Origin: Bryobacteraceae bacterium
Lineage (GTDB): Bacteria > Acidobacteriota > Terriglobia > Bryobacterales > Bryobacteraceae
Assembly: GCA_025062235.1 (NCBI GenBank)
Contig: JANXAE010000009.1
Coordinates: 1 to 41,519 of the forward strand
Direction of reading: 5' to 3'
DNA: 41,519 nt
The position numbers and the translations under genes are program-made. This document shows positions 1 to 41,519 of this stretch, in pieces (positions within the stretch are counted from its first letter, which is position 1; each line of letters starts with the position of its first letter). Under the pieces are notes generated by a model that saw only the letters and a program-made list of their open reading frames with translations, did not search any database and was not told the origin of the DNA.

Positions 1-1156
1 GCTCGGGCCGCGGCCCGACGATCGCCATCTCGCCTCTGAGGACGTTGATGAACTGGGGAAGCTCATCCAGGCGCAACCGACGCAGCCAGCGTCCGACCGG
101 CGTCACGCGGGGATCGTCCTTGGCGGCCCACACGACGCCGGTGCGGGCTTCGGCGTCGGCGTACATGGAACGGAACTTGTACAGGGTGAAGTGCCGGCCG
201 TGCAGTCCCACACGGGTCTGACGGTACAGAACGGGCCCGCGCGAGGTGAGCTTCACGGCCAGGGCGACCAGCAGCATCAGGGGGAGAGTGGCGACTAGGC
301 CCACCGCCGCCAGGACCAGCGAATACAGGGTCTGCAAACGGACGTAGGCGGGACGCGGGCCCAGCTCGCCGGAGAAGATCAGTTGCGCCGGACGGAGTTC
401 CTTGGTGGAGACGCGGCCGCGAATGGTTTCGTAAGTGGCGGCCACTTCCTCGACGAGAAGGCCCGAGAAGCGAAGGTCGAGCAGGTCCTGAAGGGGCAAC
501 CGTTGCCGGCGTTCGCTGAGGCCTACCACGATGCGGTCGGGTCGTGTCTGCGCGACGGCCTTGCGCAGGGTGTTCGTCGGTCCGAGGATCTTCGCCCCGT
601 GCAGGACCGTTCCCGCCGGGAGCTCGTCGTCTAGGTAGCCGACGTTCTGCATGCCCAGCTCCGGGTGGCGGTCGAGATAGGCGGCGATTTCTTCGACCAG
701 CGCGTGGCGTGCGCCAAGGAACAGTACGCGGTGGGCGCCGATGGCCTGCGTGAGGACGCCGTCGTAGAACAGTCGCCAGCCAAGGCAGAGCGCGAAGCCA
801 GCGGCGCTACCCGGCAGCATGATCGAGCGCGGAAGCATCCAGCTCCGGCTGAGATAAGCGAGAAAGGCCTGGAAAAGAAAGGCGAAGCCGAAGGCCTGGG
901 CCAGCGCCAGCCCCAGCGCAGTGCGCGAGGGCGCCCAGCGGCCGGAATAAAGGTCCAGAAAGTGCAGCGCCAGCATCACGCTGGCCACGGAAACGAGGAT
1001 CCGGGCCAGACCGCCGTCGTAGAGAAGGAATACGGTGGGGTCCACCTGGAGGGCGAGATAGGTCGTGGCTGTGTAGGCGGAGGTCAGCAGCAGGGCCTCG
1101 GAGACCACCAGCAGGAACACGCCGGTGGGCACCGAAACTCTGAAGAAACGGACCAT
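1..1156 (-). CDS. Exopolysaccharide polyprenyl glycosylphosphotransferase (sugar transferase), 3' end outside the window
   Basis: Transfers a sugar-1-phosphate from a nucleotide sugar to undecaprenyl phosphate, the first membrane step of exopolysaccharide or O-antigen synthesis (WcaJ/RfbP-type family). The minus-strand frame is open from ATG at 1156 to the window edge (385 codons). The first 130 residues hold about four hydrophobic segments; next comes a nucleotide-binding-like domain (HRVLFLGARHALVEE), then a fifth membrane segment and the catalytic sugar-transferase domain with YRQTRVGLHGRHFTLYKFRS and, at the edge, LDELPQFINVLRGEMAIVG followed by PRPE. These are the family's signature motifs. 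Roughly 75-80 residues of the C-terminus should lie beyond base 1. No strong Shine-Dalgarno is seen, so the start is moderately sure. It is divergent from the cysteine desulfurase gene; the 150 bases between (1157-1306) show no clear promoter. Confidence 0.9.
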   Translation of the reverse strand, partial: MVRFFRVSVPTGVFLLVVSEALLLTSAYTATTYLALQVDPTVFLLYDGGLARILVSVASVMLALHFLDLYSGRWAPSRTALGLALAQAFGFAFLFQAFLAYLSRSWMLPRSIMLPGSAAGFALCLGWRLFYDGVLTQAIGAHRVLFLGARHALVEEIAAYLDRHPELGMQNVGYLDDELPAGTVLHGAKILGPTNTLRKAVAQTRPDRIVVGLSERRQRLPLQDLLDLRFSGLLVEEVAATYETIRGRVSTKELRPAQLIFSGELGPRPAYVRLQTLYSLVLAAVGLVATLPLMLLVALAVKLTSRGPVLYRQTRVGLHGRHFTLYKFRSMYADAEARTGVVWAAKDDPRVTPVGRWLRRLRLDELPQFINVLRGEMAIVGPRPE

Positions 1157-1306
1157 GAAAGCACGCAGTCTAACACGAATCGGACCTCGGCCTACGCCTC
1201 ATCGGGCGGGCATCGCCACACTGGCGGAGAACACCCGGGAGGCCAGGCGATCACCGGCGCGGCAGGGGCGGATCCCTACTCTAGCCGCGGGCATCACAAT
1301 AATGGG

Positions 1307-2509
1307 ATGGGCCGGCGAGTCTACCTCGATCATCACGCAACCACGCCGGTAGATCCGCGCGTCGTGGAGATCATGCTCCCCTACTTCACGGAGAAGTTCG
1401 GCAACCCGGCTAGCCGACAGCACCACTGGGGATGGGAAGCCGAGCAGGCGGTCGAGCGGGCGCGTCGCCAGGTGGCCGGGCTGATCGGCGCGCGGCCGGA
1501 GGAGATCGTATTCACCAGCGGCGCCACGGAGTCCTGCAACCTGGCGATCAAGGGGGCCGCGGAGGCATGCGCGGGGCGCGGCGATCACCTGATCACGGTG
1601 GCTACCGAACATCGCGCGGTGCTCGATTGTTGCCGGAGGCTCGAGCGGCGAGGCGTGCGGGTGAGTCTGCTCGGCGTGGACCGCGATGGCCTTGTGGACC
1701 TTGTGGAGATTGAGCGCGCGATCACGCCACGCACGTTCCTGATCAGCGTGATGTACGCCAACAACGAGATCGGCGTGATCCAACCGGTGCGGGAGATCGG
1801 CCGGATCGCCCGCGAGCGCGGGGTCTTCTTTCACTGCGACGCGACGCAGGCCGTGGGCAGAATCCCGGTGGACGTGGAAGCAGATTGCATTGACCTGCTG
1901 TCGTTCAGCGCACATAAGATGTATGGTCCGAAGGGAGTGGGCGCGCTCTATGTGCGGAGCCGCAACCCGCGCGTCGGGATCGTCCCGCAGATGGATGGCG
2001 GTGGCCACGAACGGGGGCTGCGGTCGGGGACGCTGAACGTGCCCGGGATCGTCGGCTTCGGCGAGGCGTGCGCGATCGCGCAGCGCGAGATGGCAGAGGA
2101 GGCGGCGCGGCTCCGCCGGCTGCGCGATCGCCTGCTGGAGCGGTTGCTCGGGGAGCTCGAACTGGTGCGCGTGAACGGGAGCATGGAGCGGCGGTTGCCG
2201 GGGAATCTGAGCCTGAGCTTTGCGGGTGTTGATGCCGCCGGCCTGATGCGCGAGCTGCGGGAGATCGCGCTCTCCAGCGGCTCTGCGTGCAGCTCGGCCG
2301 AGGAGGGTCCCAGTCACGTGCTGCGGGCCCTGGGACTGGACGAAGCGACGGCGCGCAGCACCATCCGCATCGGGCTGGGACGGTTCAATACGGAAGAGGA
2401 GATCGAGTACGCGGCCGGACGCCTCGTCGAGGCGGTGCGCCGGCTGCGAGAGCTTTCGCCGGTCTACGCCCTGCTCAAGGAGCGGTTGGAGGCCGGCCAG
2501 AGCACATGA
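1307..2509 (+). CDS. iscS: Cysteine desulfurase (IscS/NifS family, group I)
   Basis: A PLP enzyme that removes sulfur from L-cysteine as an enzyme-bound persulfide and gives alanine, supplying sulfur for Fe-S clusters and other thio-cofactors in the cytoplasm. The 400-residue product starts MGRRVYLDHHATTPVDPRV. The PLP lysine is K204 in FSAHKMYGPKGVGALY and the persulfide cysteine is C328 in SSGSACSSAEEGPSHVLRA, the long flexible loop of group I enzymes. ATG 1307 is chosen because family alignment begins at the YLDxxATTP motif just after it; a longer in-frame extension upstream has no family similarity. It is followed 25 bases later by an A-type Fe-S carrier gene, so the two form a small Fe-S assembly operon. 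No iscU or cysteine-bearing iscR is adjacent. Whether the paralogue is best called IscS or NifS cannot be settled here. Confidence 0.95.
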   Translation: MGRRVYLDHHATTPVDPRVVEIMLPYFTEKFGNPASRQHHWGWEAEQAVERARRQVAGLIGARPEEIVFTSGATESCNLAIKGAAEACAGRGDHLITVATEHRAVLDCCRRLERRGVRVSLLGVDRDGLVDLVEIERAITPRTFLISVMYANNEIGVIQPVREIGRIARERGVFFHCDATQAVGRIPVDVEADCIDLLSFSAHKMYGPKGVGALYVRSRNPRVGIVPQMDGGGHERGLRSGTLNVPGIVGFGEACAIAQREMAEEAARLRRLRDRLLERLLGELELVRVNGSMERRLPGNLSLSFAGVDAAGLMRELREIALSSGSACSSAEEGPSHVLRALGLDEATARSTIRIGLGRFNTEEEIEYAAGRLVEAVRRLRELSPVYALLKERLEAGQST

Positions 2510-2534
2510 TTTCATGGTTCTCGAGGAGGGGCTG

Positions 2535-2858
2535 ATGATACACTTGACCACGCAAGCCATCGAGAAGATCCGCCAGACGCTCGCCAGGCAAGGGGTGCCC
2601 GAAGGTGGCTTGCGCCTGGGAGTGCAAGGCGGGGGATGCTCGGGATTGAGCTATCTGTTCCGCGTCGAGGCAGCGCCGCGCGAACGCGACCACGTATTCG
2701 AGTTCGACGGTGTGCGCGTGTTCGTGGACCCGAAAAGCTTGCAGTATCTGAACGGCCTCACCCTGGATTACCAGGAATCGCTGATGCGTTCGGGCTTCGT
2801 TTTCAAGAACCCGAACGCGCGCAAAAGCTGCGGTTGCGGGTCCTCATTCACGGTCTGA
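2535..2858 (+). CDS. iscA: A-type iron-sulfur cluster carrier (HesB/IscA/ErpA family)
   Basis: Binds and hands on Fe-S clusters to apo-proteins. The 107-residue product has the HesB/IscA fold signature and all three cluster cysteines: one in GVQGGGCSGLSY (about residue 35) and two in the C-terminal KSCGCGSSF. The start at ATG 2535 (MIHLTTQAIEKI) is chosen because GAGGAGG lies a few bases upstream; an in-frame ATG at 2514 would add seven residues without family support. It follows the cysteine desulfurase by 25 bases on the same strand and is surely co-transcribed. Its last 15 bases overlap the 3' end of the convergent membrane hydrolase gene. IscA, ErpA and SufA cannot be told apart from this sequence alone. 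Confidence 0.93.
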   Translation: MIHLTTQAIEKIRQTLARQGVPEGGLRLGVQGGGCSGLSYLFRVEAAPRERDHVFEFDGVRVFVDPKSLQYLNGLTLDYQESLMRSGFVFKNPNARKSCGCGSSFTV

Positions 2859-3863
2859 TCGCGGTCCGTCTGGCTGGTCCGGTTGGAAGCGGAACCAGGA
2901 GCGCAAGAGACTCCCCTCGGCGCTGACGACGGCGGTCGCGACGAAGCGCGAGGCGGGCGGCTCGCCGAAGCGCAGATCCATGGCTTCGACGCGTAGGGCT
3001 CCTTCGGGCTCGTCCTCCGGGATGAAGCGCCAGAGCGGGTAACGGCTGAAGTCCAGAAAGACCTGGAAGGCGCGCGAGCGGCGGGCGGCCTGCTCGGCGA
3101 CGGCGAACCGGGGGTCGCCGGCGGCCTTGTGAAGGATGCGGGCGGCGCCGGGGTCGAACTCCTCGCGCAGATCCAGCTCGGCTGTGGCGTAGAAATTCTC
3201 GGTTTCCACCAGACCCCGCCAGCGCAGCGGGTTGAGGGGCGAAGGGAGGGCCGCTACGCGGCGGGGGACCTCGTTCTGATACATCCGCGCCTCCAGCACG
3301 GCCACGGCCCGCTCGTGCAAGAGGTAACGCCCGCCGGCATAGAGGGGCAGGAAGGCAAGCGCCATCGCCGCCGCGGTACGTCCCCGACCTCCCCGTGCGC
3401 CGATTTCGCGGCTGACCAGCCGTCCCAGCATCGGCCCCAGGATGGCCAGCAGGAACACCGCCCAGATCCACAGGTCCACGATGAACAGCAGATCCCAGGC
3501 GATCCAGGCCGAGGAGAAGGGCAGCAGCAGGCGAACGCCGTAGGAGTTCGTCAGGTCGAGCGCATCGTGCAAGGCGACCGCGGGCAAGGCCGCGAGAAAA
3601 CCTCGCCGCCAGGGCATGCGCCCGCGCGCCCACAGGCCCACGGCCAACACTGGCAGGGCGGCCACCGCCGGGAGCGCGGTCAACGAATGAGTCCACTGGC
3701 GGTGCCAGGCGAGGTAGTTCTCATCGCCCCAAAAGTCGGCCACGACGTCAATGTCGGGCGCCATGGCGGCCAGCGGCACGATCCAGCGCGCTTGGGGGCA
3801 AAGCCGTTCGAGCCCGGCGCGATTCAGCACGATCCCGCTGAGCAGGTGAGTCACAGGGTCCAT
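2844..3863 (-). CDS. Membrane-bound metal-dependent hydrolase, YdjM/DUF457-like
   Basis: Integral membrane protein of the YbcI/YdjM family; the family's substrate is not established. The 339-residue product starts MDPVTHLLSGIVLNRAGL and keeps the conserved polar motifs: D-x-x-TH near the start, APDIDVVADFWG, WHRQWTHSL and HDALDLTNSYGVRLLLP, which together look like a metal site within helices of the N-terminal 160 residues. The C-terminal half (about residues 190-339) is a soluble domain with no family I recognise. ATG 3863 is chosen because the family begins at this motif. Its start lies 4 bases after the stop of the lipid kinase gene, so the two are one operon. Its 3' end overlaps the convergent iscA by 15 bases. 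Confidence 0.85.
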   Translation of the reverse strand: MDPVTHLLSGIVLNRAGLERLCPQARWIVPLAAMAPDIDVVADFWGDENYLAWHRQWTHSLTALPAVAALPVLAVGLWARGRMPWRRGFLAALPAVALHDALDLTNSYGVRLLLPFSSAWIAWDLLFIVDLWIWAVFLLAILGPMLGRLVSREIGARGGRGRTAAAMALAFLPLYAGGRYLLHERAVAVLEARMYQNEVPRRVAALPSPLNPLRWRGLVETENFYATAELDLREEFDPGAARILHKAAGDPRFAVAEQAARRSRAFQVFLDFSRYPLWRFIPEDEPEGALRVEAMDLRFGEPPASRFVATAVVSAEGSLLRSWFRFQPDQPDGPRSDRE

Positions 3864-3867
3864 GGTC

Positions 3868-6874
<3,007 letters not shown>

Positions 6875-6892
6875 CTTGCGCTAGCTTGGGAT

Positions 6893-7516
6893 TTGCGGTT
6901 CCTCGCTGCAATTGCGGAAGAATTGACGAGTTGGGGGCCGGTGGGGGTGTTGCTGCTGGCGGCGGTGGACTCGGCGGGAGTCCCCATCCCGGTGGGTGTG
7001 GATCTGCTCCTGCTGGCTCTTGCCCTCCGCGATGCCCGCGCCGGGTTTGCGGGCGCGGCCCTGGCCACGGTGGGCTCGGCTCTCGGTTGCCTCTTCCTCT
7101 ACCGGGTCGGACGCAAGGGGGGCGAGGCCTATCTGGACCGCAAGATCGAGCGCGCGGCGCACTTTCGCAGCTGGTACGAACGTTACGGGCTGCTGACGGT
7201 TTTCGTGCCCGTACTGGTTCCTGCCCCGCTGCCCACCAAGATTTTCGTGCTGCTGGCGGGCGCAATGAACGCTTCGCGTCTGCGCTTCCTGGCCGTCGTT
7301 ACGGGCGGGCGAGCGTTGCGCTACGGAGGTCTGGTCCTGCTGGGTGTGCATCTGGGCGCGGCCGCCTCGGAACTGCTGCGCCGCCGTGGGTGGCTGATGG
7401 CCGCGGCGGCGCTCGCGCTGTTCGCGCTGCTGGCGCTGGCGGTGCGACTGGCCGGGTGCCGGCGCTGGCGGGCTAAAATAGCAGGCGCGAGCCATGCCGA
7501 AGGCGAGTCGTCGTGA
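6893..7516 (+). CDS. VTT/DedA-like integral membrane protein
   Basis: A 207-residue membrane protein of the VTT (SNARE-associated/DedA) type. Family members act in lipid flipping and envelope homeostasis; the role here is unknown. Visible features are the re-entrant motif [18 protein letters not shown] near residues 25-42, a second motif around [20 protein letters not shown], and further hydrophobic segments to about residue 190. The C-terminal 20 residues are polar and overlap the next gene. The start is taken as TTG 6893 because no ATG or GTG occurs before the family motif; the Shine-Dalgarno is poor, so the start is uncertain. The last 23 bases overlap the Tat-signal enolase gene in another frame, which points to translational coupling. 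Confidence 0.72.
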
Positions 7517-8921
7517 GTTTCTGCGGGCCGCCGCCGCGCCCGCCCTGCCGTACGTCCTTCGCGCGGCGGACGCGCGCCGCATCCGCGTGGAGAGCGTACG
7601 CTACGCTTACGAGGACTACCTCTACCGCACCCCGATCAAGTTCGGCGGAGTGGCGCTGGATCGGGCCACGCTGCTCAACGTCCACGTGGAAGTGCGTGCC
7701 GGCGATGGCCGCAGGGCGCGCGGTTTCGGTTCCATGCCCCTGGGCAACATATGGGCGTGGCCGTCGAAGCTGGGTTACCAGACCACGCTGGAGGCCATGA
7801 AGGATCTTGCCGGCCGCATCGCGCGCATCACGGAAAGCTCGGGCGAGGAAGGTCATCCCGTGGACATCAACGTCGCACTCGAGCCGGCGTACTTGAGGGC
7901 GGCCGAGGAGGTGGCGCACCAGCGCAAGCTCCCCGAGCCCATTCCCAAGCTGGCCACGCTGGTCGTAGCCAGCCCTTTCGATGCAGCCGTTCATGATGCC
8001 TACGGCAAGCTCCACCGCTTGAGCTGCTACCGGACTTACGGCCGCGGGTTCATGGCGCATTGCCTTGCGCGTTACCTGTCGCGGGAGTTCGAAGGCGAGT
8101 TCCTCGACAAATACGTCCTGCAAGAGCCGAAGCCGCGCATGCCCCTGTATCATCTGGTCGGCGCCCTCGATCCGATCACCGAGGAGGACATCGCCAGGCG
8201 GATCAACGACGGTCTGCCCGAGACGCTCCCCGAATGGATCCATTTCAACGGGCTCACGCACATCAAGATCAAACTGAACGGCGACGACCTGAAATGGGAC
8301 GTGGAGCGCGTCTTGCGCATTGACCGGGTCACCGAGGAGACCCAGCGCAAGCGCGGCGTGAAGGCCTGGTACTACTCGGCGGATTTCAACGAGCGCTGCC
8401 CGAACGTGGACTACCTGCTCGAATTCCTGCGGCAGGTCAAAGAGAAGGCGCCGCGCGGGTTCGAGCGCATCCAGTACGTCGAGCAGCCCACGGCGCGCGA
8501 CCTGAAGGCGAACCGGCACAACGTCATGCACGAGGCGGCGAAGCTGCGCCCGGTGGTGATTGACGAATCGCTCACGGATCTGGAGAGCCTCCTGCTGGCG
8601 CGCGAGATGGGCTATAGCGGCGTGGCGCTGAAAGCTTGCAAGGGCCAGACGCACTCGCTGCTGATGGCCGCGGCGGCGCAGAAGTTCAAGATGTTCCTCT
8701 GCGTGCAGGATCTGACCTGTCCGGGCGCCTCGCTGATCCATTCCGCGGGGCTGGCTGCCCACATCCCCGGGGTCGCCGCCATCGAAGCCAACGCGCGGCA
8801 ATACGTGCCCGCGGCCAACAAGGGCTGGGAGGACAAATTCCCCGGGATCTTCCGCATCAAGGACGGGATGATGCGCACGGGCGAGATCCGCGGCCCCGGC
8901 CTGGGGGCGGTTCCTGCGTGA
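7494..8921 (+). CDS. Tat-signal enolase-superfamily protein (MLE/mandelate racemase-like)
   Basis: A 475-residue enolase-superfamily enzyme with an apparent twin-arginine leader ([19 protein letters not shown]), so probably folded in the cytoplasm and exported. Superfamily enzymes abstract a proton alpha to a carboxylate with Mg2+. The barrel residues are complete: lysines K258 and K260 in [10 protein letters not shown] on strand 2, metal ligands D297 ([11 protein letters not shown]), E330 (YVEQPTARD) and D357 (VVIDESLTD), and K380 in [13 protein letters not shown] on strand 6. Lysines on strands 2 and 6 are the muconate-lactonizing/epimerase arrangement rather than mandelate racemase. The substrate cannot be named. 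A long insert (about residues 100-215) lies before the barrel. The start ATG 7494 is fixed by the RR motif. It overlaps the VTT protein gene by 23 bases. Confidence 0.85.
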
Positions 8922-10005
8922 AGGGAAAACCAAACCGCATGCCAAAGCGCCGCGCGTGAGCCGGCCAAGCACCATGCGTACCTCTTGGTCCGCAAGGCTC
9001 GTCTTCACGGGTCCGCCCCGATCGGAGACTGCCAGCGAGGCGGCCCGTGATGGAGTCCGGGCGCGTGGAAGCGGGGCGGCAAGAACATCCAACCGCTGGG
9101 GACGTCCCGTAAGCGCACGCTGCGCCGCGGCTGCCCGGCTGTCGCGCCTCGCAAGCCGGGCCGGCGATCTGTAGCAGGGAGTCTCCCTTGGACTCCTGCC
9201 CCTCGGACTCGGCAGGATTCGTGGCGCTGTCCGAGTGGCGCTCGAGCCGTTCCGGCGGTGTACCTTGAGAGTCCGGATCTCGCCGCAGACCTCTCGCGTC
9301 CCAACTTCTGGCTCTGTTCCGGACGTCTTCCCGGTGCACACCCGACCGCCTAGGACGAGGCTCCGGGCCTCGGGGACGAACCTGAGGAGAGCTGGGATTT
9401 GACTCGCGCCGATTTCCGAAGGAGCCTTGTCGGGCGCCAGCGCGTGGAGAGCTGGTGCCGCTGGCAGCCAGGCAGCGCTCGACGCGGATGCGGCTGGATC
9501 CCGAGGGCAGCGAGGCGATAGAGCAGCAGACCGAGGCCGTGTACTTGAGAAACAGCGGGGGCGATTGGATTTAGCGGCTGGGCGACGCAGGACGCGCCAG
9601 GAGAAGCCGGAGGGGGAAGATGTACGAGCCGTCCTTCGCGGCCTGGGCGGAGCGACTGCGCGACGCGGTGTCGGCTCGCCAGCAAGAATGCGCCCCCGCC
9701 GGGTAAAACTCGCCAGCACGCCTTGCGGGAAGGGGTGAGCGCGGCGATGCGCGTCTTCCCCGCGCCCATGATGGGCGGGCACACCGCTGAAGTTGCGGGC
9801 CGCGGCCGTGGTCCCTCGAAGATGACCTGCACGTGCGAAGGGAGTCCGCTGGGGTGATGAAGGGGCTCAGGAACAAGCGCCCGCAGGAAAGGTAGGAGAA
9901 TCGGCCAGGGCCGGGAGCCGGAGGAACCTGTGCGGACTCCGGCGGCCTGCCCTCTCCTCAGTGGCGCCGCGCCTGTCCGGGAACCCCCCGTGGGAAGGCG
10001 CCCTT
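8922..10005. other. About 1.1 kb with no supportable gene
   Basis: Long open frames exist here on both strands, as expected at this GC content, but none shows a recognisable domain, a sensible composition, or a ribosome site with a start. I looked for RNase P RNA, tmRNA, SRP RNA and tRNA signatures and found none. There is a strong imperfect hairpin at 9174-9199 (GCAGGGAGTC paired with GACTCCTGC, loop TCCCTTG) and another at 9909-9947. The stretch lies between the 3' ends of two convergent transcription units. It may be a decayed gene, a structured RNA, or just a relic spacer. Confidence 0.6.
9909..9947. terminator. Stem-loop downstream of the ABC exporter operon (possible terminator)
   Basis: GCCGGAG (9917-9923) pairs perfectly with CTCCGGC (9937-9943), and outer GGCC (9909-9912) pairs with GGCC (9944-9947) across a four-base bulge. 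It sits about 60 bases beyond the minus-strand stop of the LolD-like gene. No U-run follows on either strand, so intrinsic termination is uncertain. Confidence 0.3.
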
Positions 10006-10684
<679 letters not shown>

Positions 10685-10692
<8 letters not shown>

Positions 10693-11779
10693 AGGCCAGC
10701 GCCTCGATGGGATCCTGGCGGGCGGCGCGCCATCCCGGGTAGCTTGCGCCGAGCAGGGCGCCGCCCAGGGCGATGGCGCCGGCGATGCCCCACCAATCGG
10801 GGACGACCACTTGGGTGAGCGAGGCAGGGGCCCAGCTCATGATGATCCACCGCGTGCCGTAACTGAACACAATCCCGAGCACGGTGCCGGCCAGCGCCAG
10901 CAGGGCGGTTTCCCGGAAAAGGATATCGAGGATGTACAGAGGCGAGGCGCCCAGAGCCTTCAGGATGCCGATTTCGCGCGTGCGCTCGAGCACCGCGGTG
11001 TACATGGAGAGGAAGACCACCAGAAAGCCGACCACGATGGCCAGCACGATGATCACCGTGATGAAAGCCCGCAGGCCGGGAACGTTGTTGACCGAGATGA
11101 GCGAGGTCAGCTCCTCCATCGAGTAGATGGGATAGTTGGGAAGCTGCCGCTTGAGCGAAGCGATCACCTTGGGCACGTTGGCGGGGTCGTCCACCTTGAC
11201 CCAGACCTGGCTGATCTTGCCGGGATTGGCGGTGAGATCCTGGAGCACGTCGAGCGGGATCACCAGCCGCGCCAGTTTGCCCTCCTCGACCACGCCGGCG
11301 ACGCGCCAGTCGCGATTGAGCAGATGTACGGTGGAGCCGGCGCGAAGGTTGTTCTGACGGGCGTAGAAGTTGTCCACCAGGATCTCGTCGCGCTGACGGA
11401 TGGGACGGCCTTCCAGGTATTTGAAGCCGCCGCTGATCTCATCGAACTCCTTGAGGTTGACGCCCGTGATGGTGGTGACGCCGCTGAGCGGGTGCGTCAT
11501 GCTGCCGACGGCGTGCGTCACGTGAGGCTGCCGGCGCAGGAAATCCACCATCTTCTCCGACATCGGCGCGCTGGAAAGGCCGATGAGCGAGGTGCCGGGC
11601 GGACGCACGACGATGTCGGCGCCGACGCCACGCGCGCGACGGGCGACATCGGCCAGCATCCCGCGGCTGAGGCCGACCAGCGTGAGCATCATGGTGACCT
11701 CGATGCCGATGGCGAGGATGCTGAGGGCGGTGCGGACGGGACGGTGCTTGAGATTTTCGAGGACGAGTCGGTTGATCAA
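10685..11779 (-). CDS. ABC transporter permease, MacB/FtsX family
   Basis: A 364-residue permease with one N-terminal transmembrane helix (RTALSILAIGIEVTMMLTLV), a large periplasmic MacB_PCD domain (about residues 45-235), and three C-terminal helices of the FtsX domain, including the signature EIGILKALGASPLYIL and the closing GWRAARQDPIEAL. It should form a homodimer with the LolD-like ATPase encoded next. The start is TTG 11779, chosen because family homology begins directly (MINRLVLENLKHRPVRT) and no ATG precedes it; AAGGG lies just upstream but close. The gene begins 33 bases after the B12 permease stop, with a hairpin between. No separate membrane-fusion protein or outer-membrane channel gene is adjacent, so it is not a complete MacAB-TolC set. 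Confidence 0.88.
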
Positions 11780-11794
11780 TCCCTTATTATCCGA

Positions 11795-11811
11795 GGCAGC
11801 GCGGCGCTGCC
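11795..11811. terminator. Short perfect hairpin between the B12 permease and the exporter permease genes
   Basis: GGCAGCG (11795-11801) pairs with CGCTGCC (11805-11811) around a three-base loop. It directly follows the stop codon of the upstream permease gene on the minus strand. There is no U-run after it, so it is more likely to trim or stabilise mRNA ends or lower downstream expression than to stop transcription fully. Confidence 0.35.
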
Positions 11812-11812
11812 G

Positions 11813-12808
11813 CTACAGCCACAGGCTACGGCGGCGGCTGCGCAGCAGCCAGATGAAGAACGGGCCACCCAGCATGGCGGTGATGACGCCGACCGGGATT
11901 TCCGTAGGAGCCAGCGCCGTGCGCGCCAGCGTGTCGCATAGGGCCAGAAAGGGCGCGCCGGCCAGGAACGAGCAAGGAATCAGCACGCGGTGATCGGCGC
12001 CCACCTTCAGGCGCAGCGCGTGCGGGACGATGAGGCCCACGAATCCGATGGGGCCGGTCAGAGCGGCGACGACGCCGGTGACGAACGATCCCGCAAAGTA
12101 GCCGGCCCGTAGCAGTCGCGTGGCGTCCACGCCGCGCGCTGCGGCCCAGTCCTCGCCGATGGACAGCAGGTTCCACTCCCGCGCTTTCCAGCACATGAAG
12201 CCGACCGCGGGAAGTACGGCTGCGCTCAGGGCGGCCAACGTCGAATAAGGCACGACTTCGATGCCTCCCATCAACCAGCGCACGATAGCGATGGACTGGG
12301 CGAATCCGGCCAGATACTGCAACAGCAGAATGAGCGCCAGGCAGATGCTGTTGATGGTGATGCCCGCCAGCAGCAGGGTGAATGAGGACATGCGTCGGCC
12401 CTCGGAGGCGATGGCCACGACGAGCAGCAGGACGACGGCGGCCCCGAGCAAGGCGGCCGCCCAGACCCCAGGCAGGCCGAGGATCTCCTCCAGCCCGAAG
12501 CAGATGGCGAGCACCGCGCCGAGCGACGCGCCGCTCGATACCCCCAGGGTGTACGGCGTCGCCAGCGCGTCGCGCAGCAGCGCCTGGAAAAGCGCGCCTG
12601 CCGCGGCCAGGCTTCCGCCTGCCAGTAGTGCGAGCAGCACGCGGGGCAACCGGGTTTCAAACAGGATCTCGTAGTCCGGCGACTGGCCCGCTATCGCGCG
12701 CGCCAGATCCACGCGCGCGGGGCCGAGCAGGGGCAACAGCAGTGCGGCCGCAACCAAGGCCAGCGAAGCGACAACGACGGCGCGGTGTGCGGCGTGCCTA
12801 CTCGCCAT
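11813..12808 (-). CDS. btuC: Cobalamin/iron-complex ABC transporter permease (BtuC/FecCD family)
   Basis: Inner-membrane permease that carries a corrinoid delivered by the periplasmic binding protein. The 331-residue product has about nine to ten hydrophobic helices and FecCD signatures such as GSLAAAGALFQALLRD, LATPYTLGVSSGASLGA, RLLRAGYFAGSFVTGVV and GPIGFVGLIVPHALRL. The start ATG 12808 (MASRHAAHRAVVVAS) is chosen because a membrane helix begins here; it overlaps the ATPase gene stop by 11 bases. Family members carry B12, haem or siderophores; the upstream cobalamin riboswitch argues for B12. Same-strand neighbours are the BtuD-like ATPase upstream and the MacB-type permease downstream. 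Confidence 0.92.
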   Translation of the reverse strand: MASRHAAHRAVVVASLALVAAALLLPLLGPARVDLARAIAGQSPDYEILFETRLPRVLLALLAGGSLAAAGALFQALLRDALATPYTLGVSSGASLGAVLAICFGLEEILGLPGVWAAALLGAAVVLLLVVAIASEGRRMSSFTLLLAGITINSICLALILLLQYLAGFAQSIAIVRWLMGGIEVVPYSTLAALSAAVLPAVGFMCWKAREWNLLSIGEDWAAARGVDATRLLRAGYFAGSFVTGVVAALTGPIGFVGLIVPHALRLKVGADHRVLIPCSFLAGAPFLALCDTLARTALAPTEIPVGVITAMLGGPFFIWLLRSRRRSLWL

Positions 12809-13559
12809 AGAGGATCCACGGGCGGCCGCGCGGACCGGCCGCAATCCGGGTTTGCACGCCGAATACCTCGCGAAGGACGCCGGGATCCACGACCCGTTCC
12901 GGCGGGGCGTCCGCCACCAGGCAGCCGGCGCGCAGGGCAATGACACGATCGGCGTAAGCCGCAGCGAGGTTCAGATCGTGCGTGACTGCGATGACCAGCA
13001 GGCCCTCGCGGCTGAGATCGGCCAGCAAACGGTAGATGGCGATCTGGTGCTTGAGGTCGAGGAAGGTTGTCGGTTCGTCGAGCAGGAGCACGCGGGGCTG
13101 CTGGGCGAGCGCGGAGGCCAGCAGCACGAGCTGTCGTTCGCCGCCCGAGAGCGAGCGGAAGTCCCGATGCCGGAAGGAGAGGGTATCGGTGAGACGCATG
13201 GCATGCTCGACCGCCTCCCAGTCCTCTGGCGACTCGAACAGACCCCCGGCGTGCGGGGTGCGCCCCATGAGCACGACCTGTTCGGCAGTGAAGGGGAACT
13301 CGATGCGCACGCTCTGCGGGACGAAGGAAACTTCGCGCGCGAAGGCCCGCCGCGGCCACCGCCGCACTTCGCGTCCGCGATACAGGCAGGAGCCGGAATA
13401 CTGCGGCCGCAAGCCGGCCAGAATCCCGAGCAACGTGGATTTTCCAGCTCCGTTGGGACCGACGATGGCGGCCAGTTGCGGCCCTTCGAATTCGAGGGCC
13501 AGATCGCGCAGCACGGCCGTGCCGTCGTAGCTCATGCCCACGCCGCGAAGACTGTACAT
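12798..13559 (-). CDS. btuD: Cobalamin ABC transporter ATP-binding protein (BtuD/FecE type)
   Basis: Cytoplasmic ATPase of the importer. The 253-residue product holds Walker A VGPNGAGKSTLLGILAG, signature LSGGERQLVLLASALAQ, Walker B VLLLDEPTTFLDLKHQ and the switch histidine in VIAVTHDLNLAA, all typical of the FepC/BtuD branch. The start ATG 13559 lies 4 bases after the stop of the binding-protein gene, and its 3' end overlaps btuC by 11 bases, so expression is coupled. The symbol rests on family plus riboswitch context rather than on sequence alone; siderophore and haem importers have near-identical ATPases. Confidence 0.91.
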   Translation of the reverse strand: MYSLRGVGMSYDGTAVLRDLALEFEGPQLAAIVGPNGAGKSTLLGILAGLRPQYSGSCLYRGREVRRWPRRAFAREVSFVPQSVRIEFPFTAEQVVLMGRTPHAGGLFESPEDWEAVEHAMRLTDTLSFRHRDFRSLSGGERQLVLLASALAQQPRVLLLDEPTTFLDLKHQIAIYRLLADLSREGLLVIAVTHDLNLAAAYADRVIALRAGCLVADAPPERVVDPGVLREVFGVQTRIAAGPRGRPWILYGE

Positions 13560-13563
13560 CGCT

Positions 13564-14397
13564 TCAGCGCGGGTGCAACAAGCGGGCGAGCGCGCGCGCT
13601 GCCTCGGCCACCCGCGGGCCTGGGACTACGAAAAGGTCGGGCGCCTCGGCAAAGACGCGGCCCGCGCGCACGGCCGAGAGTTCCGGCTGTGACCGCCACA
13701 GGTTCAAGATCGCCCGTTTGCGCCCGGGCGTCAGAGCCGGACTGCCGTCCATCTCCGCCACATCGAGAATCACCTCGGGGTCGCGGGCGAGAACCGTCTC
13801 CAGGGGGACGCGCGAGTACGGCGCAACGGTGTCGGAGAAAATGTTCAGCCCTCCCGCCAAGCCGATGAGCTCGTCGAGATACGATCCCCGGCCGGCGACG
13901 ACCAGTCCTTCCAATCTTGCCGGAGTGCGCCCTAGCACGATCATGGTCCTTGGGGGCCGGCGGCCGGCGTTCTGCCGGGCCAGCTCGTCGAGCTCGGCTC
14001 GCAACCGCGCGGCGAGCGCACGGGCCCGACCGGGAACGCCGGTAGCGCGCCCGATGCGCTCGAGCGAGTCGAAAATCCCCGCCAGCGTGCCGTCGTCCAC
14101 TTCCAGGATGGGCAGCGAAGCGTGTCCGCGCTCGAGCGGCGCTTTGACGCCGGTGCGCTCGACAATGACCAGATCGGGCCGGGCGGCAAGGATGAGTTCG
14201 AGATTCGGTCGGAGGTAGTCGCCGATCTTGGGCTTGCGCGCGGCTTCGGGGGGATAACGACAAAAGGTGGTGACGGCGGCCACCCGCTCGCCCAGTCCCA
14301 GCGCGTACAGCATCTGTGTGATGCTCGGCGCGGTCGAGACGATCCGCTCGGGCGCTGCCTGGATCGCCAGAGCGAGCGCTGCCGCCGCGATCACCAT
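13564..14397 (-). CDS. btuF: Periplasmic cobalamin-binding protein (BtuF-like)
   Basis: Class III solute-binding protein that passes the corrinoid from the outer-membrane receptor to the ABC permease. The 277-residue product starts with a short signal peptide (MVIAAAALALAIQAAPERIV) and has the TroA/BtuF fold signatures RIVSTAPSITQMLYALGLG, KIGDYLRPNLELILAARPDL and LIGLAGGLNIFSD. ATG 14397 is chosen because the signal sequence starts there; ATGGTGA overlaps the receptor stop by 7 bases. There is no lipobox, so it should be free in the periplasm. The next gene (ATPase) begins 4 bases after its stop. Confidence 0.9.
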   Translation of the reverse strand: MVIAAAALALAIQAAPERIVSTAPSITQMLYALGLGERVAAVTTFCRYPPEAARKPKIGDYLRPNLELILAARPDLVIVERTGVKAPLERGHASLPILEVDDGTLAGIFDSLERIGRATGVPGRARALAARLRAELDELARQNAGRRPPRTMIVLGRTPARLEGLVVAGRGSYLDELIGLAGGLNIFSDTVAPYSRVPLETVLARDPEVILDVAEMDGSPALTPGRKRAILNLWRSQPELSAVRAGRVFAEAPDLFVVPGPRVAEAARALARLLHPR

Positions 14398-16622
14398 TCC
14401 AGCCGCACCCCGCCGTAGATGGCGCGCGAGAGATTGCTGTAGCCCAGGACTTCGTGGTAGCGGGCGTTGAGCAGGTTCTCGACGCGCAGGTAGGGCGCCA
14501 GACCCCAGCGGGTGCGCCAGGAGAGACCGCCGTAAACGCTCTGATAGCCCGGATTGCGCGTGACGCCGAAAAGATCGTTGTCCTGCCGCTCGCCCACCAG
14601 CACGGCGCCGGCCTGGAAAAGGAAGGTGCGCGGCGTCCAGCACAGCGTGAGGGCGCCTGAGTTGCCGGGGCGGCGCGGCAGCTCCTGGCCGAGACCGGTG
14701 AACAGGGAGTTCGGCGAGCTGGACTGCGTGATGCGCGAGCGCAGACGCGTGTACTGTCCGCTCACCAGCAGGGAAGGAATCAGGCGCGCCTGCGCGGAGA
14801 CCTCCGCTCCGCGAGCGCGGCTCGCCTCGATATTGCGCCAGGTGGAAGGATCCGGAAAGGGCAGAAAAACGAACACGATCAGGTCACGGAAGGAATTGTC
14901 GAAAACGGCGAGCTCCGTGCGCAAGCGCCTGCCGAACCAGGTCCCGACGAGGCCCGCTTCGAAGCTGGCGGTCTTTTCGGGGCGCAGTGCGGGATTGCCG
15001 ACGAACCAAGGGTCGCGAGCGTAATTCTGCACGAGGCTCGGTTCGGTAATGCCGCGGCCGGCGGCGAGGCGCACAAGGGCGCCGGAAAGCAGGCCGCGTT
15101 CCCCGGCCAAGCGGAAACTGGCCGCGGCGCGGGGAATCCACCTTGTCCCGAAAGCGCTCGATCGTTCCACGCGCAAGCCGCCAGAGAGAAACAGCCGACC
15201 CGCTATGGTCTGCTGCCGGTACGCGAACAGGCCGTGGTGGTCGCGCGCCACGTCGCGCCCGGTGACATGGCCGCCCTGGCGTTCGTACTCGTAGCCGAAG
15301 ATGGCCGCGCCGTCGGCGCCGCTGAGCGTGCCCTCGTAACCGGCACGGGTGCGCCAGCTGCGCCACAGGTAGGGGTCCATGGGGAAGAACATGTACTGGG
15401 TGCGTACGATGCGGGTGCCGGGCGGAGCCTGCGCGTCGGGGAAGTCGGGGTCCAACAGACGGATCAGGTAGACGCGGCGGACCGGATGCGTCACGTCGCG
15501 AACCAGAGCCGCCAGCCGGTAGGGGCCGCCGACGCCGTTGTCAATGTACAGGTCGCGGAGCCGATGGTGACCGAACCTGGCGCGCTGGGCGAAGCGCTGG
15601 CCGCGGGCGTCGTCGAGCCGGAAGCTGGCGAGCCAGTCGCGCGTCCATTGGCGCGCGTCGTAGTTGACGATACCGTAGCCCACTTGGTTGGGCGTGCCGA
15701 GGATGGCGTCGCCGCCGCGCAAAACGGCGCGGACTTCGGTGGACGGCGCCAGGCGAAGGCCGAAGCTCGCCGTGCCGTAGGTGTTGCGGTAGAAATCGTT
15801 GGGGAATTCGCCCGTCGTGCGGAATTGCTCGGCGCCGAGCGAGTAATCGAGCCGTGCGCCCGCGCCGCCGGAGAGAGCCGCGGTCCAGCGGTCGGTCGAA
15901 AAGCTGCCGCGCTCGTAGGCGAGACGCGCATGCGGCAGTCGCCGATGCGGATCCCCGCGCCGCGTCACCAACTGGACGACTCCGGAGGAGGCCTCCGCGC
16001 CGTAAAGGACGCTGGCAGGCGCTCGCACCGTCTCCACGCGATCGAGGAACGCGGTCGAGAGCGTGGCGAGGTTGACCTCGCCGCCGGGATCGTTGAGCGG
16101 CATGTCGTCCAGCAGGACGAGGGTAGCAGTTCGCTGGCCGCCGCGGGTGAAAACCTGGGTGAGGCTGCCGTGCCTACCGTAGCGCGTGACGTGGACGCCA
16201 GGCAGCTCGCGCAGCAGGTCGCCCAGGTTGGGAAACTGCCGCGCGGCCAGGTCGGCCCGCGTGAAAACGTCGCCCGCCAGGCCCGCTTCCTCGAGCGGGG
16301 TTTCGCGACGCGTGGCGGAGACGACAATGCGTTCCGCCAGCGCAGCGACGGGGAGTTCGACGCGCACCGCGGCGGATCCGACAATTTCCACGGTTCTTGT
16401 TTCGAAACCGGGCGCCTCGACGCGCGCCAGGCACCGTTCGGGGCCGCTGATGAAGAATCGCCCGTCGGCCGCGGTGCGTGCCGAGCGGCCTCCGCATTCG
16501 ACGCGGGCGCCGGCGATGGCGCCGCCGGAGGGGTCCACCACCACGCCCTGGACGCCGTTCTGCGCCGGAACGCACGTCAGTCCGGCGATGCAGAAGAGAG
16601 CAGCAAAGTTTCTTGCACGCAT
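14391..16622 (-). CDS. btuB: TonB-dependent outer-membrane receptor, probable cobalamin receptor
   Basis: Imports a corrinoid across the outer membrane with energy from TonB. The 743-residue product has a signal peptide (MRARNFAALFCIAGLTCVPA), an N-terminal carboxypeptidase-regulatory-like beta domain at about 25-95 (GVVVDPSGGAIAGARVECGG), a plug domain at about 110-235 (NLGDLLRELPGVHVTR, LVLLDDMPLNDPGGEVNLAT, VETVRAPASVLYGAEASSG), and a 22-strand-type barrel ending in an aromatic residue (GGVRLEW). The start at ATG 16622 is set by AGGGAGAA six bases upstream and by the signal peptide. It is the first gene after a clear cobalamin riboswitch, which supports B12 rather than siderophore uptake. 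The regulatory-like N-terminal domain is common in Acidobacteria and Bacteroidetes receptors but absent in E. coli BtuB. Confidence 0.92.
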   Translation of the reverse strand: MRARNFAALFCIAGLTCVPAQNGVQGVVVDPSGGAIAGARVECGGRSARTAADGRFFISGPERCLARVEAPGFETRTVEIVGSAAVRVELPVAALAERIVVSATRRETPLEEAGLAGDVFTRADLAARQFPNLGDLLRELPGVHVTRYGRHGSLTQVFTRGGQRTATLVLLDDMPLNDPGGEVNLATLSTAFLDRVETVRAPASVLYGAEASSGVVQLVTRRGDPHRRLPHARLAYERGSFSTDRWTAALSGGAGARLDYSLGAEQFRTTGEFPNDFYRNTYGTASFGLRLAPSTEVRAVLRGGDAILGTPNQVGYGIVNYDARQWTRDWLASFRLDDARGQRFAQRARFGHHRLRDLYIDNGVGGPYRLAALVRDVTHPVRRVYLIRLLDPDFPDAQAPPGTRIVRTQYMFFPMDPYLWRSWRTRAGYEGTLSGADGAAIFGYEYERQGGHVTGRDVARDHHGLFAYRQQTIAGRLFLSGGLRVERSSAFGTRWIPRAAASFRLAGERGLLSGALVRLAAGRGITEPSLVQNYARDPWFVGNPALRPEKTASFEAGLVGTWFGRRLRTELAVFDNSFRDLIVFVFLPFPDPSTWRNIEASRARGAEVSAQARLIPSLLVSGQYTRLRSRITQSSSPNSLFTGLGQELPRRPGNSGALTLCWTPRTFLFQAGAVLVGERQDNDLFGVTRNPGYQSVYGGLSWRTRWGLAPYLRVENLLNARYHEVLGYSNLSRAIYGGVRLEW

Positions 16623-16626
16623 GAGC

Positions 16627-16676
16627 CGTTCTCCCTCGGAACGTCGCACTCATCGCGTTCCGCCAGCGGGGCGGAA
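16627..16676 (-). promoter_or_regulatory. Expression platform of the cobalamin riboswitch: mutually exclusive hairpins at the ribosome site
   Basis: Read on the minus strand, TTCCGCC-CCGCT-GGCGGAA (16676-16658) is a perfect 7-bp hairpin. Its right arm overlaps CGGAACG (16662-16656), which can instead pair with CGTTCCG (16643-16637) directly beside the Shine-Dalgarno AGGGAGAA (16636-16629). A third option, CGTTC paired with GAACG (16643-16639 with 16631-16627), puts the Shine-Dalgarno in a loop. The arms compete, which fits a translational switch. The pairing is seen; the switching is inferred. Confidence 0.6.
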
Positions 16677-16686
16677 TCGAAGCGGG

Positions 16687-16862
16687 GAACCGGTCTCCTG
16701 ACTTGCGACCAGGCCTTTGTCCCGGAACGGGTGCGCAGCCTTCCCACCCGAAGGCAGTGACTGCGCGGGCCGCGATCGAACGGTCGCTCACAGTTGCGGG
16801 GCAGTGGCGGATTCTCACCGCCTTCCCGTACATTCCCCGCCCGCAATGAAGGTTCGCAAAGC
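16687..16862 (-). promoter_or_regulatory. Cobalamin (B12) riboswitch
   Basis: On the minus strand the leader holds the conserved cobalamin aptamer core: GGGAAGGCGGTGAGAATCC, then the B12 box CACTGCCCCGCAACTGT (around 16806-16789), and the closing GTCAGGAGACC at 16702-16692. These match the class-defining blocks in order and spacing. It lies between the -10 element near 16880 and the TonB receptor start at 16622. In this class, adenosylcobalamin or a related corrinoid binding lowers expression of uptake genes. The exact outer ends are approximate. Confidence 0.95.
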
Positions 16863-16875
16863 GGCGAACGCCACG

Positions 16876-16881
16876 AGTATA
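16876..16881 (-). promoter_or_regulatory. -10 element for the cobalamin operon
   Basis: The minus strand reads TATACT at 16881-16876, five of six matches to TATAAT, placing a start site near 16869, just before the riboswitch 5' edge. The -35 is weak (TTGCAT about 19 bases upstream). Position relative to the aptamer is the best support. Confidence 0.5.
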
Positions 16882-17157
16882 AACCAGGGTCGCGCGAGGA
16901 TGCAAAACCGGGGCAGGGCCGCCTTGCACGCGGGCTCTCGCGCGGCTACCGGCGGTCGAGCCGCCGGCCTGAGCGCCGCGAGTCCACATCGGTTCGCACC
17001 CGTTTCGGGCACGCCCCGTTGGCAGGGCCGCTCGCCGGCCGGGGCGCTCGTCCGGGCCCTGCGTGCTCCCGCGTTGGCCAGCGGATTGGCGACCGCGCCG
17101 CGGGAGCACTGCCGATGCGGGCTGCCGCGGAACCGCCGGGAGCCTTCGCGGCGGCCG

Positions 17158-18450
17158 TCAGCGCCCGGTCGCGTGCGATTCCATGTAGTCGAGGAGCAGA
17201 TTGGACATGACTTTGACTCCCACGACGAGGCTTTCCTCGTCGGCGTCGAACTCGGGGGTGTGAAGGGCGGCGCGGATGCCGCGAGCCGGGTTGCCCACTC
17301 CCAGCCAGAACATTACACCTGGGATTTGCTTCTGATAGAAGGCGAAATCCTCCGCGGCCATGGAGGGGCGCGCCGGAACCACGCCTGCATGGCCGAGGGT
17401 GCGGCGCAGCGAGGGCAGCGAAGCTTCGACCAGGCCGGGGTCGTTGATGGTGGGCGGGATCGAGCGCGCGGACCACCGCACTTCAGCCTGTGCGCCGTGC
17501 GCCGCAGCCACGCCGGCAACGATCTCGCGCACCAGCCCGATGGCACGCTCGCGCACGGCTTCGTTATGGGTCCGCAGCGTGCCTTCCAGGCGCACTTCGT
17601 CGGCGATGATGTTGCTCCGGTTGCCGCCGTGCACGGTGGTCACGCTAAGCACCAGCGGCTCGACAGGATCCATGCGGCGGCTGCGGATGCTTTGCAAGGC
17701 GAGGATGCACTCGGCGGCGACGACCACCGGATCGACTCCCTGGTGGGGCATGGCCGCATGCGCCCGGCGGCCGACGATGCGGATGAAGAACGTGTCCGAG
17801 GAAGCCAGGGCCGGGCCGGCGACGTAGCCGACCTTGCCCACCTCGAGCATGGGATCCACGTGAAAGGCGAAGATGGCTGCCGGACGGGGGTTCTCGAGCG
17901 CGCCTTCGCGGATCATGCGGTGGGCGCCGGAGTCCTCGCCTTCCGGCGCCCCTTCTTCGGCCGGCTGGAAGAGGAACTTGACCGCTCCTGGCAGTTCTCC
18001 GCGCATGGCGCTCAGCACCTCGGCGACTCCCAGGGCGACCGTCATGTGCACGTCGTGGCCGCAAGCGTGCTTGACACCGGGGTGGCGCGAGCGGTAAGGC
18101 ACGTCCAGTGTCTCCTCGATGGGCAACGCGTCCATGTCGGCGCGGAGCGCCACCACGGGACCCGGACGGGCGCCCTTGAGCAGGGCGACAATGCCGTGAC
18201 GGCTAACCCCGGTCCGCACCTCGTCCAAGCCCAGTGCGCGCAGCTTTTGGGCGATCACTCGGGACGTGCGTTCTTCCCGGTTGGAAAGCTCGGGATACAT
18301 GTGGAAGTCGCGGCGCTGGGCGACCAAAGATTCGCGAAGCCGCTCGACGGCCTGCGCCAGGCGCACACGCCGGTCCTGAGCGCGCAAGACGGGTGCGTGG
18401 CAGAACAGCGCGGCCAGAAACAGACAGATCGGTACGCTTCTGCGGTTCAT
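17158..18450 (-). CDS. Secreted M20-family amidohydrolase/peptidase
   Basis: A 430-residue zinc hydrolase of the M20 amidohydrolase branch (hippurate, indole-acetyl-amino-acid and N-acyl-amino-acid hydrolases). The metal-ligand motifs are present: LRADMDALPIEE, HACGHDVHM, LFQPAEEG and AFHVDP, with the dimerisation domain around VGRRAHAAMPHQGVDPVV and the last ligand region MAAEDFAFYQ. An N-terminal signal peptide (MNRRSVPICLFLAALFCHAP) implies export to the periplasm. ATG 18450 is taken because the signal peptide begins there; an in-frame ATG at 18516 would bury it. The substrate cannot be inferred. It is divergent from the hypothetical gene at 18529, with 78 bases between. The 295 bases between its stop and the cobalamin promoter region hold no gene. 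Confidence 0.9.
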   Translation of the reverse strand: MNRRSVPICLFLAALFCHAPVLRAQDRRVRLAQAVERLRESLVAQRRDFHMYPELSNREERTSRVIAQKLRALGLDEVRTGVSRHGIVALLKGARPGPVVALRADMDALPIEETLDVPYRSRHPGVKHACGHDVHMTVALGVAEVLSAMRGELPGAVKFLFQPAEEGAPEGEDSGAHRMIREGALENPRPAAIFAFHVDPMLEVGKVGYVAGPALASSDTFFIRIVGRRAHAAMPHQGVDPVVVAAECILALQSIRSRRMDPVEPLVLSVTTVHGGNRSNIIADEVRLEGTLRTHNEAVRERAIGLVREIVAGVAAAHGAQAEVRWSARSIPPTINDPGLVEASLPSLRRTLGHAGVVPARPSMAAEDFAFYQKQIPGVMFWLGVGNPARGIRAALHTPEFDADEESLVVGVKVMSNLLLDYMESHATGR

Positions 18451-18528
18451 CCTTGCCCGCCAGCGTAGCAGAAGGCGCCGGCAGGACGGGTTGACCCGGC
18501 TGGCGAACGGGTCCATGATGAAAGTAAG

Positions 18529-19092
18529 ATGTCATCCCTTTGGAAGTGCTGCTTCACTCACCTCGCGGTGCTGGGGCTGCTGGCGGCTCCGGGCTGCGCG
18601 CAGGACAGGCAGGAGAGGACGCCGGAGGCCAAGCCGGGACGGGTACCGCGGCGGCTGGAGTCGGTGACTTGGAATTCGGTCAAGCGCGAGTTGACATGGG
18701 TCATCTCCAAGGGCGAGCGTGACCAGAAGACCGGCGCGTACAAACCGCTGACCATGGACACCTACCTTATCAACATGGACAAGGCGACGATGACGTTCAA
18801 CGGTGAGACGCGCGGCTTCAGCAAGCAGGAGGCAATGAACGTCACCGCCCTGCTCGACATCATCGCCAAGTATGCCATCGAATCCACGTTGTGGTGGGAC
18901 CAGGGGCACGGCCGGCGGGTGAACGAGAAGGACGAGCCCGCCGCGGGAGTGACGCGCGTCGCAGCGGAGGGGCTGCAATCGCCCTCCACGGCGCAGTTGC
19001 TGGCGCGCATCGCCGAGCTGGAACGCGGGCTGCGCGAGGCCGAGCGGAGTCGCCGCACGCTGGTGTTACGACCCGCGGTGCTGATCGAGTGA
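18529..19092 (+). CDS. Conserved-type secreted or lipoprotein hypothetical
   Basis: I do not recognise a family. The 187-residue product has a cleavable leader (HLAVLGLLAAPGCAQDRQ) with a cysteine that could be lipidated, although the residue before the glycine is proline, which makes the lipobox weak. The middle (about 45-115) looks globular with alternating strands, including VKRELTWVISKGERD and MDTYLINMDKATMTFNGETR. The C-terminal 35 residues are helical and probably coiled coil (LLARIAELERGLREAERSRR). The start ATG 18529 has only a weak purine stretch ahead. It is followed 33 bases later by another secreted unknown protein on the same strand, although a promoter-like element lies between. 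Confidence 0.65.
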   Translation: MSSLWKCCFTHLAVLGLLAAPGCAQDRQERTPEAKPGRVPRRLESVTWNSVKRELTWVISKGERDQKTGAYKPLTMDTYLINMDKATMTFNGETRGFSKQEAMNVTALLDIIAKYAIESTLWWDQGHGRRVNEKDEPAAGVTRVAAEGLQSPSTAQLLARIAELERGLREAERSRRTLVLRPAVLIE

Positions 19093-19110
19093 AAGGCCTC
19101 CGGGGGGCGC

Positions 19111-19116
19111 TACAAT
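19111..19116 (+). promoter_or_regulatory. Candidate -10 element very close to a start codon
   Basis: TACAAT at 19111-19116 is a five-of-six -10 match. The start codon at 19126 is only 10 bases downstream, so a transcript from here would be leaderless or nearly so. No convincing -35 is seen. Confidence 0.35.
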
Positions 19117-19125
19117 AGTTGCTCG

Positions 19126-19974
19126 ATGCGACGGAAGCTGTGGCTTGTGTTCGCTGTGGCCGCCACCCTGGGCGCGCAAACGGCGGCGGAGTTGTTCGAG
19201 AAAGCTCCGCCCGAGGTGGACCAGGCATTGCGCGAGCGCATCCGGTTCTTCTACCAATGCCACGTGGAAGGCAAGTTCCGCCAAGCCGACCAAGTGGTGG
19301 CCGAGGATAGCAAGGACGCGTTCTTTGCGGCCGAGAAAACGCGCTACCGCGGCTTCGAGATCGTCCGCATCGTCTACAGCGACAATTTCACGCGAGCCCG
19401 CGCCGTCGTCGCCGAGGACACCGACTTCATGGCGCCCGGCTTCGGAAAGATCCCGGTGAAAGCGCCGATGACGACGCTTTGGAAGCTGGAAAACGGCCAG
19501 TGGTGGTGGTACGTGGACCCGAACGCCGGCAAGGTCACGCCCTTCGGACCGATGCGGAAGGGAGAAGGAGGTTCTTCCGGCTTCAGCTTCGGCGGGCCCG
19601 CGCCCTCGCTTCCGCTGCCTTCCACCCCGCAGGAAGCCCTCAAGGTCCTCGGCAAGGTGACCGTGGACAAGACCGACGTGCGCCTCAGCAGTTACGAACC
19701 GGCCTCGGCTGAAGTTACAGTGAGGAACCAGATGCCAGGGCTGGTCAAGCTGCGCCTGGAGTACAACGCATTGCCCGGCTTCGAGGCGAGGCTCGAGCGC
19801 CAACAGCTCGGGTCGAACGAGACGACTCGACTGCTGCTCACGATGGAGCCGCGGGACAGGGCGCCGAAGCCCGCCGTGACGGTGAACCTGTGGGTCGAGC
19901 CGCTCGAGCAAGTCATTCCCATCCAAGTTACGTTCGCGGTCCCGCCGGAGCTCGAGAAAGCGCTGCCGCGCTGA
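19126..19974 (+). CDS. Secreted hypothetical protein with two domains
   Basis: A 282-residue exported protein with a clear signal peptide (MRRKLWLVFAVAATLGAQTA). Residues about 22-135 look like an NTF2-like alpha-beta domain (RFFYQCHVEGKFRQADQVV, TTLWKLENGQWWWYVDPNAG), a fold used in many secreted Acidobacteria proteins. A glycine/serine-rich linker follows (GEGGSSGFSFGG), and residues about 170-282 look like an immunoglobulin-like beta sandwich (SYEPASAEVTVRNQMPGLV). No catalytic motif is visible. ATG 19126 is the only start that keeps the signal peptide. The domain labels are by eye and tentative. It lies on the same strand as the coiled-coil hypothetical upstream and the small protein downstream (gap 61 bases). 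Confidence 0.72.
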   Translation: MRRKLWLVFAVAATLGAQTAAELFEKAPPEVDQALRERIRFFYQCHVEGKFRQADQVVAEDSKDAFFAAEKTRYRGFEIVRIVYSDNFTRARAVVAEDTDFMAPGFGKIPVKAPMTTLWKLENGQWWWYVDPNAGKVTPFGPMRKGEGGSSGFSFGGPAPSLPLPSTPQEALKVLGKVTVDKTDVRLSSYEPASAEVTVRNQMPGLVKLRLEYNALPGFEARLERQQLGSNETTRLLLTMEPRDRAPKPAVTVNLWVEPLEQVIPIQVTFAVPPELEKALPR

Positions 19975-20035
19975 GGCGAGCGGATCTTCTCTGGCCCCAG
20001 GATTGCTAAAGGGAGGGCGGAGGTCTACCGCAACC

Positions 20036-20557
20036 ATGGCGATCGAGCTGAACCGGACAAGCCGCGCGAACCCCGCTGCGGAGTTTCTGGCCAAGCTGCC
20101 CGCGGCCAGGCAGCCGCAGGCTTGTAGTTTCGAGCAACATTTGGCGGGGGCGCTCACGGAACCCACCAGCCCGCAAGCACAAGTGCACAGGGCGGAGAGC
20201 GGCTGCGCGAGCCGGCAAGCTGACTGGCGCCAAATTCTCGACGCGCCCGCCGCGGCGGAAGCTCGCCCGGATGCGAGCCCGCAGGAGCCGCTCTCGCAGA
20301 CCCGGGCGGCGGATCCCGTCGCGACGCTCAAGCAAGCGCTATTGCGGGCGGGAATGAATCCGGAGGCGTTCTCGTTTACGGAGATCCGCGAGGTGGTGGG
20401 CTATCCGGGCGGCTCGTACCTGAACCACCAAGTGCTGTTCGAAGCCGGCGCGACGCGCGAGTACTACGATGTGGCGCTGATGTTGCGCAACCCGGAAATC
20501 ACAGTCATCGAGATCCGCCGTCTGCTCGGCCTGGGCGCCGCGCCGGTTGCGGGCTAG
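20036..20557 (+). CDS. Hypothetical protein with a conserved-looking C-terminal domain
   Basis: I do not recognise this 173-residue protein. The N-terminal 95 residues are low-complexity, rich in Ala, Gln and Pro, and likely disordered. The C-terminal 70 residues look folded and conserved in style: LKQALLRAGMNPEAFSF, EIREVVGYPGGSYLNHQVLF, and EITVIEIRRLLGLG. There is no signal peptide or membrane segment. ATG 20036 is preferred over the in-frame TTG at 20003 because GGGAGGGCGGAGG lies between them as the ribosome site. It converges with the next gene, the two stops overlapping by 4 bases. The lone fliM lies 740 bases downstream on the same strand, so a link with motility is possible but unsupported. 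Confidence 0.62.
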   Translation: MAIELNRTSRANPAAEFLAKLPAARQPQACSFEQHLAGALTEPTSPQAQVHRAESGCASRQADWRQILDAPAAAEARPDASPQEPLSQTRAADPVATLKQALLRAGMNPEAFSFTEIREVVGYPGGSYLNHQVLFEAGATREYYDVALMLRNPEITVIEIRRLLGLGAAPVAG

Positions 20558-21057
20558 ACGCCTAGCTTGCGGGCGATGGCGCGCAGCAGGGCGCGGTCCT
20601 CCGGCGTGAAGCCCCGGTCGAGCTGGTTGTACAGCTCGATGTTCTTGACAGCGACGATGCCTCCGAAGTCGAAGAACAGTTCTTCGCCCGGCTCGAGGGG
20701 ACGCAGGGGACAAGGGACCTCTGGCTTGTCTGCACCGGGGACGTTGGTGACGTCCTTGGGCGGGATGTTCACCGTTGCCGCCTCCTCCTTGGAAAGCACC
20801 AGCAGGTCCAGCATGGGCTTGCCGTCGGGCCCCACCAGGGGTTTGCCGGATTCGCCGAGGGCGAGAACGTAATCGTAGACCACGTTGCGCCGCGGGCTTT
20901 GTCGCGCATTGGGATCGCGCCAGTACTTGGGTGGCCGGTTGGGATCCCAGGGCGGAGGTTCTTCGCCGGTGGCGCGACGGTAATCCTCGCGCGTTTGGTA
21001 ATAAGGGAACAGGTAGAGCTTGTCGAGCGAGTACTTCGGATAGGGCAATGCAGGCAC
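20554..21057 (-). CDS. Hypothetical protein, proline-rich N-terminal half
   Basis: I do not recognise a family. The start is taken as GTG 21057 because GGAGG lies five bases upstream (21067-21063) and the composition changes sharply there; a longer frame exists back to 21219 but its first 54 residues look non-coding. The 167-residue product starts MPALPYPKYSLDKLYLFPYY and holds a proline-rich segment (GEEPPPWDPNRPPKYWRDPN), a repeated-strand region (VYDYVLALGESGKPLVGPDG), one cysteine in VPCPLRPLEPGEELFFDFGG, and a helical end (YNQLDRGFTPEDRALLRAIA). No signal or membrane segment. It is divergent from fliM (237 bases apart) and convergent with the gene at 20036. Confidence 0.58.
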   Translation of the reverse strand: MPALPYPKYSLDKLYLFPYYQTREDYRRATGEEPPPWDPNRPPKYWRDPNARQSPRRNVVYDYVLALGESGKPLVGPDGKPMLDLLVLSKEEAATVNIPPKDVTNVPGADKPEVPCPLRPLEPGEELFFDFGGIVAVKNIELYNQLDRGFTPEDRALLRAIARKLGV

Positions 21058-21293
21058 GTTGACCTCCGCCGCCCAGCTTGGAGACGGCCCCTTGGCGAAA
21101 GCGGCGAGGGAATCGGCAAGCGCTGCGAAACTCCGGACAAAAAACAGCCCCGCTGACGTGAACGGCCCCTGCGCACCAGCCGCGCGTTCCCCCACGGTTC
21201 GGCCACTCCCGGGATCCATGGCCCGGAGGTAACTCCCAGCGCACAGGCTAAAGCGCCGGTGCCATCCAGCCGATTACGAGCCAGGAGAAGCCA

Positions 21294-22262
21294 ATGCCGG
21301 GGGACCGGCTGCTTTCGCAAGAGGAGATCGACAGTGTCTTCCGGAGCCTGAAAGAAAAGAGCCGGGTCGAAGAGCCCGCGCGCAAGGCCGTACCCTACGA
21401 TTTTCGACGGCCGGACCGAATCGCCAAGCACCAGCTCCGCGCGATCCATCTCTTGCACGAGAACTTCGCTCGCAACCTGGCTTCAAGCCTTTCGGCGTAC
21501 CTGCGCGCCTATGTGATCGTGAACCTGGTCTCGGTCGAGCAGCTTTCCTTCGCCGAGTTCTCGCAGTGCCTTCCCTCGCCGAGCTGCCTGGTGTCGCTGG
21601 CCATGCGTCCTTATGACGGCAACGCCGTTCTCGAGATCAACCCCTCGCTGGTGTTTCCCATTCTCGAGATGCTTCTGGGTGGGAGCGGCCGCAGCGGGGC
21701 CAAGATCAACCGGGAGGTCACCGAGATCGAGCAGAGCATTCTGGACGGGCTCTATCGCATCATCCTGCACGACCTCAAGCAGGCTTGGGCGCCGGTGACC
21801 ACGATTGATTTCACGATCGAGGCGCGCGAGACCGAGCCGCAGCTCCTTCAGATCATGTCGCCCAACGAAGCCGTGCTGGCCATTGGGCTCGAGGTCCGCA
21901 TGGCCGAGAACACGGGCATGATGAACATCGCCATGCCCTCGATCATCGTGAAGATGCTGCGGCAGAAGTTCGACCAGCAGTGGTCGGTGCGGCGAGCCGA
22001 ATCCACGGCGGAAGAGCAGGCGCGCATCCTGCGGCTGATCAAGCCGGCCTCCATCCAGCTCGACGCGCGCCTGCGAGGGCCCACCCTGCCCGCCAGGGAC
22101 TTGCTGGAGCTGGAGCCGGGCGATGTCCTGGAGCTGGACTACCCGCTCGACAGGCCCTTGGACATTCTGATCAACGGCGTGGCGAAGTTCCGCGGCTCCA
22201 TCGGTACGACGGGCAGGAAGCGGGCGTTCTTGATCAGGGAAGCCATCCAGGTGCGCGATTGA
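21294..22262 (+). CDS. fliM: Flagellar motor switch protein FliM
   Basis: Builds the C-ring switch complex at the flagellar base and binds CheY-P to change rotation. The 322-residue product starts with the CheY-binding peptide LLSQEEIDSVFRSL, has the middle CheC-like domain (RPDRIAKHQLRAIHLLHENF, LEINPSLVFPILEMLLGGSG, MSPNEAVLAIGLEVRM), and ends with the SpoA/FliN-like domain from about residue 248 (RLRGPTLPARDLLELEPGDV, RGSIGTTGRKRAFLI). Length fits the family. AGGAG lies eight bases before ATG 21294. What is odd is its isolation: fliM normally sits with fliN, fliL, fliO-R, but neighbours here are two unknown genes and a sugar-phosphate operon. Other flagellar genes must be elsewhere, if they exist. 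Confidence 0.95.
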   Translation: MPGDRLLSQEEIDSVFRSLKEKSRVEEPARKAVPYDFRRPDRIAKHQLRAIHLLHENFARNLASSLSAYLRAYVIVNLVSVEQLSFAEFSQCLPSPSCLVSLAMRPYDGNAVLEINPSLVFPILEMLLGGSGRSGAKINREVTEIEQSILDGLYRIILHDLKQAWAPVTTIDFTIEARETEPQLLQIMSPNEAVLAIGLEVRMAENTGMMNIAMPSIIVKMLRQKFDQQWSVRRAESTAEEQARILRLIKPASIQLDARLRGPTLPARDLLELEPGDVLELDYPLDRPLDILINGVAKFRGSIGTTGRKRAFLIREAIQVRD

Positions 22263-22273
22263 GGAACGGAGCT

Positions 22274-22346
22274 GGCCGGTGCGCTGGGCATCTCCGTGCC
22301 CGGCCGACACGCCCGGCGCTCGGGCAGGGGCGCATACGCACCGGCC
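22274..22346. repeat. Long-loop inverted repeat between convergent fliM and PFK genes
   Basis: GGCCGGTGCG (22274-22283) is a perfect 10-base inverted match to CGCACCGGCC (22337-22346), closing a 53-base interior that itself holds two direct copies of GCCCGGC and a small GGGC/GCCC hairpin. Read on either strand it forms the same closed structure. It fills the whole gap between two convergent genes and may act as a two-way terminator or processing structure, though no U-run is present. Confidence 0.45.
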
Positions 22347-22355
22347 CCGTCGGAT

Positions 22356-23558
22356 TCAGCCGAGCCGCCTCGGCACGGGCGTTCCCGAAAGCCTCGCCCG
22401 TGGCGCGATCTCGCCCGTCAGGGGCCGCGCGTATTCGAGAAATGGGCCGAGGACGTCGTTGCCCTCGGGATGGATCCACTCAGTAGGGAAGCGCCGCTCG
22501 ACGTTGGCCACGCGCTCCAACTCGACCAGCCCCGTGCGCACACGGTAGGCGGCGCCTGGCTCGCGGACCAGGGTGACCATCTTTTCGCTCTCACCCTCGA
22601 GCGCCGCGTGAACGGCTTCCCGGCCGCAGATCCTGGCTTCCTGCCGGTCGCTCTCGGAGACGAAGGCAGCGCTGGTGCGTCCGAGCAGGCCGGGCTTCTC
22701 GCTGCGGGCGCGCAGCTTCAGTCGCCGCGCGATCAACTGCGAGAGCGCGTGGGCGAGATTGCCGGCCAGCGCGTGCGCGAAGCCATCCGCGGCGATCAGG
22801 TCCGCCCCGAAAGGCTCGCCCTTTTCGTCCCGCTGGCCCTCGCAGACGGCGACGACCGCGTATCCCAGCCTTCGGTAGACGGCCTCCACGTCGGCGAGCA
22901 GCTTCTCGGCGGGCAGCGGGCGTTCGGGCAGATAGATCAGGTGGGGCGGATCGTCGGGCTGGTGGCGGGCCAAAGCGGTGGCCGCCGTCAGCCAGCCGGC
23001 GTTGCGTCCCATGACCTCCACCACGGTGACGCGCCCGGGCAACTCGCGCAGATCGGCGCCGATGTCCCTCAGCGCGCAGGCGTAAAAAAGCGCGGCAGAG
23101 CCATAGCCGGGCGAGTGATCGGTCTCGGCCAGGTCGTTGTCAATCGTCTTGGGAATGCCGATCGCGCGCAGTTCGTAGCCGGACTGGCGGGCGAGCTGCG
23201 CGACCTTCATGGTGGTGTCCATGGAGTCGTTGCCGCCCGTATAGAAGAAATACCGCACGTTGTGCGCGCGGAAGACTTCGAGGATGCGCTCGTAGTCGGG
23301 CTCCTTCACCTTGTAGCGGCAGGAACCGAGGGCAGAGCCGGGCGTGCGAGCGATGAGCTCGATCAGGTTGGGATCCTCGCGGTCCAGATCGAGGAAGTCC
23401 TCGGCCAGCACGCCTTGGATACCGTGCCGCGCTCCGTAGAGAGCGACGATTTCCCCATGGCGGCGCCGTTCTTCGATGACGCCAGCCAGGCTGGCGTTGA
23501 TGACGGCGGTGGGGCCGCCGCCGTGAGCCACCACCGCAGTACCCTTGAGCTTCTGCAT
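22356..23558 (-). CDS. 6-phosphofructokinase, probably diphosphate-dependent
   Basis: Phosphorylates fructose-6-phosphate (or a related ketose phosphate) in glycolysis. The 400-residue product has the PFK-A fold motifs: HGGGPTAVINASLAGVIEE near the start, GGNDSMDT at 108-115, PKTIDNDL at 136-143 and VMGRNAGWLT at 182-191. In ATP-using enzymes the loops read GGDGS and PGTIDND; an Asp in place of the second Gly and Lys in PKTIDND are the marks of PPi-using enzymes, so PPi is the likely donor. The Asn in GGND is less usual. ATG 23558 follows the sugar kinase stop by 6 bases, making it the last gene of a three-gene operon with an AgaS-like isomerase and a PfkB kinase. Confidence 0.9.
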   Translation of the reverse strand: MQKLKGTAVVAHGGGPTAVINASLAGVIEERRRHGEIVALYGARHGIQGVLAEDFLDLDREDPNLIELIARTPGSALGSCRYKVKEPDYERILEVFRAHNVRYFFYTGGNDSMDTTMKVAQLARQSGYELRAIGIPKTIDNDLAETDHSPGYGSAALFYACALRDIGADLRELPGRVTVVEVMGRNAGWLTAATALARHQPDDPPHLIYLPERPLPAEKLLADVEAVYRRLGYAVVAVCEGQRDEKGEPFGADLIAADGFAHALAGNLAHALSQLIARRLKLRARSEKPGLLGRTSAAFVSESDRQEARICGREAVHAALEGESEKMVTLVREPGAAYRVRTGLVELERVANVERRFPTEWIHPEGNDVLGPFLEYARPLTGEIAPRARLSGTPVPRRLG

Positions 23559-23564
23559 GGATGA

Positions 23565-24470
23565 TCACTCCTCAAAAGCTGCCGTACCGCCCACGCGAGT
23601 GACAGCGCGCGCACCGGCGCGCACGCCGGCGCGCAGGCACTCTTCGAGCGTGCCCCCGCGTACGAAGCGGGCAAGGAAACCGGCGTTGAAGCTGTCGCCC
23701 GCGCCTGTTGTCTCCACCACGCGGGTCTTGACGGCGGGGACGCGGCCCCACCAGCCGGCTGGGGGCACCCGCCCCCCCCCCGCGCCCCGCGTGACGCCCA
23801 CGACCCGCGGGCGCCGGGCCACGTGGCGGGCGGCCGCCCCCAGGTCGTGCAAACCGGTGATGCGGCGCGCTTCCTCCTCGTTGGGAAAGAAGATGTCGGT
23901 GAGAGCGAGCGTTTCGCGAAGGCCCGAATCCCAGCGTTCGTTCGGGTCGTAGTTGCAATCGAGCGAGGTGGTCAGGCCCAGACGGCGCGCCCGTCGGAAC
24001 AGGCCAGGCGCCCCGGGCTGGAGATTTTTGAGCAGGAAGTAGGCGCCCACGTGCAGGTGCCGGGCGCGCGCCAGGTAGCGGGAAGGCACGTCGGCGGCGC
24101 GGAGCCGCTCGATGGTGCCTGGGAAGGTGACGCCGGCGCGGCGACCGTCGCGGGTTTGCCATACTGTCAGGCCCGTCTTGGCCCCTCGCAGCTTGCGCAG
24201 GTAGCTCAAATCCACGCCGGCGGCCCTCAGGCGCTCTTCGACGAAACGCCCGAGAAAGTCGTCGCCGATCACTCCGACGAAGCCCGTGCGCGCGCCGAGA
24301 CGGGCAAGGTTGTGCGCGGTGATGGCGCTCGAGCCGCCGAGCACCAAGTGCATGTCGCGTGCCAGTTTTTCCTGGTCGAGCTCCAGGGGCGGGACTTCCG
24401 TGAGGATGAGATCTGCGTTGGCTTCACCGGCGACGATCACGTCCAGCGGGCGCCGCTCAGTCTTCTTCAT
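23565..24470 (-). CDS. PfkB/ribokinase-family carbohydrate kinase
   Basis: ATP-dependent sugar or sugar-phosphate kinase of about 301 residues. Seen motifs are VIVAGEANADLILTEVPPL at the start, the substrate-side GGSSAITAHNLARLGARTGF, GVIGDDFLGRFVEERLRAAG, and the C-terminal catalytic signature ETTGAGDSFNAGFLARF with the general-base Asp. ATG 24470 overlaps the upstream isomerase gene by 14 bases. A run of ten G residues in the coding strand (23772-23781) lies about 70 codons before the stop, just before the catalytic motif; it codes for the odd stretch RGAGGGRVPPAGWWG and is a likely slippage point. With the AgaS-like and PFK neighbours it probably phosphorylates tagatose-6-P, fructose-1-P or a fructosamine; the choice is not settled. 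Confidence 0.88.
   Translation of the reverse strand: MKKTERRPLDVIVAGEANADLILTEVPPLELDQEKLARDMHLVLGGSSAITAHNLARLGARTGFVGVIGDDFLGRFVEERLRAAGVDLSYLRKLRGAKTGLTVWQTRDGRRAGVTFPGTIERLRAADVPSRYLARARHLHVGAYFLLKNLQPGAPGLFRRARRLGLTTSLDCNYDPNERWDSGLRETLALTDIFFPNEEEARRITGLHDLGAAARHVARRPRVVGVTRGAGGGRVPPAGWWGRVPAVKTRVVETTGAGDSFNAGFLARFVRGGTLEECLRAGVRAGARAVTRVGGTAAFEE
23772..23781. repeat. Ten-base homopolymer (C10/G10) inside the PfkB kinase gene
   Basis: Ten consecutive C on the plus strand (G10 in the kinase's sense strand). A one-base change would shift the frame before the TGAGD catalytic motif and destroy the kinase. Tracts of this length are prone to slippage in cells and to miscounting in sequencing; as given, the reading frame is intact. 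Confidence 0.9.
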
Positions 24471-25506
24471 AAATGCGGACTCCCTGCACAACCCGCGAGA
24501 TGATGCGCGCGGGGCTGGGATTGTCGGGATCGAGCCCGCACCGGCGGCTGAGATGCCAACCGAGCAACTGGGCGAAGACAATTTCGGCCGGTGTCCGCAG
24601 CCAGTCCGGCAGCAGCGAAGCCGGTGTTTCCAGCACGCCATCGAAGTCACTGGCCGGTGCGGGGCCCAGAGCAATGAGCCGCCCGAGTCGCTTGGCGCGA
24701 AGCTCCCGCGCCAAGTCGAGCTCGTAGCGGCGCAGGCGCGGATCGCTCGAAACGAAGCACAGCACGAGCGTGTCTTCGGTGAGGAAACTCATGGGGCCGT
24801 GGCGCAGGCCGAGATAGGTTTCCGCGAGCGTGACCACGCGGCCGGCCGTCATCTCGAGCACCTTCAGGCACGCCTCGCGCGCCGCGGCTCTGAGCGCGGC
24901 CGAGGCCAGGGCGGCGAAACGCACCGGTGCGCGTTCCGCCCACCGCGCAGCCTCTTCGTCCAGCCGCGGCAGGGCCTCGCGCACCGCAGCGCACAGCACT
25001 GGAGCTGCCTCGGCGACCTCGCCAGGCCGCGCCAGGGCCAGGCCCGCGAGCACGAGGTTCGTGAAGGAGCTGGTCATCACTAGGCTGCGATCGTTGGTGC
25101 GGGGATCGAGCAGCACGGTCTCGACGCCGGGCCAGTTCGCCAGCTTGCCATCGGGATTCGCGGTCAGCGCGATGTGGCGCACGCGCGGAAAGGCGCGCTG
25201 GATCCGGGAGACCACTGCCAGACTCTCCGGGCTGTCTCCCGAGCGCGCCAGCGAGACGACAAGACCTTCACCGCAAAGGTAGCGACCGAAATCCAGGAAC
25301 AGCTCGGTCGAAGGCACGGCGCGGGCGCCCGGCCAGCCTGGTTCGATCGCTTCGGCCGCGTAGGCGGACGTGCCCGCCCCAGTGAGAACGGGCGCGGGCA
25401 GCTGACCGATATTCGCTGCCCGCACGCGCGCCAGCGTCTCCGGCCAGGTGTCGGGCTGCTGGTAGATCTCTTGGCGTGTGAGGTTCCCTATCGAAACAGA
25501 GGACAT
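24457..25506 (-). CDS. agaS: SIS-domain sugar isomerase/deaminase, AgaS family
   Basis: Two tandem SIS domains that isomerise and usually deaminate amino-sugar phosphates (galactosamine-6-phosphate deaminase/isomerase in the agaS branch). The 349-residue product matches the family along its length: NLTRQEIYQQPDTW, VLTGAGTSAYAAEA, VVSLARSGDSPESLAVV, IALTANPDGKLAN, TNDRSLVMTSSFTNLVLAGL, LGLRHGPMSFLTEDTLVLCF and SSDPRLRRYELDLARELR. ATG 25506 is chosen; an in-frame TTG at 25515 is the alternative and neither has a strong Shine-Dalgarno. It is first in a three-gene run with a PfkB kinase (14-base overlap) and a phosphofructokinase. A fructosamine deglycase (FrlB-like) role is a weaker alternative. 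Divergent from the Rrf2 regulator gene by 113 bases. Confidence 0.82.
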   Translation of the reverse strand: MSSVSIGNLTRQEIYQQPDTWPETLARVRAANIGQLPAPVLTGAGTSAYAAEAIEPGWPGARAVPSTELFLDFGRYLCGEGLVVSLARSGDSPESLAVVSRIQRAFPRVRHIALTANPDGKLANWPGVETVLLDPRTNDRSLVMTSSFTNLVLAGLALARPGEVAEAAPVLCAAVREALPRLDEEAARWAERAPVRFAALASAALRAAAREACLKVLEMTAGRVVTLAETYLGLRHGPMSFLTEDTLVLCFVSSDPRLRRYELDLARELRAKRLGRLIALGPAPASDFDGVLETPASLLPDWLRTPAEIVFAQLLGWHLSRRCGLDPDNPSPARIISRVVQGVRIYEED

Positions 25507-25574
25507 CGCACCCAAGATACTCGCTTACAGCACGGTCTAGCGAACCGGGGTGGAGCGGAAAGCTGACAGTGGGC

Positions 25575-25604
25575 TTGAAAAGGGCTAATCTCGATGGGTA
25601 AACT
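25575..25604 (+). promoter_or_regulatory. Candidate sigma-70 promoter for the Rrf2-cysK pair
   Basis: TTGAAA (25575-25580) and TAAACT (25599-25604) are separated by 18 bases, giving a start near 25611 and a leader of about nine bases before ATG 25620. The flanking CTAA and TTAG form the ends of a weak 23-base dyad across the -10 (25586-25608), a possible autoregulatory operator; the dyad's core does not match well. Confidence 0.5.
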
Positions 25605-25619
25605 TAGGTTCGACACGCC

Positions 25620-26045
25620 ATGCAGGTGCCGGCGAAAGGTGTGTACGCGTTGGAAGCCGTCTTCGAGCTGGCCGAAAACTACGGCGGTGAGCCGCTGCGC
25701 ATCGCCGACATCGCGCGCCGCAGGAACATCCCACAGAAGTTCCTCGAACTGATTCTGGCGACGCTCAAGCAGGTTGGTCTGGTGGAAGCCCGCCGCGGGG
25801 CGGAGGGCGGTTACATGCTGGCCAAGCCGCCGAGCCAAGTGAGCGTGGGCGATGTCCTGCGCGCCGTGGAAGGAAGCAGCGGTCTTCGGCTGGCCACGTT
25901 GCGGGGGCAAGACAATCCTTTCGCCGACCTTTGGCGGCGTTTGGACGACGCGGTCCGAACTTTGTTGGAGCGGACTACGTTCGAGGATTTGGTGCGCGCC
26001 TGGCGGGAGAAACAGAGCTTGGCGGCGCCTTATTGGGAGATCTAG
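25620..26045 (+). CDS. Rrf2-family transcriptional regulator lacking cysteines (CymR-like)
   Basis: A 141-residue winged-helix regulator. The HTH region holds [35 protein letters not shown] and [19 protein letters not shown], then the wing [23 protein letters not shown], all standard for Rrf2. The protein has no cysteine at all, so it cannot bind an Fe-S cluster as IscR or NsrR do. That absence, together with cysK starting 28 bases downstream, resembles CymR, the Firmicutes regulator of cysteine metabolism that senses through a complex with CysK. The function as a cysteine regulator is inferred. ATG 25620 is the first start after the candidate promoter; no clear Shine-Dalgarno is present. Confidence 0.88.
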
Positions 26046-26073
26046 GACACCCCAGGGTGGTACGGTTCGTTCC

Positions 26074-27024
26074 ATGTACTTTGCCGACAATTCGCTGAGC
26101 ATCGGACGTACGCCTTTGGTGAAACTGAACCGGATCCCGGCCGGCCTGCCGGTGACGATGCTGGCCAAGATCGAGGGCCGCAATCCCGGCTACTCGGTCA
26201 AGTGCCGCATTGGGGCGGCGATGATCTGGGATTTGGAGCGGCGGGGCCTGCTGGGACCGGGCAAGGAGATCATCGAGCCGACCAGTGGCAACACGGGCAT
26301 CGCCCTGGCCTTCGTGGCGGCGGCGCGGGGCTATCCGATCACGCTGACCATGCCCGAGTCCATGTCGCTCGAGCGGCGCAAGGTCCTGCGGGCGTTCGGT
26401 GCGAAGCTGGTGCTGACCGACGCATCACTCGGCATGCGAGGCGCTGTGGCCAAGGCCGAGGAGATCGTGGCTTCGGATCCGGGTCGTTACGTGATGCCGC
26501 AGCAGTTCAAGAATCCTGCCAATCCTGAGATCCATTTCCGGACCACCGGACCTGAGATCTGGGAGGACAGCCAAGGCCAGATTGACGTGTTGGTCGCCGG
26601 CATCGGCACTGGCGGCACGATCACGGGCGTGTCGCGGTACATCAAGCACGTCCAGGGCAAGCCGATCCTCTCGGTAGGGGTGGAGCCCGAGGCTTCGCCG
26701 GTCATCACCCAGACGCTGCGTGGCGAGCCCATCAAGCCCGGGCCGCACAAGATCCAAGGCATCGGCGCGGGCTTCGTGCCGGAGGTGCTGGATCTTTCGC
26801 TGGTGGACCGGGTCGAGCAGGTCAGCAACGAAGAGGCCATCGAGTACGCGCGCCGGTTGGCGAGCGAAGAGGGTATTTTGTCCGGGATCTCTTCCGGCGC
26901 AGCCGTGGCGGTGGCCGTCCGGCTTGCGAAGTTGCCCGAGTTCCGCAACAAGACGATGGTGGTCGTCCTGCCCGATTCCGGCGAGCGTTACTTGAGCACG
27001 GTGCTCTTCGACGGGCTGGTCTGA
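26074..27024 (+). CDS. cysK: Cysteine synthase (O-acetylserine sulfhydrylase A)
   Basis: PLP enzyme that makes L-cysteine from O-acetylserine and sulfide. The 316-residue product carries the PLP lysine K43 in [17 protein letters not shown] (nearly identical to E. coli CysK), the substrate loop [19 protein letters not shown], the phosphate-binding [16 protein letters not shown], and [13 protein letters not shown] near the C-terminus. ATG 26074 ([18 protein letters not shown]) is the family start; an upstream in-frame extension into the Rrf2 gene has no family similarity. The protein ends VLFDGLV, without the C-terminal Ile typical of serine-acetyltransferase-docking partners being on CysK itself. 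It is co-transcribed with the Rrf2 regulator 28 bases upstream and its stop is 10 bases from the convergent DUF1080 gene. Confidence 0.96.
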
Positions 27025-27034
27025 GGCGGCTGTC

Positions 27035-27973
27035 TCACCGCACCAGCGGCGTCAGCGTGATCTTGCGGAATTCGACCACGCCGTGGTCGCCCTGAAGCAG
27101 GATCGGCCCAGGGCGGTCCTCGTGGGGATCCACCGCGATCGCGGTCAAGCCCTCGATCTCGCGGTTGTCAATGATCTTCACCCCGTTGAGCACCACGGTG
27201 ACCATGCGACCGACCAGGCGGATGTCAAAGGTCTGCCATTCGCCCGCAGGCTTGCTGGCGTTGACGCTGGGCGGGATCCGGCTGTAGACCGCCCCGTTGG
27301 AGTGCCCCGAGGGCGGGCGCCCGAAATCCTCCAGGATCTGCACCTCGTAGCGACCGCGCAGCCCGATGCCCGAGTTCGACTTGGGGCCGAGACGATACTC
27401 CACGTGCAACAGGAAGTTCCAGAATTTGGCCTCCGTCATGAGGTTGGGCGCTTTGGGGTCGTTGACGAGAATCCCGTCCTTGACGGTCCAGCCCACCTCG
27501 CCCGGCCTTCCCAAGGGAACCCAGCCCGTCAGATCCCTGCCGTTGAAAAGCTCGATGGGCTGCGTTTCTCGCCACGTCCCGTCATCTTTCTCGTTGATGA
27601 CGGGCGCCCGTTCGCCCACCCAGGAGACGGGCGGCTGTCCGGGCAGCCGGAAAAGCCCCGCGAGCTTGCCGTCCTGGATGCGCGCGGTCCAGACGCCGCG
27701 TGCCTGCCTGACGCGGTCGCCGATGCGCCACTTGCGCTCGAACTCGAAGCGCAACTCGCCGCGTCGGATGCTGATCCTGGGGATCTCGTCGAGCTGGCCG
27801 CCGGGTGCGCCCACAAACTTGCCTTTCAGTGCCGGGGTTCCGGCGCCCTCGATCTCGAGCCACCAGGCGCGGCGCATGCCCGATGGCTGGATGTTCCAGC
27901 GTCCGTTGAACGCTTCGTCGCCGGCGGCCCATGCGACCGTCGCCAAAAATGTGACCAGAATTGCCCTGTGCAT
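27035..27973 (-). CDS. Secreted DUF1080 (3-keto-disaccharide hydrolase-like) protein with an N-terminal extra domain
   Basis: A 312-residue exported protein. The signal peptide is MHRAILVTFLATVAWAAG. Residues about 130-312 form the DUF1080 concanavalin-like domain: ELFNGRDLTGWVPLG, GWTVKDGILVND, NFLLHVEYRLGPKSNSGIGL, YEVQILEDFGRPPSGHSNGA, EWQTFDIRLVGRMVTVVLNG and a closing RPGPILLQGDHGVVEFRKI. Some family members hydrolyse 3-keto-glycosides; many are uncharacterised. Residues 20-125 form a beta-rich domain (FNGRWNIQPSGMRRAWWLEI) resembling a lipocalin- or carbohydrate-module-like strand pattern that I cannot name. ATG 27973 is set by the signal peptide. It follows glgC's stop region on the same strand by 33 bases. 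Confidence 0.88.
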   Translation of the reverse strand: MHRAILVTFLATVAWAAGDEAFNGRWNIQPSGMRRAWWLEIEGAGTPALKGKFVGAPGGQLDEIPRISIRRGELRFEFERKWRIGDRVRQARGVWTARIQDGKLAGLFRLPGQPPVSWVGERAPVINEKDDGTWRETQPIELFNGRDLTGWVPLGRPGEVGWTVKDGILVNDPKAPNLMTEAKFWNFLLHVEYRLGPKSNSGIGLRGRYEVQILEDFGRPPSGHSNGAVYSRIPPSVNASKPAGEWQTFDIRLVGRMVTVVLNGVKIIDNREIEGLTAIAVDPHEDRPGPILLQGDHGVVEFRKITLTPLVR

Positions 27974-28006
27974 CGGGCAACAATCTAGCACAAGTGCGTT
28001 TGCGCT

Positions 28007-29260
28007 TCAGAGCGTCAGCGTGGCCAGCTCGACCGGCGAGCGTCCTCCTTCGACGACCACGATGCCTGTGGGGCTGACGTGGTAGCGCTTGCGGTCTTCT
28101 TCGAGGTCGTAACCGATCCAGGTGTCCGGCGGGATGTGCACGTTCTTGTCGAGGATGGCACGACGGATGCGTGCCCGCCGGCCGATGTCGCAGTTGTCGA
28201 AAATGATGGATTCCTCGACGACGGCGCCCGAGTGGATGCGCACGCCGCGCCCGATGACCGAGTTGCGCACCATGCCGCCCGAAAGGATGCTGCCTCCGGA
28301 GACGATCGAGTCAATGGCCTGACCGCGGCGGCCTTCCTCGTCGAAAACGAATTTGGCTGGCGGCGTGGCGTAGCTGGCGGTGCGCAACGGCCACTGGCGG
28401 TTGTAGAGGTTGAGCGCCGGATCCACGGCGCGCAGATCCATGTTCGCCTCGTAATAGGCCTCGATGGTGCCGACGTCGCGCCAATAGTTGGGCTTGCCGG
28501 GCGGCTCGCCCGGGATCCGGTTGGTTTCGAAGTTGTAGGCATACAGACGGCACCGCCTGGCCATCGAGGGAAGAATGTCGCGTCCGAAGTCGTGCGTGCT
28601 GGACTCGTCGGTCGCGTCGCGTTCGAGCTCGCGCAGCAGTGCCGGCGTCGAGAAAATGTAGTTGCCCATCGAAGCGAAGACCCGATCGGGATCGTCCGGC
28701 ATGTGAGGCGCTTCGGGATCCTTCTCGAAGAAGGCCGTGACGCGGCCGTCTGGCGCGGCCTGAATGACGCCGAACTCGCCCGCCATGCGCCGCGGCACGG
28801 GAATCGCCGCCACGGTGGCGTCCGCCTGACGCTCGCAATGGAACTCGATCATCTCGCGGATGTTCATGCGGTATATGTGGTCGGCGCCGAAGATCGCCAC
28901 CACGTCCGGCGCCGATTGTTCGATCAGATTGACGTTCTGGTAGATAGCGTCCGCCGTACCCAGGTACCAGGTTTCCCCCGGCGAGCGCATCTGCGCCGGC
29001 ACGGGGATGATGAACTGCTGGCTGAGGACGCCGCCGAACTGCCAGCCGTCGCGCAGATGCTGGAGCAGCGACTGGCTGCGAAACTGCGTGAGCACGTAGA
29101 TGGAGTAGATGCCCGAGTTGACCAGGTTCGACAGCACGAAATCAATGATGCGGTACTTGCCCCCGAAGGGGACGGCGGGCTTGGCCCGCTCCTTGGTAAG
29201 TGGCCACAGCCGTGTCCCTTTGCCTCCTGCGAGTACGAAGGCCAGTACGCGAAGCCGCAT
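28007..29260 (-). CDS. glgC: Glucose-1-phosphate adenylyltransferase (ADP-glucose pyrophosphorylase)
   Basis: Makes ADP-glucose from ATP and glucose-1-phosphate, the committed step of glycogen synthesis. The 417-residue product has the nucleotidyltransferase motif [84 protein letters not shown], and a C-terminal left-handed beta-helix ([34 protein letters not shown]). Length fits. The start ATG 29260 is preferred to an in-frame GTG at 29278; neither has a strong ribosome site. No other glg gene is in the window. The DUF1080 gene follows in the same direction by 33 bases. Confidence 0.96.
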
Positions 29261-29341
29261 GGCGCCGAACCCCGACACTGTTGATCCAGCGAATCGTTAG
29301 GCTATTTTGCCAGCTTGCCGGTGCCTTCACAAGGGAGTGGC

Positions 29342-30619
29342 TCAGCGGGCTGCGGGCCGCCTGATCGCCGGAGCCGCCCGCACGGCCTCGACGCGCCGCG
29401 AGATCAAACCCAGATAGGCGGCAATTCCCAACAGGGAGATCAGCGCGGCGAGCCCCAGGGCCAGTGCGAACGAACCGGTCGCTTGCGCGATGTAGCCCGT
29501 CACCGCAGGCGCCAAGATGCCGCCAACGTTCCCGCCGAAATTTTGGATGCCGCTCACCGTGCCGACGATGCTGCGCTCGCACATGGCTTGGGTCAGAGTC
29601 CAGGTGTTGGGAGAGGCCAGCCCGAGAGCGCAAATCGAAAGGGTGAGCAGCCACACCGCCAGCATCTTGTCCTCGACCAGACCGGCCGGTGCGACCAGGC
29701 AGGCGATGCCGAGGCCGGCAACGATGAAGGTCTTGCGCACGGCCGTCTCCGGCAGCCCCCGGCGGATCAACCAGTCGCCAGCCAGTCCCGCCAGGACGAT
29801 TACCACGGACATCCCGAGATACGGCACCGAGCTGTAAAAGCCCATTTCCTTCGGCCCGAAGCCACGCTCCACGACCAGATATCCGGGAAGCCAGGTCACG
29901 AAAAGGAACCAGACGTAGTCGTAAGCGAAGAAGCCCAGGAAAATCCCCAGCACGGTGCGCTGGCGCAGCAACCCGATGCTGCGCACCAGCGAGAGGCGGG
30001 GCGCCGGCGGACCTGTCGGCTCCCCGGCCGCGCGGCTCTCGACGCGCCCCAGCAGGCGCCACCAAGGCAACAGCCAGATCATGGGCAGCAGGCCCGTCCA
30101 CAGAAAGAACGCCTTCCAACCGCGACTGGCCAGGAACAGGCCGCCCACCGCCGACACCAGCGCCTGCCCTAGCCGCACTCCGGTGAGATAGGCGGCCGTG
30201 ACCGAACCGCGCTCCCTCGGCTGGAACCAGTTGGCCACGGCGCGCGCGCTCGCTGGGAAGGCCACGGCCTGGCCGACGCCGAGCATGACGCGCACGACGA
30301 TCAGCGATAGCAGGTTCGTGGCGTAGGCGGTGGCCGCCGAAGCCAGCGACCAGAAGGCGAAGCCGGCGGCATAGGCGCGCCGCACTCCCAGGCGGTCCAC
30401 CAGCCAGCCGGCGGGGACTTGCAGGAACGAGTAGGCCCAGAAAAAAGCCGAAAGCAACAATCCCATGCCCGCCGGCGTGAGCCCGGTGTCTTTCATGAGG
30501 AACGGCGCAGCCACGGATATGGCTCCCCGCTGCGCGTAGGCCAGAATCATGGCCGCCACGAGCAGGGCGGCCAGCCACCATCTGCGTGCGGACTCTGCTG
30601 CGGGCTGCTGCGCTTCCAC
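29342..30619 (-). CDS. MFS transporter, anion:cation symporter (ACS) type
   Basis: A 425-residue major facilitator with about 12 membrane helices. The start is GTG 30619 because GGAGGT lies nine bases upstream; an in-frame ATG at 30649 has no ribosome site. Family marks are ILAYAQRGAISVAAPFL in helix 1, the A-like motif GWLVDRLGVRRAYAAG between helices 2 and 3, RVMLGVGQAVAFPASARAVA in helix 4 and the second-half GDWLIRRGLP. The R-G-x4-A-x-P pattern and the PASARAVANWFQPRERG stretch are typical of the ACS family that carries hexuronates, glucarate, galactonate or similar organic acids. The exact substrate cannot be told. The broken helicase loader gene lies 82 bases upstream on the same strand. 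Confidence 0.85.
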   Translation of the reverse strand: MEAQQPAAESARRWWLAALLVAAMILAYAQRGAISVAAPFLMKDTGLTPAGMGLLLSAFFWAYSFLQVPAGWLVDRLGVRRAYAAGFAFWSLASAATAYATNLLSLIVVRVMLGVGQAVAFPASARAVANWFQPRERGSVTAAYLTGVRLGQALVSAVGGLFLASRGWKAFFLWTGLLPMIWLLPWWRLLGRVESRAAGEPTGPPAPRLSLVRSIGLLRQRTVLGIFLGFFAYDYVWFLFVTWLPGYLVVERGFGPKEMGFYSSVPYLGMSVVIVLAGLAGDWLIRRGLPETAVRKTFIVAGLGIACLVAPAGLVEDKMLAVWLLTLSICALGLASPNTWTLTQAMCERSIVGTVSGIQNFGGNVGGILAPAVTGYIAQATGSFALALGLAALISLLGIAAYLGLISRRVEAVRAAPAIRRPAAR

Positions 30620-30701
30620 CGAAGGGCGACCTCCGATGGCGAGGAGCATAGCACAGGCGGCCGGGCTCCGGGCCCTACTGGCCGAAGCCTGCCCGCCCTG
30701 C

Positions 30702-31469
30702 TCAACGCGCCCGCGGCTTCAAACGGTAATCGCCCACCGAAGGCAGCCGCACGATGCGGCACATCTGGAACAGGCGCGAGCGGGCGCGGTCGCCGATGCG
30801 CTCGGCGAGGCTTGTGCGATAGCGCAGGCGCGCGCCCCATTAGGGCGAGCGTTAGAGCAGGTCGTCACCAGCTACCTCATCGGGCAGGTTCGTCGTCGCG
30901 ATGAGCGGCTTCTGGTAGTTGCAGCGGTGGGTCACGAACGCAGGGATCGTGTCCACGACCCATTCGGGGCCGCGCTGCGAACCGAGATCGTCGAGCAGCA
31001 GGACTTCGGCCTCCAGGGCCGTGCGGTATGCGTCGCGCTCGCTGGCGCCCGCGGCGGGATCCCAGCTTGCGCGGACGCGCGCCAGCAGGTCCTGGTAGTC
31101 GAAGAAAACGCCTTCGAAACCCCGCGCGATCAGCATTCGCAGGGCGGCCACGGCCAGATGCGTCTTGCCCGTGCCAGGGTCGCCCATCAGCAACAGGCCG
31201 GGTCTGTCCGGCTGCGGGAACTCTCGGACGTACGAGCGAACGGTCAGGACCGCGGCGGCCATTTGCCGGTAGGCGGCCGGATCCTCGGTCGGCAGGCGGA
31301 AGTTGTCCAGCGAGACGTGACGGTATAGCGGCGGGATCCCCGCCCGCTCCTCGATGGTCCGTAGCCGCTCGGCTTGCTGGCAAACACAGGGTTGGGCGGC
31401 GCTGATCCCCTCGCGCTCGACGATCTTCCAGCCCGTGCCGCCGCAGTCAGGGCAAAGCGGCTCGCTCAT
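30702..31469 (-). pseudogene. dnaC: DnaC/DnaI-like helicase loader ATPase interrupted by two in-frame TAA codons
   Basis: AAA+ ATPase of the DnaC/DnaI/IstB group, expected to load the replicative helicase. From ATG 31469 it reads an N-terminal zinc-type motif (LCPDCGGTGW and CVCQ), Walker A GDPGTGKTHLAVA, Walker B EVLLLDDLGS and KPLIATTNLPDEV. The frame then hits TAA at 30854-30852 (codon 206) and TAA at 30842-30840 (codon 210). Beyond these the same frame continues with the normal DnaC-family tail RYRTSLAERIGDRARSRLF and MCRIVRLPSVGDYRLKPRAR to a TGA at 30704-30702. So no frame shift is needed; two nonsense codons four apart break a 255-codon gene. Each TAA is one G-to-T step from GAA. Loss of the arginine-containing tail would remove sensor-region residues. 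A second copy may exist elsewhere, or this may be a sequence error or readthrough. Confidence 0.8.
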
Positions 31470-31601
31470 GGTCCCCATTATCGCGCCGCAGCAGCGGTCG
31501 CTTTGCCTGCCGTCGGGCCGGCGCGGCGCCCTCGGATTTTCCAGTTCGCTCCGGTTCCCTGCTGCCACGGCCGTGCTATGGTGGCCATGAGAGGAGCGCT
31601 C

Positions 31602-32099
31602 GTGAGACCCGGGGGAATCGAGGCTTCGCTGCGCGAGCAAGGCCTGCGGATGACGCGGCAACGCAAGATCTTGCTCGAGCTTCTCGAGCAATCCGGTGCG
31701 CACCTGGACGCGGACCATCTCTACCGGCTGGCGCGGGAACGCGATCCCCGGCTGAACCGGGTCACCGTCTACCGTACGCTGAAGTTGCTCAAGGACAGCG
31801 GACTGGTGGACGAACTCGATCTGATGCACCACAAGGGGGAGGCCCACTATTACGAGACGCGAATGAAGCAGGAACACGCGCACGTGGTCTGCCTCCGCTG
31901 CGGCCGAGTGGAGGAATTCTACGGGGACCCGCTGCGGCGCATGCGGCGGCAGATCGAAAACCACTTGGGCTTCCAGGTGGTCGTGGTGCGCACCGAGGCC
32001 GGCGGCTACTGCTCGCACTGCCGCGCCGTGCGGGCGCGGGAGCTGGACCAAGCCGGGTACGCCGCACCGGCTCGCGGTTCCCGCCGGAGAAAGCAATGA
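31602..32099 (+). CDS. Fur-family metal-dependent transcriptional regulator
   Basis: A 165-residue Fur-superfamily repressor. The winged helix is LREQGLRMTRQRKILLELLE, then HLDADHLYRLARERDPRLNR and the recognition helix VTVYRTLKLLKDSGLVDE. The metal domain holds HHKGEAHYYE and KQEHAHVVCLRCGRVEEF, and the structural zinc pair CLRC and CSHC. Fur, Zur and PerR cannot be told apart with certainty. GTG 31602 is chosen because GAGGAG lies five bases upstream; ATG codons at 31578 and 31587 are in frame but have no ribosome site. The stop overlaps the next gene's start as ATGA (32096-32099), so the two are translationally coupled. It is divergent from the dnaC-like gene, 132 bases apart. Confidence 0.9.
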   Translation: MRPGGIEASLREQGLRMTRQRKILLELLEQSGAHLDADHLYRLARERDPRLNRVTVYRTLKLLKDSGLVDELDLMHHKGEAHYYETRMKQEHAHVVCLRCGRVEEFYGDPLRRMRRQIENHLGFQVVVVRTEAGGYCSHCRAVRARELDQAGYAAPARGSRRRKQ

Positions 32100-33727
32100 A
32101 CGGCGTTGAACCGCCGCCCGCGGTCCTCGTAGTCAGCGACCCGGGAGGTGACCGTTCGGAAGTTCCGCTCGCTCCCTTGCCTTTTCATATCGGCCGGCTG
32201 GCGGAGAACCAGCTCGCGTTGCGCGACGGGCGGATTTCGCGTCGGCATGCGCGCATTGTTTTCGAGGAGGGCGCTTACACCATCGAAGATCTGGGCAGCC
32301 GGCACGGGCTGTTCGTCAACGGCGAGCGCGTCAGCCGGCACCGGTTGCGGCACGGCGACCGAATCGGCTTCGGCTTTCCGGACTCCTACGAGCTTGTCTT
32401 CCGGCTCGCCGGCGGCGCAGGATCCCTGTTGGCGCAGACGGAAGTGCCCGGCAGCCACCTCGCGCGCCTGCGCGCGATGCTCGAGGTGGCGCGCGCACTG
32501 CACGCCTCCCTGTCGACCGAGGAAGTGTTGGCCACAGTCGTCGAGGCGGCGCTGGCGGTTACCGGCTGCTCGCGGGGCTTCTTGTTGCTGTGGGAGGGCG
32601 GGCGATTCCAGGTGCGCGTTGCGCGCACCCGCACCGGGCCCTTGCCTGGCGGCGCGCCCCGGCTCCCTGCACGACAGCTCGAGCGGGCCGCGCTCGAGCG
32701 CAGGGAACTTTTCTGGATTGCGCCGGATGCGGTGGGGGGCGGGCTGGCCATCCCGCTGGTGAAGGTGCGCACGGGCGGTTCCGGTCACACCAGCGCCGTC
32801 TCGGCAGCCACGGACACCATCGGGCTGCTCTACATGGAGGGCGACGGCGCATGCGAGCCGCCTGCCGGCAGCCGCGAGCTGCTGACCACGCTGGCCTTGG
32901 AAGCCTCCACCGTGCTCGAAAACGCGCGCCTCCTCGAAGAGCAGTGGGTGCGCCAGCGCATGGAGCAAGAGCTCAGACTGGCACAGCGCATCCAGGAAAG
33001 CCTCCTGCCCCGACGCTTGCCCTGTGCGCCGTGGCTGCGGGCGGCCGGCGGCGCCATCCCCTCGCGCGAAGTCGGAGGAGATTACTACGAGCTGCGTCGA
33101 GCGGGACCGGACTGCTTCGTACTGGCCATCGCTGACGTTTCCGGCAAGGGCGTGGGCGCCGCGTTGCTGGCGGCCCTGCTCCAGGGCATGTTCCTCGCCG
33201 CACCGCACACTCGCGTCCCCGTCGAAGAGCTGATGGCACGTGCGAACCGTTTCCTGCTGGAACGTACGGGCGGTGAGCAGTACGCGACGGTGATCTACGG
33301 TCAGATCGAAGCCGGCGGCAGGCTGCGCGTCGTGAACGCGGGACACCCGCCTTGGCTGCGGCTGCACGGCGCGCGACTCGAGCGGCATCCTGCCCGTTCG
33401 CTCCCCCTGGGACTGATCGAGGAAGCCTGCTACGTGCCGGAGGAAGTGCAACTCGATGCGGGCGACCTGTTGCTCTTCTACACCGATGGGCTGACCGAGG
33501 CACGCAACCAGTCGGGAGAGCTGTTCGGTCTGAGAAGGCTGGAGGACGTGGTCGCAGGCCGTCGTCCGGAAGGCGCGCAAGAGCTGTACGACGAGGTTCT
33601 GGCGGCCCTCGACAGTTTCACCGGGGGCGTCAGCCAATCCGACGACATCGCCCTCATGGCCCTGGAATTCGGCCCAGAGAGGCAGCCTTCCCGGAAAGCA
33701 CTGGATGGCGGTGAGGGGGACGCGTGA
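32096..33727 (+). CDS. FHA-GAF-PP2C (SpoIIE/RsbU-type) serine phosphatase
   Basis: A 543-residue signalling protein. Residues 30-98 are an FHA domain that binds phosphothreonine (HIGRLAENQLALRDGRISRR, EDLGSRHGLFVNGERVS). Residues about 125-280 are a GAF sensor domain (LEVARALHASLSTEEVLATV, GCSRGFLLLW). Residues about 295-540 are a PP2C-type phosphatase of the SpoIIE/RsbU branch: RIQESLLPRRLP linker, GGDYYE at 327-332 and ADVSGKGVGAALLAALLQGM at 346-365, NAGHPPWLRL, and LLFYTDGLTEARN, all with metal-site aspartates intact. Such proteins act on anti-sigma-factor antagonists or other phosphoproteins. It begins in an ATGA overlap with the Fur-family gene, an unusual pairing that hints at metal-linked partner switching. 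No anti-sigma or antagonist gene is adjacent. Confidence 0.93.
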   Translation: MNGVEPPPAVLVVSDPGGDRSEVPLAPLPFHIGRLAENQLALRDGRISRRHARIVFEEGAYTIEDLGSRHGLFVNGERVSRHRLRHGDRIGFGFPDSYELVFRLAGGAGSLLAQTEVPGSHLARLRAMLEVARALHASLSTEEVLATVVEAALAVTGCSRGFLLLWEGGRFQVRVARTRTGPLPGGAPRLPARQLERAALERRELFWIAPDAVGGGLAIPLVKVRTGGSGHTSAVSAATDTIGLLYMEGDGACEPPAGSRELLTTLALEASTVLENARLLEEQWVRQRMEQELRLAQRIQESLLPRRLPCAPWLRAAGGAIPSREVGGDYYELRRAGPDCFVLAIADVSGKGVGAALLAALLQGMFLAAPHTRVPVEELMARANRFLLERTGGEQYATVIYGQIEAGGRLRVVNAGHPPWLRLHGARLERHPARSLPLGLIEEACYVPEEVQLDAGDLLLFYTDGLTEARNQSGELFGLRRLEDVVAGRRPEGAQELYDEVLAALDSFTGGVSQSDDIALMALEFGPERQPSRKALDGGEGDA

Positions 33728-34498
33728 CCCGAACCCGAGGGCGCCCGACGCAGTGGCGAAAGCAGCGGGCTGCGTTCCCCAGAGCTGACAAAAGCAGTCC
33801 ATTTTGTTCTGCCTTGCCGCGGCACGGCGCCTCGCCCACGCATGAGCCGGTCGTGCCGGCCCCGCCCGTCAACGTAGTGTGTGGCTGCGCCGTCCCGCCG
33901 GCCGCTTTCACCCGTCGCATGGCTGGCTTTCTCGCACTCGTTGCTCGGTAGCAAAGCTTCGGGCCTGCCCATTCCCGCCAAGATCCCGCCGGCAGGTTTG
34001 GGCCCTTTCGGTCTGTCAGCGCTCGGCCACCGTGACGGGCGGCGCTCGGGGAGGCCCGTTGCGCACCGGGGGCCCACTCCGCGACCTGCCGTTCTGCCCA
34101 GGCGGCCTGCAACCGCCGGACGTTGGCGCCCGAGCTCACCCGGGCCCGGACTCCGCACCCGGCCGGGCACCCGGGGGCCATGGCCCGGCTCGCTGCGTCG
34201 GTCCTCGCGCGGACTCCCGACCGGCGTCGAATCCGCCGACAGTGTCACCCCTTCGGGCAACGAGTCCCGCCGGCGCCGGGGCGCTGAGGCGGCTGGAACG
34301 TCAACTTCTTGCCAGCCATCGCCACGTGGCAGGCGGAGGCGATGCGCTTGACATCGGGACCGGCTTCAGGCACGCTAGGTGATTGAACCGCTCTGCTGTT
34401 CCCGGCGGTCTCCCCGGGTTGACTCCGCGCTGTTCGCCGCCAGCGAAGGCCGGTACGTGCCGGGCGCGGCGGAAGCCAGGCAGAAGGTCGAGGCGAAC
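33728..34498. other. About 770 bases with no supportable gene, upstream of yajC
   Basis: No frame on either strand gives a recognisable protein, and no tRNA or known RNA was found. A stretch GTCGAATC near 34227 looks like a tRNA T-loop but its arms do not fit. A perfect -35-like TTGACA lies at 34348-34353, but no good -10 follows at normal spacing. The AT-richer patch near 33785-33812 may mark a regulatory end. It probably holds the promoter of the yajC-secDF unit. Confidence 0.55.
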
Positions 34499-34819
34499 GT
34501 GGTGTTGAGCCTGATCCTGCAACAGCAACAGCCCCCCTCCAGCGCCGTTGGGTTCCTCATTACGGTCCTGCCCATCATCCTGATCTTCTACTTCCTGCTG
34601 TTCCTGCCCATGCAGAGGCAGCGCAAGCGGCAGCAGAAGATGCTGGCCAGCCTGGAACCCGGGCACACGGTGCTGACCAGAGGGGGAATCATCGGGACCA
34701 TCGTGGCGATCAACCGGGACGATGACACGCTGGTGTTGCGTGTGAAGCCGGATAATGTCAAGCTCCAGGTGACGCGCAGCTCGGTGGCGGCGCTGATACC
34801 CGCCGAGAGCAAGAAGTGA
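34499..34819 (+). CDS. yajC: Preprotein translocase subunit YajC
   Basis: Small single-span membrane partner of SecDF-YidC that helps protein export. The 106-residue product has a glutamine-rich lead-in, one hydrophobic segment (FLITVLPIILIFYFLLFLPM), a basic stretch (QRQRKRQQKMLASLEPGHTV) and the conserved VLTRGGIIGTIVAIN. The start is taken as GTG 34499, five bases after GAGG, since the frame's earlier ATG at 34379 would add 40 unrelated residues. It is followed by secD after 16 bases, as in most bacteria. The usual upstream neighbours tgt and queA are missing here. Confidence 0.9.
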   Translation: MVLSLILQQQQPPSSAVGFLITVLPIILIFYFLLFLPMQRQRKRQQKMLASLEPGHTVLTRGGIIGTIVAINRDDDTLVLRVKPDNVKLQVTRSSVAALIPAESKK

Positions 34820-34835
34820 GGCAGGCGTTGCAGGC

Positions 34836-36455
34836 ATGAAGAGAAACGTCAGACTGCGGGCGATCGTGATCGCGGCCGTGCTGCTGGCGGCAGTGCTGGG
34901 CCTGAGCGGGTTCCCGCGATCGCTGGATCAACTCAAGGCGAATCTGCGCAGGAACGTGCGGTTGGGGTTGGACCTGCGCGGGGGCAGCCACCTCATCCTG
35001 CAAGTGCGGGTGCACGAGGCGGTGAAGGCGCGGGCGGACATGACCATCGAGAGCCTGCGGCAGGAGCTGCGCCGGGCGGGGATCGAATTCGCGCAGATCG
35101 AGCGCAACGATCCGCAGCGCGTCGAGGAGGCCGATACGATCGCCATTTACGTGCGCGGCGTGCCCGCGGCGCGGGCGGGGGACCTGCGCGCCATCGTCAC
35201 CCAGCGTTTTCCGATGTGGGTGCTGGCGGCGATCGGAGAGAGTGACTACCGGCTGACGATGCGCCCGAGCGAGCTGCTGGCGCTCAAGCGCGAAACCGTG
35301 GAGCGCACGATCCGGACGCTCGAGCGGCGTATCAACGCGCTGGGACTGACCGAACCTGTCATCCAGCAGCACGGCGCGGCCGAGAGCGAGTACGAGATCC
35401 TGGTTCAGTTACCGGGCGTGGACGATCCTGCTCGTGTCAAGCAGATCATGGGGACCACGGCCGTGCTCGAGATCAGCGAAGTCAAGGACGGTCCTTTCTC
35501 CTCGCGCGAGCAGGCGCTGGCCAAGTATGGCGGCGTTCTGCCTTTGAACACGAAACTGGTCCCGGAAATGCGGCGCCCGGGCGAAACCGGCGAGAGTTGG
35601 TGGCTGGTCAGCCGGGTTCCGGTGATCACTGGCGAGGACTTGCGAATGGCGCGGCCAAGCCGAGATGAGTTCGGCAAGTGGGAGACGGACTTCACGCTCG
35701 GCCCGGACGGGGCCCGCCGCTTTGCCCAACACACCGAGCGCAATATCGGCAACCGGCTGGCGATCATCCTCGACAACCAGGTGCGCAGCGCCCCGGTGAT
35801 CCAGAGCCGGATCGAGGATCAAGGCCGCATCACGGGAGCCGCCAACGAGCAGGATGCCGCGGATCTTGCCTTGGTCTTGCAGTCAGGCTCCCTGCCGGCG
35901 GGGATTGATTATCTGGAGGAGCGCACCATCGGACCTTCGCTGGGTTCGGATTCCATCCGGCAGGGAGTTTCGGCGGGCGTGCTCGGGCTGATCCTGGTGG
36001 TGACCATCATGCTGGTCTATTACCGCCTGAGCGGCGTGAATGCGGTCGTGGCGCTTCTGATGAACGGACTGTTGACGCTGGCCGCGCTGAGCTACTTCGA
36101 GGCGGTCTGGACCTTGCCGGGCATCGCCGGATTCGTGCTCAGCCTGGGCATGGCGGTGGATTCCAACATTCTCATCTTCGAACGGATCCGCGAGGAGCTT
36201 CGGGCGGGAAAGGGCGTGATCGCGGCCGTGGAGGCCGGCTTCGACCGCGCCTTCATTACGATCATTGATACGCACGTGGTAACCGTGGTTTCCTGCGCCT
36301 TCCTTTTCATGTTCGGGACCGGGCCCGTCAAAGGGTTCGCCGTGACGTTGGTCGTAGGGCTGGTTGCGAACGTCTTCACCGCAGTGTTCGTCTCGCGCAC
36401 GATCTTCAACTGGATCCTCTTCCGCAAGCGGGAGGTCGTCTCGCTGAGCATATGA
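34836..36455 (+). CDS. secD: Protein translocase subunit SecD
   Basis: Six-span membrane protein that uses the proton gradient to pull exported proteins through SecYEG. The 539-residue product has an N-terminal helix (VIAAVLLAAVLGLSGF), the family motif RLGLDLRGGSHLILQV, the large periplasmic P1 domain (up to about 350), SGSLPAGIDYLEERTIGPSL just before helix 2, and the C-terminal helix bundle with the D-box LGMAVDSNILIFERIREELR. The start ATG 34836 lies 16 bases after yajC. Length is normal. It is followed by secF after 162 bases, a larger gap than usual, with a candidate internal promoter. Confidence 0.97.
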   Translation: MKRNVRLRAIVIAAVLLAAVLGLSGFPRSLDQLKANLRRNVRLGLDLRGGSHLILQVRVHEAVKARADMTIESLRQELRRAGIEFAQIERNDPQRVEEADTIAIYVRGVPAARAGDLRAIVTQRFPMWVLAAIGESDYRLTMRPSELLALKRETVERTIRTLERRINALGLTEPVIQQHGAAESEYEILVQLPGVDDPARVKQIMGTTAVLEISEVKDGPFSSREQALAKYGGVLPLNTKLVPEMRRPGETGESWWLVSRVPVITGEDLRMARPSRDEFGKWETDFTLGPDGARRFAQHTERNIGNRLAIILDNQVRSAPVIQSRIEDQGRITGAANEQDAADLALVLQSGSLPAGIDYLEERTIGPSLGSDSIRQGVSAGVLGLILVVTIMLVYYRLSGVNAVVALLMNGLLTLAALSYFEAVWTLPGIAGFVLSLGMAVDSNILIFERIREELRAGKGVIAAVEAGFDRAFITIIDTHVVTVVSCAFLFMFGTGPVKGFAVTLVVGLVANVFTAVFVSRTIFNWILFRKREVVSLSI

Positions 36456-36537
36456 GCCAGGGAGGCCGGGCCGCGGTGAGGGTCGGGCAGCGCCCCGCGC
36501 AGCTTGAGGGACGGGGGCCCTCGGGCTGTTGCGGTTG

Positions 36538-36546
36538 TGCTATTTT
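36538..36546 (+). promoter_or_regulatory. Candidate extended -10 element before secF
   Basis: TGCTATTTT (36538-36546) is an extended -10 form (TGn followed by TATTTT). It would start a transcript near 36553 with a 65-base leader that includes the short hairpin GCGGA/TCCGC. No -35 is visible, so this is a weak call. Confidence 0.28.
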
Positions 36547-36617
36547 CTTGTCTGCGGAGGGGAACTTTCCGCAGGCTGGCGGTGTCCAACCCGGAAACGC
36601 CGGCTCGCGCTGACGCA

Positions 36618-37844
36618 ATGGAGCTATTCCGCGAACCCAAGATCAACTGGATCCGCCTGATGCCGGCGGGCGTGTTCTTGTCGCTCGTGCTGATCGCGGC
36701 GACCCTGCTGAGCCTGGCCCTGAAAGGGGGGCCGAAGTGGGGCATTGACTTCCGCGGCGGCACGCTGGTCTACGTCAAGTTCCGCGAGCAGCCGCCGCTC
36801 GAGCAGATCCGGAGAGCCTTGCTCGGGCGGGTCCCGGGCGAGGTGACTGTACAGGAGATGACCGGCACCCGGGAGGTGATCATCGGCACGGAGATGCGCA
36901 GCGAACAGGAGCTGGACTTGGCGCGGCGCATGATCACCGAAACGCTGGCCGAGCGGTTCGCACCCGAGAAGGGCAAGCTGGACCTGAACAACGCGGGACG
37001 GGAAACGCTGGCCGAGAGGCTGCGCGAGCCGTTGCAGCGCGCGGGCATCAGCCTGAGCGAGGGACAATTGCAGGAGCTGGCGGACCGGATCGTGGAGTTC
37101 CGCGACCGGGAGCGTTCCGGCCTGCTTGCGACCTTGGACGAGCTGGCCGCGGTGCCGGGCGTGACTCCGGCGGTTTTGGGCGTGCTCAAGCAGGAGGCCA
37201 CGTTGGCGCCCTTCACGATCCGCCAGGTGGAGATCGTTGGCCCCAAGGTAGGGGCGGATCTCAGGGAAAAAGCCCTCATGGCGACCCTCTACGCATTGGC
37301 CGGCATGCTCGTCTACATCGCTTTCCGGTTCGAGTTCGTGGCTGGCGTGGGTGCCGTGGTGGCGAGCTTTCACGACGCGCTGATCACGATCGGTGTTTTC
37401 TCCTGGCTGGACCGCGAAATCTCGCTGACGGTGATCGCCGCGATCCTGACCCTGATCGGCTACTCGATCAACGACACGATCGTGGTTTTCGACCGGGTGC
37501 GGGAGAACCTGAAGCTGCGATTCAAGCAGGCGCTGCCCGAGGTGGTGAACCTCAGCATCAATCAGACGCTGACCCGGACGGTGATGACCTCGGGGACGAC
37601 GTTGGTGGCAGCGCTGGCGCTTTACCTGTTGGGTGGGCCGGTGCTGAACAACATGGCCCTTGCCCTGCTGGTTGGAGTCATCGTCGGCACCTATTCCTCG
37701 GTTTTCATCGCCAGTGCCATCGTGGTGGGCTGGCACAACCTTTCCGAGCGCCGCAAGAGACGGGTGGGATCCCGTGAGGCGGCGCCGGTGTCCAAACAGC
37801 AAGAGGCCGCCCGGAAGGCGAGCCGGGTGGCGAAGCAGGTTTGA
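36618..37844 (+). CDS. secF: Protein translocase subunit SecF with a GspK/helix-hairpin-helix-like insertion
   Basis: Partner of SecD in proton-driven protein export. The 408-residue product has an N-terminal helix, the motif KWGIDFRGGTLVYVKF, and the five-helix C-terminal bundle with GYSINDTIVVFDRVRENL and SINQTLTRTVMTSGTTLVAA. It starts at ATG 36618. Unlike standard SecF (about 300 residues), it has an insert of about 80 residues (118-197) in the first periplasmic domain. The insert has the pattern LDLNNAGRETLAERL, LQELADRIVEFRDRERSG and LDELAAVPGVTPAVLGVLKQ, which resembles the second helix-hairpin-helix (SAM-like) domain of the type II secretion minor pseudopilin GspK. The insert keeps frame and composition with the host gene. 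TonB follows 71 bases later. Confidence 0.93.
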   Translation: MELFREPKINWIRLMPAGVFLSLVLIAATLLSLALKGGPKWGIDFRGGTLVYVKFREQPPLEQIRRALLGRVPGEVTVQEMTGTREVIIGTEMRSEQELDLARRMITETLAERFAPEKGKLDLNNAGRETLAERLREPLQRAGISLSEGQLQELADRIVEFRDRERSGLLATLDELAAVPGVTPAVLGVLKQEATLAPFTIRQVEIVGPKVGADLREKALMATLYALAGMLVYIAFRFEFVAGVGAVVASFHDALITIGVFSWLDREISLTVIAAILTLIGYSINDTIVVFDRVRENLKLRFKQALPEVVNLSINQTLTRTVMTSGTTLVAALALYLLGGPVLNNMALALLVGVIVGTYSSVFIASAIVVGWHNLSERRKRRVGSREAAPVSKQQEAARKASRVAKQV

Positions 37845-37915
37845 AAGTGACGGGCGCAGAGGGCTAGCCTGGTGCACGGGCAGGCCGGCGCCCGGGGTTG
37901 GGAAAGGCAACGGAT

Positions 37916-38680
37916 ATGTTTGAACAGAGCTTGCTGGATACGGCGGTCAAGACCCGCAGGCCGTGGACCGTGGTGGTTTCCTTCATCGGCCAGTCGCTAC
38001 TGGTGATGATCCTTATCCTGATCCCCCTGATTTACACGGATACGATCCCGCGGGGGACCCTGACGAGTTTTCTGGTGGCGCCTCCGCCGCCTCCGCCGCC
38101 GCCTCCGCCACCCGCAGCGGCGCCCGTGAAGGTGGTCAAAGTGATTCCGCGGCAGTTCGACGCGGGACGCTTGATGGCGCCCCGGCAGATTCCCAAGGAA
38201 ATCGCCATGATCAAGGAGGACGAGCTGCCGCCGCCTTCGGCCGGCGCGGTGGGAGTCGTGGGAGGTGTTCCGGGCGGCGTGCCTGGCGGCTCTCCGGGCG
38301 GCGTGATCGGCGGCATCATTTCGGCGGCTCCGGTGGCGGCTCCCCCGCCGCCTCCTCCCAAGGTCGAGGTGCAGAAGCCCAAGGAGATCCAGCGGATCCG
38401 CGTGGGCGGGAACGTGCAGCAAGCCAAGCTGATCTACCAGCCCAAACCGGTGTACCCGCCCCTGGCCAAGCAAGCGCGCATCCAGGGCGTGGTGCGCTTG
38501 ACGGCGGTCATCGGCGTGGACGGCACGATCCAGAACTTGCAGGTGATCTCCGGACACCCGCTGTTGATCCCCGCGGCTCTGGAGGCGGTGAAGCAATGGC
38601 GTTACCAACCCACGCTGCTCAATGGGGAGCCGGTGGAAGTGATCACGCAGATTGACGTGAACTTCACACTGAGTCAATAG
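37916..38680 (+). CDS. tonB: TonB-family energy transducer
   Basis: Links the ExbB-ExbD motor to outer-membrane receptors. The 254-residue product starts [20 protein letters not shown], has one membrane helix ([18 protein letters not shown]), an 11-proline run (residues about 50-60), a glycine-rich [18 protein letters not shown] stretch and a second proline run, then the C-terminal TonB domain from about residue 165: [60 protein letters not shown] and [11 protein letters not shown]. The YP motif and beta strands are standard. The charged, longer N-terminal cytoplasmic segment (RRPW) is the form seen in Acidobacteria. ATG 37916 is chosen with GGAAAGGCAACGG upstream. First gene of a five-gene cluster with exbB, two exbD and a TPR protein. 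Confidence 0.93.
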
Positions 38681-38735
38681 GAAAGGGTTTCCATACGTCG
38701 CAAGACGGAATTTCAACTCGCAGGAGAAGACAGAG

Positions 38736-39464
38736 ATGCTTTTGCAATTGCAAGTCTGGTCGTTTCTGCTGCTGCAAGAGGCGGCCGTAGGTTGGGACAT
38801 TCGCTCGCTGTGGAACCAGATGGGCCTGGTGGCCAAGATCGTGGTGATCATCCTGTTCTGCATGTCCGCCTGGTCCATCGGCGTGATGATTGACCGCGTG
38901 CTGGCGTTCAACGCCGCGCGGAAGCAGTCGCGGCTGTTTGCGCCGGCGGTGGCGGGTGCGCTGCGCGAGGGCAAGCTGGACGAGGCGATCAAGATTGCAG
39001 ATCGCTACAAGAAGAGCCATCTGGCGAAAGTGGTGGTGGCGGGTCTGCAAGAGTTTCGAGCACACCAGATGAGCTCGGAGCTGCCCGGCGAGGAGATCGA
39101 AGCCTCTCGGCGCGCCTTGGAGCGGGCTGAGGCCATCGTCCACGCCGAACTCAAGCGGGGCGTGCCTACGCTGGCTACGATCGGTGCCACGGCGCCGTTC
39201 GTAGGCTTGTTCGGGACGGTGGTGGGCATCATCAACGCCTTCCACGGCATTTCGACCGAAAAGTCCACCGGCTTGGGCGCGGTGGCGGGCGGCATTTCCG
39301 AGGCCCTGGTGGCCACGGCCATCGGCTTGTTCGTGGCTGTCCCGGCCTTCTGGGCGTTCAACGCCTTCACCAGCCGCATCGAGGGCTTCGACGTCGAGAT
39401 GAGCAACTCGAGCTCCGAGTTGATTGACTACTTCTTGAAGCGCTCGCAGCGCGTCGGCAAGTAA
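38736..39464 (+). CDS. exbB: ExbB/TolQ/MotA-family proton channel protein
   Basis: Inner-membrane motor subunit that with ExbD converts the proton gradient into TonB movement. The 242-residue product has three hydrophobic segments: [20 protein letters not shown] (helix 1), [20 protein letters not shown] (helix 2) and [20 protein letters not shown] (helix 3). The polar [19 protein letters not shown] motif is the family signature. ATG 38736 follows AGGAGAAGACAGAG. It comes 55 bases after tonB and 93 bases before exbD; a strong hairpin lies in the latter gap. Confidence 0.95.
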
Positions 39465-39499
39465 AGAGCGACCAGTCCGGCGAGTTGAAACCCGGCGGA

Positions 39500-39522
39500 G
39501 CGGGGCCCGGAAAGGGCCCCGC
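39500..39522. terminator. Strong intra-operon hairpin between exbB and exbD
   Basis: GCGGGGCCC (39500-39508) pairs perfectly with GGGCCCCGC (39514-39522) around a GGAAA loop, a nine-base-pair GC stem. No U-run follows, so it is more likely an mRNA stabiliser or processing barrier than a terminator. It could set a higher ExbB than ExbD level, as the motor stoichiometry requires. Confidence 0.5.
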
Positions 39523-39557
39523 GGCCGCGGGGTGATGCGCGCGGAGGAGGTTCAACG

Positions 39558-40004
<447 letters not shown>

Positions 40005-40040
40005 CGCGGCCGAAAGCCTGCTGCGCGAGGAGAGTGTCCT

Positions 40041-40466
40041 ATGGGAATGCAAGTCGGTACTGGCAAGGGCCCGGTGGCCGACCCCAATGTCGTGCCCTTC
40101 ATTGACGTGCTGCTGGTGCTGCTGATCATCTTCATGGTGATCACGCCGACGACCCCCTACGGCTTGGATACGCTCGTGCCGCAGCCGCCGCCTCCCGGTT
40201 CCAAGGCTGACGCGGCCGACCAGCGCACCGTGGTGATCGTGATCAACAAGGATCATTCGGTGATGATCAATCAGGAACCCAGCGACTTCAACCGACTGGG
40301 CCGCCGCCTGGAAGAGATCTTCAAAACGCGAGCCGAGCGCGTCGTCTTCGTCAAGGGGGATCCCGATCTGGAGTTCCAGTACGTCGCGCGGGCCATTGAC
40401 ATCGCCAAGGGGGCCGGCATAGACAAGATCGGGCTGATGACTGCCAAGATCGAGGCCGGCCAGTAA
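40041..40466 (+). CDS. exbD: ExbD/TolR-family biopolymer transporter, second copy
   Basis: A second ExbD-like protein of 141 residues. The membrane motif is NVVPFIDVLLVLLIIFMVIT with the conserved Asp; the periplasmic part has QRTVVIVINKDHSVMINQEP and EFQYVARAIDIAKGAGIDKI. It differs from the first copy in the membrane-proximal linker (TPYGLDTLVPQPPPPGSKAD), so it is a diverged paralogue rather than a recent copy. GAGGAGAG precedes the ATG. Two ExbD copies after one ExbB are common in Acidobacteria and Myxococcota and may form mixed motors. A TPR lipoprotein gene follows by 34 bases. Confidence 0.94.
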   Translation: MGMQVGTGKGPVADPNVVPFIDVLLVLLIIFMVITPTTPYGLDTLVPQPPPPGSKADAADQRTVVIVINKDHSVMINQEPSDFNRLGRRLEEIFKTRAERVVFVKGDPDLEFQYVARAIDIAKGAGIDKIGLMTAKIEAGQ

Positions 40467-40500
40467 CGGCCCGCCTGCATTTGTGCGAACAGGAGCCAGC

Positions 40501-41295
40501 ATGACGAACAAGACAAGCATCGCCATTGTCGCCTGTCTCGTCGCCAGCCTGTCGTTCAGCGCCGGGTGTCAGAAACTCAGGGCCCGGGATCACCTCAACA
40601 AGGGGGTGCAGGCCTACAAGAGCGCCCGCTATCCCGAGGCTATCGAGCACTTCAAGCAGGCGATCGCACTGGACCCGACCTTCCCCACGGCACGGCTGTA
40701 CCTGGCCACCGCATACATGGTCCAGTACATTCCGGGCGCCGAGTCGCCCGAGAATCTCCAGTTCGCCGAGAACGCCCATCGCGAGTTCCTGCGCGTACTC
40801 GAGCAGGATCCCAAGAACGAGGTCGCCATCGCCTCGATCGCTTCGCTGTACTTTAACCAGAAGAAGTTCGACGACGCCGCCGAATGGTACAAGAAGCTGA
40901 TCGAGGTCAGTCCCAGCAACAAGGAGGCCTATTACACGCTGGGCGTAATTGCCTGGACCAAGGCGTTCCAGGACAACGCCGAGGCGCGCGCCAAGCTGGG
41001 CATGCGGCCGGAAGACCCTGGGCCTCTGAAGGACAAGAAAGTCCGCGATCAGCTCCGGCAGAAGAACTTGGAGATGATCGAAACCGGCATGAAGTACTTG
41101 GAGAAGGCCCTGGAGCTCGATCCGCAGTACGACGACGCGATGGCCTACATGAACCTGCTCTTCCGCCAGCGCGCGGATTTGCAGGAGACAGCCGAAGCGT
41201 ACAAGCGGGATTGGGACACCGCCGACACTTGGGTGCAGAAGACGCTCGAAACCAAGAAGCAGAAGACCGGCGGCGTGGCGGCCGGCACGCCGTAA
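40501..41295 (+). CDS. TPR-repeat lipoprotein
   Basis: A 264-residue lipoprotein with a signal peptide and lipobox (SIAIVACLVASLSFSAGCQK), so cysteine 23 or so is lipidated and the protein faces the periplasm. Residues 33 onward form several TPR repeats: HLNKGVQAYKSARYPEAIEH, NEVAIASIASLYFNQKKFDD, KEAYYTLGVIAWTKAFQDNA and MKYLEKALELDPQYDDAMAY. TPR proteins hold protein complexes; here a scaffold for the TonB-ExbBD complex is a reasonable guess from position. ATG 40501 has CAGGAG six bases upstream. The C-terminus ends in a lysine- and glycine-rich tail. It is the last gene of the tonB cluster, followed by a promoter-hairpin element. Confidence 0.9.
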   Translation: MTNKTSIAIVACLVASLSFSAGCQKLRARDHLNKGVQAYKSARYPEAIEHFKQAIALDPTFPTARLYLATAYMVQYIPGAESPENLQFAENAHREFLRVLEQDPKNEVAIASIASLYFNQKKFDDAAEWYKKLIEVSPSNKEAYYTLGVIAWTKAFQDNAEARAKLGMRPEDPGPLKDKKVRDQLRQKNLEMIETGMKYLEKALELDPQYDDAMAYMNLLFRQRADLQETAEAYKRDWDTADTWVQKTLETKKQKTGGVAAGTP

Positions 41296-41315
41296 CCGGC
41301 GGATTCCGCTAGCGC

Positions 41316-41321
41316 TATAAT
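41316..41321 (+). promoter_or_regulatory. Consensus -10 element (TATAAT) upstream of the last gene
   Basis: A perfect TATAAT at 41316-41321. The start site would fall near 41328, at the left foot of the hairpin at 41324-41358, so the transcript would begin with a stem-loop. A -35 box is not obvious at 17 bases (around 41293-41298). Confidence 0.55.
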
Positions 41322-41323
41322 AC

Positions 41324-41358
41324 GAGCGGGCGGCGCAGGGCCACAGCGCCGCCCGTTT
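41324..41358 (+). terminator. Ten-base-pair GC hairpin followed by TTT
   Basis: CGGGCGGCGC (41327-41336) pairs perfectly with GCGCCGCCCG (41346-41355) around a nine-base loop, extended by wobble pairs to 41324-41358, and followed by TTTCC. It could end the tonB-exbBD-TPR transcript. Because a consensus -10 sits just upstream, it may instead be the 5' stem-loop of the next gene's mRNA. Confidence 0.6.
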
Positions 41359-41366
41359 CCGCACGA

Positions 41367-41519
41367 ATGGAGGCCGATCCGAATTCCGCGCCCGCCACGA
41401 CGCCCGCAGCGGAGACGCTTCCGCAGGCTGCTGCCCCAGCCCCCGCCGACCGTGCGGAATCGCTCTTCCGCGAGCTCGTTTCCCGCCTGAAGAATAGTCG
41501 TCCGGCAGAGCATCTGGCC
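41367..41519 (+). CDS. 5' end of a gene, possibly a (p)ppGpp synthetase (RelA/SpoT)
   Basis: An open frame of 51 codons from ATG 41367 to the window edge. It begins MEADPNSAPATTPAAETLPQ, an alanine- and proline-rich disordered lead, then ESLFRELVSRLKNSRPAEHL. The FxELVxRL...RP..HL pattern resembles the start of RelA/SpoT proteins just before their HD domain, but the diagnostic residues lie outside. It has its own promoter candidate at 41316. The identity is a guess; that it is coding is more secure. Confidence 0.4.
   Translation, partial: MEADPNSAPATTPAAETLPQAAAPAPADRAESLFRELVSRLKNSRPAEHLA

Follow-up and report, generated by a model that had tools for sequence, protein, structure and literature searches.

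A DnaC-like AAA+ ATPase gene of a Bryobacteraceae bacterium interrupted by two in-frame stop codons: probably a recent loss-of-function allele

The window described here, a stretch of 41,519 nucleotides from a Bryobacteraceae bacterium, carries on its minus strand a gene for a DnaC-like AAA+ ATPase that is interrupted by two in-frame TAA codons. The host contig, C264, belongs to a 3.2 Mb metagenome-assembled genome, obtained from environmental DNA, that is divided among 264 contigs and is 81% complete; the named genomes closest to it are likewise metagenome-assembled and belong to Bryobacteraceae. Read from 31469 to 30702, the gene consists of 205 codons, TAA, CGC TCG CCC, TAA, 45 codons and TGA, all in a single frame. 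Two genomes of the same genus (the congeners) carry full-length orthologues. The parts of the gene are as follows.

30702 to 31469, minus strand: interrupted gene for a DnaC-like AAA+ ATPase, with its start at 31469 and 255 sense or stop codons plus the terminal TGA, as defined by translation and the full-length congener orthologues
30855 to 31469, minus strand: the part still open, codons 1 to 205, defined by translation and a match to Pfam IstB_IS21
30852 to 30854, minus strand: first in-frame stop, TAA at codon 206, seen in translation; Glu in both congeners
30840 to 30842, minus strand: second in-frame stop, TAA at codon 210, seen in translation; Asp in both congeners
30825 to 30854, minus strand: variable linker, codons 206 to 215, between sensor I and the conserved tail; indel-rich in an alignment of 30 sequences and also dense in changes in a congener
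30702 to 30824, minus strand: conserved tail after the stops, codons 216 to 255 plus the terminal TGA, with R228, R232, the strand at 237 to 241 and DYR249

A first-pass annotation of this DNA had placed the TAA codons at 206 and 210, and translation agrees with its coordinates and numbering; the strand, which it left unstated, is minus. It had also described a normal tail reached without a frame shift, as the 45 in-frame codons confirm. Interruption by a frame shift or an indel was rejected, since neither is present relative to the congeners. The further remark that both TAA codons are one base from GAA carries less weight than it seems to: alignment with the congeners places Glu in both at the first site, but at the second the sense codon in both is GAC (Asp), two bases from TAA.

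The open part of the gene encodes a Cys4 ribbon (C6, C9, C28 and C30), a Walker A motif (GDPGTGKT, residues 96-103), a Walker B motif (LLLDD, 157-161) and sensor I (TTN, 192-194). The four cysteines of the N-terminal CxxC...CxC ribbon are invariant in 19 sequences. The tail holds the arginine coupler (R228), the arginine finger (R232), the last core strand (237-241) and sensor II (DYR249). IstB_IS21 is the Pfam match above cut-off, and the motifs of the DnaC/IstB AAA+ clade (GDPGTGKTH, LLLDD and TTN) are all present; in the read-through frame R228, R232 and DYR249 match GERVMDR and DSYR of E. coli DnaC. Scores for the DnaC equivalog NF005931 (61 bits, cut-off 357) and the DnaI equivalog NF006505 (38 bits, cut-off 228) are low, as they are for the intact congener protein (63 and 41 bits, both also below). 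Because these values lie far under the curated cut-offs, the term helicase loader describes a resemblance, and a loader function of this acidobacterial protein is a prediction from that resemblance. DnaB is present and intact in this genome.

This ATPase is nearly ubiquitous in the surrounding lineages. Of 61 near genomes 60 have an orthologue, as do 190 of the 200 family genomes and 235 of the 247 phylum genomes; in the phylum set, some of the weakest matches are probably paralogues. Among the matches listed at these three levels, the copy in the window is the sole one with internal stops. The two same-genus orthologues are intact, identical in length and without indels, and are 87% and 80% identical to the read-through form over all 255 residues, which excludes a chance open reading frame. 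Both before and after the stops, differences from them fall mainly at third codon positions. Both stops fall within the linker between TTN and the tail, which is weakly conserved and indel-rich in the family alignment of 30 sequences; near-invariant tail residues in 19 relatives are G226, R228, S231, R232, M236, C237, D247 and R249. A search for a second intact copy, as the annotation had suggested, found none in the 81%-complete assembly. A separate difference lies at codon 176 (30942-30944), where Thr or Asn in all 29 other aligned relatives is replaced by Pro (T176P) inside a predicted helix. This may be a second lesion or chance.

The consequences of truncation can be judged from E. coli DnaC, from which the roles of the tail motifs as arginine coupler, arginine finger and sensor II are taken (PMC8213410). 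R228, R232 and R249 correspond to R216, R220 and R237 of that protein, an assignment made by motif (GERxxxR and DxYR), as the profile alignment covers only residues 36-197. In E. coli, changes of R220 or R237 abolish ATPase activity, and R216 is important both to replication and to viability (PMC8213410). The encoded product of 205 residues lacks the arginine finger and sensor II, both of which lie 3' of the stops. Since the tail motifs and the last strand are found only beyond the stops, this product should not work as an AAA+ ATPase. If translation ends after residue 205, the product would retain the zinc-ribbon-like N-terminus, Walker A, Walker B and sensor I. The arginine coupler and the arginine finger would be missing from it, as would sensor II and the last strand of the central sheet. 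Such a protein would be unable, as an oligomer, to hydrolyse ATP, and it is probably unstable. The intact congener has an AlphaFold model with a pLDDT of 86, and the 205-residue product folded from its single sequence gave a pLDDT of 38, an unusable model.

A shortened protein could in principle be useful in its own right, for example by binding ATP or a partner without hydrolysis, with the tail dispensable. The ribbon, Walker A, Walker B and sensor I are all intact in it, and codons 90-205 have been constrained on this branch (22 synonymous and 3 nonsynonymous changes). However, near-invariant residues and the last strand of the sheet sit in the discarded tail, the counterparts of the two arginines needed for ATPase activity in E. 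coli DnaC (PMC8213410) are among what is lost, and no short version exists among the relatives listed. Relatives with such a form and no tail homology were what the annotation had named as refuting a broken gene. A functional short form is on these grounds highly improbable.

The annotation had also raised stop readthrough, by which both TAA codons would be passed to give a short and a tailed protein. That the tail is in frame and conserved is as this would require, but little else at the locus agrees with it. The stops are absent from relatives, among the matches listed; RNA folding around them is ordinary compared with shuffled sequences (z = 0.28), with no sign of a recoding signal in this comparison; and no suppressor occurs among the 5 tRNAs in the 0.88 of 3.2 Mb scanned (27% of the genome). 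The TAA codon ends about 20 of 236 normal genes, in keeping with the annotation's statement that TAA is a normal stop and the code unchanged, and the need to pass two stops multiplies the loss. Readthrough is scarcely credible here. Separate translation of the tail was also rejected: there is no in-frame ATG, GTG or TTG at its head, and the only nearby ATG overlaps the second TAA (TAATG) in another frame. The open reading frame opened there has 97 codons and matches only itself in this genome.

The age of the interruption was estimated from substitutions on each branch, polarised with the second congener as outgroup and with the linker excluded. This branch carries 14 nonsynonymous and 41 synonymous substitutions, and the sister branch 12 and 42. 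There is no nonsynonymous excess relative to the sister, which agrees with a disruption only if that is very young. Release from selection over 10% of the branch would predict 22 nonsynonymous changes (P = 0.04 for observing at most 14); release over 15% gives P = 0.003. Purifying selection has therefore been normal elsewhere in the gene, and either the stops are not real or they arose recently, within no more than about the last 10% of the branch. Over 10% of the branch about 0.5 nonsense changes are expected. A single complex mutation event was considered and dropped: the cluster of 4 changes in 5 bp at codons 210-211 has a counterpart in a congener's linker and is not special.

The gene is probably a recent loss-of-function allele, i.e., a young pseudogene, of a resident Acidobacteriota DnaC-like AAA+ ATPase. 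The observations are two internal stops, orthologues that are intact, motifs lost from the product, no second copy in the assembly and normal constraint on the rest of the gene; from these, loss of function and recency are inferred. Of the three options that the annotation had listed (recent loss, readthrough and a sequencing fault), recent loss fits best with the near-universal intact orthologues, the preserved constraint and the single copy in the assembly; readthrough is unsupported, and a fault is less likely. Nonsense mutations would have arisen in the linker that joins sensor I to the C-terminal block of motifs, a region under weak constraint. Against recent loss, two stops 4 codons apart with no other excess damage are a little unlikely, and it is possible that a second copy lies in the missing 19% of the genome. 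The disruption is that of an ordinary broken gene and involves no new mechanism.

A local fault of consensus or assembly would leave the real gene intact, with the linker sequence either called wrongly or taken from a minor strain of a mixed population. The source is a draft metagenome assembly, constraint on the rest of the gene is normal and decay is not seen, as expected of an intact gene, and the stops lie near each other, as one bad local stretch would produce. As a proxy for noise, 0.88 Mb of this genome was compared with 1.7 Mb of a congener over 260 orthologous coding stretches (101,066 codons). This gene alone had clear mid-gene stops; other flagged stops were judged to be upstream extensions or shadow frames, and no real interruption was found in the rest of the window against the congener. 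With the sole clear mid-gene stop in so many codons, general assembly noise is a poor explanation, and a generally noisy assembly was rejected. The stretch has no frame shift and no N, and both flanking genes keep the congener's gene order, which also speaks against a fault confined to this place. A local fault is a tenable but less than even prospect, clearly short of recent inactivation.

One neighbour may have a history of its own. The MFS transporter gene at 29342-30649 adjoins the broken gene. Both congeners also have an MFS gene in this position, but its identity to the one here is just about 36%, and its orientation with respect to the DnaC-like gene is the opposite. The DNA match to the congeners resumes at about 30700. 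This looks like replacement of the MFS gene with an edge at the 3' end of the broken gene.

Tolerance of such a loss would depend on a second candidate loader, DciA. DciA has been described as the ancestral loader, and dciA as lost upon the arrival of dnaC or dnaI; Acidobacteria are not among the phyla listed there with domesticated dna[CI] (PMC5109545). DciA (PF05258) was found in 57 of 61 near genomes, both congeners included, and over cut-off in 157 of 247 genomes of the phylum. The DnaC-like gene and DciA coexist in many Acidobacteriota genomes. In one family (f28), DciA is matched in 24 of 24 sampled genomes while matches to the DnaC-like protein are weak or missing, so that a DciA-only state is viable. 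The annotation had called the gene essential-looking; its near-universal presence in the phylum supports that description, and this family, with DciA instead of a clear copy, does not. In the genome studied here, the congener's dciA interval falls exactly between the ends of contigs C166 (32525) and C252 (13115). Loss of DciA as well was rejected since the flanking matches run right up to where these contigs stop; the apparent absence of DciA is best taken as an assembly gap, and DciA is probably present. Loss of the DnaC-like ATPase would then be tolerated because DciA is probably there, with its locus in the gap.

It is unlikely that the loss extends to a whole population or lineage, which would have given up a DnaC-like ATPase kept by nearly all Acidobacteriota, many of them alongside DciA. 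If true, it would be a natural experiment showing which of the two coexisting candidates for helicase loader a cell requires; a strain that does without the DnaC-like ATPase would point to its being dispensable where there is DciA. Of greater interest than the stops is the coexistence of the two across much of the phylum. That the intact gene is near-universal and often found with DciA contrasts with the published account (PMC5109545) and gives the case a mild importance.

The closest solved relative is DnaC of Aquifex aeolicus (3ECC, 3EC2), which has the AAA+ fold and the order of motifs in common with this protein. It matches the intact congener with a phmmer E of 2.4e-24 over congener residues 70-240, and 3ECC superimposes on the congener's AlphaFold model with Z 22.9 and rmsd 2.5 for 177 residues aligned within 46-248. 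Unlike the Aquifex protein, the window's copy ends before the arginine finger, and a loader role of the acidobacterial protein is putative. E. coli DnaC (6QEL, 6QEM) and Bacillus DnaI share the AAA+ core (profile-comparison probability 99.2, residues 36-197) and the tail motifs GERxxxR and DxYR with the window gene. In contrast to both, the window protein has a short Cys4 ribbon at its N-terminus, and the intact protein falls far under their equivalog cut-offs. IstB, the helper ATPase of IS21 elements, belongs to the same AAA+ subfamily. Unlike IS21 IstB, the window gene is single-copy, has a gene order conserved with the congeners and scores far below the curated cut-off of the IS21 helper model. 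Young bacterial pseudogenes likewise are orthologues of conserved genes that carry internal stops but are otherwise constrained; distinctive here is that both stops lie near each other within a single short linker.

Follow-up and report, generated by a model that had tools for sequence, protein, structure and literature searches.

SecF of most sampled Acidobacteriota carries a predicted helix-hairpin-helix domain in its periplasmic P4 domain

Few components of bacterial protein export are as conserved as SecDF; the handover of substrates and the contacts made in the periplasm are open questions. The locus described here raises the question of what an additional domain does inside SecF. We analyzed a stretch of 41,519 nucleotides from a Bryobacteraceae bacterium (contig JANXAE010000009.1), hereafter the window, in which yajC, secD, and secF are consecutive and are followed by tonB-like and exbB-like genes (Table 1). 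The initial annotation had proposed that SecF carries, in its first periplasmic domain, an insert resembling a domain of the type II secretion minor pseudopilin GspK, which would suggest a new periplasmic contact, perhaps with substrates or another export machine.

Table 1. Features of the secDF locus and of the SecF insert, in window positions
Feature	Position	Strand	Basis
yajC	34379..34819	+	Pfam YajC E 5e-23
secD, 539 aa	34836..36455	+	Pfam SecD_1st aa 155-217, SecDF_P1_head aa 252-355, SecD_SecF_C from aa 359
SecD P1 head, aa 252-355	35589..35900	+	Pfam (SecD match 2.9e-31) and flank alignments
secF, 408 aa, ATG at 36618	36618..37844	+	NCBIfam transloc_SecF; model closest to SecDF structures
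P4 helix alpha-2, aa 96-114, N-terminal flank of insert	36903..36959	+	AlphaFold2 model
HhH insert, 82 residues, aa 116-197	36963..37208	+	Helices 128-141, 148-165, 173-178, 184-193
Helix-hairpin-helix core of insert, aa 173-193	37134..37196	+	Pfam HHH/HHH_3 stretches and model helices
P4 strand beta-4, aa 199-207, C-terminal flank	37212..37238	+	AlphaFold2 model; Pfam SecD_SecF_C starts at aa 198
tonB-like gene, downstream of secF	37898..38680	+	Pfam TonB_C 4.7e-21
exbB-like gene, downstream of secF	38736..39464	+	Pfam MotA_ExbB 3.4e-33

The protein scored 281.4 bits against TIGR00966 (NCBIfam transloc_SecF; curated cut-off 160), 24.1 against Sec_GG (cut-off 20.3), and 224.6 against SecD_SecF_C (cut-off 20.5), and its gene is co-localized with yajC and secD, as expected of SecF. 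The AlphaFold2 model of full SecF, made from a 43-row alignment, had a mean pLDDT of 93.0, and ten-residue blocks over the insert averaged 93-98. Solved SecDF structures matched this model best: 5yhf with Z 25.8, and 3aqp_A with Z 24.0 over 284 aligned residues (model residues 2-375).

The segment that had been singled out is real; the quoted motifs lie in the SecF frame, and positions 36969-37211 correspond to aa 118-198. It was also correctly placed inside a periplasmic domain of SecF, but this is not a "first" or P1 domain: the insert sits in the single large periplasmic domain of SecF, which is P4 in SecDF numbering. We set the edges at about aa 116-197 because in the SecF of genome G058 the parts equivalent to query residues 2-115 and 198-393 are directly adjacent, and because the stretch equivalent to window residues 96-215 measures 32-46 residues, not 120, in 51 of the 60 loci without the HhH domain in a survey of 80. 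The anatomy of the insert is well supported.

The position of the insert recalls SecD. In the SecF model it follows alpha-2 and precedes beta-4 of P4, a ferredoxin-like domain. According to Pfam, the SecD of the same operon has its P1 head (252-355) right before SecD_SecF_C at 359, and in SecF the SecD_SecF_C domain begins at 198, right after the insert. Profile alignment paired SecF 60-94 with SecD 158-197 and SecF 189-239 with SecD 347-397 (probability 90.3 each), and these SecD stretches flank the P1 head on both sides. With phmmer, SecF 170-365 aligned with Thermus thermophilus SecD 226-418 (41.7 bits), SecF 189-367 with residues 243-419 of 5xan, and SecF 37-109 with T. thermophilus SecD 31-110, the last at 0.0 bits only. 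P1-base and P4 are both reported to be ferredoxin-like and to form an apparently continuous sheet (PMC5141469). Given this Pfam order, the profile and phmmer alignments, and the ferredoxin-like nature of P1-base and P4, we assign the insert to the place that the head holds in the topology of SecD; its fold differs from that of the head. Sequence, model, and alignments of the flanks all support the shared position. With E values up to 10, the P1 head family itself (PF22599) appeared in neither the SecF nor the insert listing, in a search whose HMMER filters drop most weak matches.

The search for the domain type of the insert gave matches to helix-hairpin-helix (HhH) families. As a single sequence, the insert alone matched HHH_3 and HHH (both E 6e-4), T2SSK_1st (0.0037), and NCBIfam GspK (2.4e-4), all under the curated cut-offs. 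Scores set against these cut-offs were 20.9 against 27 and 20.4 against 24 for HHH and HHH_3, 19.0 against 26.2 for GspK PF21687, and 20.8 against 130 for GspK NF037980, a cut-off made for whole GspK. No GspK, ComEA, or HHH model reached its curated cut-off on the insert. Over 36 homologous inserts, Pfam listed HHH_3 in 15, HHH in seven, and T2SSK_1st in seven (E up to 0.1). When 79 homologous inserts were compared with 790 shuffles, 71 lay above the 1% shuffle point with the ComEA-like profile, 64 with GspK, and 63 with Tex HhH. The likeness to GspK and HhH profiles is above chance and stays under the curated cut-offs. With hhalign, the insert profile reached 98.0% against ComEA-type, 92.6% against same-lineage GspK, and 52% against Tex HhH. 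The controls gave 0.1% for the SecF N-terminal part and 54% for the SecF core; the latter control is compromised by residues that it shares with the edge of the insert.

The predicted fold agrees with these profiles. Folded alone, the insert had a pLDDT of 83.7, and its closest fold was ComEA 8dss_B (Z 9.5, 68 residues, 2.5 A), followed by Tex HhH 3bzc (Z 8.8). GspK 3ci0_K (Z 7.9, 80 residues, 4.1 A) and XcpX 6utu_C (Z 7.1) were both behind ComEA, at Z values that allow for a common arrangement; the ComEA-related 2duy had Z 7.7 with an rmsd of 1.9 over 62. Other families began at Z 6.9 (RlmN) and, with RlmN left aside, at 4.7. Foldseek with the insert alone returned nothing at E 0.001 or better (best, ComEA at E 0.013), a sequence search of solved structures with the insert alone gave weak matches only (best, adenine DNA glycosylase at E 0.14), and a profile search of the genome itself found no close paralogue of the insert (second match, E 0.2).

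The insert is predicted with high confidence to adopt an HhH fold of ComEA/GspK type. For its label, ComEA and GspK are at least two equal choices. Hence, the HhH assignment of the initial annotation stands, with GspK among the top folds, and its restriction to GspK does not, as ComEA does at least as well. An origin from GspK only was rejected as unproven: ComEA-like, GspK, and Tex HhH profiles all recognize the inserts above shuffles. It was dropped because ComEA leads in both hhalign and VIA-align and because the insert profile passed the HMMER inclusion threshold in only two of the 15 GspK proteins of the lineage.

The insert is not confined to this genome. Two further genomes of the genus carry it, with SecF identities of 91 and 87%, and so does every one of the 59 SecF from the two initial searches, a sample made up of the best-scoring loci. 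A named survey covered 80 loci. Among the 30 labelled Acidobacteriota or Aminicenantes, 19 had the insert and 11 did not, two of the latter with a low-complexity stretch. The other 50 comprised 42 of ordinary length, in keeping with the earlier statement that ordinary SecF has no such segment, seven otherwise expanded, and one with an HhH insert (Coatesbacteria L086); the HhH insert was not found in SecF of the 49 surveyed loci outside Acidobacteriota and Coatesbacteria. At the genome level, the insert profile matched 212 of 297 Acidobacteriota genomes, with no match in 85; the insert is not a part of all SecF. The matches listed gave 149 places besides the window's own, of which 125 were comparable with a SecF place and 24 were not, and all 125 fell inside SecF. 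In the Coatesbacteria phylum (L086), four of four genomes matched, with the insert within SecF in each. Samples of three other phyla gave matches in 17 of 188 genomes (phylum of L136; E up to 0.001), three of 299 (phylum of the Pseudomonas locus L144; E up to 1e-5), and none of 198 (phylum of the Syntrophobacterales locus L102; E up to 1e-5). A full-length insert was not found in these three samples; the matches listed covered part of the model, mostly its second half, as in ComEA-like proteins. The insert-bearing form is a domain variant of SecF at the level of a clade, present in most sampled Acidobacteriota.

The insert is under purifying selection. In three within-genus pairs, dN/dS was 0.105-0.129 for the insert, 0.035-0.091 for the core, and 0.33-0.55 for the C-terminal tail, and in each of these pairs the constraint on the insert was weaker than that on the core. 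In a between-genus pair (L004), the insert (0.267) was close to the core (0.266), and the tail had 0.88. These ratios are rough because dS is high, near saturation. G168 was invariant in the 79 inserts, and L135, D122, N124, L176, and R162 were near-invariant. A D/E-P pair (window 37026-37031, SecF aa 137-138) is also conserved, with P138 in 89% of the 79. The pair is not known as part of the usual HhH pattern, and it may mark a surface specific to SecF.

The history of the insert was followed on a tree of the SecF core (84 rows, insert columns excluded) whose root was not inferred, whose deep branches are weak, and whose bootstrap is unsettled. Presence and absence needed four changes on this tree; the shuffled mean was about 28-30. 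The insert-less Acidobacteriaceae L094, L096, and L100 are nested among carriers with starred support, for which reason a loss is the simplest reading, and the insert was apparently lost inside this family. L103 and the Pyrinomonadaceae/Blastocatellia pair L127 and L145 were also placed among carriers, and the insert-less acidobacterial group L099, L104, L108, L133, and L154 lies outside them. The four rows of the Coatesbacteria phylum form a clade of their own (100/100), apart from Acidobacteriota. Since their SecF stands apart, transfer or a separate gain in Coatesbacteria is possible.

The genes next to secF were also compared. A TonB-like gene lies 3' of secF in the insert-bearing loci L077, L079, L083, and L098, and also in the insert-less L100; secF together with tonB/exbB-like genes (window 37898-39464) is a recurring pairing of two proton-driven envelope machines. 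In Coatesbacteria L086, a RelA/SpoT-like gene takes the place after secF. A dependence of the insert on tonB-exbB neighbors was rejected on these two grounds, the TonB-like gene beside the insert-less secF of L100 and the RelA/SpoT-like gene of L086. Upstream of yajC (window 31374-33727), there is a FUR-family regulator and then a gene whose product combines FHA and SpoIIE phosphatase domains.

What could such a domain do? In RND transporters such as AcrB, docking domains are likewise inserted into the porter modules. The best explanation, to which we give nearly even credence, is that the insert is an independently folding HhH "P4 head" on SecF, serving for protein docking in the periplasmic ring. 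The HhH domain grows from the alpha-2/beta-4 loop of P4, as the P1 head does in SecD, and would most likely serve protein docking among the SecD, SecF, and YidC periplasmic domains that encircle the SecY exit. We infer the added protein contact from the position and conservation of the domain. The domain might contact SecD at its P1 head or YidC at P1, reach BAM or a periplasmic chaperone, or touch the emerging chain itself. Proton-driven movement of SecDF might be relayed through this second contact, which probably lies outside the inner membrane and is made from a position like that of the SecD head. The new periplasmic contact suggested in the initial annotation is plausible.

Several reports describe the surroundings of such a head. 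The SecD P1 head is reported to bind substrate and to move with proton flow, and PpiD adjoins it and crosslinks (PMC7793623). The periplasmic domains of SecD, SecF, and YidC are described as a ring at the SecY exit (PMC5141469), and those of SecDF and YidC as contacting BAM, SecF less so (PMC7695460). The P4 head would be a clade-wide and selectively maintained yet dispensable add-on, outside the core motor. That the Acidobacteriaceae subclade L094, L096, and L100 dispenses with it counts against this reading, as do the 85 phylum genomes without a profile match and the weaker constraint on the insert than on the core within the genus.

The chief alternative, which we regard as a substantial possibility, is that the insert is structural and passive. 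It holds that the HhH domain only stabilizes P4 or fills space, having been gained ancestrally and kept since it is well folded, with no partner. The apparent loss in Acidobacteriaceae, the low-complexity replacement in Pyrinomonadaceae/Blastocatellia (L127, L145), and a within-genus conservation below that of the SecF core agree with it, and the conserved residues may serve the fold alone. However, the domain has been kept over much of the phylum with an invariant glycine, near-invariant residues, and low dN/dS.

A coupling to type II secretion, in which the domain, by mimicry of GspK, would let the pseudopilus tip or its substrates dock at the Sec exit, is improbable. It draws on the Z of 7.9 over 80 residues of GspK 3ci0_K, the T2SSK_1st and NCBIfam GspK matches under cut-off, the hhalign value of 92.6, and a G-x-T-P hairpin common to the insert and same-lineage GspK. 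Against this, ComEA matches equally well or better, the insert profile reaches inclusion in few lineage GspK (2/15), and the top open reading frame for this profile among the GspK-search loci is ComEA-like (L075). Just 16 of 31 relatives gave a match to PF21687, and in one of these (G037, L075) the matching protein was that ComEA-like one rather than a GspK, whereas SecF had a match in 59 of 61, mostly spanning the insert. A tie to the type II system is not supported by the genomes: insert carriers within the window's family include some in which a GspK domain was detected and others in which none was (for example G002 and G010), and the neighbors of secF are yajC, secD, tonB, and exbB, not type II genes.

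Nucleic-acid binding of the ComEA kind, by which the Sec site would be linked to extracellular DNA or to the uptake of DNA, is very improbable. DNA-binding HhH domains typically have a GxG hairpin, and those of the ComEA type a basic character. ComEA is indeed the top single fold match and HHH_3 the commonest Pfam match (15/36). The third hairpin position of the 79 inserts, however, is T in 34, P in 13, S in 10, D in nine, N in five, and K in four, which leaves G in at most four, so that the GxG hairpin is replaced. The net charge of the inserts averages -2.8 (range -15 to 4), and 10 ComEA-like stretches of the lineage have -3 to 9, mostly positive. The DNA-binding reading was rejected on charge and hairpin. 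An artefact, whether from faulty assembly, a wrong frame, or an HMM match by chance, to which single-sequence scores under the cut-offs might point, has a negligible probability, as it is refuted by the phylum-wide conservation of the insert, found in two same-genus genomes and many other assemblies with a confident fold.

A wider reading may also be considered. SecDF would be two-headed in Acidobacteriota and Coatesbacteria, and the alpha-2/beta-4 loop of P4 would be a general socket for phylum-specific heads; we hold this to be possible but less likely than not. If it is true, different heads in the SecF socket would tune the export motor to lineage-specific periplasmic partners. In seven loci of other lineages with unrelated expansions, the same two positions enclose 61-161 residues; of seven non-HhH stretches scanned with Pfam, the best E was 0.062. 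Expansions of the SecF P4 loop lie at L097:1845-2213, L121:3926-4300, L124:2545-3027, L136:3874-4275, L149:2292-2693, and L119:3838-4062, in Latescibacterota, Poribacteria, Myxococcota-like Deltaproteobacteria, and one further bacterium. At the insert site of the Pyrinomonadaceae/Blastocatellia SecF, the low-complexity stretch is acidic (L127:3901-4206, L145:1934-2140).

Our literature search, which covered mainly titles and the openings of abstracts and left subscription papers mostly outside, found no description of such a SecF insert. A folded and selected SecF domain at the position of the SecD head, absent in a nested subclade, is a natural plus/minus pair, and this pair allows a test of what the SecF head adds.

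Four known systems can be compared with the insert. The SecDF structures of T. thermophilus (3AQP) and 5XAN/5XAP, which we take to be D. radiodurans SecDF, have in common with the SecF model the whole SecF core, the RND-type motor helices, and the ferredoxin-like P4 (VIA-align Z 22-26, 284-294 residues aligned), whereas about 90 model residues have no counterpart in solved SecDF, matching the insert in number. The first HhH/SAM-like domain of GspK (PF21687) shares the D/N-x-N-x-A start, the helix order, and the G-x-T-P hairpin; calcium binding is reported for GspK/XcpX (PMC6211770). Unlike this minor pseudopilin, SecF is not a pilin, its insert stays below the curated cut-offs, and no type II secretion genes adjoin it. 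The HhH domain of ComEA (PF12836, 8dss, 2duy) is the best fold and the best profile-profile match, but the first half of the insert is longer (gapped in the ComEA alignment), and the insert is acidic on average and does without the GxG hairpin. The SecD P1 head (PF22599) occupies the same topological place in a homologous ferredoxin-like periplasmic domain, whereas the HhH insert of SecF is predicted to be all-helical.
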